Below, one piece after another: positions 1 through 64,000 of a DNA stretch of 64,000 nucleotides (position 1 is its first letter; every line of letters begins with the position of its first letter). Origin of the DNA: Vibrio fortis (GTDB taxonomy: Bacteria > Pseudomonadota > Gammaproteobacteria > Enterobacterales > Vibrionaceae); the NCBI RefSeq assembly GCF_000695685.1, contig NZ_JFFR01000013.1, forward strand, positions 186,001 to 250,000, written 5' to 3'. The translations under genes were made by a program, and so were the position numbers. Below the pieces are notes generated by a model. That model ran no database searches, was not told where the DNA came from, and saw only the letters and a program-made list of their open reading frames with translations.

Positions 1-151
1 ACTTCTACATTAATTACAAACTGTGCTTAGTATACAGCAAGTCCATACTGCACGCTTTTTCAATATTACCTATTAGTTATGAAAGCAACCAATCGAAGGC
101 CTTTTCACGCTAATAGTAAAAATCTTAAACCTACGCGTAACCAATACAGAC

Positions 152-736
152 TTAAAAGTGCGCCATAATATGAGTTTCAAAGCGTTCGAAGTCACGTTCA
201 ATATCCGCATTTTTCATTACATCGAAACAAGAAAAAGTTGGAAGAGAAGTCATGCCAAAGAAACGAAAGTTTGCATGCATGTGGAACATAAGATCATCAA
301 CACCTTTACCTTGGAATAAATATTCGTTGTCATCATCAAACGATTCTTCAGGAGCATTGAATGTCAGTGATAGCATGTACTTTATTCCAGTTTGAGTACC
401 ACCTGTACCATAATTTTTCTTAGGATCGCTTTCACTACGACCATCGAATGCACAAAGAGAGCCCCCCATACCTGCAGTAAATACATCATCCATATACTTT
501 TTAAATGACCATGGTACAGACATCCAATTGACAGGAGATTGGATAATCACTCTGTCGGCCCATGCAAAATGTCCAAGCTGTTCCTCAACATCAATCTCAT
601 CTTGCATAGAAACCGTGCGAACCTCATAGCCTTTACTCTGTAAAAGTGTTTGAGCTTTATCAACTAGACTCGCATTCAAACGACCTGGAGAATAAGGAGA
701 AACTTCGTGTGCGTTAATAATCAGTACATTAGTCAT
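152..736 (-). CDS. mdaB: MdaB-type NAD(P)H:quinone oxidoreductase (flavodoxin fold)
   Basis: A 194-residue protein that follows E. coli MdaB along its whole length: N-terminal strand with NVLIINAH, the [18 protein letters not shown] segment around residues 59-78, KKYMDDVF, the [19 protein letters not shown] region and a C-terminal LPTF block. MdaB-family enzymes use FAD to reduce quinones by two electrons with NADPH and protect against redox cycling in the cytoplasm. Two in-frame ATGs lie 6 bp apart. I chose the inner one at 736 because AAAGG at 745-749 then sits 8 nt upstream, against 2 nt for the outer ATG at 742. It is transcribed leftward, away from the replication origin. Family assignment is strong; the physiological substrate is inferred. 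Confidence 0.88.
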
Positions 737-799
737 TTTCATTACCTTTAACTATCGTAAATAAAATAGGAGAGGGGAGTTCCCATCCGATAGTGGTTT

Positions 800-827
800 A
801 TTATGGTAACCTGAAAACAACTTTCAA
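800..827 (-). promoter_or_regulatory. putative promoter of mdaB
   Basis: On the minus strand TTGAAA (822-827) and CATAAT (800-805) are separated by 16 nt, about 60 nt upstream of the mdaB start. This is a near-consensus sigma-70 pair judged by eye only. Confidence 0.4.
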
Positions 828-940
828 TTAGTATACTTTTAGTAACCTAGTTAAATATCTAACAAATCATTGATAAATCAGGAAAAAATTATTTTTCTGA
901 TCATTAGTCATTCAATCAAATATGGTTACATTGCTCGAAA

Positions 941-967
941 CAGTGTCAATGTTCACTTTGAACACTG
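941..967. repeat. imperfect palindrome, TGTTCA-ctt-TGAACA core
   Basis: TGTTCA (950-955) and TGAACA (959-964) form a perfect dyad with 3-nt centre, extended by CAGTG/CACTG at the outer edges. Its left half GTCAATGTTCA is shared with the perfect palindrome at 1219-1243, so the two look like operators for one protein, in the leader region of the replication genes. Confidence 0.5.
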
Positions 968-1015
968 AATTTAATAACAATGAGGATACTACGAATAATA
1001 CGAGATAGTTAAAAT

Positions 1016-1028
1016 GTTACGTCGTAAC
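1016..1028. repeat. short palindrome GTTACG-t-CGTAAC
   Basis: A perfect 6-bp dyad with one central base in the AT-rich origin-upstream region. It is a possible protein-binding site; no partner is known. Confidence 0.3.
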
Positions 1029-1218
1029 GCACTGGTGAGGTTTGATGATAAAAATAAACTACTTACTGAAAAAACGATCTCAATTTATATGATCACTAAT
1101 AGGAAAGAACAAAACTAATCGTTCCTTAGGTGGATTATTAATGAAAGCAATTAACTAAAACTCTTTAGAAACATCTATATTATGATCTTTATACTGAACA
1201 CAATATCATCAATAATCG

Positions 1219-1243
1219 GTCAATGTTCAGCCTGAACATTGAC
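1219..1243. repeat. perfect 25-bp palindrome upstream of origin
   Basis: GTCAATGTTCAG and CTGAACATTGAC are exact reverse complements around a single C. The half-site recurs at 945-955. Such sites in plasmid maintenance regions are usually bound by a dimeric regulator or partition protein; which one is unknown. Confidence 0.55.
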
Positions 1244-1422
1244 AAAAAATTAACATACCAAAGTACTTACTACTTGAGTTACTTATGATCAATTGGTAAC
1301 AGTGTAACGAATATGATTTTGATCTTAACTTTACGATCGAAACATCATGAAGGTTCTACAATACCTTCTTCTAATCATATCAACTTCGTTAAATGTTTAT
1401 ATCTAAGAGGCAAGGGATAATG

Positions 1423-1434
1423 ACATTTAACGAT
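1423..1434 (+). repeat. iteron-like element with inverted partner
   Basis: ACATTTAACGAT at 1423-1434 differs by one base from the iteron consensus. The reverse complement of its first ten bases (CGTTAAATGT) is at 1387-1396, so the two form an inverted pair that overlaps the start of the small ORF at 1420. Inverted iteron halves like this commonly serve as Rep-dimer operators. Confidence 0.4.
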
Positions 1435-1629
1435 CTTAAATTTTTAACTCCATTTAGTTTATTGAAACAAAAATTCAACCAATCGCTTAAAGCTTAAATA
1501 ACAAGCAAAAAGAGCGTTAAACAACTGAAGTTTGTCGATAAACTCAACAGCTCATTGCAAAACTCTCTTGAGTTTTGTGATGAGATTTTGAGTCACCGAC
1601 AGAACCTAAGTGAAGTTGGTAATTTTTTA

Positions 1630-1655
1630 AAACTAGATCCTAAAGGTTCTAGTTT
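1630..1655. terminator. stem-loop upstream of iterons
   Basis: AAACTAGATCC and GGTTCTAGTTT pair with one mismatch around TAAA. No long T-run follows on the plus strand. On the minus strand the stem is followed by AAAAAATTACC, so it is a weak terminator at best. It overlaps the end of the open frame at 1420-1665. Confidence 0.3.
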
Positions 1656-1679
1656 CTTAGTATAACGCTTTAAGTAACG

Positions 1680-2032
1680 ACATTTACCGATTAAACGTAG
1701 ATATTAACCGATTAGATATAAATATTTACCGATTATCTAATGACATTAGACGATTTCGTATATAAACATTTGCCGATCTAGATTGTTTTAATATCAACAT
1801 TAACCGATCACCTATGGAGTAAGATCTTAATTTGTTGAAGCTCAATGATCTTCAGGCGATCCAAGCACACAAAGTAACCACAATACGTCTCATAAGGGAA
1901 GAGATCGGTAAATGAAGATCAACCTATAAGAACTAAACATTTACCGAATCAACTAAACATCTACCGATGTTTATAGGGGGTTATTGTGATCTACTATCAA
2001 TATTTACCGATCTAGTATAGATATTTACCGAA
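1680..2032 (+). repeat. iteron array of a plasmid-type replication origin
   Basis: Eleven copies or close variants of ACATTTACCGAT. Six direct copies start at 1680, 1701, 1722, 1743, 1766 and 1797. One inverted copy is at 1904-1914. Four further direct copies start at 1937, 1957, 2000 and 2021. Most neighbours are 20-23 bp apart, about two helical turns, the phasing typical of Rep-binding iterons. GATC sites are dense here (about twelve between 1632 and 2094), and three iterons run directly into GATC. The adjacent downstream gene encodes a Rep protein. This is the origin by position and architecture; replication activity is inferred. Confidence 0.9.
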
Positions 2033-2093
2033 GTTAATGAGTTAATCGAAGATCTCTGTTAGACTGATAAAATCGTATCCATAGGTAATGATC

Positions 2094-3113
2094 ATGACTT
2101 CATCATCCAGCTTAACCGTTATTAATGAAGAAGATCGAAAGAATCGATTCATCTCATCCATTTTGTTTTCTAGAGCAACGATTTTTCATCCCGCATCTCG
2201 GTTAACGTCAACTATGCAGTCCAAGTTGGTTGAGATTGCGCAAAATGGTGGTACGGATCTTAACTATCCATTAGAAAGTGTGAACATCAATAGCTACGGT
2301 AAAAATTTTAGAGTTGATCTTCATGTTGACTATTTGCTGCAACCTCACCGCGATATCTTAGAAACAATGTTGGCTTACGCACAAACGATCCAACTGGATG
2401 ACTCTTCTTATGAAGCTGGTGCACGACTGACTTGGTCACAGGTATATCAAACAATTACCGATGGCGATGTTTCGGATACACAAGAGGATGGCTTTGATTC
2501 ATTTATTGATCGAGATGCAACCGTTCTATCGATGAGTATGTATGAATTGGCTACGCGAATGGGCATGGCAACGACACGAGCTAACTACGATCAAATTGAG
2601 CGCAGAATCACTCAATTGGCAACTGCACATCTAGTGATCAACGAACTCGATGATGATCAAAATGTCGTCGGTAAAAAACCACTAGAGTTTGTACAAGATT
2701 ACCGATTCTATTGTGATCGTAGTAAATTCAAAACTGGTCGTAAGACAACCAAGAACTTAACCAATCATGTATTTTTGGTTCCTGATATGCGTCTGCTGCA
2801 GGCCATTCGTGATCACGGTTACTATTACCGACTCGAACAACACAAAATGACGAACTACAGCAAGCCGTCAGTACGCTCATTTTTGAAATACATAACCACA
2901 CATAAAGCTGAGTTTCTGCATAACAAGAAGTTTGAGTGGGCGCTTGATAGCTATATTCAGTCTATCGCTTCGAAAGTCAGCCACAGCTTCCGTAGTGATC
3001 TTAGAAAAGATCTTTTAGCAAATGCAGTACAAATTGAAAAAGACTTCAGTCTACAATTCCGAGATGTCGGAAATGGTATTCAAATTTTCTATATCGGAGA
3101 AAGTGAATCATGA
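2094..3113 (+). CDS. iteron-binding replication initiator (Rep, winged-helix type)
   Basis: A 339-residue protein immediately downstream of the iteron array. An early FHPASRL motif (about residues 33-39) and the segment MYELATRMGMATTRANYDQIERRITQLAT (in two parts, about residues 153-182) look like the TrfA/Rep-type winged-helix initiator fold, in which a helix-turn-helix is followed by a long recognition region. The Rep should bind the iterons, open the AT-rich origin and recruit helicase. ATG at 2094 is preferred over ATG at 2088 because the AGG at 2083-2085 is then 8 nt away. The gene overlaps the next one by 4 nt (ATGA), so the two are translationally coupled. The exact Rep family is not certain; it is not RctB of vibrio chromosome 2. 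Confidence 0.8.
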   Translation: MTSSSSLTVINEEDRKNRFISSILFSRATIFHPASRLTSTMQSKLVEIAQNGGTDLNYPLESVNINSYGKNFRVDLHVDYLLQPHRDILETMLAYAQTIQLDDSSYEAGARLTWSQVYQTITDGDVSDTQEDGFDSFIDRDATVLSMSMYELATRMGMATTRANYDQIERRITQLATAHLVINELDDDQNVVGKKPLEFVQDYRFYCDRSKFKTGRKTTKNLTNHVFLVPDMRLLQAIRDHGYYYRLEQHKMTNYSKPSVRSFLKYITTHKAEFLHNKKFEWALDSYIQSIASKVSHSFRSDLRKDLLANAVQIEKDFSLQFRDVGNGIQIFYIGESES

Positions 3114-4027
3114 TAACTCAGTCTCTTGATACGCTGATGTCGTCACGTGCAAGTCAAGAAATGAGCTTTAGCTTAAAAGGTTTACTTAAAGGTCATGTTG
3201 GGATGTTGATAGCAGCTCCTAATGTCGGTAAGTCTCACTTAGCACTGTGTATCGCTATGGAACATGCTTCTTCGATGACGCTATTGGGTATGAGTGCAGC
3301 TGATAGGCCCGCCAAAACACTGGTCTTGAGCTCGGAGGATGGGGCGGGTGTTATTCAAACCAGAATGAAAGATAAGCTAGCTAGTTGTACTCCTACAATT
3401 CGCTCTGAACTGAAGAACAACTTGCACTTCATGACCGATATTGAGCCTATCGTCATACCACCTGATTGCTCACACCAAGAACAATTAGAGCATCAACAAT
3501 ACTTGGCTCAACTTAAAGAAACATTCGCTCAATTTGACCTAGTGATCATCGATACCGTAACTGAAGCAATCGGGCGATGTGAGGAAGTGAAGCACGACAG
3601 ATTGATTAAGAATGTGTTTCAGGCGCTAGCCAATGACTCAGGTGCAAGCCTATTACTAGTTCACCACGTGAACAAAGATGAAATTCGTGGCAATCAAGAG
3701 ATAACCATGGCGTCTGGAGCAGGGCTTACATCGGTAATGCGTTTGACCAAGTGTTTATTTACTTTGAAACGCAGCAAAGACTTAATGTCGATTAAGTACC
3801 TGAAAAGTAATTATCTACCAGAAAACGAGAATCAAGAGTTTGCGGTTGAGGTTCGCCAAAGCCTAACTATAAACCCTGAGTTGTATAATCCAAAAGCGCG
3901 CGCGAGCAGCAAAGGTGTTAGGACGACGACTCGAATTAAAGCCGCGCCAAAATCTATTACACTGTCCGGGACCATCCCCGAGCAGGAAGAGATCGAAGAG
4001 CGCAAGAACTTGCGTGATGTTCTCTAG
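3110..4027 (+). CDS. RepA-like hexameric replicative helicase / RecA-fold ATPase
   Basis: A 305-residue RecA-like ATPase. Walker A is APNVGKS at residues 36-42. The Walker B strand FDLVIIDT carries Asp148, and a VHHVNK sensor segment follows at about 184-189. The last 50 residues are basic and low in structure. This order matches the RSF1010 RepA / AAA_25 group, ring helicases that plasmids encode beside their initiator. The start overlaps the Rep stop codon, so the two are made together. It would unwind the origin after Rep binding, which may reduce dependence on the host DnaB. The enzymatic class is well supported; hexamer formation is by analogy. Confidence 0.82.
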   Translation: MITQSLDTLMSSRASQEMSFSLKGLLKGHVGMLIAAPNVGKSHLALCIAMEHASSMTLLGMSAADRPAKTLVLSSEDGAGVIQTRMKDKLASCTPTIRSELKNNLHFMTDIEPIVIPPDCSHQEQLEHQQYLAQLKETFAQFDLVIIDTVTEAIGRCEEVKHDRLIKNVFQALANDSGASLLLVHHVNKDEIRGNQEITMASGAGLTSVMRLTKCLFTLKRSKDLMSIKYLKSNYLPENENQEFAVEVRQSLTINPELYNPKARASSKGVRTTTRIKAAPKSITLSGTIPEQEEIEERKNLRDVL

Positions 4028-4057
4028 TCATTCTCTAGTGTTAAGACCTTTCTATGA

Positions 4058-4084
4058 GCAGCTCAAATAAGAGCTGCTTTTTTG
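4058..4084 (+). terminator. rho-independent terminator of the rep operon
   Basis: AGCAGCTC and GAGCTGCT form a perfect 8-bp stem with loop AAATAA, followed by six T residues, 31 nt after the helicase stop codon. Confidence 0.85.
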
Positions 4085-4095
4085 TATGGGCACGT

Positions 4096-4126
4096 TTGAC
4101 CTGTCTACAGGTTTCAGGTTTAGACT
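4096..4126 (+). promoter_or_regulatory. MerR-type promoter with 19-bp spacer
   Basis: TTGACC (4096-4101) and TAGACT (4121-4126) are separated by 19 bp, the over-long spacing typical of promoters activated by MerR-family proteins. A perfect dyad ACCTGT-ct-ACAGGT lies at 4099-4112. A MerR-family gene is the second gene of this operon, so autogenous control is likely. Confidence 0.6.
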
Positions 4127-4161
4127 CCACGCCTTAATTCAATAAGTCGAAGTGGAGTCTA
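4121..4161 (+). promoter_or_regulatory. long-range hairpin covering the RBS of the EamA gene
   Basis: TAGACTCCAC (4121-4130) and GTGGAGTCTA (4152-4161) are perfect reverse complements around a 21-nt loop. In RNA the right arm would contain the GGAG ribosome-binding site and the first base of the ATG, so folding would block initiation. The right arm overlaps the start codon directly. Confidence 0.45.
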
Positions 4162-5105
4162 TGAAGGTATATCAAAGATTATCGAGCAAACAAGCTGTAT
4201 TGAGTCAGTGGTTTCAATCGCTGCCAATGACCGCAAAAGGTATCTTTCTTGCTCTTTTTTCAACGGCGCTCTTCACATTAGTTGCGGCGTTGGTTCGCCA
4301 ATTAAGCGATAGTTATGATGCTTTTCAAATCCTATTCTTCCGACAGCTCGTTTTTGTGCTTCTACTTGTCCCTGCAATGCGCAACAACATGAAAGTACTG
4401 TTAAAGCCGAATAAGGTTAGGCTTCACATTCTTCGCATCCTTGGAGCGTTTGCAGCGCTGTATTTGGGGTTTGTCACTGTCAGTAATATCGCTTTCGCAG
4501 ACGCGACGGCTCTTGGGTTTTTACAAGTCATTTTTGTCGCGCTTATTGCTCGTTTAGCTTTGAAAGAAGAAGTAACGATGCGTCGCTGTCTTACCATCAC
4601 CTTAGGTTTTACTGGTGTGATGTTGGTGGTACAACCGTCGTTTTTTGGAAATGAGTTCGTTTATGTTGTGACAGGTGTGTCGGCAGCGTTTGGAGCGGCT
4701 ATTGCTGTCATCTGTGTTCGTGCGGTTGCACAGACTGAACCGAAAATAACGTTATTAGCCTATCAAGCGGTCTGTGTCGGCTTGATTGCACTGATTCCGG
4801 CAATTCATCAATGGCAAACGCCGACTATTGAGGATCTACTATGGCTTCTCTCAATCGGTGTGATTTCTTCTATTGCTCAATACGTTGGGATCTCGGCTTA
4901 CAAATGGGCGGAGGCAAACATTATTGCTAATGTGGAATATGTGAAGATCATTTACTCTGTACTGATAGGGTGGATGCTTTTTTCGGAGCTTCCTAACATG
5001 TGGGCTTTCGTGGGCGTGCTAACCATTCTAGCGAGCGCAATCATCCCCATGGTTTGGTCATATTTCGAGTCAAAAAAGGAGTCATACGTTGATGCTGAGT
5101 ATTAA
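4161..5105 (+). CDS. EamA/DMT-family transporter
   Basis: A 314-residue inner-membrane protein with about ten hydrophobic segments in two repeated halves (the EamA duplication), for example around residues 27-47 and 121-138. Members export small metabolites or drugs; the substrate here is unknown. ATG at 4161 is used with GGAG just upstream; a GTG at 4152 would add three residues but has no RBS. The next gene, a MerR regulator, overlaps its 3' end by 14 nt, and the promoter has the 19-bp spacer of MerR-controlled genes. Together they suggest an efflux pump induced by its own ligand. Confidence 0.85.
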   Translation: MKVYQRLSSKQAVLSQWFQSLPMTAKGIFLALFSTALFTLVAALVRQLSDSYDAFQILFFRQLVFVLLLVPAMRNNMKVLLKPNKVRLHILRILGAFAALYLGFVTVSNIAFADATALGFLQVIFVALIARLALKEEVTMRRCLTITLGFTGVMLVVQPSFFGNEFVYVVTGVSAAFGAAIAVICVRAVAQTEPKITLLAYQAVCVGLIALIPAIHQWQTPTIEDLLWLLSIGVISSIAQYVGISAYKWAEANIIANVEYVKIIYSVLIGWMLFSELPNMWAFVGVLTILASAIIPMVWSYFESKKESYVDAEY

Positions 5106-5616
5106 GCAATTCTGCGAGAGAATGAAGGTATCTCGTTCAACGGTTCTTTACTATGAAAGACAGGGGCTTTTGAAACCCTCATCGAGATCGTCAAGTGGCT
5201 ATCGCCAATACAATCAAAAGGACGTTGAGCGCTTCTCTGCCATCTTAGCGTATCGTTCTTATGGTATCCCAGTATCGAAAATTGAGTATCTAATGATCGA
5301 TGCTGAAGGGAAAGAACGAGATATGGCGTTAAGGCAACAGTTCGCCGCACTCGATAGAGAAATACAGAAGCTACGTCAGCAACAGCACTCTATTCTTGCT
5401 CTGCTACAAGAGCCTGAGGGCCTAGAGCAAGGGTTAATGACCAAGGAGCGCTGGGTGGAAATCCTCAGGCAGTCGGGAATGGATGACCAAGACATGTATA
5501 ACTGGCACAAACGATTTGAACAGATGGAGCCGCTTGGTCATTTGAAGTTTCTTCAGTCACTCAACATTGATGAGAGTGAAATCGAGGCGATCAGAACCTG
5601 GTCACGCGAGCCTTAA
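5092..5616 (+). CDS. MerR-family transcriptional regulator
   Basis: A 174-residue protein with an N-terminal MerR winged helix (LSIKQFCERMKVSRSTVLYY, then GLLKP and GYRQY). A coiled-coil dimerisation helix follows at about residues 75-105 (REIQKLRQQQHSILALLQE). The C-terminal domain of about 60 residues is acidic and carries the segment MDDQDMYNWHKRFEQME. It lacks the conserved cysteines of metal-sensing MerR proteins, so it probably senses an organic compound. AAGGAG precedes the ATG at 5092. The start lies inside the end of the EamA gene. It probably controls the promoter at 4096-4126. Confidence 0.85.
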   Translation: MLSIKQFCERMKVSRSTVLYYERQGLLKPSSRSSSGYRQYNQKDVERFSAILAYRSYGIPVSKIEYLMIDAEGKERDMALRQQFAALDREIQKLRQQQHSILALLQEPEGLEQGLMTKERWVEILRQSGMDDQDMYNWHKRFEQMEPLGHLKFLQSLNIDESEIEAIRTWSREP

Positions 5617-5637
5617 AATAAGACTTCGAATAGTCGT

Positions 5638-6537
5638 TTACTTCAATAAACGTTTTATCAACAAAGGCTGCAAGTAGATTGGTAGCTGCAGAGCGCCAAC
5701 AAGAGGCAAGAACAGCGGTCCAAGGTAAGCCCCTGCTATGGTGTAGGTAAGGAGCACATTGCGGTTCCCCGACGTGATAGCGGCAATCATCGCGCCATCG
5801 CGATCGGTAAATTTGAATATGAGGTAAGCGGCTACGAAAAAGCTCAAGCACAAAACAAAAGCCAGCATGAAAAGGTGTAACGCGTGCTCTGGGTTTGAAT
5901 CCCACAATTGACGAAAGTCGCCCATTAATCCGAGCGGGAAAAGAAACACCAGCATTATGTTGTACTTAGCCAGCTCAGCATGCACTTTTTTGATCTTGGA
6001 GAGATCGACGAAGGCATGGATCACGAAGGAGAGTGCAATAGGGCCGACGATATAAACGATCAACTTGATTAGGTAGGCCTGCATGTCCAACTCAAAGTGA
6101 TCGTTGTAAGCCCACCACAGCGTTGCGTAGAGAGCGACAGGCTTCAAGAGCGTGGATGTGATGGTGTATGTCATGGCTGAAAAGTAATCTAAGCCAATTG
6201 AGCGTACGATCGCGGGAGTGGCAAACAGTGAGCCAGTAGCCGCAACCCCTAACATGGCTAAGGCGTGGTCCTGATTTAAGCCGAACATCATTATCACAGC
6301 GCCGCAGAGCGCGATCATGCCGAAGGTATGTATTACCGCATAGAGCCAGCCTTTCGGGCGAACTAAGGATTTGAGTAGTGCTTTTTGGTCGAGTCCGACC
6401 AAGGTGAAGAACATTAAAAAGAACAAGACAAACGGCAATATCTTAAACACATGCATTGAGATGCCAGGAACAAGAAATCCTAGAAAGCAGAATGCGATGA
6501 GTAACCATGGGGCTTTGCTTGATATGTAATTGAGCAT
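5638..6537 (-). CDS. BASS/SBF-like integral membrane transporter
   Basis: A 299-residue protein made almost entirely of hydrophobic helices (about nine or ten). The layout resembles the bile acid:sodium symporter superfamily: an N-terminal VPGISMHVF turn, a GVAATGSLFATPAIVRS crossover at about residues 97-113 and a GNRNVLLTYTIAG segment near the C terminus at about 257-269, where BASS proteins have a second polar crossover. Such carriers take up organic anions with sodium. Its gene is 40 nt downstream of galR on the same strand, so the two may be co-transcribed. It converges with the MerR gene. Substrate unknown; the family call is moderate. Confidence 0.6.
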   Translation of the reverse strand: MLNYISSKAPWLLIAFCFLGFLVPGISMHVFKILPFVLFFLMFFTLVGLDQKALLKSLVRPKGWLYAVIHTFGMIALCGAVIMMFGLNQDHALAMLGVAATGSLFATPAIVRSIGLDYFSAMTYTITSTLLKPVALYATLWWAYNDHFELDMQAYLIKLIVYIVGPIALSFVIHAFVDLSKIKKVHAELAKYNIMLVFLFPLGLMGDFRQLWDSNPEHALHLFMLAFVLCLSFFVAAYLIFKFTDRDGAMIAAITSGNRNVLLTYTIAGAYLGPLFLPLVGALQLPIYLQPLLIKRLLK

Positions 6538-6577
6538 ATTACCGTTTTAAGGGAGGGGAGACCGCCTCCTTAATCCT

Positions 6578-7582
6578 TTATTTGGCTGTACTAACAGAAG
6601 AGCGTTTTACCAGTATTGGCATAAACAGCTTGTGTTCTTTCAGTTGCGTTTGTTCTTTATTTGCGAGCTGCAAAGACAATTTCACTGCTTCGTCTGCCAT
6701 GACTTGAATTGGGTAACGAATGGTGGTTAAACGCGGGTAGATATAGCGCGCAATATGGCCATCATCGAAACCTATCACTGACATATCTTCAGGGATACGA
6801 ACCCCGTTTTCTTGAAGTAGTGTCATGCATCCTGCTGCCATTGAATCGTTATAAGTCGCGACTGCTGTGATCGGTGTATTTCTCGCCATCAAATCGACCA
6901 TGGCTTGTTCACCACCGGTTTCATCAGGTTCACCGTATTGGATGTACTCGTCACGGGGTTCAATACCATTATTACGTAGAGCGTCGAGATAGCCTTCGCG
7001 ACGGTCACGTGCGTCATCAATGTCGTGACTAGAACACAGGTAGCCAATGTGCTTGTGACCATTACGGATAAGGTGCTCGGTGGCGATGTAAGAACCTTGT
7101 CGATTATCCAGAGCAATGCAGCGCGGGGCGATATCGTCAACGACACGGTTGATAACCACCATTCCAGGTATCTCATCTGCAAGTTTGGTGAGCTCTGCAT
7201 CCGACATACCTTTGCTGTGTACCACTAACGATTCACATCGGCTATTGATCAGTAGGTTGATGGCATTGCGCTCTTTAGTGGCATCATGGTAACCACTGCC
7301 CACCAGCAGCTGCTTTTCTTGCTCACTCGCAATGGTATCTATGGCCTTGATCATAGAGCCAAAAAACGGTGCAGACATATCATTGACTAACACACCTATA
7401 GCGTTAGAAGACTTACTTACGAGTGCACGCGCATTGGCATTTGGGCGATAGCCCAGCTTTTCCATCGCATTTTTCACAGCAACAATCGCTGCTTCGCTGG
7501 TGTGGGGGGCATTGTTGAGCACTCGAGAAGTGGTAGCGATCGATACGCCAGCCTCTCTTGCGACATCTTTTATGGTGGCCAT
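6578..7582 (-). CDS. galR: GalR, LacI-family galactose repressor
   Basis: A 334-residue protein that matches E. coli GalR closely: MATIKDVAREAGVS headpiece with helix-turn-helix, hinge helix NANARALVS, then the periplasmic-binding-like core with GVLVNDMSAPFFGSM, CIALDNRQGSYIATEHLI, GYLCSSHDIDDARDR, GEPDETGGEQAM and AVATYNDSMAAGCM. GalR binds TGGAAACGTTTCCA-type operators and releases on galactose. Three such or similar sites lie in the window at the lamB-like/GH36 intergenic region, and one more lies before melB. They are 10-13 kb away from galR. No galETKM operon is present in this window. Confidence 0.92.
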   Translation of the reverse strand: MATIKDVAREAGVSIATTSRVLNNAPHTSEAAIVAVKNAMEKLGYRPNANARALVSKSSNAIGVLVNDMSAPFFGSMIKAIDTIASEQEKQLLVGSGYHDATKERNAINLLINSRCESLVVHSKGMSDAELTKLADEIPGMVVINRVVDDIAPRCIALDNRQGSYIATEHLIRNGHKHIGYLCSSHDIDDARDRREGYLDALRNNGIEPRDEYIQYGEPDETGGEQAMVDLMARNTPITAVATYNDSMAAGCMTLLQENGVRIPEDMSVIGFDDGHIARYIYPRLTTIRYPIQVMADEAVKLSLQLANKEQTQLKEHKLFMPILVKRSSVSTAK

Positions 7583-7685
7583 AGGGGACTCAGAACTAGA
7601 AATTTTGAGCTATTTAACAATGTGTGGCGAATGAACTCAAACAGTTAAGTAATAATTGTCGTTATACATCATGAATTTGAATGAA

Positions 7686-7709
7686 AAGCATGCCCATTTG
7701 AGCATGCTT
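7686..7709 (-). terminator. terminator of the small gene at 7759-7947
   Basis: AAGCATGC and GCATGCTT pair perfectly across an 8-nt loop. On the minus strand four T residues follow. It lies just downstream of the 62-codon gene and upstream of galR. Confidence 0.6.
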
Positions 7710-7758
7710 GATGATCAACTTAGGTTCTTAACGAGCATCTAGTGAATCGAAGAGTGAA

Positions 7759-7947
7759 CTATCGAACAGTAAGTGATTGCTTACTTCCTTTCTGAAGTAG
7801 ATCTGCTTTCATCTCATTTAACGACTGGTAGCCGTAGTAGTACCAAAGCTTTTTGTTGGTGAGGCGATAGTTATATAGAACCTCTCGCATCCACTCTCTT
7901 CTTGTATCGCTTAATAGTTGGTTTAGTTGCAATCTTAGCTGCTTCAT
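7759..7947 (-). CDS. small basic protein of unknown function, 62 aa
   Basis: The ATG at 7947 has a strong Shine-Dalgarno sequence (GGGAGG, 4 nt spacer) and a terminator just after the stop, so it is a real transcription unit. The product is basic, predicted helical and aromatic in the middle (RLTNKKLWYYYGYQSLNEM), with two Leu/Arg-rich N-terminal helices. I do not recognise the family. It lacks membrane segments and cysteines. It lies between galR and a divergent AraC gene. A role as a small regulator or adaptor is possible, but nothing in the sequence shows it. Confidence 0.6.
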   Translation of the reverse strand: MKQLRLQLNQLLSDTRREWMREVLYNYRLTNKKLWYYYGYQSLNEMKADLLQKGSKQSLTVR

Positions 7948-8096
7948 GGTGCCTCCCATGTGTGGTCTCTTTGCGTTTCAGTCTAAGTTCACAACCAAAG
8001 GGCCGGTAATCGTATATGTTTATCTTTAAGTACATTTCGATTATTTCTTGCTAAAATTTATACATTTTTGAATCTATAAGTACAAAGTGTTCGGAC

Positions 8097-8963
8097 ATGA
8101 AAGGCAGTTTAGAACGAGTACCACAAAGAATTGGCGTCTCGTGGCGATATCGTAAGATTGAAGAATCGTCAAAGAGTTATGGCTGGCATCGCCATGAAGA
8201 GTACGAGATTGCTATCCATCGTTACTTTTCAGGTAGTTGTTTCGTTGGAAATCACATAAGTGAAGTGTCACACAACCACATGGTTTTGTTGGGTTCCGGC
8301 CTTCCTCATGCGATCTATTCAGACTCTGTCGAGGATTCGAAGCCGTGTGAGACTCACGTAATCTGGTTCCGTAAAGAGTGGATTGAGTCTTTAATTCATC
8401 TTTGCCCTGAACTCACACCACTGTCAGATCTTCTTAAAGATGCACACCGAGGTGTTCAATTTTCCGAGAAAACCACCGAGCGAGTTGTCGCTTTGCTAGG
8501 CAATATTCTCGATTCTTCACCGACACAACAGCTTTCCGACTTGCTGGCAATCTTCGGATTATTACTGGGAGATGATGGTGCAGTTCGGCTGATAAATGCG
8601 AGTACTTTGAAGGTGGACACTAATGCTAGCAAGACTCATAAGAACCTAGAAAAAATTGACGAATATCTTCTGTCACACTTCAATCAGAATATCGCGCCAA
8701 GTGATCTCGCTGACTATTTGTTCTTGAGTGAAAGCAGCGTGCGTCGGATCTTTGCAAAACACTTCAACGAAAGTTTTAGTCAGCGGCTTAAAAAGATTCG
8801 ATTAAACGTAGCTTGCGATATGTTGATGAATACAGACCTACCAATTGGCATCATTATCGAAAAAGTTGGCTATGATAACCAAGCTAATTTCAACCGACAG
8901 TTCAAAGCCTATAAAAGAACCACACCTACTCAATACCGCCTCGCGATGAAAAGTGTTCGTTAG
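8097..8963 (+). CDS. AraC-family transcriptional regulator
   Basis: A 288-residue regulator. The N-terminal half looks like a cupin sensor domain (GWHRHEEYEIAIHRY at about residues 29-43, then GSGLPHAIYSD). The C-terminal 100 residues carry the two AraC helix-turn-helix motifs, with LADYLFLSESSVRRIFAKHF as the first and the signature GYDNQANFNRQFKAYKRTTP as the second. It is divergent from the small gene at 7759-7947, with 149 nt between them. The targets are not evident. It does not resemble sugar-specific AraC proteins enough to assign a ligand. Confidence 0.85.
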   Translation: MKGSLERVPQRIGVSWRYRKIEESSKSYGWHRHEEYEIAIHRYFSGSCFVGNHISEVSHNHMVLLGSGLPHAIYSDSVEDSKPCETHVIWFRKEWIESLIHLCPELTPLSDLLKDAHRGVQFSEKTTERVVALLGNILDSSPTQQLSDLLAIFGLLLGDDGAVRLINASTLKVDTNASKTHKNLEKIDEYLLSHFNQNIAPSDLADYLFLSESSVRRIFAKHFNESFSQRLKKIRLNVACDMLMNTDLPIGIIIEKVGYDNQANFNRQFKAYKRTTPTQYRLAMKSVR

Positions 8964-9150
8964 CGAGAATAAAACATAGACACACATAAGATATACAACC
9001 TATCTACAAAATTCCGATGGTAAAGAGTGCCGCTAAATCACAACATTGCAAGAGGTTGTTGTGGTTTGTTAAGTTGCTGATTATGATGGGATAATTTTTA
9101 TGAAGATTACCTTTTTAGAGAAAGGATTATGAATTGGTGACTACTAGACT

Positions 9151-9816
9151 ATGAGTGACGGAGAACAGGGAAAAATTTATCACAGCCTATTAGGTAAGCT
9201 AACACTCGTGTTTTTATGCATCGTAGTGTCAAACTCGGCATATTCAACACAGCTGAATTGCGAATTGATTTCTGAATACGAAGGTATAAATGTAGATACT
9301 AGGCAGAGTACAGTTTCAGAGTTCATTTTTGGAGTGGTGCGCAAAGAACAAGAAATGAAACTAATTACAGAGCTTACTAATGAAATCTATCAAGGTCATA
9401 CAAGCTTTGATGGATACCTGAGTATTAAAGATTGCGTCGGAAACTCTGATAGTCATTTCATTCAACGTAATCGGAATGTAATACTTACTACTCTCCTAGG
9501 CCAGGTAACCAGTTTTTCTGATGTTGCGCCAGCGTCTTTAGAAATGGAAAGAAGCTTCGCAGAAACTGTTTTAAAACAAGATGATAATTATGAACAATCT
9601 GGCGCAATAGGTGCAGTCAAAAGATTTCAAGATGATCGTGCTGTCGATGCTTTGTTTGAGTTGATTGTTACTACAGAGCGGCAGTCATATGTTCGTATGG
9701 CATTGTCATCGATATATTCGATCAGAAGTAATTATGCTCAACAAAAATTAATTAAAGCGAAGGAAGTTAAACCTGAATTTGAGTCAGTAATTGACGAATA
9801 TATAAACTATTGGTGA
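9151..9816 (+). CDS. exported protein of unknown function with alpha-helical repeats
   Basis: A 221-residue product. A hydrophobic stretch at about residues 15-33 (LGKLTLVFLCIVVSNSAYS) is a signal peptide or N-terminal anchor preceded by a short polar tail. The C-terminal part (AIGAVKRFQDDRAVDALFEL onward) has the helix-pair look of a HEAT-like repeat. Two cysteines remain after the leader, at QLNCEL and IKDCVG. An in-frame TAG at 9145-9147 prevents any earlier start; the RBS is poor. The gene is more AT-rich than the flanking metabolic genes, as are the next two unknown genes. No family recognised. Confidence 0.55.
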   Translation: MSDGEQGKIYHSLLGKLTLVFLCIVVSNSAYSTQLNCELISEYEGINVDTRQSTVSEFIFGVVRKEQEMKLITELTNEIYQGHTSFDGYLSIKDCVGNSDSHFIQRNRNVILTTLLGQVTSFSDVAPASLEMERSFAETVLKQDDNYEQSGAIGAVKRFQDDRAVDALFELIVTTERQSYVRMALSSIYSIRSNYAQQKLIKAKEVKPEFESVIDEYINYW

Positions 9817-10120
9817 TAGCAGAAAGAGACTACTACCTATTTGATTAATCTATCCACACAACAATAGTAAACAATGATTAAGCATTATACAGTTAGCAAG
9901 CAAACCCTAAAAAATATTGTTTATAATGGATGTTAGGTCGAGCCATATTGGTAATAATAGTTTGTTTAACATTGGTTAATCTGACCTAAAATAAAAACAT
10001 GAGACTATTTATATTTGGAGTATATAACCACTATATGTCGACTTTTCTCACCGTGAGTTGCTTGTATGGCAAACGAAAGATGATCCCCTTGAGTAACAAT
10101 TTAACAAAGAGGCTTTTTGA
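9817..10120. other. AT-rich intergenic spacer, no gene seen
   Basis: About 300 nt without a credible ORF. A 7-bp inverted pair TTAGGTC/GACCTAA (first arm at 9933-9939) is present. Apart from the GTG start and AAAGAGG ribosome-binding site of the next gene, nothing else stands out. Confidence 0.5.
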
Positions 10121-10663
10121 GTGATTAATAGTATTTTCAAGAACTACCTTGAATTGTATGGCGAGCCCACTCGTAAAGCTAAATATAAATCTCCAGATGG
10201 AAAAGTGATTCAGATTTTTAAGTGGGACGAAGATCAGACCGATGAGGGGGTAGTGATGTATGCAACGATGGGAGCAAGCATTACTCTTGGAGATAAAGAA
10301 GAGAGCTGCGAGTTCTTTATCGGGTTAACGCCGGATGCGGATGATATAGCCGATGCGTTAGCTGAAGTTGCGTTATATGGGAATGGCACTACCCATGTAC
10401 CAAATAGTGGAGATACGGTTACGTTATCTTATGACCTCTGGCATGGTACCAAGGCAAGATCTTTTATGTTTACAGATGGGGATGAGATAGTTCCGTCAAC
10501 AAAGGATGAGCATGGTAGACAGATTTGGTTTATTCAACTGGTGCCCTTATTTGAAGAAGAATTAAGTTATAAAAAAGAGTATGGAGAAGATGCTCTCTGG
10601 GGTGCGTTTGAAAATGCTGAAGTGCCTTATTGGAGCTCGTCGAGATCGAGTTTATTTAAGTAA
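10121..10663 (+). CDS. suppressor-of-fused (SUFU) domain protein
   Basis: A 180-residue acidic cytoplasmic protein. The central block from EFFIGLTPDADDIADALAEV to SYDLWHGTKARSFMF (about residues 67-120) and the later IWFIQLVPLFEEELSYKKE resemble bacterial SUFU-domain proteins. In bacteria this fold is known as an immunity protein of polymorphic toxins and also occurs alone. No toxin gene lies next to it, so if it is an immunity gene it is an orphan. The start is GTG at 10121, supported by AAAGAGG 8 nt upstream; no ATG alternative fits. It sits in the AT-rich patch between 9.1 and 11.2 kb. Confidence 0.6.
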   Translation: MINSIFKNYLELYGEPTRKAKYKSPDGKVIQIFKWDEDQTDEGVVMYATMGASITLGDKEESCEFFIGLTPDADDIADALAEVALYGNGTTHVPNSGDTVTLSYDLWHGTKARSFMFTDGDEIVPSTKDEHGRQIWFIQLVPLFEEELSYKKEYGEDALWGAFENAEVPYWSSSRSSLFK

Positions 10664-10738
10664 GTTTCAAATTAGGATATAGAACTATCAAACTTCGACA
10701 TACGTTGCAATTATTAAAGAGTAATTTGATTAGAAACT

Positions 10739-11212
10739 ATGATTAAAAAAATTCAGGCTACTGCTTCAACATGGCTCTTTTTATTGGTGTTGTTCATTCC
10801 ATTTGAAACCCATGCCGGTGGAAATTATGTTGTAGATGTTCTAGTCCCCGTAAAGAAAGAGCCCGGCAATTCAAGAGGGAGCGCTGGTATCACAACAATT
10901 TTTGTATTAAAAAGTAATGATAAGATCCAATTGCGTGTAAAGGGTTTTCATCGTCAATACGATAATTTTTTACCTGGAGGAGTATTTTACGACAAGAAAA
11001 TGCTTGTTAAGTATGCCCCTTTAAATAGAGGCAGTGATATATATATAGTCAATGAGATTGAATATAATGGGAAGATCATTTATGACGGATCCCGAAGTTT
11101 AAATATATTTGATTATGCAATTATTATTCTATGTGCTCTTCCTATGATTGTTAACAAAATTTGTCTTAGAATGGGTATAGATATCAAAAAGTTGTTGAAG
11201 TCATCAGGTTGA
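10739..11212 (+). CDS. exported or membrane protein of unknown function, 157 aa
   Basis: The N terminus is a classic signal peptide (MIKKIQATASTWLFLLVLF, cleavage likely after THA at about residue 26). A hydrophilic domain of about 95 residues follows. Near the C terminus there is one transmembrane helix (YAIIILCALPMIVNKICL, about 126-143) and a short basic tail (MGIDIKKLLKSS). This topology places the middle domain in the periplasm with the tail inside. Codon use is AT-rich like its neighbour, so both may have arrived together. No family recognised; the RBS is weak. Confidence 0.55.
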   Translation: MIKKIQATASTWLFLLVLFIPFETHAGGNYVVDVLVPVKKEPGNSRGSAGITTIFVLKSNDKIQLRVKGFHRQYDNFLPGGVFYDKKMLVKYAPLNRGSDIYIVNEIEYNGKIIYDGSRSLNIFDYAIIILCALPMIVNKICLRMGIDIKKLLKSSG

Positions 11213-11353
11213 AAAATATCTCTGTGGCCATAACATGATTAAGTGCGCAAGCAAAACCTTGAGGAGCTGCTCAACTATCAAGTCAGCCTTTTGATACATT
11301 GTTATTACTTTTTTGATTAAGATTAGATGGGCAAACGCTCGCAGGAAGTGAAA

Positions 11354-11896
11354 ATGCTATCGAAAAACAACACAGGGTTGATTGTAGTTGATGTGCAAGG
11401 AAAGCTTGCGAGCTTGATGCATGAAAGCGACGCCAACATTGAAAATACGACTAGGTTAGTTAAAGGTGCCAAAGTGCTAAACTTACCCATTGTTTGGTTA
11501 GAGCAAAATCCAGATCGTTTAGGTCCAACCGTTGAACCGATTCGTGAAGTGCTAGCAAAAGATCACTTAGCCATCGCTAAATACACCTTTGATGGTTGTA
11601 AAGAAGCGACGTTTAAACTCGCGGTAGAAAACACCAAAGTCGATACATGGCTAATCTGTGGTATTGAGGCTCATATCTGTGTTTATCAAACTGCGTTATC
11701 TCTGCGAAAAATGGGGTATCGAGTAGAGCTTGTTACAGACTGTACCGCTTCAAGAACGGCAGCAAACAAAGCGCTGGCGCTTGCCAAGCTCACTGCGAAT
11801 GGGGTGGGGCTGACGGGCGTTGAAATGTGCTTGTATGAAATGGTTGAAGATTGCCGCGCTCCAGAGTTCAAAGAGATCTTATCCCTCATCAAATAG
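11354..11896 (+). CDS. isochorismatase-family cysteine hydrolase (YcaC-like)
   Basis: A 180-residue hydrolase with the family's catalytic triad: Asp13 in VVDVQ, Lys76 in AIAKYTFD and Cys109 in GIEAHICVYQ. The cis-peptide segment before the cysteine is conserved as GIEAH. Members hydrolyse amides, ureido acids or isochorismate; YcaC-type members have no settled substrate. The ATG at 11354 has GGAAG 5 nt upstream, better than the ATG at 11327, which would add nine residues not typical of the family. It converges with lacZ. Confidence 0.88.
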   Translation: MLSKNNTGLIVVDVQGKLASLMHESDANIENTTRLVKGAKVLNLPIVWLEQNPDRLGPTVEPIREVLAKDHLAIAKYTFDGCKEATFKLAVENTKVDTWLICGIEAHICVYQTALSLRKMGYRVELVTDCTASRTAANKALALAKLTANGVGLTGVEMCLYEMVEDCRAPEFKEILSLIK

Positions 11897-11944
11897 TGCC
11901 TATGCTGCGACGGCGCTTTTTCTGTTTTCTCTTTTATAAGATGA

Positions 11945-11974
11945 TAAAAAATCCCCAAGCCGGAACTTGGGGAT
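11945..11974 (-). terminator. terminator of lacZ
   Basis: ATCCCCAAG and CTTGGGGAT form a perfect 9-bp stem with a 6-nt loop. On the minus strand five T residues follow (plus-strand A residues 11946-11950). It lies 36 nt past the lacZ stop codon. Confidence 0.85.
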
Positions 11975-12010
11975 TGAGCTACATTGGCGTGTGTTTATGT
12001 CATCTATCGA

Positions 12011-15127
<3,117 letters not shown>

Positions 15128-15206
15128 TTATTAATCTGTTTTCGCAATCATTTCGCAGCGCAATAAAGTGAATGGCGTTGCGAATGAGCCGGAGAGCGAC
15201 GAATCG

Positions 15207-16082
15207 TTATTTCGCTAGCTGCTCTACGAGATAATCTTTGGCTTGGGTATAGCCTTGTTGTGATGCTTGGTTGGCTAGCGCAGCGGCTTGCTGTACATCG
15301 TTGTTTTCGAGTGCTGTATCGATTTGAGATTGAAACACTTCCCACTCATCCAGCGCTTCTGGAGAGGTGGATGGTGTCATTTGAGAATTCTGTTCCTGCT
15401 TAGTTTGTGTGCCTAGTTCAGTCAGTAGTGTGAGTACGGCACTGTTGCTTGACGCGCTGGTGGTCACCTCAATGACACCAAATGCTTGGTAATCCGCGAC
15501 GAGAGGAAGCTGTTTACTGCCGATAATGTTCTGAGATTCCGCATACACCTGTTCTGGGTGTTGTCGTGCGAGTTTTTGTCCAAGCATTGAGAAGTCAGAA
15601 GCGAGAACTATGTATTGAGCACCGTTGAGCTGTGGGTTGATCGTGATTACCTTCTCGATGCGTTCTAAACCGCGCATACCAGTTGGGTGGTACTCGAAAT
15701 CCTGTGCCGAGTAACGAGCTACAAGCTGCCAGTTTTCGTCATAAACTAAGACGCTCGCGGCAAATAAGGCTTGGTTATCGACATAAGAGCGTACAAGCAG
15801 GGCAAATGGAGCATCTGACGTTATTTCATAGCCGACAACGGGAAGCGCTTGGTGTGAAGCTGAACTTGATGAAAGTAGTACCGCGTCACTCAAGATAGGC
15901 AGTTCAGCGTCCACAACAACTTGCTGGTGGAATGGTGTAGACAGCGTTGTGAGTGGCAGCGCTTCTAGGTTTGAGCAGCACGTTTGTTTATCCAAATCTG
16001 TATTAAAAGCCTGCTCAGGTAATCCACTGCATGCGCTCAAAGACAATGCCATAAAAAGAGTGGCTAGCGGTTTTAGTTTCAT
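15207..16082 (-). CDS. MalM-family periplasmic lipoprotein
   Basis: A 291-residue protein with an N-terminal lipoprotein signal ending in LSAC (lipidated Cys18). A beta-rich MalM-type core (VVGYEITSDAPFALLVRSYV, YDENWQLVARY, GLERIEKVITINP) is followed by a low-complexity Ser/Gln linker at about residues 225-245 and a C-terminal helical pair (TALENNDVQQAAALANQASQ) that also occurs in E. coli MalM. MalM's role is unclear; it sits in maltose operons next to lamB. Here the partner porin is upstream and lacZ downstream, so this copy seems recruited to galactoside uptake. Confidence 0.82.
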   Translation of the reverse strand: MKLKPLATLFMALSLSACSGLPEQAFNTDLDKQTCCSNLEALPLTTLSTPFHQQVVVDAELPILSDAVLLSSSSASHQALPVVGYEITSDAPFALLVRSYVDNQALFAASVLVYDENWQLVARYSAQDFEYHPTGMRGLERIEKVITINPQLNGAQYIVLASDFSMLGQKLARQHPEQVYAESQNIIGSKQLPLVADYQAFGVIEVTTSASSNSAVLTLLTELGTQTKQEQNSQMTPSTSPEALDEWEVFQSQIDTALENNDVQQAAALANQASQQGYTQAKDYLVEQLAK

Positions 16083-16099
16083 CTGCGTATGTCCTATGA

Positions 16100-16122
16100 G
16101 GGGTGAACGCTTTGCTCACCCC
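16100..16122 (-). terminator. intercistronic hairpin between porin and malM-like genes
   Basis: GGGGTGA and TCACCCC pair perfectly around a 9-nt loop, without a T-run. Such hairpins between lamB and malM-type genes usually lower downstream expression or protect the 3' end of the porin message rather than stop transcription fully. Confidence 0.5.
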
Positions 16123-16151
16123 GTGGGTCTAAAAATAGTAACCGGGTAGGA

Positions 16152-17393
16152 TTACCACCACGTTTCGACGTTAAAGCCGAAAGTGATCTCGTCGATATTT
16201 TGCTTGGCGATGCTTTGTGCCTGGCCATAGACATCACCCCCGCGTCCCCACTCATCAGTTTTCTCTGAGTAAGTCGCGAATAAACGAAGTGATGGACGAG
16301 CCCAAACACCTTTGCCCGCTTGGAATATTTGTGACACTGTCACTTTGTACATGTCGTTGGTACCTGCACCGTTCTGAGCTTCTACGGACTCATAACCCAC
16401 TTCTAGCGCTGTTGCCATGTAATCCGTCCAGCTGTACTGAGGGCGAGCGCCCACGCTGAACCACTTCTCACCTTCATCGTTGTCGAGGTTTTTATCTTGG
16501 TAGGCGATGGAGTACATCACCTGGAAGTCTTCACTCACGTTTAGATCACCTGAGTTGAAAATACGCCAGCTATAACCATCGTGCTCGACGCCAGTGCTGT
16601 ACTTACGGTTTGAGCCGCCTTCAGCACTCATCAAACCGCCCGCTAACGCATCGGTACCGTATTGGAAAGCGAATGTGTTTGAGCCGTAATCCCAAGCTTG
16701 GCGGTAGAGTGTCGATAACATGGCGCCAGAAGTGGTGATGTCACTCTCGTCGTAGCTAGAGTTTTGGGTGAAGACGTAGTTCAGACCAACGGTCAGATCA
16801 GCGCTTTCACTGAGCGTGATGTCGCTAAGACGCGCATCAAGGTTGTGCAGGCTGCGACCGTCTTTACTTGAGTTTGGTGCCATCCATGCGATGTGGCCTT
16901 TAGCAAAACCAAAGTCCCAATCCTCTAGACCAATACCTGTGCTAGAGGTATCCCAGTATTTAATATCGATCATGTGGACTTCGTGACGACGGTAGAAGCG
17001 TTCACCTGCCCATACTTTTGCGTCGGCTTGTCCGTCAATGAGACCGTGACCTGCAGACCACATTTGGATCAAGCTAACGTCGCCCCAACTTTCGCCACTG
17101 CCTAGGTAAAGTGTGGTATCAAAGTACGCGTCACCTTGTTGCCAAACGTCGGCTTTGAGGCCTGCTTCCCACCAGTTCAGTTCGTTACCTAAACGGTAGT
17201 TACCGTAACCTTGGCTCGCTCGAATTACATCGTTGCGCTCGCCTTTGCCTGAGTTATGTTCGTCGTTATCGGTGTAAATGTTGCCCCACTTGGCATAACC
17301 GAAGTAACTGATGTTCTCCACTGCGGCCATACCAGCAAGCGGTGCAAGGGCGAGGGTTAGCCCTAGCGCTCTTACAAGCGTCTTTTGTTTCAT
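16152..17393 (-). CDS. LamB-family (maltoporin-like) outer-membrane porin
   Basis: A 413-residue protein with a signal peptide (LGLTLALAPLAGMAAVE, cleavage near residue 23). The mature chain starts with FGYAKWGNIYTD and has alternating beta strands. LamB hallmarks include WWEAGLKADVW, KVWAGERFYRRHEVHMIDIKYW and the C-terminal aromatic ending VETWW. The family forms trimeric 18-strand sugar channels. The operon (malM-like, lacZ) and the GalR-type boxes upstream indicate that this copy admits galactosides (melibiose, raffinose, lactose) rather than maltodextrin. GGAG precedes the ATG by 7 nt. It is divergent from the GH36 gene. Confidence 0.88.
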   Translation of the reverse strand: MKQKTLVRALGLTLALAPLAGMAAVENISYFGYAKWGNIYTDNDEHNSGKGERNDVIRASQGYGNYRLGNELNWWEAGLKADVWQQGDAYFDTTLYLGSGESWGDVSLIQMWSAGHGLIDGQADAKVWAGERFYRRHEVHMIDIKYWDTSSTGIGLEDWDFGFAKGHIAWMAPNSSKDGRSLHNLDARLSDITLSESADLTVGLNYVFTQNSSYDESDITTSGAMLSTLYRQAWDYGSNTFAFQYGTDALAGGLMSAEGGSNRKYSTGVEHDGYSWRIFNSGDLNVSEDFQVMYSIAYQDKNLDNDEGEKWFSVGARPQYSWTDYMATALEVGYESVEAQNGAGTNDMYKVTVSQIFQAGKGVWARPSLRLFATYSEKTDEWGRGGDVYGQAQSIAKQNIDEITFGFNVETWW

Positions 17394-17470
17394 GAAGTGT
17401 CTCCATTGTATTTTTATTTATGGATTATTTTTTATTGAGTCCTAACTCGCTGCGCAGTGTAAATAAACTT

Positions 17471-17484
17471 TGGAAACGTTTTCA
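17471..17484. promoter_or_regulatory. GalR-type operator of the porin operon
   Basis: TGGAAACGTTTTCA matches the palindrome TGGAAACGTTTCCA at 13 of 14 positions. It lies 78 nt before the porin ATG, in a place where it would overlap the promoter. Confidence 0.75.
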
Positions 17485-17597
17485 TTATGAGGTTGGCATT
17501 TTTTGTCGATGACTGGCTTTTTGGATGTTTAATGTGATTTTTATCCCGTTTTATCTTGGTTTTTGGTGTTTTTTAGGGATTTGTTGTGGTGTTTTTG

Positions 17598-17611
17598 TGA
17601 AATCGTTTTCT
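17598..17611. promoter_or_regulatory. second, weaker LacI-family box
   Basis: TGAAATCGTTTTCT resembles the same dyad with four mismatches to the perfect site, 127 bp from the site at 17471. It could support DNA looping. Confidence 0.4.
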
Positions 17612-18102
17612 TTGGGTGGTGGGGAATTCTTTTGAAAGTAATGAAGTGGTAGAGTGCTAACGTATTGAAATATATGGTTTTTGGGTTGGAGGGGGGAAGG
17701 TAGCCCAACTGAAATCAATTGGGCATGTGAGACAAAGAAGTCAAATGTAGTCATATGAACCAAGGCTGAACGCCTTACTCTGAGTACACCGTCAATTTGG
17801 GGTATTAAGTTAGGACCCAATAGAGACACTTCATCGCGTTCTCGAAGGCTTCAGAATACGAGGGCTACTCGATGACTGCAAGAGTAGCGCGTGTTAAATG
17901 GGTGTTTAGTCGCCTAAATGATAGGGTGTTGTTTTTAAGTTATTGATAATAATTGATTTTAAATGATAGCTAAATAGTCGTTTATATCGAAAATATTGCT
18001 ATCTTTGTGGAAAAAAAGCGGGTGATTTTTCCAATGAATAGCCACGTAATATAAGAAGGGGCTTTTTCTATGCTACTCGCTTATGAGTTGAATTATATTT
18101 AG

Positions 18103-18116
18103 TGGAAACGTTTCCA
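18103..18116. promoter_or_regulatory. GalR-type operator of the alpha-galactosidase gene
   Basis: TGGAAACGTTTCCA is a perfect 14-bp palindrome 79 bp before the GH36 start codon, identical to the site before melB. Confidence 0.82.
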
Positions 18117-18194
18117 TCATTAGGAGTTCGTCACAGATTATTTCTAAGATTTCATTATGATGCGACGTAATTTCCAGTTTCAAGGTAAAACAAG

Positions 18195-20318
18195 ATGACG
18201 GATAAAACACTGGTTGAGCTAACAGGTAAGCAAACGCAGCTGATCGTAGAGCTAGGCGATTATGCCGAGATCCTGCATTGGGGTAAGAAGGTAAGCGGTG
18301 ATTACAAAGAGTATCGCAGGGCTTTGCATCGCCCAGTGCCGTACGGGCGTTTAGATAATGATGTTTCGATGACTTTGAACCCAGAGCTTGGTCGTGGTTT
18401 ATTTAGCAGCCCTGGCGTTGAAGGACATCGCAATGGTCAAGATTGGGCTCCGGTATTTGTTGTCCGTCATGTTGAAGAAAACCAGAATGGCATCGTGGTT
18501 GAGAGTGAAGATGCCATTGCTGGTTTGCAGTTAAAAACGGAACTGTTGTTAGACGCCAATGACGTGGTCAAAACGCGTCATACGCTAACGAATACCAAAG
18601 AGGGGGTGTATCAGATCAACCGCCTTGCGAACACCTTACCTTTGCCTGCACGAGCGAATGAGCTAATGACTTACTACGGTCGTTGGGTCCATGAATTCCA
18701 AACGGTTCGTCAGCCATTGCTGCAAGGTGGATATCAACAAGAGAACCGCCGTGGTCGCACTTCGCATGAGCATTATCCCGCTTTGGTTGCTGGTACCGCA
18801 CACTTTGATGAGATGAGTGGTGACGTATGGGGCTTTCATTTTGCGTGGAGCGGTAACCACAGGCTGCGTGTTGATGTTAAGGCCGATGGTCGTCGATACA
18901 TGCAGGCAGAGGTGATCTATCTGCCGGGTGAAGTCGCGTTGGAAAAGGGTGAAAGCTTGACCACACCTTGGTTGTACGCGAGCCACAGCAACTCAGGTTT
19001 GAATACCATGAGTCACCATTTTCACTCCCATGTACGCGAGACTATTTTACCAAGAGATTTCAACGACAAGCCTCGCCCAATCCACCTCAACACGTGGGAA
19101 GGCATCTACTTCGACCACGATCCAGAATACATTATGTCAATGGCTACTCAGTCGGCAGAGATGGGAGTTGAACGTTTTATCATTGATGATGGCTGGTTCA
19201 AAGGGCGCAACGGTGACAAAGCAGGGCTAGGGGACTGGTTTCTGTGTGAAGCTAAGTACCCAAATGGCCTACACCCGATTGTGGAACACGTAAACAAATT
19301 GGGCATGGAATTTGGCTTGTGGTTTGAGCCAGAGATGATCAACAAAGATTCAGATCTGTATCGCACTCATCCCGATTGGCTGCTGGCTGTCGATGGCTAC
19401 GAGCAACCAACGGGTCGCAACCAATACGTCATCAACCTACAAAATGATGATGCGTTTAACTTCTTGCTTGAGCGACTGGACCATTTCCTTTCGACCTACA
19501 ATATTGCTTACATCAAATGGGATATGAACCGCGAAGTCGTTCAGCCTGCGCATATAGGTCAGGCTGCAGCGCACAATCAAACCCAGCGCTACTATCAGTT
19601 AGTCGATAAAGTTCGCGAAAAGCACCCGAAAGTAGAGATTGAGTCTTGTGCGGCGGGCGGTGGTCGAATCGATTTTGAGGTACTGAAACGTACTCATCGA
19701 TTCTGGGCTTCAGATAATAATGACGCGCTTGAACGTCAATCTATTCAACGTGGTATGAGCTACTTTTTCCCACCTGAAGTGATGGGCAGTCATATTGGTG
19801 CGAGTCATTGCCACAGTACTCGCCGTCGCCATAGTATCGAGTTCCGCGGGCTTACCGCACTGTTCGGTCATATGGGTATTGAGCTTGACCCAGTGAAAGA
19901 AGAGCAAGCGGAGAAAGAGGGCTTTGAGCATTACATCAAGCTACACAAAATGCTTCGTCCATTGCTGCACAGCGGCAGCACTTGGCGTATCCCAACTGAC
20001 GATAAAGCGCATCAAATTCATGCGGTTGTTTCTAACGATCAGTCGGAAGCTGTCGTGATGATTGCACAGCTTGCGATGCCAACCAATTCATTGAGTGGCC
20101 ATTTGCGTGTACCTGGGTTGGATCCACAAGCGATATACCGAGTCACGGTATTGGATAAACCATCTAATTATGACGATATCGTGAACTATCAGCCACCCTG
20201 GACTCAATCGGGCTGCGAATTATCAGGTGATTGGTGCGCAGAGGTTGGTCTCACGATGCCAATTTTGGATGCCGAGAGTGCTATGTTAATCAAGCTTCAG
20301 CGTATCGACATAGCATAG
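18195..20318 (+). CDS. GH36 alpha-galactosidase
   Basis: A 707-residue enzyme with an N-terminal beta-sandwich domain and a TIM barrel. GH36 signatures are present: WEGIYFDHD, IDDGWF, GDWF, LWFEPEMIN, the nucleophile Asp443 in IKWDMNR, ESCAAGGGRID, and the acid/base Asp507 in FWASDNND. It releases galactose from melibiose and raffinose-type sugars. There is no signal peptide, so the enzyme is cytoplasmic and needs the MelB carrier encoded by the next gene. AAGG lies 9 nt upstream of the ATG. It is controlled with the porin operon by GalR-type boxes. Confidence 0.95.
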   Translation: MTDKTLVELTGKQTQLIVELGDYAEILHWGKKVSGDYKEYRRALHRPVPYGRLDNDVSMTLNPELGRGLFSSPGVEGHRNGQDWAPVFVVRHVEENQNGIVVESEDAIAGLQLKTELLLDANDVVKTRHTLTNTKEGVYQINRLANTLPLPARANELMTYYGRWVHEFQTVRQPLLQGGYQQENRRGRTSHEHYPALVAGTAHFDEMSGDVWGFHFAWSGNHRLRVDVKADGRRYMQAEVIYLPGEVALEKGESLTTPWLYASHSNSGLNTMSHHFHSHVRETILPRDFNDKPRPIHLNTWEGIYFDHDPEYIMSMATQSAEMGVERFIIDDGWFKGRNGDKAGLGDWFLCEAKYPNGLHPIVEHVNKLGMEFGLWFEPEMINKDSDLYRTHPDWLLAVDGYEQPTGRNQYVINLQNDDAFNFLLERLDHFLSTYNIAYIKWDMNREVVQPAHIGQAAAHNQTQRYYQLVDKVREKHPKVEIESCAAGGGRIDFEVLKRTHRFWASDNNDALERQSIQRGMSYFFPPEVMGSHIGASHCHSTRRRHSIEFRGLTALFGHMGIELDPVKEEQAEKEGFEHYIKLHKMLRPLLHSGSTWRIPTDDKAHQIHAVVSNDQSEAVVMIAQLAMPTNSLSGHLRVPGLDPQAIYRVTVLDKPSNYDDIVNYQPPWTQSGCELSGDWCAEVGLTMPILDAESAMLIKLQRIDIA

Positions 20319-20372
20319 AACCACAGCTTTTCACCTCAACGAAAAATAGGTCCCTACACCAGGGAATAAAAT

Positions 20373-20405
20373 GCCGCACAAGTTTGAAATTTGTGTGGCT
20401 TTTTG
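20373..20405 (+). terminator. terminator of the GH36 gene
   Basis: GCCGCACAA and TTGTGTGGC pair with one mismatch, followed by five T residues. Confidence 0.75.
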
Positions 20406-20543
20406 CGTTTCATCGTAATACCTTATTGATAATTGTTATTATTATCATTTAATTTAAGTTGTTAATTTAAAAGGAGAAAGTTATTTTTATTTCGTAGTGG
20501 TGTGTAACCTTTCGTGCTCAATGTCTCATTTCTGTAACTTTGC

Positions 20544-20557
20544 TGGAAACGTTTCCA
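20544..20557. promoter_or_regulatory. GalR-type operator of melB
   Basis: TGGAAACGTTTCCA, identical to the site at 18103, 132 bp before the melB ATG. It shows melB has its own regulated promoter. Confidence 0.82.
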
Positions 20558-20688
20558 TAAGGCGGTTTTTGATCACAGTAAGGTGGCTAGTGTGTGAGTA
20601 GCATTACCCTCGAAATATAAATAAAAGACGTCGACGCTCTCCATTCTAGTTAGGGGAATGAACAGCAGTACGACACTAAGGAACGAAA

Positions 20689-22062
20689 ATGTCTGATAAA
20701 ATTACGCTACAAACCAAGCTGTCCTACGGCCTCGGAGCACTCGGTAAAGATTTCGCCTGTGCACCCATCTATATCTTCTTAATGTTTTACTTTACGGATG
20801 TTGCAGGCCTCTCTGCTGCCTTCGTAGGTACCATCTTTTTAGCTGCGCGTATCATTGATGCGGTGACCGATCCAATGATGGGCGTCATCGTTGACAACAC
20901 TCGCTCAAAGTTCGGTAAATTCCGCCCTTGGATTGTGATTGGCACAATGCTCAACGCGATTGTGTTGGTCGGTCTTTTCAGCACGCACATGTTTGAAGGC
21001 ACGACTTTGTACATCTACGCAGCAGCGGCGTACATCCTATGGGGTCTTACCTACACCATTATGGACATCCCTTACTGGTCAATGATTCCGGCACTGTCTA
21101 GTGAGCGTCAAGAGCGTGAAAAGCTGGTTGTGTGGCCACGTCTGTTTGCAAGCCTTGCATGGTTTATTACGGGTACTTACGGCCTGCACATTGTGGGTGA
21201 ACTTGGTAACGGTAACCAAGGTGACGGCTTCTTCAATGTTGCTATGTTGATCGCGGTTCTGTTCGTGATGAGCGCATTCTTGATTGCTCGTAACGTGAAA
21301 GAAAAAGCGGCACCAGAAAACGCAAAACCAGCAGAGAAATTCAGCTTTAAAGATGTGCTTACTATCATCGGTAAGAACGATCAGCTTAAAGCACTGATTG
21401 GTACTGTTCTGTCGTTCCAAATTGCTAACTTACTTGTTGGTGGCTTCGCAATTTATTACTTCTCTTATGCACTTGGCAACGCAGAACTATTCCCGGTTTA
21501 CATGGCGGTTGCGGGCGCAGCAGAGGTAGCGGGTGTATTCTTGTTCCCACGTATTGCGGCATTCCTACCGCGTAAGCTTCTATGGCCTATCGCTTGTGGC
21601 TTCCCAGTTCTATCTTGTGTACTTCTACTATTGATGGGCTTCATCGCTCCAGCTAACGCGCTAATGATTGGTATGGCAGGCGCTGCAATCAAGTTTGGTG
21701 TCGGTATTGCGAATGCACTGCAAACAGTCATGCTTGCAGACGTAGTGGACTATGGTGAACACAAAACTGGCCGCCGCAGCGAGAGCGTTATCTTCTCTGT
21801 ACAAACAATGCTTGTGAAATTCGCAGGTGCTGCGGGTGGCTTCATTGTTGGTGTGGGTCTATCTGTTGTGGGTTATGTGCCAAACGTAGAACAATCAGCA
21901 AGCACCATTATGGGACTAGAATTCATGATGATCGGCCTACCGGCAATCATGATGACCATCAGTGGCCTTATCTACCAACGCTACTACCGCCTACACGAAG
22001 GCTTCAATAAAGATGAAGCAGAGCCAGTAGAGCAGGGCGAACGAGTGACAGCAGAAGCATAG
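20689..22062 (+). CDS. melB: MelB-type melibiose:cation symporter (GPH family)
   Basis: A 457-residue protein with twelve membrane helices that follows E. coli MelB throughout: LSYGLGALGKDFA, ARIIDAVTDPMMG, TRSKFGKFRPWI, ILWGLTYTIMDIPYW, NDQL, ADVVDYGEHK and GYVPNVEQS. The cation-site aspartates correspond to Asp57, Asp61 and Asp126, and sugar-site Asp21 is present. It imports alpha-galactosides with sodium or protons; lactose may also be carried. It delivers substrate to the cytoplasmic GH36 and LacZ enzymes, and the GalR box upstream ties it to them. Confidence 0.93.
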   Translation: MSDKITLQTKLSYGLGALGKDFACAPIYIFLMFYFTDVAGLSAAFVGTIFLAARIIDAVTDPMMGVIVDNTRSKFGKFRPWIVIGTMLNAIVLVGLFSTHMFEGTTLYIYAAAAYILWGLTYTIMDIPYWSMIPALSSERQEREKLVVWPRLFASLAWFITGTYGLHIVGELGNGNQGDGFFNVAMLIAVLFVMSAFLIARNVKEKAAPENAKPAEKFSFKDVLTIIGKNDQLKALIGTVLSFQIANLLVGGFAIYYFSYALGNAELFPVYMAVAGAAEVAGVFLFPRIAAFLPRKLLWPIACGFPVLSCVLLLLMGFIAPANALMIGMAGAAIKFGVGIANALQTVMLADVVDYGEHKTGRRSESVIFSVQTMLVKFAGAAGGFIVGVGLSVVGYVPNVEQSASTIMGLEFMMIGLPAIMMTISGLIYQRYYRLHEGFNKDEAEPVEQGERVTAEA

Positions 22063-22110
22063 TCTCTCTAATCTATTAACTTGTAGAGGTGATAAACCTC
22101 AAATCACAGA

Positions 22111-22143
22111 AACCAGCCTATAGTGATGTAGGCTGGTTTTTTA
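22111..22143 (+). terminator. terminator of melB
   Basis: AACCAGCCTA and TAGGCTGGTT form a perfect 10-bp stem with an 8-nt loop, followed by a T-rich tail. Confidence 0.85.
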
Positions 22144-22341
22144 TTCGGACATCTAAGAGAATACCCTTATTAGAAATGTTGATTATGTAATTTTATTTCA
22201 CATTTATCGAATTGATTATAAGGATAATTCGAACTAATCTTTACTCGCGCTAACTTGGTTACATTTGCTTTCTTTTGCTCACTTATTGAGACTATTCGCG
22301 ATATTTTGAGACAATTTTCTACACTCCTTCCTTTTCCTTAG

Positions 22342-22355
22342 TTGATATAAATCAT
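22342..22355. promoter_or_regulatory. FNR/ANR-like box before cioAB
   Basis: TTGATATAAATCAT matches TTGAT-N4-ATCAA at nine of ten defined positions, 119 bp before the cioA start codon. In pseudomonads ANR represses cioAB at low oxygen, so oxygen control is likely here; whether positive or negative cannot be seen. Confidence 0.55.
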
Positions 22356-22474
22356 GGCTGGAAGAAATCAGAACCACCTGCATTTCTCGATACATGATCC
22401 AAACTGCCTGATTTTTCGTAATTAAATTACAAGTAAACACGATTTTTATCACGGCACGTTTTTGAGGAACCAAG

Positions 22475-23806
22475 ATGTTAGATACCCTCATGCTGTCGCG
22501 GATCCAGTTCGCGGCCAATATCAGCTTTCATATACTCTTTCCGACCATCACCATCGCGTTGGCATGGATGTTGGTGTTTTTCAAGTGGCGATATAACCGT
22601 ACACAAGCTCCCGTATGGCTCGATGTTTATTACTTTTGGGTCAAGATATTCGCTCTTACTTTCGCCTTAGGTGTAGTATCCGGCATTACGATGAGTTTCC
22701 AGTTTGGTACCAACTGGCCAGGCTTTATGGAAAGAGTCGGAAACGTAGCAGGACCATTGCTCGGATACGAAGTGATGACTGCCTTCTTTATGGAAGCCAT
22801 CTTCCTTGGCGTGATGCTTTTTGGACGAGGACGAGTGCCGGAATGGGTTCATACTCTCGCCACCGTTCTGGTTGCTGTTGGGACAAGTATGTCCGCATTT
22901 TGGATTCTGGTGCTTAACAGCTGGATGCACACACCAAGTGGCTATGAAGTGATTGACGGAAATGTGCATGTAACCAGTTGGAAGGAAGTTATTTTCAATC
23001 CTTCTTTACCCTACCGTCTTCTGCACACGCTATTAGCATCGGCGCTGACTGCCAGCTTCTTGATTGCGGGTATCTCGGCTTATCAAATAATGAAAAAGCC
23101 AGATCACCGCTCAGCCAAACTTGGCTTAAAAGTCGCGTTGTTCGCGGCGGCTGGATTCATCCCAATTCAAATCTTTGTCGGAGACCTGCACGGGTTAAAC
23201 ACGCTTGAACATCAACCTGCAAAAATTGCAGCAATGGAAGGCGTGTGGGAGACCGAGCAAGGCGCGCCTCTTCTTCTGTTTGCGATGCCAAATGAAGAAA
23301 CTCGCAGCAATGATTTTGAAGTTGGCATCCCGAAGTTAGCGAGTTTGATTCTTACTCATGACTTAGACGGAGAAATCCAAGGACTTAACGAGTTTGCGCC
23401 TGACCACCCGCCAGTGAAGCCCTTGTTCTTTGGTTTCCGCGTGATGGTTGGTGTCGGTGTTCTTATGCTGCTGGTTAGCTGGTATGGCGCGGTGAAGCTA
23501 GCACGCAAAAAAGCGCTACCTAAACCTTACTTGTACACAGTATTAGCCATGACGTTTTCTGGTTGGGTAGCCACACTGGCGGGTTGGTATGTTACTGAGA
23601 TTGGTCGACAACCTTGGTTGGTCAGCGGTGTATTACGTACATCAGAAGCCGTCACCACGGTTGCGAGCAGCAGTGTGATGACTTCGCTCATTATGTACCT
23701 AGCCATTTACGCGGCATTGCTGGTTGCGTACATCCATACCCTGTTCTATTTGGCGCGCAAAGACGTTGCGGCCCATGAAGTCCCACTGGCACAACAAGAG
23801 GCCTAA
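22475..23806 (+). CDS. cioA: cytochrome bd-type (cyanide-insensitive) quinol oxidase subunit I
   Basis: A 443-residue membrane protein with nine or so helices. The heme ligands are His19 (FAANISFHILFP) and His184 (LPYRLLHTLL), and the quinol-loop motif HQPAKIAAMEG carries the conserved Lys and Glu. GRQPW occurs in the C-terminal half. The protein is shorter than E. coli CydA (522 residues) because the Q-loop is short, which is the mark of the CIO type. With subunit II it oxidises ubiquinol and reduces oxygen without proton pumping, resisting cyanide and sulfide. GAGGA lies upstream of the ATG. The stop is 2 nt from the next ATG. Confidence 0.93.
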   Translation: MLDTLMLSRIQFAANISFHILFPTITIALAWMLVFFKWRYNRTQAPVWLDVYYFWVKIFALTFALGVVSGITMSFQFGTNWPGFMERVGNVAGPLLGYEVMTAFFMEAIFLGVMLFGRGRVPEWVHTLATVLVAVGTSMSAFWILVLNSWMHTPSGYEVIDGNVHVTSWKEVIFNPSLPYRLLHTLLASALTASFLIAGISAYQIMKKPDHRSAKLGLKVALFAAAGFIPIQIFVGDLHGLNTLEHQPAKIAAMEGVWETEQGAPLLLFAMPNEETRSNDFEVGIPKLASLILTHDLDGEIQGLNEFAPDHPPVKPLFFGFRVMVGVGVLMLLVSWYGAVKLARKKALPKPYLYTVLAMTFSGWVATLAGWYVTEIGRQPWLVSGVLRTSEAVTTVASSSVMTSLIMYLAIYAALLVAYIHTLFYLARKDVAAHEVPLAQQEA

Positions 23807-23808
23807 TC

Positions 23809-24801
23809 ATGCTCGACTATCTACCAGAAATTTACCTTCTGCTGCTTGGCTTCTCGGTCTTTATGTATGCCGTGCTCGACGGCTACGACCTTGGTGTCGG
23901 TATCCTGTTGCCAAGTGATAATGAAGCTCAGCGTGACCGAATGATAGCGTCTATCGGCCCTTTCTGGGACGCGAATGAAACGTGGTTGGTATTAGCCGTC
24001 GGTATTCTGCTGATTGCCTTTCCTACTGCACATAGCTTGATTTTGACGGAGCTTTATATGCCGACCGCCATCATGCTTATCGCACTAATCATGCGTGGCG
24101 TGGCGTTCGATTTCCGAGCCAAAGCGAACTCGGATCATAAGCCTCATTGGGATTGGTGCTTCAGAATTGGCTCGCTAATCACCGCACTAACTCAGGGTTA
24201 CATGGTGGGCCGTTACATCATGGGATTTGAGCAATCAACCGAAGCATTTGGCTTTGCATGGTTAAGCGCACTTTGTGTAACAGCAGCGTACGTTTACATC
24301 GGCGGCGCATGGTTGGTACTGAAAACGGAAGGTGATTTGCAAATACGTTCGGCACGTTGGTCTCGCCGTGCGGGTTGGTTAGCTGCATTGGGAATCTTAG
24401 TAGTGAGCGTTGTAAACCCGATTGTAAATCAACAAGTTGCCTTGCGTTGGTTCAGCTTTCCAGAAGTGTTGTTGCTTGCCCCAGTCCCATTGATTGTGCT
24501 GGCGACCATCTTCCTCGTTGATCGCTATTTGCGTCAGGTTCCAATGGTGAATGATCTTGGTGTACGCTGGCCTTTCTTTGGTGTCACCGTCATTTTCGCG
24601 TTGAGCTTTCTCGGTCTTGCGTATAGCTTCTTCCCAGAAGTTGTGCCGGGATTAATGACCGCACAAGAAGCCGCCTCCTCGCCTGCGACGTTAATGATTG
24701 TAGGCTACGGCGTAATGATCGTTATGCCGATGATTTTGCTTTACACCTTTATGGTGTATCGAATCTTCAAAGGCAAAGCGACAGAGCTTAGCTATAAGTA
24801 G
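23809..24801 (+). CDS. cioB: cytochrome bd-type quinol oxidase subunit II
   Basis: A 330-residue polytopic protein beginning MLDYLPEIYLLLLGFSVFMY, followed by the YAVLDGYDLGVGIL motif and IGPFWDANETWLV, all typical of CydB/CioB. RGVAFDFRAK and the WDWCF stretch are also conserved. It pairs with subunit I to stabilise the oxidase. The gene follows cioA with a 2-nt gap and a terminator comes 20 nt after its stop, so this is a simple two-gene operon. I see no CydX-like small subunit after it. Confidence 0.93.
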   Translation: MLDYLPEIYLLLLGFSVFMYAVLDGYDLGVGILLPSDNEAQRDRMIASIGPFWDANETWLVLAVGILLIAFPTAHSLILTELYMPTAIMLIALIMRGVAFDFRAKANSDHKPHWDWCFRIGSLITALTQGYMVGRYIMGFEQSTEAFGFAWLSALCVTAAYVYIGGAWLVLKTEGDLQIRSARWSRRAGWLAALGILVVSVVNPIVNQQVALRWFSFPEVLLLAPVPLIVLATIFLVDRYLRQVPMVNDLGVRWPFFGVTVIFALSFLGLAYSFFPEVVPGLMTAQEAASSPATLMIVGYGVMIVMPMILLYTFMVYRIFKGKATELSYK

Positions 24802-24820
24802 ATAAGACAATTTAGATTTA

Positions 24821-24845
24821 AAGGGGCGCAGAGCCCCTTGTTTGT
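24821..24845 (+). terminator. terminator of cioAB
   Basis: AAGGGGC and GCCCCTT form a perfect 7-bp stem with a 5-nt loop, followed by GTTTGT. Confidence 0.7.
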
Positions 24846-24860
24846 ATCTGTGTTGTGAGT

Positions 24861-25727
24861 TTACCACTTCATTTCACCCATATGGACCTTAGCACCAATA
24901 CTTAGCGCCATTGGTAGTTGTGCATCGGGGTAGCTTGCCGACATTTTGTCGATCACTTCCGTGCTATTCTTGCTGCTACCTTTTGCTTTCTGGAAGTCTG
25001 CAAGGTACTGCTGGGAGTAGCTTATAGTGCTAGCGTCAAGCTTGGTTCCAGCTTTCATATGTCCTGGAATGACGATATCTGGTTTTAGTTCTTGCAGTTC
25101 TTTCAACTGTTTAACCCATGCTTTCTGGCTACTCTCCGATTGCGCGTCAGCCATCCAAAGGTGCAAATTGCCATATACGGCGACGTTGCCCAGAACCGCT
25201 TTGTTAGAAGGGATCCACAAGTAAGGACGATGAGCCAATTCACCTTGTGTTCCACGAATCTCGATTTTGTGCCCGTCAACGGTCAACATATTGTCTTCGA
25301 TAGCTTGTGCTAGATACGGCTCGACCGGAGCGTTGCCCCCCATTTTAGGTCCCCAAAAAGCCAATTTGCCAGCTAACTTCTTCTCTATAACCTCAATCAC
25401 TGCCGGCGTACTCAGAACTTGCGCTTTCGGAAACAGTGCATGCAACACTTCAGCACCAAAGTAGTAGTCTGGGTCAGCCTGACTAATAAAAATGGTTTTC
25501 AGCTCTTTGCCACTATCAAGAACTTTTGCGGCAATACGCAGAGCGTCTGCTTTGGTAAAGCCGGTATCGACAACCATGACTTCACTTTCACCGATTACCA
25601 ATGTTGAGTTTACGTGGAAGCTGTTCTTGTCAGCGTTATAAACATCAAGAGTTAGTGGCGTGTTTTCTGCTGCGGTTGCATTAGTGGCGAGTAAGATAGA
25701 TGCGGCCATTAGAGTTAAATTTTTCAT
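24861..25727 (-). CDS. periplasmic MBL-fold protein with degenerate metal motif
   Basis: A 288-residue protein with a signal peptide (LMAASILLATNATAA, cleavage near residue 20). The metallo-beta-lactamase fold is visible in NSTLVIGESEVMVVDTGF and IVIPGHMKAG. The metal motif HxHxDH is replaced by QADPDY at residues 83-88, so only Asp87 remains and three His ligands are gone. It may bind one metal, another metal, or none. Similar alterations occur in other exported MBL-fold proteins. It is divergent from a LysR gene at 25835 that probably controls it. Confidence 0.78.
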   Translation of the reverse strand: MKNLTLMAASILLATNATAAENTPLTLDVYNADKNSFHVNSTLVIGESEVMVVDTGFTKADALRIAAKVLDSGKELKTIFISQADPDYYFGAEVLHALFPKAQVLSTPAVIEVIEKKLAGKLAFWGPKMGGNAPVEPYLAQAIEDNMLTVDGHKIEIRGTQGELAHRPYLWIPSNKAVLGNVAVYGNLHLWMADAQSESSQKAWVKQLKELQELKPDIVIPGHMKAGTKLDASTISYSQQYLADFQKAKGSSKNSTEVIDKMSASYPDAQLPMALSIGAKVHMGEMKW

Positions 25728-25834
25728 ACCGTTCTCCTTCTATGTGTTTGGGTATGGAGAGGATAATAAGGAATTGACGTGCTCAGAAAAACACACCAAA
25801 CTGAGCATTATTGTTTCTTAATTCGAGCGAATGT

Positions 25835-26722
25835 ATGGATAGGCTAACAGCTGCAAAAGTGTTTGTTGATGTTGCAGCGACGGGTAGTTTTACTGCTACA
25901 GCAGACAGGCTGGATATGTCTCGCCCTATGGTGACGAGATACATTGAGACGATGGAAGCTTGGCTGAATACCCGCCTTTTACATCGAACTACTCGAAAAG
26001 TATCTTTAACAACAGCGGGCCAAACATGCTTGGAAGAGGTTAAACAGTGGCTTGATCAAGCCGAAAGCCTAAGCGAGTTAGCAGATAACAGTGGTGAGTT
26101 GTCGGGTACAGTTCGGTTGGCAACCAGCATGTCATTTGGTTACTCTCAATTGGTGCCAGCCATTCAAGAGTTTATGGCGGAGAATCCCAACGTAAAGATC
26201 GATATCGACTTGCATGATTCAGTAACAGACCTAACTGAAAGCCAGATAGATCTTGCTGTCCGAATCGCCTCGACACCGGATCCGTCTTTGATAGGTAAAC
26301 CGATATCGATATGTGAGTCAGTGGTGGTCGCTTCGCCAGAGTATTTGAATAGAAATAGTGCTATTTCTAAACCAAGCGATTTAACAGGTCATACTTGTCT
26401 TGGGTATAAAAATTTTCAACAACATATTTGGCATTTAACAAAAGACAACACACAACAATCGGTAGAAGTTAAGTGTAACTTGACAGCAAATGAGGCAACC
26501 GCCTTATTGCAAGCCGCATTGCATGGTGCAGGCATAGCTATCCAGCCATTCTATCTCGTGAATCAGTACATTAAAGGTGGACAGCTTCAGCAGGTTTTGC
26601 CGGACTGGAAACCTAACGACTTAACCATTTATGTTCTCTATTCTTCCAGAAAGTATATGTCACCAACTGTGCGTGCACTGATTGACCATTTATCGGGCTA
26701 TTTTTCTGAAGCTCGTTGGTAA
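25835..26722 (+). CDS. LysR-family regulator
   Basis: A 295-residue LTTR with N-terminal winged helix (AKVFVDVAATGSFTATADRL, MSRPMVTRYIETME, LLHRTTRKVSLT) and a substrate-binding-like C-terminal part. The helix-turn-helix and the RxTR motif resemble the CrgA/DsdC-like group. The start ATG at 25835 gives the usual MDRLTAAKVF beginning; a TTG at 25811 would extend it by eight residues without cause. It is divergent from the MBL-fold gene, with about 107 nt between them, the usual arrangement for an LTTR and its target. Confidence 0.88.
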   Translation: MDRLTAAKVFVDVAATGSFTATADRLDMSRPMVTRYIETMEAWLNTRLLHRTTRKVSLTTAGQTCLEEVKQWLDQAESLSELADNSGELSGTVRLATSMSFGYSQLVPAIQEFMAENPNVKIDIDLHDSVTDLTESQIDLAVRIASTPDPSLIGKPISICESVVVASPEYLNRNSAISKPSDLTGHTCLGYKNFQQHIWHLTKDNTQQSVEVKCNLTANEATALLQAALHGAGIAIQPFYLVNQYIKGGQLQQVLPDWKPNDLTIYVLYSSRKYMSPTVRALIDHLSGYFSEARW

Positions 26723-26859
26723 GGTTCTCGTTGGATTTGCCAATAAAAGAAACTAAGAAAATTTACTCAGTCCATTACGCTATTGGCGAGTCCATTTAAT
26801 TTTTGGAGTATTGCCCTTTATTTACCTCTGGAGTTAATAAGGAAATGTCACATTCAAGT

Positions 26860-28224
26860 TTACGTTTGTAAAAAGGCACCATGCAAGGCGCATGACGCAG
26901 CTCGATATTGAGCACTTGTCACAATAAATTTTACGCTGTTTTTGTTGCCAGATTTATATTTGCGGATAGGCTTGATTCCATTTTTTTTCAAAGCATTACA
27001 TCCTTCTTGAATCGTCTGTTCAAGTGCTATCTTTGAGCCAAGAACTGAAAGCAAAGCCACTTGTTGAATCGTAATATCACTATCAGGAATTAGCTTTTTT
27101 ACGTTCGTTAGAATGGCTCCAAAGTGAACTGCTTCACAATCAAAATAGTAGTGCACATGTTTTCCCTTCACGTACCTATGTAACAAGCTAAATTCAGACT
27201 GCAATTGGATTTGCTGCTCTAGTTGCTTTAAGTCGATGCTGTCATCTTTCACTTCTATTTTCAGGGCACACACATCTTCTTTACCTGATACCAATTCAAC
27301 TTTGTGGCTGGTGGAACGGTGACTGCGACTAATGAAAGTACCAGGATGATCGGGTTCAAAGGTACATTTCACCTGAAGGTCTATGTTTTTCTGAGAGAGT
27401 TCTGCAAGGGCTGCCGGGTGAACAACCTCATTTGACAATGCTGATAGCTGATTGACTACTTGATAGTTTGAGTTACTCATCGGAGAAACCTGACTTTCGC
27501 CAATTAATATTGGATCCCCTGAGCTCAGATGATGAGATTTATGGATAACAGCTTGCTTGGCATCGGTTATTGCGGCGATCCTGCTTAAGGTCAAATCACC
27601 GTAACGGCGATCATGTTGAAAGGTATTATTGATTTCATGTGAAGAATAGGCTGCCACTACAGGAAGCTCACAACTTAAATCTACATCTTCTAGGTTATTT
27701 CTTACTTTAGTATCAAAGGATTGATCAGAATCGTTCGAAGAGTCAGTTAAATCTATGAACTTTGTTTGAACACCATAACGTTCAGCCTTTAATGCGGTGT
27801 TATACGCACTGTGCGCCTCTCCAATAGCGGCTAAACGTTCGCGAATTTTGGTTTGATGACGTTTGGTGGACAAATTTTCACGTATCCAACGTCGAGAATC
27901 AGAGCTTCGTTTGATAATAAAGTCATCAGCTTTCCTGCGTAACATAGGGTCCGCGAACACACTTTCATTTACCAACAAAAGTCGTTGAATAACGCTATCC
28001 AGTTTACTTTCCCATAAATTGCTCCCATCTAGAGCATAATGATAGACGCCTGGCTCATGGTTTTTTTTACTTTCTAAAAGAGCATCTGTGATCCCCTGAT
28101 ATGCCGGAATCACAAGGATTCTGTTGTATATGGCTTGAGGCTCTGGTTTGAGAATAATGTTATCTAGAACAGCATCAAATGCTGTCATTGAAGAACCACT
28201 TATTTTTTCAACCGTATGAGACAT
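26860..28224 (-). CDS. orphan ectoine-type aspartokinase paralogue (Ask_Ect-like)
   Basis: A 454-residue protein that follows the ectoine-operon aspartokinase: HTVEKISGSSMTAFDAVLDN at the N terminus, NRILVIPAYQGITDALLE, RLAAIGEAHSAYNTAL, GDLTLSRIAAITDAKQAVIH, and the ATP-side IHP-like HPAALAELSQKNIDLQVK with FEPDHPGTFIS. A C-terminal ACT-like region ends it. Several active-site residues differ from the family: KISGSSM replaces the usual KIGGTSM, and RRYGDL replaces the expected GYSEM-type loop. No ectABC or other lysine/threonine genes are nearby. It is divergent from a small ORF and an MFS gene. The catalytic state is uncertain; it may supply or sense an aspartyl metabolite. Confidence 0.72.
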   Translation of the reverse strand: MSHTVEKISGSSMTAFDAVLDNIILKPEPQAIYNRILVIPAYQGITDALLESKKNHEPGVYHYALDGSNLWESKLDSVIQRLLLVNESVFADPMLRRKADDFIIKRSSDSRRWIRENLSTKRHQTKIRERLAAIGEAHSAYNTALKAERYGVQTKFIDLTDSSNDSDQSFDTKVRNNLEDVDLSCELPVVAAYSSHEINNTFQHDRRYGDLTLSRIAAITDAKQAVIHKSHHLSSGDPILIGESQVSPMSNSNYQVVNQLSALSNEVVHPAALAELSQKNIDLQVKCTFEPDHPGTFISRSHRSTSHKVELVSGKEDVCALKIEVKDDSIDLKQLEQQIQLQSEFSLLHRYVKGKHVHYYFDCEAVHFGAILTNVKKLIPDSDITIQQVALLSVLGSKIALEQTIQEGCNALKKNGIKPIRKYKSGNKNSVKFIVTSAQYRAASCALHGAFLQT

Positions 28225-28495
28225 ACACTCCCTTTTTGTGATATTGGTTTAGGTGAAAATTAGTTTGAACACTAAATATTTTTTCATGATACACTAGTCA
28301 TGTTTCTTTTTAAATGGCGCGTATTCCGCGTAATTGTTGATTATCGTGATGATAGAAAGATTAGTTCTGTAAGTATTTTGACCGGCTCTGGGTGAGGAGG
28401 TGTGCTTTAGCCATGGCCATGACAAAGTGAACTCTAGAAAGTTGATGTAATTAGATGAATCAGTGTGATGACTAAAATGATCTTCAGGATAAATA

Positions 28496-28681
28496 ATGGT
28501 GGGTTTGCTCGCGCGGGGATATAACTATGCTAAAAATCACCTCAAAGACTTCGCTAACAACGTTTCATTCTCTCACACCGTCGAAAATGCTATTCCCAAC
28601 GCATATTTGAAAATATTAATGAACATATTTTCTTCGCTAAGCGTATCGGCACAAAAGGAGATCACCAATGAAATTGAATAG
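28496..28681 (+). CDS. 61-aa small protein overlapping the MFS gene
   Basis: The ATG at 28496 has AGGA 6 nt upstream, and the ORF ends 14 nt inside the MFS gene in another frame. The product is helical with a moderate hydrophobic middle (AYLKILMNIFSSLSV). No family recognised. The overlap and the shared AAAGGAG before the MFS ATG suggest translational coupling, so it may be a true partner or a leader for the transporter. It runs divergently to the aspartokinase paralogue, with 271 nt between the two starts. Confidence 0.5.
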   Translation: MVGLLARGYNYAKNHLKDFANNVSFSHTVENAIPNAYLKILMNIFSSLSVSAQKEITNEIE

Positions 28682-29966
28682 CACGACATTATACGAGCGC
28701 CTTTCAAATGAGGAGGATGCAAGGGCATGTTCTGGCATCTCAGATTCCGCTTGTAGGGAGGTGCCCGGTAATTTTTTTAGAATATTGATTGCCCAACTAT
28801 GTACTAAGCTGGCTGACTCATTCAGTAGTAGTAAAGTTGTATTGCCTTGGCTTCTCACGTCCGCCGGAGCTCCTGCATTTTTCACTGCGTTACTAGTTCC
28901 CATTCGTGAATCTGGATCTTTGATTCCACAGTTGGTACTAGGTGGAATCGTTCGTCAATTCCAGTATCGAAAACAGTTTTATGTCGTTGGTTCTTTATTG
29001 CAAGGCACAGCGGTTGCTCTAATGGCGCTGTCGGCTCTTCATCTCAATGGTGCTCAGTTTGGTTGGACGATCATCGCGTTGTTGATCATTTTCTCGCTTA
29101 GTCGAGGGCTTTGCTCTATTGCCAGCAAAGACGTACTAGGAAAAACCGTACCAAAAGCCCGACGAGGACGGTTAGGGGGGCTAAGCGCCAGCTTATCAGG
29201 TACCATCACCTTGTTGGTTACTGGCAGCATGCTTGCTTATCAAGATACTTCGATGAACTTTATGGTTGTCCTATTGGCAATTGCCTGCTTTTGTTGGCTA
29301 TTCGCCGCCATAAGCTTTGGTTCGATTGTTGAGTATGCTGGGGCGACTGAAGGCGCAGAAAATGGATTTAAAGTAGCGTTAAAAAACCTGAATCTGTTGC
29401 GTAACGATGTTCAATTTCAACGCTTTATGGCGGTACGCGCATTGTTGATGAGTTCTGGTCTTGCTGCTCCATTCATTGTGTTACTTGCAACACCTCATAC
29501 AAACTTTGGAGGCGTTCTTCTGTTTGTTATTCTAACCGGAGTAGCAAATTTGGTTAGTGGTATGTTTTGGGGGCTATTAGCAGATCGAAGCAGCCGCTAT
29601 GTCCTCCTGCTAACCGCAGCGCTGTCTATTGGTATTTTTGTAATAACGGCTATATTCCAGATCGCAATCGAACCGAGCGTATCTTCAGTGGCGATCACGT
29701 TCGTTTATCTTCTGTTGTATTTTCTTCTCGCAATAACGCACCAAGGAGTGCGATTGGGCCGGAAGACTTACCTGATTGATATGGCTGAAGGCAACCAACG
29801 AACCGATTATGTATCAGTGAGCAATACTGTCATTGGGCTTCTATTGTTGGTATATGGATTAATAAGTGCGCTCGTAGCCCACTGGAATATGACGGCGGTA
29901 TTGGGCCTCTTTTCAATAAGCAGTGCTGCAGCCTTGCTTATGGCATTGAAACTCAAAGAAGTTTAG
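28668..29966 (+). CDS. MFS-family transporter
   Basis: A 432-residue protein with about twelve hydrophobic helices after a 35-residue polar N-terminal tail. MFS features are present: LVLGGIVRQFQYRKQFYVVG as the loop 2-3 signature and a central loop around residue 220. The C-terminal half contains FWGLLADRSSRYVLL, a variant of the second loop 2-3 motif. AAGGAG precedes the ATG. The substrate is unknown. It lies next to an Ask_Ect-like gene, so an amino-acid-related substrate or osmolyte is conceivable. A terminator follows the stop. Confidence 0.82.
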   Translation: MKLNSTTLYERLSNEEDARACSGISDSACREVPGNFFRILIAQLCTKLADSFSSSKVVLPWLLTSAGAPAFFTALLVPIRESGSLIPQLVLGGIVRQFQYRKQFYVVGSLLQGTAVALMALSALHLNGAQFGWTIIALLIIFSLSRGLCSIASKDVLGKTVPKARRGRLGGLSASLSGTITLLVTGSMLAYQDTSMNFMVVLLAIACFCWLFAAISFGSIVEYAGATEGAENGFKVALKNLNLLRNDVQFQRFMAVRALLMSSGLAAPFIVLLATPHTNFGGVLLFVILTGVANLVSGMFWGLLADRSSRYVLLLTAALSIGIFVITAIFQIAIEPSVSSVAITFVYLLLYFLLAITHQGVRLGRKTYLIDMAEGNQRTDYVSVSNTVIGLLLLVYGLISALVAHWNMTAVLGLFSISSAAALLMALKLKEV

Positions 29967-29973
29967 TTAGTCT

Positions 29974-29997
29974 CGGTAATGGCTCTTACCGTTTTTA
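29974..29997 (+). terminator. terminator of the MFS gene
   Basis: CGGTAA and TTACCG pair across a 6-nt loop, then TTTTTAA. Confidence 0.75.
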
Positions 29998-30003
29998 ATT
30001 CCT

Positions 30004-30942
30004 CTAATCTTCAAGATCAGAGTTTGAGGCTTCAATAGGTGTGTCTCCATTCAGTTCATTAAGCTGTTGGCTAATCCATTTGATTTTAGGATCGTTGCCC
30101 CTTGTCTTGTGCCAGTAAAACTGCACGCAATAGTCCGGAACCTCCAGTGGCAGTGGGGAGATAATCAGTGGGATTTGCTTTTTTACTTCAAGAGCATATT
30201 TTCTTGGCAGAGTTAACAAATATTGTGTGCCCTGGACAAAACTAGGTGCTGTGATGACACTTGCGGTTTTGACGGCAACTTGTCTCTTTTTCCTCAACCT
30301 CGATAGCGCTAGGTCAATAATGCCTCTTGTCTCACCCCAAGGGTTGATAAGGACATGTTTATATTGAAGAAAATGAGTAAGATCGAGAGTGCCTTTTAAA
30401 GGGTGGGTTTTACAGCGAACAGAAACGTAAGTGTCATTGAACCACACCTGATGATCGAGGCTTTCAGAGGTCTCTTTTTGATGGACAAAGCCGCAGACGA
30501 GGTCGAGTTTATTTCTGCTCAACATTTCTTCAGGCGACCTTTCATCCCACCGCACAAACTCAATATTAATATTCGGGTATTTGTTTGCCAAACTCACAAC
30601 AAGTGGTCGCATACACCACCCGGTGTAGTCAGTGGTTGCAATGCGGAAAGTATGGCTATCGTTTGGATCAAAAACTTGTGAAGAGGCCAGCCCATTACCG
30701 ATCAACTCTAATCCTACTATCAAGTCGTTGGCTATCTGGTCGGAATACTGTGTCGGTAGCATTCTGTTGCCAACACGGACAAACAACTCATCTCCCAGGC
30801 GCTCTCTGAGTCGTTGCAGAGCATGGCTACATGCTGGCTGGCTAATATTTAAGCTCTCTGCCGTTGCCTTAACAGAGCTTGTTTCATAAAGGCTGGCAAA
30901 TAGCTTGATTAGGTTCAAATCGATATTTTGATTAAAAGTCAT
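30004..30942 (-). CDS. LysR-family regulator (LeuO/NahR-like)
   Basis: A 312-residue LTTR. The first 75 residues hold the winged helix (NLIKLFASLYETSSVKATAE, LNISQPACSHALQRLRERLG, ELFVRVGNRMLPT). The effector domain has the NahR/LeuO look, with KLDLVCGFVHQ and the C-terminal PDYCVQFYWHKTRGNDP. It converges with the MFS gene: its end is within 10 nt of the MFS terminator. It is divergent from the GNAT gene at 31114, with 171 nt between them. Target unknown. Confidence 0.86.
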   Translation of the reverse strand: MTFNQNIDLNLIKLFASLYETSSVKATAESLNISQPACSHALQRLRERLGDELFVRVGNRMLPTQYSDQIANDLIVGLELIGNGLASSQVFDPNDSHTFRIATTDYTGWCMRPLVVSLANKYPNINIEFVRWDERSPEEMLSRNKLDLVCGFVHQKETSESLDHQVWFNDTYVSVRCKTHPLKGTLDLTHFLQYKHVLINPWGETRGIIDLALSRLRKKRQVAVKTASVITAPSFVQGTQYLLTLPRKYALEVKKQIPLIISPLPLEVPDYCVQFYWHKTRGNDPKIKWISQQLNELNGDTPIEASNSDLED

Positions 30943-31113
30943 GTATATTTTTCAGTTGGTGGTTGAAAAAAATGCACTACCTTCATGTTGAGATCGAGAT
31001 TACACTCCTTTAACTAGCTGTCAAGGACCGACAAAGCGACCCCTAAAGGCATCTATTGCTGAACCAAGGGAAGTACTCGGCTCGACACACCAAAGAACAA
31101 TGGAAGGTTAAAA

Positions 31114-31719
31114 GTGAATTACCAACTTAAATATCAGGAAATGTCGCACGCTCTGTATGAAGCCCTGAAAGACGACCCATTTTATATTGCAATAGAAAGT
31201 GCGATTGATGATCGCGAGAATGTTAGACAGAAGATGCTGAAGTATTTTGACTATTCAATTGATGAAAGCCAAAAGTATGGGGAGCTACTGATTCCGGAAG
31301 GTGATGCTTATGGAGTGTCTGTATGGAGTCGACCTATTGCTGATGACATTGAATTACAAAGGTCGAAATCAAAAAAGGCGTTCTTATTAATGGAGCTTGG
31401 AGAAAACGCTCTAGCTACATATAAAAAGATTGTTGATTTTATGTCGGAACAAGCAGAGCCGCTGATTTGTTCCAAAGCTTGGTATTTATCTATTGTCGGT
31501 GTTCTCCCTGCGTATCAAGGAAGAGGGTATGGAGCGAATCTAATTACGCCGGTACTTTCACAAACAGATCAGCTTGATGTTCCTACTTACTTAGAGACAT
31601 TTACCCCTAGAACGAAAAAATTCTACCGCCAGTTAGGTTACTCAGAAATAAGTGTTTTCTTAGAGCCCGTTACTCAAGCGGAATACTCCATCATGATGAG
31701 ACCAGCGAGCAAGTTATAG
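31114..31719 (+). CDS. GNAT-family N-acetyltransferase
   Basis: A 201-residue protein with the GNAT acetyl-CoA motif VGVLPAYQGRGYGANLI (about residues 130-145), followed by YLETFTPRTKKFYRQLGY. The start is a GTG with GGAAGG 6 nt upstream; a GTG start is unusual for this window but the RBS is strong. The acceptor is not predictable. The gene is followed by an EamA gene 71 nt later on the same strand, so the pair may be co-transcribed (modification plus export). Confidence 0.85.
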   Translation: MNYQLKYQEMSHALYEALKDDPFYIAIESAIDDRENVRQKMLKYFDYSIDESQKYGELLIPEGDAYGVSVWSRPIADDIELQRSKSKKAFLLMELGENALATYKKIVDFMSEQAEPLICSKAWYLSIVGVLPAYQGRGYGANLITPVLSQTDQLDVPTYLETFTPRTKKFYRQLGYSEISVFLEPVTQAEYSIMMRPASKL

Positions 31720-31790
31720 CGGTCAAGCTCATCATGCAGACTCGATAATGAATATATTTCTACCACGTTCAAAATATTTTGGGGATCTCT

Positions 31791-32702
31791 ATGGATCGAT
31801 CGTTGTTAAAGGCTCATTTGGCGGTAATGACGGCTGTCGTTATTTGGGCTACGTCTTTTATCGCCTTGAAAGTCGCGATTGGTGAAGTTGCACCTATGGT
31901 CGTGGTCTTTTTTCGTATGGTGATTGGCTCACTCGCTTTTTTGGTGGTTTGGCCGTGGATTCGTAACGGAATAAACTATCAAGCGGGAGACTGGAAATTA
32001 TTGTCAGCTATGGCATTACTTGAACCTTGTCTCTATTTTATTTTTGAAGCTCAAGCCATGCGTTTTACCAGTGCAGGTCAGGCCGGTATGGTCACTTCCA
32101 TGCTGCCTTTAATGGTTGCTGTTGCCGCTTACTTTCACTTAAAGGAGCGTAATACACCGCGTCAATGGGTCGGGTTAATTATTGCTGTTCTCGGTGTGGT
32201 ATGGATGACGCTGAGCGGAACCGAAAGCGAGCAAGCCCCCAATCCAGTATTAGGTAATCTATTGGAATTTGGCGCGATGGTCACTGCTGTAGGGTATACG
32301 CTACTGATTAAGCAACTCGTTCAGCGCTACTCAGCTTTTGTTTTAACTGCTATTCAAACGTTTGTCGGCACCATTTTCTTTTTACCACTGGCATTAAGCT
32401 CTGATTGGCCAACCGAAATTTCGTTTAATGCTGTTAGTAGTATTGTCTACCTAGGTCTGGTGGTATCTCTTGGAGGGTATGGGCTATATAACTACTCATT
32501 GACTCGGATAAAAGCTTCTACGTCAGCAGGCTATATTAATCTAATCCCTGCATTTACTTTGTTTTTCTCTATGCTGCTGCTAGGCGAGCGTTTGGTTCTC
32601 ACTCAATGGATAGCGATTGGAATTATCTTTTTCGGAGTGCTTTTGAGTCAGGATAGAACGCCACAGGTAGAGCAGCAGGTGGCTCGTGATATCAATGGTT
32701 AG
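31791..32702 (+). CDS. EamA/DMT-family transporter
   Basis: A 303-residue protein of ten hydrophobic helices in two EamA repeats. HLAVMTAVVIWATSFIALKV starts the first, and a second WATSF-like turn is replaced by LLEFGAMVTAVGYTLLIKQ in the second repeat. It is a probable exporter of small molecules. ATG at 31791 is used; the TTG at 31779 lacks support. It comes after the GNAT gene and before an AraC/GyrI-like regulator that might sense the exported compound. Confidence 0.85.
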   Translation: MDRSLLKAHLAVMTAVVIWATSFIALKVAIGEVAPMVVVFFRMVIGSLAFLVVWPWIRNGINYQAGDWKLLSAMALLEPCLYFIFEAQAMRFTSAGQAGMVTSMLPLMVAVAAYFHLKERNTPRQWVGLIIAVLGVVWMTLSGTESEQAPNPVLGNLLEFGAMVTAVGYTLLIKQLVQRYSAFVLTAIQTFVGTIFFLPLALSSDWPTEISFNAVSSIVYLGLVVSLGGYGLYNYSLTRIKASTSAGYINLIPAFTLFFSMLLLGERLVLTQWIAIGIIFFGVLLSQDRTPQVEQQVARDING

Positions 32703-32810
32703 TAGGTAACAATGCATCTCGCTATTGGAGAAAAGAGCAACTTTGGTCATGTAACGCTCGCAGGAAAACCATACTATGTTCGCATCTTCTGACATGAGAC
32801 AACTTAGCCA

Positions 32811-33677
32811 ATGACAAGAGCTGCCAATCACCGAGAAAAACAGATTCAAACTGTCTGTCAGTACATCGATACTCACCTGGATCATGAGTTGAACTTGGTT
32901 CTTCTTAGTCAGGTGGCGCATTGCTCTAAGTATCATTTTCAGCGACTGTTTTCTTCCTATATGGGGATTAGCGCCACTCAATATGTTCTGCTGGCAAGGC
33001 TTAAACGAGCATCTTTTCGTTTAGCGTTCGAAAAGCATATCACTATTACGAGTATCGCATTTGAAGCGCAATTTGATAGTAGCGAAGCGTTTAGCCGGGC
33101 ATTTCTTAGAACTTTTGGGCAAACGCCGTCTCAATTCAGAGCCAAGCCGGAGTGGAAACAATGGCACTCAAAATATGAATTTAAAGCCCCTAATGTAGGA
33201 GAGATTGTCGTGGATGTGAATGTTGTAAGTTTTGCTGAACAACCTATTGCCTTTGTTACCCACCGAGGAAGTCCAAAAAGAGTTTTTGAAACGACCGCTA
33301 AGTTTATTGAATGGCGAAAGTCGACAGGACTGTCACCCATTAAAACCAGTAAAACATTTGGTATCCCTTATGGGGATCCAAACCAAGTGCCTGTAGATGA
33401 GTTTCGATTTGATATCTGTGGCAGCCATAGTGGCGAAGTACCGGAAAACCATTTCGGTGTAAAATCAGGGACGATTCCAGCGGGACGTTGTGCCGTGGTT
33501 TTGCACAAGGGAAGCCAAGACATTATTGGAAAGACCATCTATCAACTGTATCAACAATGGCTACCAACAAGTGGCGAAGAGCTTAGAGAATTCCCGATAT
33601 TCTTTCGCTACCTAAACTTCATACACGAAGTCGACGAGTGTGACCTCTTAACTGAAGTCTATTTACCAATTAAATAA
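32811..33677 (+). CDS. AraC-family regulator with GyrI-like ligand domain
   Basis: A 288-residue regulator with the AraC DNA-binding domain first (IQTVCQYIDTHLDHELNLVL, HCSKYHFQRLFSSYMGIS, then SEAFSRAFLRTFGQTPSQFR). The C-terminal 150 residues form a GyrI/SbmC-type small-molecule domain (VDVNVVSFAEQPIAFVTHRG, DEFRFDICG, GTIPAGRCAVVLHKGSQ). This order is that of Rob/SoxS-like multidrug sensors. It lies after a GNAT and an EamA transporter gene, fitting a drug-response role. Confidence 0.88.
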   Translation: MTRAANHREKQIQTVCQYIDTHLDHELNLVLLSQVAHCSKYHFQRLFSSYMGISATQYVLLARLKRASFRLAFEKHITITSIAFEAQFDSSEAFSRAFLRTFGQTPSQFRAKPEWKQWHSKYEFKAPNVGEIVVDVNVVSFAEQPIAFVTHRGSPKRVFETTAKFIEWRKSTGLSPIKTSKTFGIPYGDPNQVPVDEFRFDICGSHSGEVPENHFGVKSGTIPAGRCAVVLHKGSQDIIGKTIYQLYQQWLPTSGEELREFPIFFRYLNFIHEVDECDLLTEVYLPIK

Positions 33678-33876
33678 AACCTTCAACACGATTCTATCTG
33701 CAAATGTTTGACTGTTCATTCATCACCGTTAACATGGACGCCATCAACTGATTTTGAGCTATCTGATTAATCTTTAAAGAGTTATCTAGATAAGGTAACT
33801 GTATTTAATTACTACCGAAACCTATATGTCTCGATAGTTGGTACGAAGATCGAACACAGCAGTAAAGGCGAAAATT

Positions 33877-34452
33877 ATGGAACTTGAAGAGCAAGTAAAG
33901 AAACTGTCTGAGATAGGCTTATCGTTGAATGAAGGGATTACAATAGATCATCTTCTCCTTTCATTTTCGAGAGAACAGTATGAAGCTGCGCCATTTGATT
34001 TGATCTTACTTGCCTACGGTCTTGAAGTAGAAGAAAAGCCTTGGGGACGTTTCATTTGCGACCAAGCTTGGAATTTTGATGTTGAAGCCATAGAAGACAA
34101 CGGCTCTTATGTGGATATCGTTAAACAGTTTCATAGGATCACTGGCCAAGCTAAAGGTGTGAAAGGGTTGCAAGACATGGTGAACATTGAAGAGTCTCGC
34201 GCAAAACTTGAATATGAAGTCGATGGCGCGCAAAGAAGCTTAGAGCCAGTAGTCGACAATGATTGGGCTGACGTGCAAGTTGTTACAACGATTATGAGTG
34301 ACTTAAGTGAAGATGGGTATGATTTTTATCCAAAAGATAACGGACAGTCGAGAGTTTGGTTTTACCTATCCGATAAACAAGCTTTAGCGTTAAACAACTT
34401 AGCTAACAACGTATTCAATCTCAGTAAAAAACCGTGGTGGAAAATATGGTAG
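33877..34452 (+). CDS. DUF-like cytoplasmic protein with C-terminal KKPWWK motif
   Basis: A 191-residue acidic protein without membrane segments or signal peptide. Its first third is a coiled-coil-like helix (ELEEQVKKLSEIGLSLNE); the middle has WGRFICDQAWNFDVEAIED and the last third has DLSEDGYDFYPKDNGQSR. The protein ends with KKPWWKIW. The protein encoded by the next gene, with an unrelated body, ends with almost the same motif. The ATG at 33877 with AAAGG 8 nt upstream is preferred to a TTG at 33838. Family not recognised. Confidence 0.65.
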   Translation: MELEEQVKKLSEIGLSLNEGITIDHLLLSFSREQYEAAPFDLILLAYGLEVEEKPWGRFICDQAWNFDVEAIEDNGSYVDIVKQFHRITGQAKGVKGLQDMVNIEESRAKLEYEVDGAQRSLEPVVDNDWADVQVVTTIMSDLSEDGYDFYPKDNGQSRVWFYLSDKQALALNNLANNVFNLSKKPWWKIW

Positions 34453-34463
34453 GGCAGTCATAG

Positions 34464-34775
34464 ATGTCTAAGCTTGAGAACACCGTCGAATGTTGCCTCC
34501 ATGGTGAGCAACAAGAAACGTTTGTATGCCAACACATTGTACACACTCTTAAAGACGAAGTACCTAGGGGCTTTTGGTGGGCAGATAATCCTGAAAACCC
34601 AAGACCAGATGCGTGGTGTAGTGAGTGTGAAGCTATGGTGCAAAGAACTGGCGGGGAGTGGAACGATGAGAGTGAGGCTTTTGCTCAGGTAAAGCTACTC
34701 TGCGGTGTGTGCTACGACCAAGCTAAACTGATTAACCTCCCTGAAAAGAAACCATGGTGGAAGGTGTGGAAGTAA
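34464..34775 (+). CDS. small Cys-rich protein with C-terminal KKPWWK motif
   Basis: A 103-residue protein with eight cysteines. CCLHG, FVCQH, WCSECEAM and LLCGVCYDQA suggest a zinc-binding site formed by two CxxC pairs (CSEC, CGVC) and a Cys/His pair. It ends with KKPWWKVWK, nearly the same tail as the upstream protein. It is 11 nt downstream of that gene, so they form a unit. Function unknown; similar small zinc proteins occur as immunity or adaptor proteins, but nothing here proves that. Confidence 0.6.
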   Translation: MSKLENTVECCLHGEQQETFVCQHIVHTLKDEVPRGFWWADNPENPRPDAWCSECEAMVQRTGGEWNDESEAFAQVKLLCGVCYDQAKLINLPEKKPWWKVWK

Positions 34776-34857
34776 GCGAGTGTGGTTTAGAGCGTGCTTG
34801 TGCTTAATTTGGTGTGTGCCGGATGCTATGTCTACATGTTTCTATAGAACGTTAACT

Positions 34858-34889
34858 AAGCAATGCTGTGCTTTCACACATCATTGCTT
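34858..34889. terminator. hairpin after the KKPWWK gene pair
   Basis: AAGCAATG/CATTGCTT with an inner TGTG/CACA pair. No T-run, so a stable 3' stem rather than a strong terminator. Confidence 0.4.
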
Positions 34890-34949
34890 ATCAGTGGGCT
34901 TCGTTTCAAATAAATAGTTGGTATGGAAAACTATGACTACAACTTAAGT

Positions 34950-35294
34950 TTACTGAATCGTGATTGCTTGCTCTTTTAGTGCGGCATCTCGAATCTCTTC
35001 TGGCAAATCATCGTTAATGTCTAACCATGTTTCAGTCGACGTATCATAAATCGAAGGCTTACCCGTTATTGGGTTCGTACCAGTCCAAAACTCAACACCG
35101 TTTAATATGAAGAAGTCCACACCAGTAGCTAGAACATAAATTGGCGACATCAAAATCGTTAGACCTGCTCTTGCGTAGCGATTGTCTACCGGTTTCATGT
35201 TGAGTTCCATCGTTTTCACAGTTGCTACATTTTGTCCTGCACAGCCCGCAAGAAATACAGCGCCGAGGCCAGCAATTAACAGTTTGGTTTTCAT
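34950..35294 (-). CDS. DUF3332-like lipoprotein
   Basis: A 114-residue lipoprotein with lipobox LAGC (Cys18). The membrane-facing segment ILMSPIYVLATGVDFFILNG is followed by VEFWTGTNPITGKP, the motif typical of DUF3332 small lipoproteins (there usually IEFWTGSNP). The tail is acidic. It is inner-membrane or outer-membrane attached; function unknown. The RBS AGAGA lies 5 nt before the ATG. It lies 120 nt downstream of the DUF1254 gene on the same strand, so the two may form one operon; a hairpin stands between them. Confidence 0.6.
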   Translation of the reverse strand: MKTKLLIAGLGAVFLAGCAGQNVATVKTMELNMKPVDNRYARAGLTILMSPIYVLATGVDFFILNGVEFWTGTNPITGKPSIYDTSTETWLDINDDLPEEIRDAALKEQAITIQ

Positions 35295-35334
35295 AAGAAT
35301 CTCTAGTTAACAAATAGAATTAAGGCTGTAGAAA

Positions 35335-35368
35335 TGAAAATGCTCTAGCCACTTTCATGACTAGAGCA
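35335..35368 (-). terminator. terminator of the DUF1254 gene
   Basis: TGCTCTAG and CTAGAGCA pair across 12 nt; on the minus strand TTTTC follows. It lies between the DUF1254 gene and the lipoprotein gene. Confidence 0.6.
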
Positions 35369-35414
35369 AATCCATTTGCTACAAACACGGGAGGATTAGA
35401 TTTAGAGTGAGGGG

Positions 35415-36449
35415 TTACAACTCTTGGATTCGAATACCACGTAGAGTTTCCATATATTCTAGCGTTTCGTTGACGTTCATTGGTTCGTACAAACGAAGAA
35501 CACCTGCCCATCCTTCAGAAACTTCGAAGTTGTAAGCTTCATCGGTACCACAGTTGAAAGTAACTGAAACGGTACCGTCACCGTTGTCACGCATACCTTC
35601 ACCTGATGCATAGAAATGCTCTGAGTCAATCCAGCCATCAGCAGCATAAGTCGTCAGTGAGTAATAACCACCACGGCCTTCAAAATCCAGATTTGGTTTA
35701 GGAATCGTCCACTCTTGGCAACTTGTTTTACCCTGACCAGGAACACGTTCTAGATACTGAGCGGTATCTGCTGGTAAACCCGCATACCCAAACGCCGTAA
35801 CATACTTGAAGTGATGATCTTCTACAGCATCAAAATCAGCTCCAAAGCCTTTAAGGCCTTCGATTGGCGCACCATATTGCATCACGTTATTAATCAACTT
35901 CAGACGGTAGTTCACTACATCATCTGGGTTATAGCCTTTACCTTGGTACGGATTCGATGAGTTCGCTTCAATAGACAACAAACCTTGGCGACGCTTAGTG
36001 TCTTCTGTCGATTCAGCAATGCGAGTGCGCGCCAGAATATGCACGTGGGTACCTGTCGTTAAGTCATCCGCGTTTAATGTCAGTGTTTCGCCACGACGAA
36101 CCACTTTATGCAATAGGTGATTTTCATCCATGATGTGGATGATCTGAAAGTAGTCATTATTTTCAGCAGGCACATGGAAAGTCGCTCCTTCAGATACGTC
36201 GACAACCATAGTTGAGTAAACCACGTCACGGTTTGAACGGATAACCGTTTGAGCATCTTTCGATACAGGGTCCGCATGTAGCCACTGGTTCACACCAACC
36301 TTCTCTTGAAGGCCTAAGAAGTTCCAGTCTGATTCAGCTTGATGATAGTTATCCCAGTTTACGTTACCGATTGGTGCATGGTCATAGTCACCAGCCGTTG
36401 CACCAAATACGATAGTTGAGAGTAGAGCTGCCAAAGTTGTCTTTTTCAT
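35415..36449 (-). CDS. exported DUF1254-family protein (copy A)
   Basis: A 344-residue protein with a signal peptide (MKKTTLAALLSTIVFGATAG). The body carries the family's features, SNRDVVYSTMVVDVSEGATF and VPAENNDYFQIIHIMDENH at about residues 70-105, and VVRRGETL. A DUF1214-like C-terminal part has the repeated SEGWAGVLRLYEP. It is closely related to copy C at 47680 (same NNDYFQIIHI.DENH and VVRRGET blocks), so the two are paralogues. The biological role is unknown. Start ATG at 36449 gives the signal peptide directly. Leftward gene; its divergent neighbour is an EAL protein. Confidence 0.82.
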   Translation of the reverse strand: MKKTTLAALLSTIVFGATAGDYDHAPIGNVNWDNYHQAESDWNFLGLQEKVGVNQWLHADPVSKDAQTVIRSNRDVVYSTMVVDVSEGATFHVPAENNDYFQIIHIMDENHLLHKVVRRGETLTLNADDLTTGTHVHILARTRIAESTEDTKRRQGLLSIEANSSNPYQGKGYNPDDVVNYRLKLINNVMQYGAPIEGLKGFGADFDAVEDHHFKYVTAFGYAGLPADTAQYLERVPGQGKTSCQEWTIPKPNLDFEGRGGYYSLTTYAADGWIDSEHFYASGEGMRDNGDGTVSVTFNCGTDEAYNFEVSEGWAGVLRLYEPMNVNETLEYMETLRGIRIQEL

Positions 36450-36756
36450 CGTTGTGTCTCGTGTTTGTTTGGATGAGGTCAGTATGCAAGATAATCTGAG
36501 CAATGCTCCAACTAATAAAGTGAAAACAAGATATGCGCAATTGATATATCTAAGGAAGACTTTGATTGATGAGTTAATAAAGAAGTGCTTAACGAATTAT
36601 TAAGATTTAGTCGATGTACTTAACAATATATTGTAGATATATTATTTTGCATACAAGGATTAACGTTCCAAATAATCATTCACAATGTTTTTTTAAACTT
36701 CATATGGATATTGATGAGCCTTATCATTTTCAATCGGTCCGAATAAGAGGTTTATA

Positions 36757-38142
36757 GTGAGACTCTCAAACAAGCAAGCCATCATTACGCTTACTGTATC
36801 AATACTTATAGCTGGTTTCTCTACCTTCTTGTTCACACACAATACACTTAAGACAAAAAGTGCAGCGTTTGCTGAAGACTTCCAGAGTATCATTCATTAC
36901 GCCCAATTCCGTAAGAAAGAGCTTATTACACGTTTTGAAACTGATAGTTGTAATGACTATACTATTTCACTTAAAGATAATCTCGTTACCTCGGTGTATC
37001 TTATTGATGAGGATGACAAAATAATATGCTACAGCGGTGATGCCGTACCACCATTTGGATCATCAAGCGAATATTATCAGAACGTAACGATTCTTCCTCA
37101 AGGCTTGCTTTTAAAAAGTGCCTTAAATGATATTAATGCATTTATGTTTATCCACCAGGATTTCATTGAAAAGAGAACTAAGTCTATATTTGGAGATGCT
37201 TTTGAATACATTGAGTTTTTCTCCAATCACGATATAAACCATGATGTCCTTACCTTTGGTTATTATGACTTTGGACCTGTTGTTGCACGTATCGATATCA
37301 AGCGAAGTCACTATATAAGTCTTTTTGCCCGTATTCTATTATTCACTACAGGGATTTTATTTTTCCTCTCTCATTGGTTTTTGAATAATTCCAATATAGA
37401 GACGAAAACACTTAAATATCTCAAAGAAGCAATTAAAAACCAAACATTTACTATGAACTATCAGCCTTTAGTCGACAAGAATGAAAACATACGAGGCTTC
37501 GAAGCTCTTATTCGTTGGAATCATCCTGAGATCGGGTTTGTTTCACCGGATGACTTCATCCCTCTAGCAGAGCAACATGGACTAATTCATGGGCTGACAG
37601 ATTGTGTCTTTGAAATGGTCATCAATGAGCTTACGCAAAGTGACTGGAGATTTGAGGGAGAAAGAATTGGTATCAACGTTCCACCTAGCTACATTGAAGC
37701 AACGTCGAATCTTGAAAAGTTACGACACTATTACGAACAAATTTCTTGTATAGGTTATGAACCAGTCATTGAGCTCACTGAGCGCGAGCTAATCACTAAT
37801 GACTCCTTAACTCAGTTGCAAAAAGTAAAAGAGTTAGGTTATTTAATTGCCATCGATGATTTTGGAACGGGTTACACTGGACTGTCCATGCTGAGCCAAC
37901 TTCCTATAGATTACATCAAAGTAGATAGGTTTTTTGTCAATAGTATCGAAAATGAAAGCGTTAACGTTCAATTACTAGAGACTATTTTACACTTAGGCAA
38001 AAAGCTAAATCTTCCGATCGTCGCTGAAGGTGTCGAGACTCATGCACAAGCAGATTACCTAAAAGCACACGATTGTGATCGCTTACAAGGCTACCTGTTT
38101 GCCAAACCAATGCCTTGGAGTGAAACCAAACAATATCTTTAA
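36757..38142 (+). CDS. membrane-bound c-di-GMP phosphodiesterase (EAL)
   Basis: A 461-residue protein with two membrane helices (about residues 9-29 and 190-206) around a 160-residue periplasmic sensor, then a cytoplasmic EAL domain (about 220-461). Catalytic motifs are intact: EAL with Glu249, the NVPP segment, ELTER, IDDFGTGYTG with Asp367 and Asp368, KVDRFFV with Lys388, and EGVET with Glu424. No GGDEF domain is present, so it is a dedicated c-di-GMP hydrolase. Two periplasmic cysteines (SCNDYT, IICYSG) could form a redox-sensitive pair, as in CSS-type sensors. The start is GTG at 36757 with AAGAGG 6 nt upstream. Confidence 0.92.
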   Translation: MRLSNKQAIITLTVSILIAGFSTFLFTHNTLKTKSAAFAEDFQSIIHYAQFRKKELITRFETDSCNDYTISLKDNLVTSVYLIDEDDKIICYSGDAVPPFGSSSEYYQNVTILPQGLLLKSALNDINAFMFIHQDFIEKRTKSIFGDAFEYIEFFSNHDINHDVLTFGYYDFGPVVARIDIKRSHYISLFARILLFTTGILFFLSHWFLNNSNIETKTLKYLKEAIKNQTFTMNYQPLVDKNENIRGFEALIRWNHPEIGFVSPDDFIPLAEQHGLIHGLTDCVFEMVINELTQSDWRFEGERIGINVPPSYIEATSNLEKLRHYYEQISCIGYEPVIELTERELITNDSLTQLQKVKELGYLIAIDDFGTGYTGLSMLSQLPIDYIKVDRFFVNSIENESVNVQLLETILHLGKKLNLPIVAEGVETHAQADYLKAHDCDRLQGYLFAKPMPWSETKQYL

Positions 38143-38167
38143 AAAGGCGATTCGAAGCAAATCTCAG

Positions 38168-38263
38168 CTAGCTATGATTTGCTTTCGTTGTCGATGTTTC
38201 AATCGAATCGAGTAGCCATTTTCGATATGAGATGAATTTTCTAACTCGGTAACACAGCATATG
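38168..38263 (-). pseudogene. relic of a LysR gene, C-terminal end only
   Basis: A minus-strand frame ends with RKWLLDSIETSTTKANHS, plus about 15 residues before it. This matches the C terminus of the LysR protein at 41254-42177 (YKWLLDSIETAMLKASHE) in the KWLLDSIET core and beyond. No N-terminal part exists nearby, because the unrelated gene 38265-38630 ends immediately next to it. The fragment is thus the last 30 or so codons of a destroyed LTTR gene. It lies in the DUF1254 cluster, where the other copies have an intact LysR partner. Confidence 0.7.
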
Positions 38264-38264
38264 G

Positions 38265-38630
38265 CTATTTGATTTGCTTAAACTCCACAACCATTTTGTA
38301 TTGATAGTCTTCGAACGTAAATGTACTGTTAACTGATATGTTTTTCTCGATAGAAGCGACTTTAATGCCATCAACTGTAAGAGTGCTGGATAAATAATAA
38401 GACTTATTGTCGCCTTTTTTTTCAGGAAGTTTGGTTCCTACTTCGACTATTTTTAGTCCTGAATTACTAATGAAAATTACCTCTCCTGTTAATAGCATAA
38501 TTCTTGGTGTAACAAGAAGTTTGTCACCTTCATAAATTTTATAAGTTATTATATTTGTAGGGTTGGTAAGTGCCATAGATAAAGTAGGGAATACTAACAA
38601 AATCGTTGTTAATAGAGTATCTCTCAGCAT
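38265..38630 (-). CDS. exported protein of unknown function, 121 aa
   Basis: The ATG at 38630 starts a clean signal peptide (MLRDTLLTTILLVFPTLSMA). The mature part of about 100 residues is predicted beta-rich (ITYKIYEGDKLLVTPRIML, YYLSSTLTVDGIKVAS, TFTFEDYQYKMVVEFKQIK). No cysteines are left after processing. The composition suits a small periplasmic or secretion-related beta protein, but I recognise no family. It overlaps the join with the LysR relic, whose 3' end begins directly after its stop codon. Confidence 0.6.
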   Translation of the reverse strand: MLRDTLLTTILLVFPTLSMALTNPTNIITYKIYEGDKLLVTPRIMLLTGEVIFISNSGLKIVEVGTKLPEKKGDNKSYYLSSTLTVDGIKVASIEKNISVNSTFTFEDYQYKMVVEFKQIK

Positions 38631-38694
38631 TTTTATTATCCAGTTATAAAAAAATTGATAGTGCATCAAACGAACGTGCTTTATGAAATTTACA

Positions 38695-38725
38695 ATAAAA
38701 AAGTACCAACCCTAGGGGCTGGTAC
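38695..38725 (-). terminator. terminator of the large lipoprotein gene
   Basis: GTACCA and TGGTAC, with inner CCC/GGG pairs, form a strong stem; on the minus strand a T-run follows (plus-strand A residues just before 38703). Confidence 0.75.
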
Positions 38726-38836
38726 GTAATTTAATATTGATATCGACAAGTAAGCCATTAGGCAAAAATGAAGTTAAAGTAACGCCTAAGTACGTTAGCT
38801 GAAAACTGAGCTTCAAGAGCCAACAGAAACTATGAC

Positions 38837-40804
38837 TTAATTGTTGATGCAGGACACATAAGAAGTAAAGAAGTCTTCATCCGTCCTCCTGTAATCTGTA
38901 TCACCAGTTGCTAAGTCAACAGTCACTTTATCTGTACCGATATAGACTGTTGTAGACCAGTAGTAATACCAACCTGTAGCCCATCCAAGAAGAGTCATAT
39001 CTCCATTTTCTCTTTGTAGTGACGTTAAAGCGCTTTCGGTTGGTAATCTCCAACCCCTGCCATTAAAGTTCATTGATGAGAGTCTTTCGCACCATGCATT
39101 AGCTTCACCCCAGTTGACTAAAGCAAATAGCTTGCCATTGGTCTCGTACTCGCCTTCAGTACTAAAGCCCAATGATTGGGTAACCAATACATTTGGATTG
39201 GATACAAAATCATTCCCAAGCTCATCTTGGTTCACGTGCAAACATAAACCATATTGATCAGAGTTATCACATGCCAAAAGATCGATTTTATTAATAGTTA
39301 CAATATCTTGAATATTGCTATCGTACTTATAAGTCGCAATAATTTCTGCTGTTTCATCACCATCGGTTTTTACAGTAACTAACCCATTTTCATCAACTGA
39401 CCACCCAGACCCATTAGTATGCCAATCAACCAATGTGCTTACGTCATGGCCGTCTGACTTAGCAATCAGTGCCAGTTGCCCACCTTGAATAATTTCAAAA
39501 TCATCACTACCATTTTTTATTGCAATTTCTATATTATCAACGGGTAATCCAACCATTAAGTTTTCTTTACCTTGCGGTGGGTTCATAGAATCAAGCAACG
39601 TTAATTCAGCTGTAATATCTGCACTTTGACCTGAAGATGTTGATGTTACTGTTCCTTTATTGTCAACACTTAATAAATAGTTGCTGGTTTTCCATTCTGC
39701 AATTTCACGTACATGTAAAACTTCGCTCAAGTTACCTTTTGTTACTGTCAACAAAGCTTCACAGTCAGTAGAACCATAGAATGGGTTGTCATTACACTCT
39801 ACAATTAGGTGATCAGAAAAGTTATCTTTTCCTAAAGTAGTCAGTGCTAAACTTTCTTCTAATATGTCATCGATATGGTTATTAGAGTATGTTCCCGATA
39901 CTTGACAGTCATTCAGTTCAACACCAACATCTTTAACAATAAGGTAGCCATTCTCAATGTCACAGTTCCCTTCTACTGACCAATCTACATCATTTGAAAC
40001 ATCGACTTTAAATATATCACCTGAACGTTCAATAATTAAATTAGCTTCAAGTTCTTCATGGATATTTTGCAAAATAACTCGTTGTGAATTGTTTTCTGGG
40101 TTACTAAAACCAACATCTAACTCTAGGCTGACTTCGTCTATATCATCGAAAAAGATGACTTCAATATCAATTTCACTCTCCTCATATTTTCCATTTTCGT
40201 CAAAAGTTGCGGAAAGCGTAACACCCCCTTTAGCTATAGGTGTTGCAACACCATCACGAATTGTCACCACATCAGTGTTGTTCGACTGCCATTGAGAAAC
40301 TTTCGTAACATCCAATCTTTTATTAGGTAAAGTAGGCTCATTAAATAGAAAATTTGCATTATATGTACTAGGAACACCGACGACCATAATTGGGCTCCCT
40401 GAAACATCAAACCCAATATGGTTTAGAGGTTGAACTTCTACTTTATGCTCGGCATTGTGACCAGAATAAAATGCGCTTACATGCATATTTTCCTGTATGT
40501 CATATGCCCAAAAGATATTTGGATGGTGCTCATCTATTCGCAAACCATTACTGTATTCCCACGCTACCGACTCTATTTCCTGGGTAGAACCATCATTGTA
40601 AATACCCATGGCTTTAAATTCTGTTGGGTAGCCTAGAGGGCTAATTACAGTTCTTCTATCTCCTGACATCAACTCAGTGACAGGAAACAATTCGAGTTCG
40701 TTCAATGCCTTGTCATGACCACCATTACCACTGCTATCAGATGACTGTTTACAGCCTGATAACATCGCTATAGTAACTAAACTCAAACATAACTTTTTAT
40801 TCAT
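38837..40804 (-). CDS. large Ig-like (BIG2-type) lipoprotein with DUF1566-like C terminus
   Basis: A 655-residue lipoprotein (lipobox LSGC, Cys18; then a Ser/Gly linker). The central 480 residues are Ig-like beta repeats: each repeat ends in a phrase like VVTIRDGVATPIAKGGVTLS, LSVDNKGTVTSTSSGQSADI or WSVDENGLVTVKTDGDETAE, the hallmark of BIG2 domains. The C-terminal 120 residues have NWGEANAWCERLSSMNFNG, GRGWRLPTESALTSL and YYYWSTTVY, the pattern of DUF1566/Lcl domains that bind surface glycans. It is probably a surface-exposed adhesin. The gene ends at a strong terminator. AAGG lies 8 nt before the ATG. Confidence 0.8.
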   Translation of the reverse strand: MNKKLCLSLVTIAMLSGCKQSSDSSGNGGHDKALNELELFPVTELMSGDRRTVISPLGYPTEFKAMGIYNDGSTQEIESVAWEYSNGLRIDEHHPNIFWAYDIQENMHVSAFYSGHNAEHKVEVQPLNHIGFDVSGSPIMVVGVPSTYNANFLFNEPTLPNKRLDVTKVSQWQSNNTDVVTIRDGVATPIAKGGVTLSATFDENGKYEESEIDIEVIFFDDIDEVSLELDVGFSNPENNSQRVILQNIHEELEANLIIERSGDIFKVDVSNDVDWSVEGNCDIENGYLIVKDVGVELNDCQVSGTYSNNHIDDILEESLALTTLGKDNFSDHLIVECNDNPFYGSTDCEALLTVTKGNLSEVLHVREIAEWKTSNYLLSVDNKGTVTSTSSGQSADITAELTLLDSMNPPQGKENLMVGLPVDNIEIAIKNGSDDFEIIQGGQLALIAKSDGHDVSTLVDWHTNGSGWSVDENGLVTVKTDGDETAEIIATYKYDSNIQDIVTINKIDLLACDNSDQYGLCLHVNQDELGNDFVSNPNVLVTQSLGFSTEGEYETNGKLFALVNWGEANAWCERLSSMNFNGRGWRLPTESALTSLQRENGDMTLLGWATGWYYYWSTTVYIGTDKVTVDLATGDTDYRRTDEDFFTSYVSCINN

Positions 40805-41253
40805 CTAAAAACCTTACATAAAGCGCTTTAGCGCTGTTCCAAAGTTGGCATTTGACCTTGCAAATATTTACATGTTCTATTTTAATTTATAAGTTATAAA
40901 TTTGAGATGATAAATGTAAATATTATAAGGTTGTAAAACGCATAAATATGTCTTATGCGACGTAAGCGGTATTATGATTAGTTCTATAGGGGGAGGTTAA
41001 TTTAAAAATTATTAATGGATTGTTAAGCTATACTTAATTAATATATGAAGCATAATTTAATATTATTATCGCGTGTTAGGGTATTTAAGTAGTGAATGAA
41101 ATTTTTGATAATATTTTATATCGGATTAAGCGTTAATAATCCATTGGTATGGATAATTTGATATGTATATCAGGGGGGGATGTTAGAGTGGAAAGAAAGC
41201 CCTCTTAACGTAGGCAGTATTGGGGAAACTGTATGCTTTGTCCTTAATAAGGG
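40805..41253. other. AT-rich intergenic region with inverted repeats
   Basis: No gene seen. Two arms of 11 bp (AATATTTACAT at 40863-40873 and ATGTAAATATT at 40914-40924) are perfect reverse complements. AGCGCT-tt-AGCGCT stands at 40822-40835. Motif AATGGATTGTTAAGC at 41014-41028 recurs in inverted form at 41130-41145. The sequence is suited to binding by H-NS-like proteins. Confidence 0.5.
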
Positions 41254-42177
41254 TTATTCGTGGCTAGCTTTTAACATCGCTGTCTCAATCGAATCTAACA
41301 ACCACTTATATTTTTCAGAATGCTGATTCTTTTTGTGGATATAAGCAAACATATCAATTTTATCACTCCCACCAGCATCTTCAACTTTAATGGCACGAAT
41401 GTCGTGGCTGTGCTGATTAATTACAGGAATCATACATGGCGCCAGCACGTTGCTTTGCTTAACTGTGTTGATAAGCCCAACTACAGACGTTGTTCGAAGG
41501 TTCATTTTTAAAGTGATCCCTCTTAGAAGCGCTTCTTCTTCAATACGCGAATTTTTACTTATATCAAAGTACGCCAAATCAATGTGAGCAAAAGGGTAAG
41601 AAGCTAGTTCTTCCATTTTTGCTGTCGACCCTTTAAACGGGTGATCCTTTCTGGCAGCTAGCACAAAACTCAAATTAACTAAAGGCACAGCGATAATTTC
41701 AGACGGAAGGTTATCAGAGCTAAAGTGAATTACGAAGTCGACTGTACCTTTCTGAAGCTTTTCTAACGAATGCTGTGAGATGGTATGAGTTACCAGTGTG
41801 GACTTCGGGCTTTCGTCAGAGATTTGCTGAAATAAAGCGGGGGTCAACCAAGGCAAAATATGCGGGTTAGCCTCAATATGAAACGTATCTTCTAAGTCCT
41901 CAGGGTGAAAGTGTTTACCTTCTTCTATCGCAATAAACAGCCCTTCAAGCAATGGATAAACATTCCGATAGAGCCCATCTGAAAAGGGCGTTGGTAGAAA
42001 CTGTTTATTCGATAATACAAACAGCTCTTCTCCGAGAGATTCTTTGAGCTTCTTGATGCTTTGACTTACTGCTGGGGTTGAAACAAAAAGCTTTTCACCT
42101 GCCTTACGTAAGCTTTGTTCTTGGTACACAATGACAAAGACTTTCAGCAGATTTAAATCAACATTGCTTAACTTCAT
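41254..42177 (-). CDS. LysR-family regulator (partner of OMP/DUF1254 genes)
   Basis: A 307-residue LTTR with winged helix (NLLKVFVIVYQEQSLRKAGE, LFVSTPAVSQSIKKLKESLG, ELFVLSNKQFLPTPFS) and an effector domain that contains the PLVNLSFVLAARKDHPF stretch. Its C terminus (KYKWLLDSIETAMLKASHE) is nearly copied in the relic at 38168-38263. It is divergent from the outer-membrane protein gene at 42354, with 176 nt between them, so it probably controls that gene and the following DUF1254 gene. Confidence 0.86.
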   Translation of the reverse strand: MKLSNVDLNLLKVFVIVYQEQSLRKAGEKLFVSTPAVSQSIKKLKESLGEELFVLSNKQFLPTPFSDGLYRNVYPLLEGLFIAIEEGKHFHPEDLEDTFHIEANPHILPWLTPALFQQISDESPKSTLVTHTISQHSLEKLQKGTVDFVIHFSSDNLPSEIIAVPLVNLSFVLAARKDHPFKGSTAKMEELASYPFAHIDLAYFDISKNSRIEEEALLRGITLKMNLRTTSVVGLINTVKQSNVLAPCMIPVINQHSHDIRAIKVEDAGGSDKIDMFAYIHKKNQHSEKYKWLLDSIETAMLKASHE

Positions 42178-42353
42178 ACCTCACCCCAACCATAAATAGA
42201 TACTTAACGAACACTTAAGTTTATGTGAATTTAATTAACTATGTCCAGTTTGTATAGTGGTTTCACTTTCAAAGGATGGTGTTCCAGCGCAGTGTACCAA
42301 AATACCACCAGCACCAATTACACGGACGTAATATCTAAAACTATGAGGTTACT

Positions 42354-43154
42354 ATGCTATTACGTCGTTCAATTGTTTCTGTGGCTGTTCTTGCTTTCTC
42401 AGGTGCATCCATTGCTCAAGAAGCAGCACAAGAGTCTGAAGTTCAAGACATGTCAGATCCTTTGGCTGTTTATACACAAGCAGGCTTTGGTTACACCGAC
42501 AAAGGTTTAAACCTAAAAATTGGTCAAACCTATGATACCGGCAGCGATACCACAATGGGTATGAATGTTATAGAGATCAAAGGCTTTGCTGGTGATGCGT
42601 TAGGCTGGAGTAATCGAGATACTGACGACAGTATTGATTCTATCCGATTCCGCAACTTTGGCGTTGACCTAACCAATGGTCGTGGTGCACAGGTCGATAT
42701 GTCTTGGGATTTCGATACTAATCAAGGTAGTGCGTCTTATAGCTTTATCCAAGCGCTTCCACAAATGGGTATGTTCAACTTCTACCCTCTAGCAGGTTTG
42801 GGAATTGCCGCAGGTGAAGAGCTGCCAGGTACAACGGGTGGTAACTTGGACGAAGCACAAGTACGTGACCGTTACAACATGCACGGCACTTTCTACGTAG
42901 CCGGGATGTACAGCAAAATGCAGCTCACCGACAAGATCTGGTTGAACTACAACCCTATGTACCTAGGTTCAATTTCTGGTTCATCTCAATTTAAAGATTA
43001 CGGCTTTGAACAAAGTGATTCGGTATTCGCGCACGAGTTCGCTGCAAGTTACCAAATCACACCACGCGCTAACGTTCGTTACTTTGCAAACTGGACTGAG
43101 AACACGAGCTTTGACGATGGTGACCACCGCATCGAGTTCAACTATCAGTTTTAA
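42354..43154 (+). CDS. outer-membrane beta-barrel protein
   Basis: A 266-residue protein with a signal peptide (MLLRRSIVSVAVLAFSGASI). The rest has alternating beta strands and ends in HRIEFNYQF, with the C-terminal aromatic residue required for outer-membrane insertion. Repeats such as YTQAGFGYTDKGLNLKIGQT and GVDLTNGRGAQVDMSWDFD look like strand pairs of a 10-12 strand channel. Similar proteins accompany DUF1254/DUF1214 genes in vibrios. It starts an operon with the gene at 43205 (50-nt gap). GAGG 5 nt before the ATG. Function unknown. Confidence 0.75.
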   Translation: MLLRRSIVSVAVLAFSGASIAQEAAQESEVQDMSDPLAVYTQAGFGYTDKGLNLKIGQTYDTGSDTTMGMNVIEIKGFAGDALGWSNRDTDDSIDSIRFRNFGVDLTNGRGAQVDMSWDFDTNQGSASYSFIQALPQMGMFNFYPLAGLGIAAGEELPGTTGGNLDEAQVRDRYNMHGTFYVAGMYSKMQLTDKIWLNYNPMYLGSISGSSQFKDYGFEQSDSVFAHEFAASYQITPRANVRYFANWTENTSFDDGDHRIEFNYQF

Positions 43155-43204
43155 CACTGCGCAATTTCAAAGTCAGTCACCTTCAATTATCGGTAAAGCA
43201 AACT

Positions 43205-44680
43205 ATGAAAACATTATCTAAAGCAATCATTACTGCGCTTTCTGCTGTAGCTATCTCAACCTCTGCTTTCGCAACTCAAGCAGAACCGACCGAAACGATT
43301 AATACTCGTGCTGGCGAGTTTACGTTTGAAAATAGCTTCTTACACGGCATTCCAACTCAAGAAAGTTCAGATCGATTGTTTGGACTCATGGACTTTCAAC
43401 GTGCGTCACAAGCGTACATTTGGTCGGTGCCTCTCGTATCTAATTACGCTTGGAAAGACGCTTACGAGAAAATGGGCGCAGAAGACGGACAAATTACGTA
43501 TGTCGAGTCTCATAAATCTAAACTAGGTGGACTGACATACAACACATCTACTCCGTATGCGATCACTTGGTTCAATGTAGAAAAAGAACCAGTAGTCATC
43601 GAGATCCCAACTGACGAGCTGCGTGGTGCGGTACATACCATGTGGCAAATCGGTATTTCACAAATGACGGAACCAGGTACCTACGTGATTAAGGCGGCTG
43701 GCAGCGAAACACCAGATAACCTACCAGAAGGTGCCAAAGTGCTTGAATCTGACACCAACTACGTGTTCTTTGGTGTTCGCTTGATGGCGAAAAGCCATAA
43801 ACAACGTATGAGTGACTTAGATGCACTGAAGATTACTAAACTTAACGGTATTCCATTGAGCTCAAAAGGTGTGAACTTCCCATCTCTTGGTGAAGATGCA
43901 AAGCATCCGAGAGGCATGGCATTTTGGCAAACTCTGAATGAAGCTATTCAAGCAGAGCCTGTAGCAGAGCGTGATCGCATGATGCACGATATGCTACGCC
44001 CGTTAGGCATCGAAAAAGGTAAGCCATTTAATATCAACGCTCAGCAGCGTGCAGTATTAGAAGAGGCGGTTGTGATGGGAGAAGCGATGGTGAAAAACAT
44101 CGACTTCAACAAAACAAATCGCCTGCCACATGCCGCTTATGGTGACGAAAATAACACTTGGGAGATCGCGACAGCGTCAACTCCTAATCAAGACCGTCAC
44201 TACGGTATGGACCTAGATGGCCGCGCAGCTTGGTTTTATGAAGCAGTAACCAATGATATTGCGATGCATGGCTTTGAGAACGGCGGTTGGGGTCAAATCT
44301 ACCTAGACAACTATCGTGATGATGCAGGCAACGGCCTAAACGGCAGCAATCACTACACCCTAACATTAGCCGGGGATGTAAATTTTGCAGACTTGTTTTG
44401 GACCATCACGGTCTACAACGTTGAAAACCGTGCCATCATCAATAACGATATCCAGCGTGCCGATGTTGGTTCAAACATCGAAGGTACGGTAAAAGATGCA
44501 CAAGGTAATTACACCTTCCACTTCTCACCAAAGAAGCCAAAAGGTGTGAACAAAGCGAATTGGGTTCAAACTCGTGAAGATGAAAACTGGTTTGTCTACT
44601 TCCGTGCCTACTCGCCAAGCAAAGCCTTTGTTGAGCAGCAACCTGAAACCTTGCTACCTAACTTCAAACGTGTGAAATAG
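43205..44680 (+). CDS. exported DUF1254/DUF1214-family protein (copy B)
   Basis: A 491-residue protein with a signal peptide (LSKAIITALSAVAISTSAFA). It begins with a DUF1254 block (RASQAYIWSVPLVSNYAWKD, NTSTPYAITWFNVEKEPVVI, GAVHTMWQIGISQ, about residues 65-160) and ends with a DUF1214 block (NHYTLTLAGDVNFADLFWTI, NWVQTREDENWFVYFRAYSP). It is longer than copies A and C and keeps both domains. These periplasmic proteins are widespread and their biochemistry is not established. It is cotranscribed with the OMP upstream; a terminator follows. Confidence 0.85.
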   Translation: MKTLSKAIITALSAVAISTSAFATQAEPTETINTRAGEFTFENSFLHGIPTQESSDRLFGLMDFQRASQAYIWSVPLVSNYAWKDAYEKMGAEDGQITYVESHKSKLGGLTYNTSTPYAITWFNVEKEPVVIEIPTDELRGAVHTMWQIGISQMTEPGTYVIKAAGSETPDNLPEGAKVLESDTNYVFFGVRLMAKSHKQRMSDLDALKITKLNGIPLSSKGVNFPSLGEDAKHPRGMAFWQTLNEAIQAEPVAERDRMMHDMLRPLGIEKGKPFNINAQQRAVLEEAVVMGEAMVKNIDFNKTNRLPHAAYGDENNTWEIATASTPNQDRHYGMDLDGRAAWFYEAVTNDIAMHGFENGGWGQIYLDNYRDDAGNGLNGSNHYTLTLAGDVNFADLFWTITVYNVENRAIINNDIQRADVGSNIEGTVKDAQGNYTFHFSPKKPKGVNKANWVQTREDENWFVYFRAYSPSKAFVEQQPETLLPNFKRVK

Positions 44681-44705
44681 ACCTTATATCTTTAAGCACG
44701 AGTTC

Positions 44706-44741
44706 AGAGGAGTCAGACGACTCCTCTTCTCTATTTTATTT
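44706..44741 (+). terminator. terminator of the OMP/DUF1254 operon
   Basis: AGAGGAGTC and GACTCCTCT form a perfect 9-bp stem with a 4-nt loop; a T-rich tail follows. Confidence 0.8.
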
Positions 44742-44792
44742 TTAACTCAACGATCAAGGAAGTCATGACGCTAATCCACAGGTGAAGCACTG

Positions 44793-46403
44793 ATGTACCC
44801 AATCTTAACCAAACTCTTTCTTCTATTTGCTCTGTTCGTTGCTGGCCACAGTTTCGCATCGGACTTAGAGACAGCCCAAAACCGATTACTCAATGACCTT
44901 GCTAGATTAGAGCAAGTGCACGCATCCGGTGATGCTCCCAACAATGAGCAAGAATTCCGCGAGAGCATCCTCAAACGTAAAAACGAGCATGTAAGAAGTC
45001 AAATAGATGCACAAATAAACCAGCAGCAAAGTGAGGAAAACATCTCTGAACTACTGCTCACTCAGCTCAATATCACTCAGCGATTACTCAGCCTAAGTGA
45101 AGAAAAAATAGACCAACTCGCCATCGAGTTTCGCGCAACACAAGGTGAAGATAAGCCCAACTTACTAGCTAACCTTCAGCGCCGTTCAATGATGATGGAC
45201 ACCTATTATGAGCAACTGTGGGCAACTCTGAACCAACTCGAATCAAACGATGATCCTGTTAGTGACGCAAAACTTGCATTTAAGCAATCAGTGAAGACGC
45301 GAGCTGACTTTCTAACTAACATCTTGCTGTACAAAGAGGCTAAAGTCATTGAGCTTGAACATCGCAGTGCATTTTCTAGCAACAACGAAACAATTGCGCT
45401 AGAGCTTGCTCAGCAAAACGAAGAACTCGAGATCGCACTTCATAGTTTTAAATCCATTGTCGATATGATGTTTTCATTAGGTATGGAAGCGAGTGACCAA
45501 CAGGCTCTGCTTGAGCAGATTCAAAGGCATCTCAATGCTGATATTCTCGATGTAGACGTCGCTTATTCTTTGATAGAAGAAACTTTGCGTTCTTTCCAGC
45601 TGTGGATGGTTGATAAAGCACCCTCGCTCATCGTTCGTCTGCTGCTTTGCTTGGCGATCCTCTTTGCCGCCAAAAAGGTTGCTAACTTAGTGGCCGCTGG
45701 CGTTGGCATGAGTGTAAAAAGCGCCAAGATGAACTTTAGTATCTTGATGCAAAACTTCTTCACCTCGATAGCATCGAAAGCGGTGATGTTCATCGGTGTG
45801 CTTGTGGCACTGTCTCAAGTAGGCATTGAACTCGGTCCACTTCTTACCGGTCTTGGTGTCGCAGGTGTGATCATTGGTTTTGCCTTGCAAGACACCTTAT
45901 CCAACTTCGCATCTGGCTTAATGATCCTTATCTATCGTCCATTCGACGTGGGTGATTTGGTAAAGGTGAATGACATTCAAGGCACAGTAAACAAGATGAG
46001 CTTGGTCTCAACGACCATACAAACCGTTGATAACCAACGCTTGGTGATTCCAAACAACAAGATCTGGGGAGACGTGATTAACAACATCACCGCAGAAAGC
46101 ATTCGTCGTGTAGATATGGTTTTTGGTATTGGCTATCAAGACGATATCGACAAAGCCAAAAAGGTCTTCATGGATATTCTAACTAGTGATCCTCGCGTAC
46201 TTCCAACGCCAGAACCAATGGTTCGCGTACACTCACTCAACGACTCATCGGTCGACTTTATTGTGCGCCCATGGGTAAACACCGCTGATTACTGGGAAGT
46301 GTATTGGGATATGACGGAGAAAGTGAAAAAATCACTCGATAAAGAAGGCATCTCCATTCCTTTCCCTCAAAGAGATGTGCACGTGTACAACCACAACGTC
46401 TGA
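44793..46403 (+). CDS. MscS-family mechanosensitive channel
   Basis: A 536-residue protein. Residues 1-22 are a signal peptide (LTKLFLLFALFVAGHSFASD), then about 230 residues are a periplasmic coiled-coil region (LEIALHSFKSIVDMMFSLG and others). The MscS core begins at about residue 268, with the pore helix GLGVAGVIIGFALQDTLSNF and the beta-domain IYRPFDVGDLVKVND, IPNNKIWGDVINN, RRVDMVFGIGY. Such long members belong to the YbdG/MscM-like group that protects against osmotic downshock. It has its own RBS and follows the DUF1254 operon terminator, so it is probably a separate unit. Confidence 0.9.
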   Translation: MYPILTKLFLLFALFVAGHSFASDLETAQNRLLNDLARLEQVHASGDAPNNEQEFRESILKRKNEHVRSQIDAQINQQQSEENISELLLTQLNITQRLLSLSEEKIDQLAIEFRATQGEDKPNLLANLQRRSMMMDTYYEQLWATLNQLESNDDPVSDAKLAFKQSVKTRADFLTNILLYKEAKVIELEHRSAFSSNNETIALELAQQNEELEIALHSFKSIVDMMFSLGMEASDQQALLEQIQRHLNADILDVDVAYSLIEETLRSFQLWMVDKAPSLIVRLLLCLAILFAAKKVANLVAAGVGMSVKSAKMNFSILMQNFFTSIASKAVMFIGVLVALSQVGIELGPLLTGLGVAGVIIGFALQDTLSNFASGLMILIYRPFDVGDLVKVNDIQGTVNKMSLVSTTIQTVDNQRLVIPNNKIWGDVINNITAESIRRVDMVFGIGYQDDIDKAKKVFMDILTSDPRVLPTPEPMVRVHSLNDSSVDFIVRPWVNTADYWEVYWDMTEKVKKSLDKEGISIPFPQRDVHVYNHNV

Positions 46404-46461
46404 TAATTTTTGCTCGCAAAGCAACGGTCGAGTTATACACCATGACTCGACCTGTCTGTAG

Positions 46462-47367
46462 CTATACAAAAAGCTGCTCAATTTGCTCTCTTAACCAACT
46501 GTACTTCGGGCTTCGATAAAGTCTACGCGATACAACCACTGCGAGATCGCCTGTAGGTACTTTGGCAAAGCCTGGGACTTCGATACTTGATAGTCTGTCA
46601 TTCAATCTATGCGATAACAGCTCAGAGCAAGGAAAGATCAAATTACTTTTCTCTACCATTTCAACAATACAGTGTAGGTAACTACTGCGAAACTTAATTT
46701 GACCTTCAATACCGAGAGAGTCGAATGCCGAAGTTGCAAAGGCCTGCTTCTCATTCCAATCGGGGATCACTAGGCTGGCAATATCCACTGACCGGGGAGT
46801 ATTTTCATTCAGTTCTGCGCCAGCAAGAGGGTGATTTTTTCGGCACAACAACACAAAACGATCGCTCGCAATTTTTCTCTGGTAAAGCTGCTTAGTGAGT
46901 TCCAGAGGGTAGTAGTTCACTCCGATATCAATCTCACCGCTTAACAGTTTATCCGCAGTTTGATTATCCCAAGAGACAACATTGAGCTGTACCTTCGGCG
47001 CTTGTTCTAGCATTACCTGACAGAGTGTTGCCGAGTAGGCATTGGCAATGAAACCATTCAATGCGACGGTAATGAGACCTTCAAGCTGGCTCGGATTAAA
47101 GCTTTCTTGTGGTGATAACGCTTGCTCTAACGATTCGATAGCAGGAAGCAACCCAACTTTGATCTCTATCGCTTTAGCAGTGGGCGTTAACCCATAGCGA
47201 GAGCGAACAAACAACTCATCATTGAAGTGCTCTCTCAAACGCCCTAGTGCCCGACTGATAGCTGGCTGACTTAAGTTGAGGATTTCCGCAGCTCGACGCG
47301 TATTACACTCTTCTAGCAACACTTTCAGCACAAGTAACAGATTCATATCAAGCTGTCGTAGGTTCAT
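46462..47367 (-). CDS. LysR-family regulator (partner of DUF1254 copy C)
   Basis: A 301-residue LTTR with winged helix (MNLLLVLKVLLEECNTRRAA, LNLSQPAISRALGRLREHFN, ELFVRSRYGLTPTAKA). Effector domain with GEIDIGVNYYPLELTKQLYQ and the C-terminal RRLYRSPKYSWLREQIEQLF. It is divergent from DUF1254 copy C at 47680, with 312 nt between them. That gap holds the 17-bp inverted repeat described separately. It probably regulates that gene and itself. Confidence 0.87.
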   Translation of the reverse strand: MNLRQLDMNLLLVLKVLLEECNTRRAAEILNLSQPAISRALGRLREHFNDELFVRSRYGLTPTAKAIEIKVGLLPAIESLEQALSPQESFNPSQLEGLITVALNGFIANAYSATLCQVMLEQAPKVQLNVVSWDNQTADKLLSGEIDIGVNYYPLELTKQLYQRKIASDRFVLLCRKNHPLAGAELNENTPRSVDIASLVIPDWNEKQAFATSAFDSLGIEGQIKFRSSYLHCIVEMVEKSNLIFPCSELLSHRLNDRLSSIEVPGFAKVPTGDLAVVVSRRLYRSPKYSWLREQIEQLFV

Positions 47368-47679
47368 ACGCTTACTCCAGAAATTACCATTCGATATATC
47401 TTGTTTTTATTTACTTCATTGGAGTATAACTCAAGTTCAATAGATACTCTTATTTGACCTCAACTCGGGATAAGAAAGTCGATGAATCTAATAGATTCAA
47501 ACACTTAATTTAAACAGTAAGTCAGTGCTGCTGATTTAGATGCATAACAAGACAAAATCATAAATCAATAGCTTGTCTATTGTGTTGATTTTAACGCAGT
47601 TAGGCGCTGAAGAAGCAGTGCTGAATGGCTTAAATTATCCCGAGTTGAGGTTATCTATACCAAACAACGAGAGTTCATC
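47368..47679. other. divergent control region of LysR and DUF1254 copy C
   Basis: No gene seen; it is AT-rich and holds the paired 17-bp repeat plus an internal dyad (ATCAATAG, CTATTGTGTTGAT). Confidence 0.6.
47457..47651. repeat. perfect 17-bp inverted repeat around 161 bp
   Basis: ACCTCAACTCGGGATAA at 47457-47473 is the exact reverse complement of TTATCCCGAGTTGAGGT at 47635-47651. The right arm ends 28 nt before the DUF1254 copy C start, and the left arm is 89 nt from the LysR start. The arms could be two copies of one LTTR site in opposite orientation, or ends of an invertible promoter segment. Confidence 0.75.
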
Positions 47680-48798
47680 ATGAAAAAAACACTAATCACA
47701 GTCGTTACAGGAATGACGCTACTAGCAAGTTCAATTGCACATGCGAACGAGCGAAATGCTAACCCAGTTCAGGAAGAACCTCGCGCTAACTCTAGCGTTC
47801 AATCATTCGAGCTTGGCTTCGATTACGAGCCAGTCAACAACGTAAACTGGAATAACTACTCGGTGGCAGAGTCAGATTGGAATTTCCTTAAAGTACTAGA
47901 AGATGTGCCAGTAAACACCTGGATTCATGACGTACCAGTAAGTATGGAAAACCAAACAGTGATTCGTTCAAATCGTGATGTTGCTTATTCTTTAGCCGTC
48001 GTAGACGTATCAAAAGGGGCTCTTTTCAACGTACCTGCTGAAAATAACGACTACTTTCAAATAATTCACATCATCGACGAAAATCATATGACACACAAAG
48101 TGGTTCGTCGTGGTGAGACAGTTAGAATCACACCTGAAGACCTTACTGGAGGTAATCATGTTTATTTATTGGCTCGTACAAGAGACATGGGTGATGTCGC
48201 TGATCTGGAACGTCGTCAAAACCTAATGCAGTTTCTGACTAACTCTAGCAAGCCCTACCAAGCAAAAGGCTTCAAAGCTGAAGACGTGATTGAGTTTCGC
48301 GAAAAGCTGATTGCTTCTGCAATGAAAGGCTCTCCAATTCTAGCTGCTAAAGGTTTTGGTAGTGACTGGGCAGATATCGACTTCCATCACTTCAATATGG
48401 TTTCTGCGTACGGTTGGGGCGGTCTTAAATCTGACATCGCTCAATACCTAGATGCTGCGAAACTAAAAGGTGAATCCCCGGAATGTTCTGAATGGCGTAT
48501 ACCGACACCAGACTTAAACGAAGAGCTTGGCGGCTATTGGTCATTAACGACTTATGGTGGCGACGGTTGGATTGCAAAAGAAAACTTCTATATCGGTAGC
48601 GACCGAATGAAAGACAACGGCGATGGCACGACTTCTCTATTCATTAACTGTAGTGCACACCCAGAGTACGCACAGCACTCTGTAGATGTGGTTGAGGGCT
48701 GGGCTGGTCTAGTTCGTTTCTACGAACCAACAAATTGGAAAGCGAACGTTGAATATCTAGAGACAATCCGCAATACACCGCTTATTCCTGTTAAGTAA
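47680..48798 (+). CDS. exported DUF1254-family protein (copy C)
   Basis: A 372-residue protein with a signal peptide (MKKTLITVVTGMTLLASSIA). It is a paralogue of copy A: shared blocks include VNWNNYSVAESDWNFL, VIRSNRDVAYSLAVVDVSKG, VPAENNDYFQIIHIIDENH, VVRRGET and GYWSLTTYGGDGWIAKENFY. The conserved NNDYFQIIHI core in the two copies indicates a common ancestral function. It ends with RNTPLIPVK. Terminator follows. LTTR-linked expression is inferred from the divergent LysR gene. Confidence 0.85.
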   Translation: MKKTLITVVTGMTLLASSIAHANERNANPVQEEPRANSSVQSFELGFDYEPVNNVNWNNYSVAESDWNFLKVLEDVPVNTWIHDVPVSMENQTVIRSNRDVAYSLAVVDVSKGALFNVPAENNDYFQIIHIIDENHMTHKVVRRGETVRITPEDLTGGNHVYLLARTRDMGDVADLERRQNLMQFLTNSSKPYQAKGFKAEDVIEFREKLIASAMKGSPILAAKGFGSDWADIDFHHFNMVSAYGWGGLKSDIAQYLDAAKLKGESPECSEWRIPTPDLNEELGGYWSLTTYGGDGWIAKENFYIGSDRMKDNGDGTTSLFINCSAHPEYAQHSVDVVEGWAGLVRFYEPTNWKANVEYLETIRNTPLIPVK

Positions 48799-48819
48799 AA
48801 AAGCTCTCTTCAAAATACC

Positions 48820-48846
48820 AAATCCAGCGCCTAGCGCTGGATTTTT
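48820..48846 (+). terminator. terminator of DUF1254 copy C
   Basis: AATCCAGCGC and GCGCTGGATT pair perfectly with loop CTA, then TTTC. Confidence 0.85.
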
Positions 48847-48967
48847 CATATCCGTTTTCATTTAATCGCCTTTGCTAATTGCGTAAATTATGAGTAGTTT
48901 CGGTGATTCAAAAATGGAGTAAGAATGATAGGAAGCGACACTGATCGTGACATTAATGACCGATTAC

Positions 48968-48997
48968 GAAAAAGCCCAACGACACAGTCATTGGGCT
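48968..48997 (-). terminator. terminator of the small OMP gene
   Basis: AGCCCAA and TTGGGCT pair across 11 nt; on the minus strand TTTTT follows. It converges with the terminator at 48820. Confidence 0.75.
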
Positions 48998-49024
48998 ATC
49001 AATTGGTTTTAGATATTGGTCAAC

Positions 49025-49432
49025 TTAGAACGCATAACTAACACCGAAGCCTGCATCGAGTTTGAACTTGGACTTATCTTGGATTTGGAAGGTTGGATTG
49101 AGTTGTCCGGTTAGGTTCCAATTGGAAGCAAAGTTCCAGTCCAGGCCTAGGGGCATTCTTACGCCAAAGTCGTCATCCCAATCTGTCCAACCACCAAAAC
49201 CGACAAAGTAGCCAACAGAACCGTCGCTTGAAAGGCCGCCTTTTGCAAAGTGGTAATCAAGCGCAAAGCCATCATTCCCCGCGAAGACATTCACAGAGTC
49301 ATCAAACTTAAGGTTAACCCCTAACCCATAGTCGACTCCCATACCTACCTTTACTGATGCGGCAGCAGGCATGGTTGTCAGACCAACAGAAAACAATGAA
49401 ACCAAAAGGACTAGAGAACGTTTATTAAACAT
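49025..49432 (-). CDS. small outer-membrane beta-barrel-like protein
   Basis: A 135-residue protein with a signal peptide (RSLVLLVSLFSVGLTTMPAA). The mature part is a row of amphipathic strands rich in Gly, Asp and aromatic residues (VKVGMGVDYGLGVNLKFDD, GYFVGFGGWTDWDDDFGVRM, FKLDAGFGVSYAF). It ends in Tyr-Ala-Phe, the outer-membrane type C terminus. About eight strands fit the length. Not in any family I can name. It has its own terminator. Confidence 0.6.
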   Translation of the reverse strand: MFNKRSLVLLVSLFSVGLTTMPAAASVKVGMGVDYGLGVNLKFDDSVNVFAGNDGFALDYHFAKGGLSSDGSVGYFVGFGGWTDWDDDFGVRMPLGLDWNFASNWNLTGQLNPTFQIQDKSKFKLDAGFGVSYAF

Positions 49433-49742
49433 GAGTAAAACCTTATATATTTCGTCATGCTGTTTACCAAAGACTTAACACCAGATTTTCTAATCACTTA
49501 AGCAATAGGTTATCAGCAAAAATCTCTATGCACTCCATCGTTGGGTGTGAGTTAGAGATAACATTCGAAGTGTTCTCCCTGCACTTCAATAAATTGGGTT
49601 GATTAATTTACGCGCACGTCTCCATTAAGTGAATTAATAGTTATTTAATGGATTATTAAGCTTGGCTTTATGAAATTAGAGTTGATGAATATGGTAAGTA
49701 ACGTCACGGTGGTTCACTGAGGAGGTACTGACTCCAACAAAA
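49433..49742. other. 310-bp intergenic region
   Basis: No gene seen. Contains AATGGATTATTAAGC (49647-49661), shared with the 41-kb region. Confidence 0.5.
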
Positions 49743-50462
49743 TCAAACAATACCTAATTGGTATCTCTTTTCTAATTTATCTAAGAACACATGCAGTTTC
49801 TGATTCATCTCATCATAATCATGTTGTAGTAGGGCAGTAGGGGTCTCGACAAATCTGAACTTACTTGAGTCGGGTAACTCATCATTTTCAATGAGTAATG
49901 ATACGACGTGTTTGGTCAGTTCCATATGGCACTGAAAGCCGAAAACTAGTTCACCATACGCCACAATTTGTCTTGGACATCCTTCGCTATGAGCTATGAT
50001 TTGCGTGTCGCTTGTTAGTCCCGGCATATCGTTATGCCAATGACCGACATTGAGTGTTTTACCAAAGTGGCTGAATAATGGATGTTGTAAGCCTGATTGA
50101 GTCAATGTAATTGGGTACTTGCCGATTTCACGCTCAGGGCTGTGCTCGAACCGAGCTCCTAGCGCTTCACCTATTAACTGAGATCCTAAACAGATGCCCA
50201 ATACCACTTTTCCTGCATTGATGGCTTTTTCTATTAGTTCTTGCTCTCCTTTGCTATCAAAGTAAGCACATTGCTCAGTCGTTGTAGCGGGATCTTGAGG
50301 GCCTCCCATCACAATAAGAAAGTCAATATCGTCGATGTCTTGGAGGAGCGAGTCTCCTTGGTAAACTCGAGAGTAGCTGATGGTATGCTTGTGTTTTTCC
50401 GCCCAAGATTCGTAGGCGCCAGGAGCCTCAAAGTATTCATGAACAATGAAGTGAATATGCAT
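49743..50462 (-). CDS. class I glutamine amidotransferase-like protein
   Basis: A 239-residue protein with the GATase triad: nucleophile Cys91 in VLGICLGSQL, His179 and Glu181 in FGFQCHMELT. FLIVMGGPQDPAT at about residues 48-60 is the oxyanion loop. Proteins of this type act on glutamine or gamma-glutamyl compounds; here no synthetase partner is adjacent, so the acceptor is unknown. Divergent from an AraC gene, with 99 nt between starts, which probably controls it. Confidence 0.85.
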   Translation of the reverse strand: MHIHFIVHEYFEAPGAYESWAEKHKHTISYSRVYQGDSLLQDIDDIDFLIVMGGPQDPATTTEQCAYFDSKGEQELIEKAINAGKVVLGICLGSQLIGEALGARFEHSPEREIGKYPITLTQSGLQHPLFSHFGKTLNVGHWHNDMPGLTSDTQIIAHSEGCPRQIVAYGELVFGFQCHMELTKHVVSLLIENDELPDSSKFRFVETPTALLQHDYDEMNQKLHVFLDKLEKRYQLGIV

Positions 50463-50561
50463 CTTTCTTCCTCTTCCTTAATGTTAGAGTTGAGATGTTA
50501 TATCAAACCTCGATGGCGTAATTTATACTAACAGCCATATTGTGTAGATAAGTCGCCAATC

Positions 50562-51350
50562 ATGAACGCTAATGACCTGATAGAACAGTTTCCCAATCAG
50601 CAGTTGATCACTAAATCGACCAGGATGGTTGCTGGCTATATTGATGACTTCCACTCTCATCCATGGCATCAAATAGTGTTTCCAGTTAAAGGGTTATTGC
50701 AGTCGAATATTGGTGATACGTGTGCAATCGTTCCGCATAATGGGATGCTATATATTCCCTCCAATACTGTTCATAAATCCGTAGCCGTTACCGATACGGT
50801 GTTTTTGGCGGTTTATTTGAATCCAGACAAGTTCATTCAATATAGTGATCGTCCTAAATCCTGTCAGGTAAGTTCCTTCATGAAGGAGTTGCTCCTAACT
50901 TTGTTTGAAGCTCGAACGCGCTCGCAACCTGAATCCAATGTTTCAAGTCTGCTGGCGGTACTACGAGATCAAATTGAGATGGCACATAGTTATGAAATAC
51001 CTTTTCTGATGCCTAAAGATAAGCGTCTTTTATCGATATTTTCGCAGCTCAAGCAACAGCCTGATCTGCCGTACACATTGAAGGAGTGGGCCAATAAAGT
51101 TGGTGCATCTGAGAGAACTCTATCTCGACTGTGCTCAAAAGAGTTCTCTCAATCATTTGCACTGTGGCGGCAAAATATAAGGTTGGTTTTATCTTTGCAG
51201 ATGTTGGACACGGATATGAGCATACAGACTATAGCGATCAGTTTAGGGTACTCGTCTGACTCCGCATATACGTACGCTTTTAAGAAAACTTTCAATCAGA
51301 CACCAAGTAGTTATCGACGCCATATGTTAGAGCACAGACTGGTTCTCTAG
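50562..51350 (+). CDS. AraC-family regulator with cupin domain
   Basis: A 262-residue protein. Cupin part with FHSHPWHQIVFPVKGLLQ and LYIPSNTVHKSVAV (residues 30-75), then the AraC domain (LKEWANKVGASERTLSRLCS, ISLGYSSDSAYTYAFKKTFN, QTPSSYRRHM). This order resembles NimR-like regulators of drug pumps, though no pump is nearby. Divergent from the amidotransferase gene. Confidence 0.85.
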   Translation: MNANDLIEQFPNQQLITKSTRMVAGYIDDFHSHPWHQIVFPVKGLLQSNIGDTCAIVPHNGMLYIPSNTVHKSVAVTDTVFLAVYLNPDKFIQYSDRPKSCQVSSFMKELLLTLFEARTRSQPESNVSSLLAVLRDQIEMAHSYEIPFLMPKDKRLLSIFSQLKQQPDLPYTLKEWANKVGASERTLSRLCSKEFSQSFALWRQNIRLVLSLQMLDTDMSIQTIAISLGYSSDSAYTYAFKKTFNQTPSSYRRHMLEHRLVL

Positions 51351-51380
51351 TAAATTATTGATTATGAGGAGCTTATCCGT

Positions 51381-51632
51381 TTATTTATTGGATCGATGCC
51401 CTGTCTTCTTCGCCAACTGTTGCATCGCTTCTGCAAAGGTTGTTGTCCCGCCTTTTGCTTTAACCTGAACCACTTTAAACCCCATTTTCTCCAGCGCTTT
51501 ACGCTCTTCCACAACGGCTTTGTCATCTTGCTGGCTGCCTTGCACTGGCTGATGAATATAACACCCTTCTAGTTGGCCATCTTCAATTAGCTGGTGGTGT
51601 TTCAGTGCGTCGATATCAAATTTCATAGTCAT
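51381..51632 (-). CDS. small protein of unknown function, 83 aa
   Basis: A hydrophilic protein with a single Cys (LEGCYIHQP) and a beta-alpha look (KMGFKVVQVKAKGGTTTFAE). It is short, ends HRSNK, and has a plausible AGAAAAGA upstream of ATG 51632. The family is not recognised. It converges with the AraC gene, whose end is 30 nt away. Confidence 0.55.
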   Translation of the reverse strand: MTMKFDIDALKHHQLIEDGQLEGCYIHQPVQGSQQDDKAVVEERKALEKMGFKVVQVKAKGGTTTFAEAMQQLAKKTGHRSNK

Positions 51633-52113
51633 TCTTTTCTGTATTAATGTTGAACTTTTGGAGCGAGGTTGGACGTACTTGTCGATGGTACCTTACGGCA
51701 TTTTGACCGCGAAAAGCTAGTAAAAAGAGAGTATGAAGAAGCATGTTATTGAGTATGTCTTGTGTTTGGTGATGACTAATTATGCAATCTATCAGTTTCT
51801 ATTGTGGCCTTTGAGTTACTGAGGAATGAATCAATGCCAAGAGTTTTATAAAATTAGAATAAGTACTTCAATAAAGTAACTAAAAATTCACATTCCTTGT
51901 CGATAATTGTCTGTTTTGCAAGCAGTAAAGTGGATGTTGAGTGTTCACTCTTTTGGTTTATCGAGTGACTATCGCTCAAAAAATAAACATTTGTGTGGTG
52001 AATGATTTGGACTTTAGCGCAATTAATTTATAGCTGAATAGCCCGCTCGGGGATTTTATAAATGATTCTTGATGGGCTATGTGTGAATAAAAATATGCTA
52101 AAGGAAAAAGCAG
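51633..52113. other. 480-bp intergenic region before the protease
   Basis: No gene or strong motif seen apart from an AGCCC/GGGCT inverted pair and the RBS AAAGGAAAAAGCAG just before 52114. Confidence 0.5.
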
Positions 52114-54150
52114 ATGCACTATACAACGTTAAAAATGAAAGGCTTAATGCCACTGTCTGCCATAGCAGTGGCAATGACATTCTCTATGTCAGTGCAAGCG
52201 GCACCATTCTCTGGATTCGATGAATCTAACTTGCCGACCAAATACATCGTCAAGTTTAAAGAAGATACGTCGAGCCCTTCACTGATGGGTGGAAACTCCT
52301 TTTGGGGGCCACGCATTGTGCAAGAGTCGGTATTGGATCAGCTCAAAGCACGTAAAGTAGAAAAGCTTGGCAACAGCGCTATCTACAGTGTTGAGATGGA
52401 AGACTCAGAGTTAGGGAAACTGCGTAATCGTAGTGATGTTGAATATGTGGAGATTGATCCACCACGATACCTGTTAAGTGAAACCACCCCTTGGGGATAC
52501 GAAGCGGTGAATGCTCAGCTTTTGGATGACTCAAACGCTGGCAATCGTACCGTGTGTATTATCGATTCAGGCTACGATCTCGCTCATAACGATCTGAGTG
52601 GCAACCTTGTGTCTGGGACTAACGACAGCGGCACCGGTTCTTGGAGTGTTCCTGGGAACAACAACGCGCATGGCACACACGTAGCAGGCACCATCGCTGC
52701 GATTGCGAATACCGAAGGCATCAAAGGTGTGATGCCAAACCAAAACGTGAATCTGCATATCGTTAAAGTATTCAATGAAGCAGGTTGGGGGTATTCGTCT
52801 AGCTTGGTGAAAGCGGTACAAACGTGTGCAGATAATGGTGCGAACGTGGTTAACATGAGTTTGGGTGGTAGCCAATCGAGTGTGACAGAAAGAAATGCGC
52901 TGAAAGCTGTTTACGATAACGGCGTTCTGTTGATAGCCGCTGCTGGTAATGATGGCAATACAGCGCACAGCTACCCAGCATCTTACGATTCCGTTATGTC
53001 GGTTGCTGCGGTTGATGATAAGAGCGATCACGCCGCGTTTTCTCAAGCAACAAATCAAGTTGAGATTGCAGGTCCGGGTGTAGCCATTCTATCTACCGTG
53101 ACGTTGGGTGAAGGTAAACTATCCGACATTAGGCTAAACGGCGTCAGCCAGTTTGAGCGTGGTATTGTGCCGCACAACCGCTTGGTTCAAAGTGGCGGTA
53201 GCTACGGTCCTGATCCAGTCGCAGGTTCAATCACGGCAGAACTGGCAAGCTGTGAGGTCTCTGGTAGCCGTTTCAATTGTGGCGATATGTCAGGCAAAAT
53301 TTGTTTGACGGAGCGTGTCGGCAATCAATCATCGGGTAGCTACCCTGAGATTGATGCAGTTCAAGCTTGTTACAACGCTGGAGCAAGCGCTGCGATTGTT
53401 TACAGTAACTCCGAACTACCGGGTTTGCAGAACCCTTTCCTTGTTGATCAAAACAACGCAGCACGCATGGTATCGGTGACGGTTGATCGCGCATTTGGTC
53501 AAGAACTGGTGGGCTATGTCGGTCAAGAGATCACGGTTTCAACAACCAAAGGTGAAGACCACGAGTACTACAACGGCACTTCCATGGCAACACCACACGT
53601 AACAGGTGTTGCGGGCTTAGTGTGGAGCTATCACCCAACCTGTACCGCTGCACAGGTGCGTAATGCGCTGATTAAGACAGCAACAGATATCGATGTAGTA
53701 GGGCGTGATAATCGTACTGGTCATGGTCTTGTAAACGCAGATGCTGCGAAGCAATACCTAGATGCGGGTTGTAATGGTCCTGACGGTTCCGGTAATGGAG
53801 CCGATCTAAACAGCTACACCAATTCTGATGCTGTTGCGATTCCTGATAACAGTGCTTCGGGCGTTATTAGTGAGCTTGATGTAGTTCGTGCTGGTGATGC
53901 GGGTTTGGTAACGATTGATTTAGACGTTGCTCATACCTACATTGGAGACTTGCGTATTACGCTGACCTCTCCAACGGGCGGACAAGTGGTGCTGCATGAT
54001 AATCAAGGCGGTAGTGCTAACGACATAAATACCACTTACCAAGTCGACTTCTCTGGTTTTGAGTCTCAGGGTGTTTGGGAACTAAAAGCGGTAGACAGTG
54101 CCAGAAGAGACACAGGAACCATCAACAGTTGGACACTGACCTTTCAATAA
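52114..54150 (+). CDS. secreted subtilisin-like (S8) serine protease with P domain
   Basis: A 678-residue protease. Order: signal peptide (MPLSAIAVAMTFSMSVQA), I9-type propeptide (TKYIVKFKEDTS to DVEYVEIDPPRYL, about residues 42-123), S8 catalytic domain with Asp151 (CIIDSGYD), His189 (NNAHGTHVAG) and Ser490 (NGTSMATPH). A PA-like insertion lies before the catalytic serine. A C-terminal P (proprotein convertase) domain starts at about 560 (DNSASGVISELDVVRAGDAG) and ends GTINSWTLTFQ. It is exported and processed. The next gene encodes a stand-alone copy of the I9-like domain. Confidence 0.92.
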   Translation: MHYTTLKMKGLMPLSAIAVAMTFSMSVQAAPFSGFDESNLPTKYIVKFKEDTSSPSLMGGNSFWGPRIVQESVLDQLKARKVEKLGNSAIYSVEMEDSELGKLRNRSDVEYVEIDPPRYLLSETTPWGYEAVNAQLLDDSNAGNRTVCIIDSGYDLAHNDLSGNLVSGTNDSGTGSWSVPGNNNAHGTHVAGTIAAIANTEGIKGVMPNQNVNLHIVKVFNEAGWGYSSSLVKAVQTCADNGANVVNMSLGGSQSSVTERNALKAVYDNGVLLIAAAGNDGNTAHSYPASYDSVMSVAAVDDKSDHAAFSQATNQVEIAGPGVAILSTVTLGEGKLSDIRLNGVSQFERGIVPHNRLVQSGGSYGPDPVAGSITAELASCEVSGSRFNCGDMSGKICLTERVGNQSSGSYPEIDAVQACYNAGASAAIVYSNSELPGLQNPFLVDQNNAARMVSVTVDRAFGQELVGYVGQEITVSTTKGEDHEYYNGTSMATPHVTGVAGLVWSYHPTCTAAQVRNALIKTATDIDVVGRDNRTGHGLVNADAAKQYLDAGCNGPDGSGNGADLNSYTNSDAVAIPDNSASGVISELDVVRAGDAGLVTIDLDVAHTYIGDLRITLTSPTGGQVVLHDNQGGSANDINTTYQVDFSGFESQGVWELKAVDSARRDTGTINSWTLTFQ

Positions 54151-54159
54151 GGAGTGACT

Positions 54160-54507
54160 ATGAAGGCGTTGAACTTAGTTTCATTGTCCGCAATGGGTGT
54201 GAGTGCGCTTTTAGCACTCGGGCTGAGCTCATACAGTTTGGCTAACAATCAAGGCTTTCCTTTGGTGGATAAACGCCCTGAGCAAGCTGAGCAACAACCT
54301 ACGCGTTACTTCGTTAAGTACGTAGAAGGGAAGGAAAGCGAGGTGAGAGCGCTTCTTCAACAGCACGACATTCAAGTGGTCGACGTGCTGGCGGAGCAGA
54401 GCGTGCTGATCGTGACTGGCGAGCAATCCGAATTGGATAAGTTTGCTAACTACGAATCAGTGGAATACACAGAGCCCGAACCTATGCGAAGGCTATTGTC
54501 TCAGTAA
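54160..54507 (+). CDS. stand-alone I9-like propeptide/inhibitor protein
   Basis: A 115-residue exported protein. After a signal peptide (NLVSLSAMGVSALLALGLSS) the body has RYFVKYVEGKESEVRALLQQ, ... VLIVTGEQSELDKFANYE and ends VEYTEPEPMRRLLSQ. The propeptide of the protease encoded upstream has the same layout: YIVKFKED at its start and VEYVEIDPPRYLLS at its end. It is thus a free inhibitor or folding helper for that protease. ATG at 54160 has AAGGAG 5 nt upstream; the genes are 9 nt apart and share a terminator. Confidence 0.78.
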   Translation: MKALNLVSLSAMGVSALLALGLSSYSLANNQGFPLVDKRPEQAEQQPTRYFVKYVEGKESEVRALLQQHDIQVVDVLAEQSVLIVTGEQSELDKFANYESVEYTEPEPMRRLLSQ

Positions 54508-54536
54508 AACCCTCCAATAATCTGTTCAAGTATGCA

Positions 54537-54564
54537 AACGCCCCTTACTCGAGGGGCGTTTTTT
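54537..54564 (+). terminator. terminator of the protease operon
   Basis: AACGCCCC and GGGGCGTT pair perfectly across an 8-nt loop; TTTT follows. Confidence 0.85.
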
Positions 54565-54778
54565 GTTGAGAGTCAGAATTTCCTCCTGCGTCTTCTCCAG
54601 TCTCGATTCTTTACCCTCGTACGAGAAATGACTCACCACGCGTCAGAGTGTTCATTGAATGGGTTCACGGTCTACTCGGAAATTAATGTCGAAAAGTAAC
54701 CCCGCGTTTCATATAAAATTGGACTTTTAGTAACAATTACTTAACACTCTTTGAATTACAGATAAAGAGGTCGGATGA

Positions 54779-55636
54779 GTGATCAAGGAAGAGTTAGTAC
54801 TAACAACAGAGGATGGGTTCACCATTTCTTGTTCGGTTTTTGTCCCTAGTGGGAATGTAAAAGGCGGGGTGGTGATCAACTCTGCGACGGCTGTTCGTCA
54901 AAGTTACTATGAGAAGTTTGCCAAGTTTCTTACTGAGCAGGGATACATTGTTATCACGTACGATTACCGAGGCATTGGCCGTTCGTCTGTTGCGAATAGT
55001 CGTAATCGACAACTGAAAATGAAGGCGTGGGGCAAGTATGATCTCGAAGCTGTGATCCGTTGGGCTAAGGTGAACCACGGTGAGCTCGATTGGCACTGCG
55101 TAGGGCATAGTGTTGGTGGGCAGATTCTCGGTTTTGCAGAGAGTAATAACTTCTTCAAGAGCGTTTATTGTGTCTCTTCTCAAAGCGGTTACTGGGGACA
55201 TTGGGAGGGCATGAATAAGGCGCGCATCTTTGCGATGTGGTTCGCTATTGTGCCATTGCTATCGACTGTTTTCGGTAAAGTACCGGGTGCGTTTTTGGGT
55301 GGGGAGTCATTACCAGAGTCTATCGCCAAGCAGTGGGCGTATTGGGGCAGACATCCTCACTATATTGTGGATAAGCAAGGTACGCCAATACGTTCAGGCT
55401 TTGAGCAGTTATCTTGCAAAATGAGGTTCCTGCAAATTGATGATGATTACGAGTTTGCTCCGCCAAAATCAGTACAAGCACTGGCGAGCTTTTATCAACA
55501 AGCCGATGTAGAAGTCGCGAAAGTCTCTTCAAAGGAGCACGGAAGCAGAATTGGTCACTTTGGTTTCTTTAGATCTAAACACCAGCAAAGCCTTTGGCAG
55601 GATGCGCTTGGGTGGCTTGAGCTTCAAAGTAGCTAA
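54779..55636 (+). CDS. alpha/beta hydrolase (COG4757-like)
   Basis: A 285-residue serine hydrolase with nucleophile Ser111 in VGHSVGGQ, the oxyanion region YDYRGIGRSS and a Gly-Gly-Val-Val start of the core sheet (GNVKGGVVINSATAVRQSYY). The final His is in EHGSRIGHFGF. Such enzymes have varied lipase or esterase activity. A GTG start with AGAGG 8 nt upstream is used. It converges with the 2OG-oxygenase gene. Confidence 0.82.
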   Translation: MIKEELVLTTEDGFTISCSVFVPSGNVKGGVVINSATAVRQSYYEKFAKFLTEQGYIVITYDYRGIGRSSVANSRNRQLKMKAWGKYDLEAVIRWAKVNHGELDWHCVGHSVGGQILGFAESNNFFKSVYCVSSQSGYWGHWEGMNKARIFAMWFAIVPLLSTVFGKVPGAFLGGESLPESIAKQWAYWGRHPHYIVDKQGTPIRSGFEQLSCKMRFLQIDDDYEFAPPKSVQALASFYQQADVEVAKVSSKEHGSRIGHFGFFRSKHQQSLWQDALGWLELQSS

Positions 55637-55663
55637 AGATTATTGGTCTGAAGGTTTGAGAAA

Positions 55664-55693
55664 AGTAAAAAGGCACATTGATGAATGTGCCTT
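55664..55693 (-). terminator. terminator of the 2OG-oxygenase unit
   Basis: AAGGCACATT and AATGTGCCTT form a perfect 10-bp stem with loop GATG; on the minus strand TTTTTACTTTT follows. Confidence 0.85.
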
Positions 55694-55730
55694 GCTATTA
55701 ATTAGCTCAGATTACTTTTTGAAGCTCGAA

Positions 55731-56498
55731 TCACAGCTCGAATAACACATCGGTACGAATGATGTGTTTAACTCCTGAAAGAATTGGTGCTGAGCCATGT
55801 AGACAATGGAATGGGTGGGTTCCGTGTGGGAAACACAACACGCTTCCGCTTGGCGTTCTTACCGATTCAATATTGGCCCCTTCATGTTGGCGAGCAGGTT
55901 TAGTCGGGTCATCACGGTTGACCATAAACTGGGTTTCGCCGCCAACAAAATCGTCTGTTAATAGAATCAAAAAGGTGTACATACTCCAACGGTCACCAAA
56001 GGCATCATCGACTAATTGATTGTCGATGACTTGGCTTCCCGGCCATGAACCGTCAATGTGCATTTTGAAATAGTCGCCTTGCTCGTAACGATAAAATCGA
56101 AAACGACCATTGATTCCAAGTGGTTGCTTGTTGCCAAAGTGTCCGTATTGATCACTGAAATGATCGCGGCAGCGTTGCCAAATTTGCTCCAAGGTCTCAG
56201 TGTCGGCAATGAAGTTGAGGTTGCTGTTGTGGCGAATCTCTCTTGGCAATGACACAGCAGCATCTTCGGTAAAACCAAGCTCGTTGGTTGCTGCCAATAT
56301 GCGCTTTACCTCTTCAGGTTTTAACACATTCAGCAATTGAAATGCCCCAGGTACGTTGTCGACCTCTTTTCGCGTTACGCCTTGGTATTCACTGTCGAGC
56401 AAAAACGGGTTTTGATTCTTAGGTGCCCATACAGGTAAGTCGTTTCGCTGAGTGCCAGACTCTCTTCTGACAACATAAAATGATTCGTTATTCGTCAT
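55731..56498 (-). CDS. 2-oxoglutarate/Fe(II)-dependent oxygenase
   Basis: A 255-residue enzyme of the prolyl-4-hydroxylase-like type. The double-stranded beta-helix core holds the iron ligands: His and Asp of FKMHIDGSW and a distal His within PFHCLHGSAPI. The 2-oxoglutarate-binding Arg or Lys would be in KHIIRTDVLF. FLILLTDDFVGGETQF is the usual strand before the C-terminal half. The substrate is not predictable. AAGGAG lies 6 nt before ATG 56498. It is 10 nt downstream of the aldehyde dehydrogenase gene in one operon. Confidence 0.85.
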   Translation of the reverse strand: MTNNESFYVVRRESGTQRNDLPVWAPKNQNPFLLDSEYQGVTRKEVDNVPGAFQLLNVLKPEEVKRILAATNELGFTEDAAVSLPREIRHNSNLNFIADTETLEQIWQRCRDHFSDQYGHFGNKQPLGINGRFRFYRYEQGDYFKMHIDGSWPGSQVIDNQLVDDAFGDRWSMYTFLILLTDDFVGGETQFMVNRDDPTKPARQHEGANIESVRTPSGSVLCFPHGTHPFHCLHGSAPILSGVKHIIRTDVLFEL

Positions 56499-56508
56499 TG
56501 GTCTCTCC

Positions 56509-57849
56509 TTATTTTGAAACAACTCGAACTTGTGCAAACTGGCGGTGGCCATCGACCGAGCCATGGAAGCCTAAACCGCTTTGCTTTGCGCCAACCCAAG
56601 GTGCGTCGCCACTGCCGCCTTGGCCTTGGTTAATTCCTACCATGCCAGCCTCAAGCTCTTCCGCAACGTCTTGAACGCCTTGGTTACCGAAGACGACCGC
56701 ACCTAGGCCATATTCACTGGCGTTTGCTCTTTCGATTGCTTCTTCAACGTCTGAGTAACGGCTGATAGAAACAACAGGGCCAAAGGTCTCTTCTGTTTCT
56801 ATCTTCATTTCTGGCGTCATCCCAGTGATCACCGTTGGGCGGATATAACGCTCAGGTTGTTGTGAACCGCCTAGTAAAATCGTGGCGCCTTTCTCTTCTG
56901 CATCTTTGATTTGTTCAACGATCTTGGCGTGTTGTGTTGCGTTGATGATGGGACCAATGTTGACGCTTGGCATATCCCAAGGGCCAATTTGGTACATGTT
57001 GGCTATTTCGGTAACGCGTTGCTCAAATTTATCGGCGATGCGTTCATCAACGTAGATACGCTCAATAGAGGTACACATTTGGCCCGAGTTCTCAAAGCTA
57101 CCCGCCACGGCAAAGCGTGCCGCTTGTTCGAGGTTAGCATCGCGCATGACGATCATTGGGTCTTTACCACCCAACTCCATAACAAGGCGTTTCACCTTAG
57201 AAGCCGCGCGAGCCATGATGTCTTGACCTGCGACTTTAGAGCCTGTGAATGCGATCATCTGGATCTCGCTTTCGACTAAGGCTTTTCCTGCCTCTCGGTC
57301 GCCATGAACAATGGTCAACACGCCGTCAGGAAGATGCTTTTTGAGTTCGCCGAAGAAGGTTTCTGCTACTAAAGGTGTCTCTTCTGATGGCTTCAAAACC
57401 ACGGTGTTACCCGCCACCAGCGCAGGTACAATCAGGTTATTGGCCATCATGACGGGATAATTCCAAGGCGAAATCACACCAACAACGCCTAGAGGTCGGT
57501 ACTGCAGTTCCGTGCCACCAGAAAGTTGACGAGGACTGAGTGCGCGTGCTGCATCTTGTGCGTAATGTTGTCCCATGTACACCGCACCGCCTGCCTCACC
57601 CGTTGCTCGGCGGATGTCTTTACCCATTTCACGGGCAAGCAGTTCAGAGAATGAATCTGTTAGGTGGTCGATCGCTTGGTATGCGTTGTTGATGATTCGT
57701 GCTCGCTCAGGCAGCGGTGTTTTGCGCCAAAATTTTTGAGCGGCTTTCGCTCTGGCAACCGCGGCATTAACTTGCTGTGTTGTTGAGTTTTCAACTTCGC
57801 CCAACAACTCTCCATTGCTAGGGTCAAAAGATTGAATAAGGCTGGTCAT
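56509..57849 (-). CDS. NAD(P)-dependent aldehyde dehydrogenase (succinate-semialdehyde dehydrogenase-like)
   Basis: A 446-residue ALDH with Glu225 in MELGGKDP, Cys259 in NSGQMCTS, ISPWNYPVMMANNLIVPALV and the NAD-binding AFTGSKVAGQ. The sequence is near the succinate-semialdehyde or aldehyde dehydrogenases of GabD type, but short at the N terminus. GGAG is 9 nt before the ATG at 57849; a closer ATG at 57855 has only 3 nt. The gene runs with a 2OG-oxygenase and is preceded by an ArsR gene on the same strand. A joint pathway (hydroxylation, then aldehyde oxidation) is an inference. Confidence 0.9.
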   Translation of the reverse strand: MTSLIQSFDPSNGELLGEVENSTTQQVNAAVARAKAAQKFWRKTPLPERARIINNAYQAIDHLTDSFSELLAREMGKDIRRATGEAGGAVYMGQHYAQDAARALSPRQLSGGTELQYRPLGVVGVISPWNYPVMMANNLIVPALVAGNTVVLKPSEETPLVAETFFGELKKHLPDGVLTIVHGDREAGKALVESEIQMIAFTGSKVAGQDIMARAASKVKRLVMELGGKDPMIVMRDANLEQAARFAVAGSFENSGQMCTSIERIYVDERIADKFEQRVTEIANMYQIGPWDMPSVNIGPIINATQHAKIVEQIKDAEEKGATILLGGSQQPERYIRPTVITGMTPEMKIETEETFGPVVSISRYSDVEEAIERANASEYGLGAVVFGNQGVQDVAEELEAGMVGINQGQGGSGDAPWVGAKQSGLGFHGSVDGHRQFAQVRVVSK

Positions 57850-57936
57850 ACTCATTGTCTCCAAGTATTTGTATTTATTACGCTGAAGGCTTCCTCTCCG
57901 GGCTTGTCTTCAACTGTGTTTGTGAATTTTCGATAA

Positions 57937-57960
57937 TTAGATATCTAAAAATCTCGATAT
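57937..57960. promoter_or_regulatory. candidate ArsR operator before the ALDH gene
   Basis: TTAGATATCTAA (57937-57948) is a perfect 12-bp palindrome, followed by AAATCTCGATAT. The ArsR promoter region holds ATATCTCGAAAT (from 58393) after GATAT-cgca-ATATC, so both share the ATCTCGA word. Confidence 0.4.
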
Positions 57961-58010
57961 GTAGTTTTAAATAAATAGAGAGGTGTAAAACATGCTCCCT
58001 ATTTATGGAA

Positions 58011-58319
58011 TTAAAGTGAGTCGTTCAGCTGAGCAAGGAACAGCTCAATGATCTCGTCGTTTCGCTTGTAGTAAGTCCAAGAACCAATGCGCTTTGAGCT
58101 GACGAGATTGGCTCGCTGCAAGTTCGACAGGTAAGAAGAGACAGTCGATTGTGATAGGCCACTTTTCTCTTGAATAATACTGACACAAACGCCTTCGACT
58201 TCAGCATCAACGAGCTGTTTCTCGAGATTGAAGTGTTCATGTGGTGACTTAAGCCAATGCAAGAAGTTACGCCTTACCGGGTTGTTAATCGATTTTAGAA
58301 TTTCGTTGATATCTAACAT
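58011..58319 (-). CDS. ArsR-family regulator
   Basis: A 102-residue winged-helix protein: LKSINNPVRRNFLHWLKSP, then IIQEKSGLSQSTVSSYLSNL with recognition helix, RANLVSSKRIGSWTYYKRND. The one cysteine (GVCVSII) is in the middle of the protein, without the CxC metal-site motif of classical ArsR/SmtB, so it may sense an organic signal. It is the first gene of the minus-strand group with ALDH and 2OG-oxygenase. Confidence 0.85.
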   Translation of the reverse strand: MLDINEILKSINNPVRRNFLHWLKSPHEHFNLEKQLVDAEVEGVCVSIIQEKSGLSQSTVSSYLSNLQRANLVSSKRIGSWTYYKRNDEIIELFLAQLNDSL

Positions 58320-58635
58320 GCCGAATTGTTTCTTATCTTGATACTACGTTGGTTGATGATGCAGAGCATACGCCTAAAAATAGGATATCGCAATATCTCG
58401 AAATTCTGTTTGGGCCAAGTTTTTGTTCTATGGTATAGCGAGATTGAGGAGGCATTAGTGCGGAAAGCCCTTATAAACGTTGAAAAAACAGGAAACATAT
58501 TCACACATTAAGTTCGAGTTTGTGGGATTTGAGATCTGAGTAGAAGCATTGGTCTTATAGTTTGAGACACAATCACTCTCCTCATTATTGCTATGAATAG
58601 TTGTAATTAGTGCAGTGAACAAAAAGGGTTACCTC
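58320..58635. other. 316-bp intergenic region
   Basis: No convincing gene; contains GATAT-cgca-ATATC (58384-58397), a possible ArsR autoregulatory site. Confidence 0.45.
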
Positions 58636-58935
58636 GTGATAAGACATATCTTGCTAATTAAATTCAAACCAGAAATCACTCAAGAGCAGATTGAAGAACT
58701 GATGGCGATGTTCGTTTCAATGACCGACAAGGTTAATGGTGTGACTGACGTTGAATGGGGAGAAAACAACAGCCCAGAAGGAAAGAACAAGGGTTACACA
58801 CACTCTGTTTTTATGACGTTCGCTGATGAGGCAGGACGTGATAACTACTTACCTCACCCAGAACACGATGCATTGAAGAACGTCTTTAGACCGATATTGG
58901 ATGACATCATCGTATTCGACTATCAACCTGCGTAG
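58636..58935 (+). CDS. Dabb-domain (stress-responsive alpha/beta barrel) protein
   Basis: A 99-residue protein that starts IRHILLIKFKPEITQEQIEE and continues GVTDVEWGENNSPEGKNKGY, then HPEHDALKNVFRPILDDIIV. This is the dimeric ferredoxin-like Dabb fold. Members bind or act on small molecules; function here is open. The start is a GTG with AAGGG 7 nt upstream; it gives the usual V/M-I-R-H beginning, while the GTG at 58615 would add seven odd residues. Confidence 0.85.
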   Translation: MIRHILLIKFKPEITQEQIEELMAMFVSMTDKVNGVTDVEWGENNSPEGKNKGYTHSVFMTFADEAGRDNYLPHPEHDALKNVFRPILDDIIVFDYQPA

Positions 58936-59063
58936 TGGCTGATTTATAGGGCGTGATGACTTTCAAGTTTAAGTTAAAGGTCAAACAACCATTAACCCTC
59001 TACTGGGATTAAATAGCTTTCGACATAATGGCTCCACATCGAAACACAATAACGGAGTCAGTG

Positions 59064-59379
59064 ATGAAAAAAGTATTAGTATTAGGTTCTACAGGTCTTG
59101 TTGGTAGCGCATTAGTAGAGAAGCTAAAAGGCTCTGCTGAAGTGGTGAAGCAGCATTCTTACAACAGTTAATGCAGCGGTTGAAGTGGCAGTGAAATCAG
59201 CAGCTGTGGAAGTAGATCGCATCCGTTTCAACGCGGTATCACCGGGTTGGGTTGCGGAAACTATGGTTGCTATGGGTATGGACCCTGAACCGGGTATGCC
59301 AGCGGCCGATGTCGCGCAGCATTACATCAACCTAATGAACGAAAGCACATCAGGCGACGTTGTTGTCGCAATGAAGTAA
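59064..59379 (+). pseudogene. short-chain dehydrogenase remnant with internal deletion
   Basis: From ATG 59064 (GGAG upstream) a frame starts with the Rossmann motif LVLGSTGLVGSAL, but after 35 codons it ends at TAA 59169. In the +1 frame the sequence goes on with an SDR C-terminal end: NAAVEVAVKSAAVEVDRIRF, NAVSPGWVAETMVAMG, then the usual tail up to 59379. About 100 codons are missing between the parts, so it is a broken gene. The intact protein would have had about 200 residues. Confidence 0.8.
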
Positions 59380-59387
59380 TGCTTAAG

Positions 59388-59412
59388 GGCCAACTCCGTT
59401 TTAGAGTTGGCC
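59388..59412 (+). terminator. hairpin after the SDR remnant
   Basis: GGCCAACTC and GAGTTGGCC pair perfectly around 7 nt. No T-run. Confidence 0.5.
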
Positions 59413-59506
59413 TCAATCCAAGTCTAGCTTTGTACTTTCGATAAATTGGATTTGGGTGTCAGAGGTGAATGTGTGGTTTACTCACTCACCTCTGTTGTTA
59501 GAACCT

Positions 59507-61210
59507 TTATGCATTCGCAAACTTAAAGGTTCGATAGCCGCCGATTAAGTTCCTCGCTTTAAACCCATTGTTTACCAGTTGGCGATAGGCCACATTGCCT
59601 CGCAATCCTACTTGGCAGTAGATAATGATCTCTTTATCTTTTGGTAGCTCATTCATACGCTGACGAAGTTGATCGACGGGTATGTTGATGGCACCTGAAA
59701 TAAATCCGACGTTTTCCAGCTCCGCTGGGTTTCGTACGTCCAACAGAACCTGATTGTCATTTAGATTAGTGACTTCATCAAAATGGATCGGTGTTGCGTC
59801 ACCTTTGATGATGTTGCTTGCCACAAAAGCAGCTTGGTTAATCACATCTTTAGCACTGCCATATGGCGGCGCGTAAGTGAGCTCTAAGTGCTGAAGCTGC
59901 TCGACAGTCATGCCTGCTCGTTGAGCAACGGCCATCACATCAATACGTTTATCGACACCATCTTTACCAACCGCTTGAGCACCCAGGATTTTTCCAGTGG
60001 ATGGTTCAAACAGCATTTTGAATGAGACAATTTCAGCACCAGGGTAGTAACTGGCGTGGCTGGCAGTGTGTACGTAGACTTTTTCATAATCGACACCTTC
60101 ACGCTTCAATTGCTTCTCGTTTTTACCTGTTGAGGCAACGGCAAGGTCAAAGATCTTACAGATGGCAGTGCCTTGTGTCCCTTGATAGGTTTCATTGCGT
60201 CCGAGCATGTTGTCGGCAGCCATTCGACCTTGGCGGTTTGCAGGCCCTGCAAGCGGAACTAACGTTTGTGCGCCTGTGACAAAGTCTTTCTCTTCGATCG
60301 CATCACCGACAGCGTAGATACTTGGATCACTCGTCTGCATTGAATCGTTAGTGTAAATACCACCTAATGCACCGATTTGAAGCCCAGCTTCTTTTGCCAA
60401 CTTAGTTTCAGGACGTACGCCAATGGCCATGATCAAAATGTCAGTGGTGAGTGACTCACCGTTGCTAAGAACAAGGTTGAGCTCACCTTCAATATGTTGG
60501 TGATCTTCGTTTTCACCAGAGTCGATACTGGCCATATGTTGGTTCGGAACGTATTCGACCGCTTCAAGTGCAACGCCTAATTTAAGGTCAACACCTTTCT
60601 CGCGTATCTCAGCATGAGCAAAGCCCGCCATTTCACGATCAACAGGCGTCATCACCTGATCCGCCATCTCGATTAGCGTGGTTTTGATCCCCAACTGGTG
60701 GAAGGCTTCCATCATCTCTAAACCAATGAACCCGCCACCAACCACCGTCGCGTGTTCAGGCTTATTCATTTGAATGGTGTTAATGATGCGATCCATATCT
60801 GGGATGTTTCGCAGTGAGTGGGTCAACGGATTATCAATACCAGGGATTGGTGGTACTACGGGACCAGCTCCTGGGCTGAGCAAGAGGAAGTCATAGCTTT
60901 CAATATACTCACTACCTTCAAGAAGATTCTTAATGGTGACCTGTTTGCTGTGTCGGTCGATGGATACGACTTCGCTCATAACGCGGACATCAACGTTGAA
61001 TCGAGCTAAGAAGCTCTCTGGCGTTTGCAGCAGGAGTTTACTTCTATCTTCGATGTCGCCCCCTATGTGGTATGGCAAGCCGCAGTTAGCAAATGAGACA
61101 AAACTCCCTCTTTCGAACATGATGATTTCTGCATCTTCACTCAAGCGACGAGCACGTGCGGCGGCTGATGCGCCACCTGCAACGCCACCAACAATAACAA
61201 TCTTAGTCAT
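59507..61210 (-). CDS. CoA-disulfide reductase fused to rhodanese (CoADR-RHD)
   Basis: A 567-residue fusion. The N-terminal part is a flavin-dependent disulfide reductase (IVIVGGVAGGASAAARARR, catalytic Cys43 in SFANCGLPYH, second dinucleotide site around HATVVGGGFIGLEMMEAF). The last 90 residues are a rhodanese domain with Cys532 in IIYCQVGLRG. Such fusions reduce CoA persulfides and per/polysulfides using NAD(P)H. Next to the BigR-like sensor and the YeeE/PmpAB half-transporters it forms a reactive-sulfur module. The gene is divergent from the ArsR gene, with two operators in the 145-nt gap. Confidence 0.92.
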   Translation of the reverse strand: MTKIVIVGGVAGGASAAARARRLSEDAEIIMFERGSFVSFANCGLPYHIGGDIEDRSKLLLQTPESFLARFNVDVRVMSEVVSIDRHSKQVTIKNLLEGSEYIESYDFLLLSPGAGPVVPPIPGIDNPLTHSLRNIPDMDRIINTIQMNKPEHATVVGGGFIGLEMMEAFHQLGIKTTLIEMADQVMTPVDREMAGFAHAEIREKGVDLKLGVALEAVEYVPNQHMASIDSGENEDHQHIEGELNLVLSNGESLTTDILIMAIGVRPETKLAKEAGLQIGALGGIYTNDSMQTSDPSIYAVGDAIEEKDFVTGAQTLVPLAGPANRQGRMAADNMLGRNETYQGTQGTAICKIFDLAVASTGKNEKQLKREGVDYEKVYVHTASHASYYPGAEIVSFKMLFEPSTGKILGAQAVGKDGVDKRIDVMAVAQRAGMTVEQLQHLELTYAPPYGSAKDVINQAAFVASNIIKGDATPIHFDEVTNLNDNQVLLDVRNPAELENVGFISGAINIPVDQLRQRMNELPKDKEIIIYCQVGLRGNVAYRQLVNNGFKARNLIGGYRTFKFANA

Positions 61211-61256
61211 AAGGTCACCTTTTTATCTTCTGATTGGCGACCACTATAAAACTCAT

Positions 61257-61304
61257 AATTAGAAAAGTCTAATTTAAATTTAGCTAAATTAGAATTGACT
61301 AATT
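61257..61304. promoter_or_regulatory. two BigR/SqrR-type operators
   Basis: AATTAG-N6-CTAATT occurs at 61257-61274 (N6 aaaagt) and 61287-61304 (N6 aattga). Both are perfect dyads, and their centres are 30 bp apart, almost three helical turns. They lie between the divergent CoADR gene and ArsR gene. Confidence 0.75.
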
Positions 61305-61355
61305 TTAAGGATTGAACCATCATAGTAGGCAGAATTAAGTGATGAGATTGAATCG

Positions 61356-61667
61356 ATGAACATTGAAGAGATGCGCGACAACGCAAATGAAACTGCCGAG
61401 TTTTTAAAATCGATGGCTCACCCCGACAGGCTGATGGTTTTGTGTCAGTTGAGTAATGGTGAAGTAGGCTTCACGGAGTTGCTCGAGTCTTCCCATCTAA
61501 GTCAATCTGCATTCTCACAACAGCTCACCGTGCTCAAAAAGAAGGGCTTGGTGAAAGTAAGAAAAGAAGCGCAGCAAGTGTTTTATTCGTTAGCCGATGA
61601 CCGAGTCATGATGTTGATGGGATCACTTCACAGCGTATTTTGTAAACATCAACAAGAGGAGAAGTAG
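61356..61667 (+). CDS. BigR/SqrR-type persulfide-sensing ArsR-family repressor
   Basis: A 103-residue ArsR-fold protein (FLKSMAHPDRLMVLCQLSNG, SHLSQSAFSQQLTVLKKKGL, RKEAQQVFYSLAD). Cys30 and Cys96 are 66 residues apart, exactly the distance of the redox pair (Cys42/Cys108) in BigR, which forms a tetrasulfide when exposed to persulfides. It should repress the CoADR gene and its own operon through the two AATTAG/CTAATT sites. The stop touches the start of the following transporter gene. Confidence 0.9.
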   Translation: MNIEEMRDNANETAEFLKSMAHPDRLMVLCQLSNGEVGFTELLESSHLSQSAFSQQLTVLKKKGLVKVRKEAQQVFYSLADDRVMMLMGSLHSVFCKHQQEEK

Positions 61668-62090
61668 ATGGAGTTTTCAATGCCTTGGCATGCGCTGGCT
61701 GGTGGTGCCTTGCTTGGCTTGTCCGCAGGTCTACTCATGTTATTTAGCGGTAAAGTCGCTGGTATCAGCGGGATTTTGGGTGGATTGCTTACCCCGAAAG
61801 CGGGAGACCTATTATGGCGAGTGCTGTTTCTGTTTGGCATGGTGATCAGCATAGTATTTACACGCCCAATTGGTTTTGAATTGCCGGATTTAAGCACAAT
61901 GAATCTAGGCTTGGTTGTGGTTGCCGGTGTATTGGTTGGTATGGGCACACGCCTAGGCAATGGCTGTACTAGTGGACATGGCATTGTTGGCATGGGTCGT
62001 TTCTCTAAACGCTCAATCGTCGCGACCTGTACCTTTATGATTGTCGCGATTGTCGTTGTATTTGTTCGTCGTAACTTGGGAGTGCTATAA
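61668..62090 (+). CDS. YeeE/YedE-family half transporter (PmpA-like)
   Basis: A 140-residue membrane protein with about four helices and the signature GTRLGNGCTSGHGIVGMGR around Cys103. YeeE-family channels import thiosulfate through conserved cysteines. It is half the size of YeeE; the next gene gives the other half. Start directly at the end of the BigR gene, so it belongs to the same operon. Confidence 0.88.
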   Translation: MEFSMPWHALAGGALLGLSAGLLMLFSGKVAGISGILGGLLTPKAGDLLWRVLFLFGMVISIVFTRPIGFELPDLSTMNLGLVVVAGVLVGMGTRLGNGCTSGHGIVGMGRFSKRSIVATCTFMIVAIVVVFVRRNLGVL

Positions 62091-62513
62091 ATGAATCCTA
62101 TCTCTTTGTTTGTCGCTCTTTTGTCTGGCGTACTTTTCGGTGCTGGAATGAATATCTCTGGTATGGTCGACCCTGCTAACATCTTTGCGTTTCTCGATAT
62201 CACGGGGGATTGGGATCCGAGCCTTGCGTTCGTGATGGGAGGAGCTTTGCTCGTATTCACGCCTTTCTACCATTTCATTATTAAACCTCGCAGTAAAACC
62301 ATTGATGGCAATGCTATTAGCCTGCCTACGAATACAAAGATTGACCGCAAACTGATTTTGGGCGCATCTATTTTTGGCCTAGGTTGGGGAATAGGCGGTA
62401 TTTGCCCAGGGCCAGCGGTCGCCAGTTTGGGCGAGGGCAGCATTACCATCATCTCATTCATTGCCAGTATGCTGATTGGCATGAAGTTGGTTACTTTAGT
62501 CTCGAATAAATAA
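62091..62513 (+). CDS. YeeE/YedE-family half transporter (PmpB/DUF6691-like)
   Basis: A 140-residue membrane protein with about four helices. GAGMNISGMVDPANIFAFLD and GWGIGGICPGPAVASL carry the YeeE-type GxxxxxPGP motif. With the upstream protein it would form a complete sulfur-compound channel. The start codon follows the upstream stop without a gap. Confidence 0.88.
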   Translation: MNPISLFVALLSGVLFGAGMNISGMVDPANIFAFLDITGDWDPSLAFVMGGALLVFTPFYHFIIKPRSKTIDGNAISLPTNTKIDRKLILGASIFGLGWGIGGICPGPAVASLGEGSITIISFIASMLIGMKLVTLVSNK

Positions 62514-62613
62514 CTGTACACTTCTGAACTGATCTGCCCGACTCTAAATATGCGCTAGGTTTTTTATTGCTAGATTCAAAGTCAGTTTAACGAACTCGAA
62601 TCGAATGCAAAAA

Positions 62614-63596
62614 CTATGGATTTGTTTTGTGGCTTGCAATAGATATTTTATTCAGTGGGCTTACAGTACCTGCGAAGTGTTTACCAATGACATGCGTATA
62701 GATTTGTGTCGTTGCGACATCTGAGTGGCCTAGCAATTCTTGAACAGTACGAATGTCTTGTCCAGAACGTAGTAACTCAGTTGCAAAGCTATGACGAAAA
62801 GTATGGCAGGTGATTCGCTTATTAAAGATCTTTGCCTGTTGTACAGCACGTTTTAAGGCCTTTCGTGGTGATGAGTCGTGTAGGTGATGTCGGCAGAGTT
62901 GATTGGTTAGTGGATGTCTAGAGATAGTTGTTGAAGGGAAGATAAACATCCATGAACTTTGTTTAAACGCGTTGGGGTACTTTTTACCAAGAGCATGAGG
63001 CAGCAAAGGGCCGATACCTTGTTTATTATCATTTTTTTGTATTGTTGATACTCTGTCTATTTGCTGTTGGAGTAATGAAATTATGACGGGGCTTAGTAAT
63101 GTCACTCGATCTTTTTTACCTTTCCCATCACGTACTGTTAACGACAAGTTAGTGAAATCTAGGTCTTGTATTCTGAGTCGTAAACACTCACTGATTCTTA
63201 ATCCTGATCCATAAAGCAACGAAAATATTGTGTGATTCACACCCGATAGATGCGAGAGAATAGCCTGCACTTCGTTGGCTGTTAGAACGTTTGGTAGTTT
63301 GCGTGGTTTTTTGGCATAGGTAAAACCTAAATCCCCTAATGGTAGTTGTAAAAATTGATTGTAGAGGTAAGCAATTGCGTTGAGCGCAACTTTTTGAGTG
63401 TTAATTGCTACGCACTGCTCGTTAGCAAGATAAGAAAGAAAAGCCGTTACTTCGCTTTCGCCTATATCTTTTGGATGTTTGAGTTTATGGAATCGGATGA
63501 AGTATTTTATCCAGTATAAGTAGGCCTTTCGGTCTTGAGACTGTATCCTCGCATTCGCATGTGTCGGCGAATTTCTTCCAAAAATTTGCTGGCCAT
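62614..63596 (-). pseudogene. intI: integron integrase IntI, frameshifted
   Basis: A tyrosine recombinase of the integron type, 327 residues if intact. It has catalytic Arg in YGSGLRISE, HTFRHSFATELLRSG, LGHSDVATTQIYTHV and the extra IntI-specific helix LPHALGKKYPNAF that other recombinases lack. The ATG at 63596 has a very strong RBS (AGGAGGT, 4 nt spacer). After ASKFLEEIRRHMRMRGYSLK the frame breaks near 63527-63529: one A appears missing in GAAAGG (expected GAAAAGG), and the rest continues in the other frame without further stops up to TGA at the end. Mutation or a homopolymer sequencing error is possible. Confidence 0.88.
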
Positions 63597-63611
63597 CGTC
63601 ACCTCCTCTCT

Positions 63612-63627
63612 CTGTTTATTTATACAG
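63612..63627. promoter_or_regulatory. LexA (SOS) box in the intI promoter
   Basis: CTGTTTATTTATACAG fits CTG-N10-CAG of the LexA box, 15 nt before the intI start codon. SOS control of integron integrases is known, and the position here is as expected. Confidence 0.75.
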
Positions 63628-63870
63628 TTTATTGGAGTTAGATTCGGTTTGAGTATGAAAAATGGCTTGTTTTGCCGAGAGTCTAGTCTCGTTTAGTTGA
63701 TAGAGGGTTCGATAAGCTATTGTTATCTATATGATTCGCGCTATTTCTTCCTAGGGTAACGCGCATTGTCAAAAAGTGATAACACGCGTGCTCGTTTTTA
63801 TGTAAAGACAAAATGCGAAACGTGAAGTATATGCATTATATCTCAATGATTTATGATAGTTTTAAGACAA

Positions 63871-63877
63871 GTTAGGC
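63871..63877 (+). other. candidate attI recombination site core
   Basis: GTTAGGC fits the integron core consensus GTTRRRY, 275 nt to the right of the intI start, where attI should lie. The crossover would fall between G63871 and T63872. The surrounding DRs were not verified. Confidence 0.55.
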
Positions 63878-63932
63878 AAGCAGAAAAACGAGCTGGCTTG
63901 TTATTAACAATGTTATGTACTTGGAGAGAAAT

Positions 63933-64000
63933 ATGGATTTTCTCGTAGGCGTAGACCTTCAAGATTCATTTGTTTTGGGGTGGAACTACTGCGATCAAAC
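63933..64000 (+). CDS. first integron cassette gene (5' part)
   Basis: ATG at 63933 with GGAG 6 nt upstream; the frame is open to the window end and codes for DFLVGVDLQDSFVLGWNYCD after the Met. It lies just after the candidate attI, pointing away from intI, the place and direction of the first cassette. Too short to name. Confidence 0.5.
   Translation, partial: MDFLVGVDLQDSFVLGWNYCDQ

Follow-up and report, generated by a model that had tools for sequence, protein, structure and literature searches.

A decayed integron platform on a Vibrio megaplasmid, a probable member of a mobile family with IntI2-clade integrases

The window, the 64,000-nucleotide stretch of Vibrio fortis DNA analysed here, covers positions 186001-250000 of contig C13, which is 250,474 bp long. 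The assembly comprises 33 contigs and 5.29 Mb, and its relatives are Vibrio. The integron platform at the right end of this contig is real. Its parts stand in order: an exact LexA-type box, the integrase gene intI, attI and a cassette ORF that reads rightward, with an attC site beyond (Table 1). The locus thus combines an intI gene that matches TIGR02249, although its frame is broken, an attI with a crossover and cassettes bearing attC.

Table 1. Features of the integron platform and of the replicon that carries it, in window numbering (a dot marks a feature without strand)
Feature	Position	Strand	Remarks
Iterons of plasmid origin	1675-2031	.	
Plasmid replication protein (Rep), 341 aa	2088-3113	+	Assigned by position and conservation; annotated elsewhere as hypothetical or as mismatch repair protein
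RepA-type helicase (AAA_25)	3110-4027	+	
Left plasmid backbone: ArsR-type regulator and two YeeE/YedE genes	61356-62513	+	Genes named as annotated in pTHAF190c_b and pLMG21557
Eroded left end of the integron unit	62524-62540	.	CTGAACTGATC-TGCCCG; TGCCCG at 62535-62540, after the YeeE stop
intI, integron integrase	62614-63597	-	TIGR02249, 378.7 bits (cut-off 265); in the clade that holds IntI2
attI region	63605-63912	+	Ends at the crossover between G63912 and T63913
LexA-type box, CTGTN8ACAG	63612-63627	.	CTGTTTATTTATACAG; directly upstream of the intI start
Inverted repeat in attI	63779-63904	.	24-bp arms, ~80 bp apart, at 63779-63802 and 63881-63904
GTTAGGC flagged in the preliminary description	63871-63877	+	Inner attI; variable among copies
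First cassette ORF	63933 (or 63915)-64292	+	Ends beyond the window; 63933-64000 within it
VCR-like attC, 122 bp	64289-64410		Outside the window; 148.5 bits with a model of 14 sites, this one among them

The sequence CTGTN8ACAG, which we take to be a LexA-type motif, occurs twice in the window, once at the platform. Among 40 distinct copies of attI (loci whose match reached the crossover, not all matches), the box was exact at the matching distance in 16 and within one mismatch in 25, compared with 0 of 39 copies in a control window at one mismatch or fewer. Because the likeness among the copies ends between G63912 and T63913, with G/TTA there in 37 of 40 and differing sequence beyond, the crossover was placed at this junction. 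The preliminary description had seen the box, a GTTAGGC in the position of attI and the rightward ORF in their normal order. The order of box, intI, attI and ORF holds, but GTTAGGC is ruled out as the crossover: the junction lies 41 bases further on, and the heptamer, found five times on the plus strand of the window, is kept at this position in only 11 of the 40 copies. The arms of the inverted repeat in attI are conserved, 79% of cells pairing across 39 copies versus 34%–48% when the arms are slid. Yet double changes fall in 16 cells, against 4–18 in the slid versions, and a DNA hairpin was rejected, covariation being no higher than in these controls. The repeat may be a dimer-binding site.

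The first cassette ORF showed no Pfam match. The attC site begins 289 bases beyond the window, and the contig stops 64 bases after it, at 64474, 474 bases past the window. More attC sites were found on contigs C10, C21 and C24 of the same genome. The expectation that attC sites and cassettes would follow to the right is therefore borne out, and neither an absence of attC nor a conserved chromosomal gene in the place of the first ORF, the two outcomes named beforehand as fatal, was encountered. Two lone attC matches also lie on C13 (161933-162045 and 174572-174692; L097), 75–88 kb from the integrase and outside the array.

The frame of intI is broken near the N-terminus. The frame that holds the start codon is a 31-aa ORF (63507-63602), and that of the body, open to 62614, lacks a separate start codon in its N-terminal part. 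IntI4 (2a3v) is the best PDB match, to which the body aligns from residue 23 with an E value of 1.6e-76. This gene is the only match above the TIGR02249 cut-off in the genome. Matches resembling attI on C24, C9 and C14 (the last partial) stand without an intI above that cut-off, and tblastn found no intI remnant at those on C24 and C9. In the sister plasmid pTHAF190c_b, the locus has kept attI, the LexA box and approximately 80 bases from the start of intI, the rest of which is deleted; an array of ∼12 kb with ten attC matches, one of them weak, follows attI, and attC matches were also noted near 98 and 99 kb of this plasmid. intI is lacking in 31 of the 40 attI copies, which means here that similarity to intI extends over no more than 44 residues in a leftward stretch of up to 1.8 kb (shorter for two copies). 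Some of these copies retain the end site described below together with the LexA box. An error of sequencing or assembly in a platform that is in fact active could also explain the break, as the genome is a single draft assembly in many contigs and the remainder of the frame is open and aligns to IntI4. We regard such an error as unlikely, since the loss of intI from the sister plasmid and from 31 of 40 copies fits decay.

In a tree of 82 rows, the integrase joins copies from V. halioticoli, V. gangliei and V. chagasii in a clade of 6 rows (support 100/100), which is nested in a clade of 14 rows (99/99) and then in one of 41 rows (99/98). The largest of these also takes in IntI2, Marinomonas, two integrases of Shewanella plasmids and 13 further rows from Vibrio. 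The commoner Vibrio integrases, including a third one of V. chagasii, form a separate clade of 31 rows (100/98) that would represent the superintegron type, IntI4 itself not being a row of the tree. Placement of intI in a tree, suggested earlier, has thus put it with the V. halioticoli, V. gangliei and V. chagasii copies, in the clade that holds IntI2, and not with the commoner Vibrio type. With its integrase outside the 31-row clade, the platform does not look like a relocated Vibrio superintegron, and that reading was rejected. IntI2, the best-known relative among the plasmid matches, is 61% identical to the window integrase, far from the near identity that would make this a class 2 integron.

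The replication protein was found in 35 plasmid records, 33 of them from Vibrio, and belongs to no Pfam family. It is 100% identical to one on plasmids of V. pelagius, V. fortis and Vibrio sp. THAF190c and 95.3% identical to that of the 65-kb plasmids of V. anguillarum, presumably of the pJM1 type. The first 25,000 bases of the window (1-25000) match the complete plasmid pTHAF190c_b (518,670 bp) over their full length in three pieces at 95.6%. Across C13, matching pieces longer than 700 bp follow the order of the plasmid and account for 103,825 of the 250,474 bases, in a comparison that left out bases 440,001-518,670 of the plasmid (the last 78,670) and hence most of C13 1-96,000. C24 matches the same plasmid as well, as does the part of C14 that was compared, its first 20 kb, and parts of C10 and C21 match the region of its cassette array. 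Because Rep, backbone and order agree with complete circular plasmids, the sequence comparison places the integron on a megaplasmid that is colinear with pTHAF190c_b, its sister plasmid of 0.52 Mb, over the parts compared. The replicon of plasmid type with an iteron origin, proposed in the preliminary description, is confirmed by the identity of Rep and by this colinearity. The ArsR-type and YeeE/YedE genes of the backbone are also present in pLMG21557 of V. fortis, where no integron adjoins them. The plasmid further encodes a SUFU-domain protein (10121-10663; Pfam 46 bits).

A sedentary superintegron of the chromosome, on the same contig as an integrated plasmid origin, would suit the genus and the VCR-like attC sites on other contigs. 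It is already contradicted by the match to circular plasmids and by an integrase that lies outside the commoner Vibrio clade, with no second intI above the cut-off, and we consider it extremely improbable. Likewise, two hallmarks of a sedentary chromosomal integron are absent, the integrase being of another clade and the location a plasmid instead of a chromosome.

Sequence comparison shows that a near-identical unit of intI and attI recurs at different places on plasmids and chromosomes. Two copies are present in V. chagasii LC2-408 and three in V. gangliei, two of the latter on pVgang and one on contig C1 (2.6 Mb). Within each of these species the copies are 99.3%–99.9% identical over 1,392–1,507 bp, and identity between the two is 98.9% over 1,393 bp. 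The flanking sequences differ, except that two V. gangliei copies have 115 bp more in common. One boundary of the unit is the attI crossover, with differing cassettes beyond; the other lies 83–84 bp past the intI stop and, read toward attI, starts with TGCCCCAAAG. The integrase frame is open in one of the two copies in pIAM14596 (V. halioticoli) and in both in pVgang (L107), where such an open-frame relative adjoins qnrVC7 and fos cassettes. The proposal that the mobile unit ends at the attI crossover, so that only 1.4 kb would move, was dropped once a conserved 3′ segment was found: in the arrays of several relatives, the last attC is followed by TTACTTTCCCATAC...CTAATTTAGTAATATAACTGACTCACTTT, which leads into TGCCCC or TGTCCA. 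The array end on C24 bears a faint resemblance to this segment, and blastn found none of it in pTHAF190c_b.

A search with the attI region matched 36 of 227 Vibrio genomes at E ≤ 1e-6. Two or three attI matches, some partial, were among the matches listed for 20 of these 36 genomes, at most three candidates being scored per genome. Two Marinomonas genomes (L019/L022 and L020/L023) each carry two intI-attI units that are 86%–90% identical over 1.3 kb; no GGGGCA occurs within 400 bp past their intI genes, that is, they are without a TGCCCC end. C24 and C9 have a sequence in common beside attC (L099:1-939 and L102:10028-10966, 97% identical) within which both contigs end, and which resembles an IS110/IS1111-type transposase.

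Where it is kept, the outer end of the unit is a site of 30 bp with inverted arms around TGCCCC (CTAR-N8-TGCCCC-N8-YTAG). In 2.97 Mb chosen around such loci, the strict pattern had 15 distinct matches, versus 1, 2, 0 and 0 with scrambled centres. In 61 genomes it had 84 matches, spread over 34, and the reversed pattern had 1; the 84 include repeats, namely of a region that G003 has on its chromosome and on a plasmid and of two regions on the chromosome in G018. The TGCCCC site is enriched across Vibrio. Among attI copies lacking intI, 12 of 30 had it, with no more than 2 deviations in the arms, in the interval 300–560 bp before the crossover, versus 1/30, 0/29 and 0/29 in controls further out; the other 18 have no recognisable site at the expected place. 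Copies with intI had it 1,340–1,480 bp before the crossover in 5 of 9, compared with 0 of 9 in the control. Where it follows intI, the distance from the stop codon is 83–95 bp. This holds for V. chagasii, V. gangliei, a further two Vibrio genomes and one Shewanella plasmid; one of these sites has arms 2 off. Downstream of intI genes outside the 31-row clade, it was detected in 5 of 49, or 7 when the two V. chagasii copies are counted, which the strict test missed because their arms are 13 bp, and in 0 of 31 genes of the commoner Vibrio type. At three loci (L256, L268 and L269) the site recurs beyond attI, in the first two with an unchanged left arm; the right flank of L269 resembles the end of a further unit. 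It also flanks modules free of integrons, for example restriction genes and KAP ATPases. At L106 near 13040 and L154 near 9812, a sequence starting with GTGCGAC abuts the ends TTCGGGGC and TTTTTGTCC; to us it resembles the 5′ end of a group II intron, as if introns insert at these ends.

In the window itself, the sequence of the unit starts at 62541, and ∼36 bp of the end of V. halioticoli type are absent. What remains is a degenerate TGCCCG that fits the 30-bp site poorly. The end in pTHAF190c_b is recognisable, TGCCC-AAAGTTAACTAG, 430 bp before its crossover. As both the ends and the state of intI differ between the two, the unit of this plasmid lineage appears to have lost its integrase and part of its end in different ways. 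Since the left end is eroded and the intI frame is broken, the copy in the window is probably a relic, which would gain cassettes only if an integrase were supplied. The suggestion of a mobile or secondary array is accordingly supported as to mobility for the integron family and not for the window copy itself.

These distributions bear on a simpler account, in which an ordinary plasmid-borne integron was carried in by homologous or illegitimate recombination or by an unrecognised transposon, TGCCCC being merely an insertion hot spot of other elements in Vibrio. The integron-free modules at such sites, the 18 of 30 intI-less copies and the majority of related intI genes that have no site, and the degenerate site of the window all agree with it. 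Under this account, however, one would not expect the nearly constant distance between intI stop and site wherever the site is present, copies that are alike up to the site and different beyond it, or a conserved 3′ segment that leads into a second site. Weighing the two sides, we find a hot spot improbable, though it deserves serious consideration.

Near TGCCCC sites, a short tyrosine recombinase recurs as an ORF of 197 aa with PF00589 as its sole Pfam match. At E ≤ 1e-20, 94 of 223 Vibrio genomes encode it, and none was found in this V. fortis genome. The best 30 loci include 18 close homologues, with at least 76% identity to the query; in 14 of the 18, a site lies 137–164 bp upstream on the same strand (arms at most 2 off). 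In the 12 more distant ones, the site stands just after the gene in 4. A site adjoins 13 of 16 copies of the recombinase in a set of 14 loci, which were picked partly for nearness of the recombinase to a site or attI and include some of those just counted, so that this is not an unbiased rate. In two genomes (G019 and G122), integrons stand in tandem with short-recombinase elements.

Break points of the kind expected were also observed in conjugative plasmids. Up to GGGTAACTCAAAAA-TGCCCC, identity between pVPH2 and pAQU1 is 98.9%; beyond it the two are unlike. With a 701-bp query, the match stops 0–3 bases after TGCCCC in 7 of 25 records of pAQU1 type, continues through a common next module in 16 and is partial in 2. 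Five plasmids have one left side and four different right sides at this site. Breaks at a single 6-bp centre with variable arms are, as far as sequence can tell, the trace that a tyrosine recombinase would be expected to leave. The short recombinase, linked to the TGCCCC sites by position, is the candidate enzyme that would act there. Two other candidates were set aside. Phage-type integrases occur close to the V. chagasii copies, at differing distances from the two ends. A three-gene element between two inverted TGCCCC sites (L315:5742-10388, in G044), which codes for a tyrosine recombinase of 432 aa and for proteins of 277 aa and 568 aa, the latter SMC-like, and which resembles the Gamma-Mobile-Trio, is rare as a source of recombinase (at E ≤ 1e-30 in 4 of 61 genomes, a set with 37 Vibrio) and was not found in the site-rich genomes G003 or G018.

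Taken together, we favor, with a probability of roughly 0.7, the reading that the locus, on a Vibrio megaplasmid, belongs in decayed form to a family of mobile integrons with IntI2-clade integrases that move, or once moved, as modules at TGCCCC. In a healthy member, IntI, under the LexA-type box, would recombine the attC of a cassette with attI at G/TTA. The integron unit as a whole would move, or would have moved, by site-specific exchange at the TGCCCC overlap, presumably catalysed in trans by the short (∼200-aa) tyrosine recombinases that stand beside the same sites in many Vibrio genomes. A wider and more tentative proposal, to which we give slightly less than even chances, is that Vibrio and its relatives possess a second cassette-like exchange system, in which FimB-sized tyrosine recombinases shuffle modules of ∼0.4–10 kb between the 30-bp TGCCCC sites, with integrons as cargo. 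The other cargo would comprise restriction systems, defence-type ATPases and toxin-antitoxin pairs, and the arms of the sites would be variable. The attI copies without intI, which measure 0.34–0.52 kb from end to crossover, look like miniature elements and may be cargo too. If whole integrons are indeed cargo of such a system, one recombination system moves the platform of another.

Known mobile integron classes ride Tn402, Tn7 or ICEs; IntI2 is borne by Tn7. The window integrase is like IntI2 in belonging to the 41-row clade and unlike it in sequence, host and attI. Similar to what is seen here, IntI2 is almost always inactivated, and the possible LexA box of class 2 platforms is not bound by LexA, according to one report (PMC8946536). 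The integrons of V. halioticoli pIAM14596 and V. gangliei pVgang agree with the window copy in integrase clade, attI and crossover but differ from it in their open integrase frames. The Vibrio superintegron of IntI4 type has VCR-like attC sites in common with the window, and the IntI4 structure is the best PDB match of the window integrase. Yet the 31-row clade taken for its type does not hold the window integrase, and none of the 31 genes has the downstream TGCCCC site. The pdif modules of Acinetobacter plasmids work alike, in that they too lie between short sites of recombination whose centre is 6 bp, but they use the host XerCD and Xer arms; the arms of the TGCCCC site are unlike dif. SEs, found on plasmids and chromosomes of Vibrio, are tyrosine-recombinase elements whose end motifs are imperfect inverted copies and whose spacer is 6 bp long (PMC9345347; PMC10214605). 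They carry intA-tfp-intB-srap, whereas the candidate for the TGCCCC sites is one short recombinase. Their spacer comes from the donor at one end and is hence variable, whereas TGCCCC is constant at all sites counted, in part because the searches required it.

Earlier accounts describe up to five integrase genes, with relatives in Vibrio, in one Shewanella strain (PMC9229058) and blaGMA-1 on pVgang (PMC10782965). Another gives nearly a third of intI genes as pseudogenes, with only 4% in Vibrio, and more than one intI in over a fifth of integron-bearing lineages (PMC2426708). Multi-copy and broken integrases are therefore already known. The literature covered, mostly titles and openings of abstracts and excluding preprints and most subscription papers, contained no description of TGCCCC sites, dispersed attI copies or the short recombinase. 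Integron units with defined ends that carry a module site thus appear to be new, no earlier description having been found.

The findings point to a marine family near IntI2 in which the platform itself is repeated through genomes with defined ends, intI often being lost and attI kept. This would offer a concrete path, open to testing, by which marine integrons reach plasmids and bears on how a sedentary integron becomes mobile; one member already stands on a plasmid with qnrVC7 and fos cassettes. The TGCCCC site may also serve as a simple marker of module boundaries in Vibrio plasmids, including the conjugative ones of pAQU1 type.
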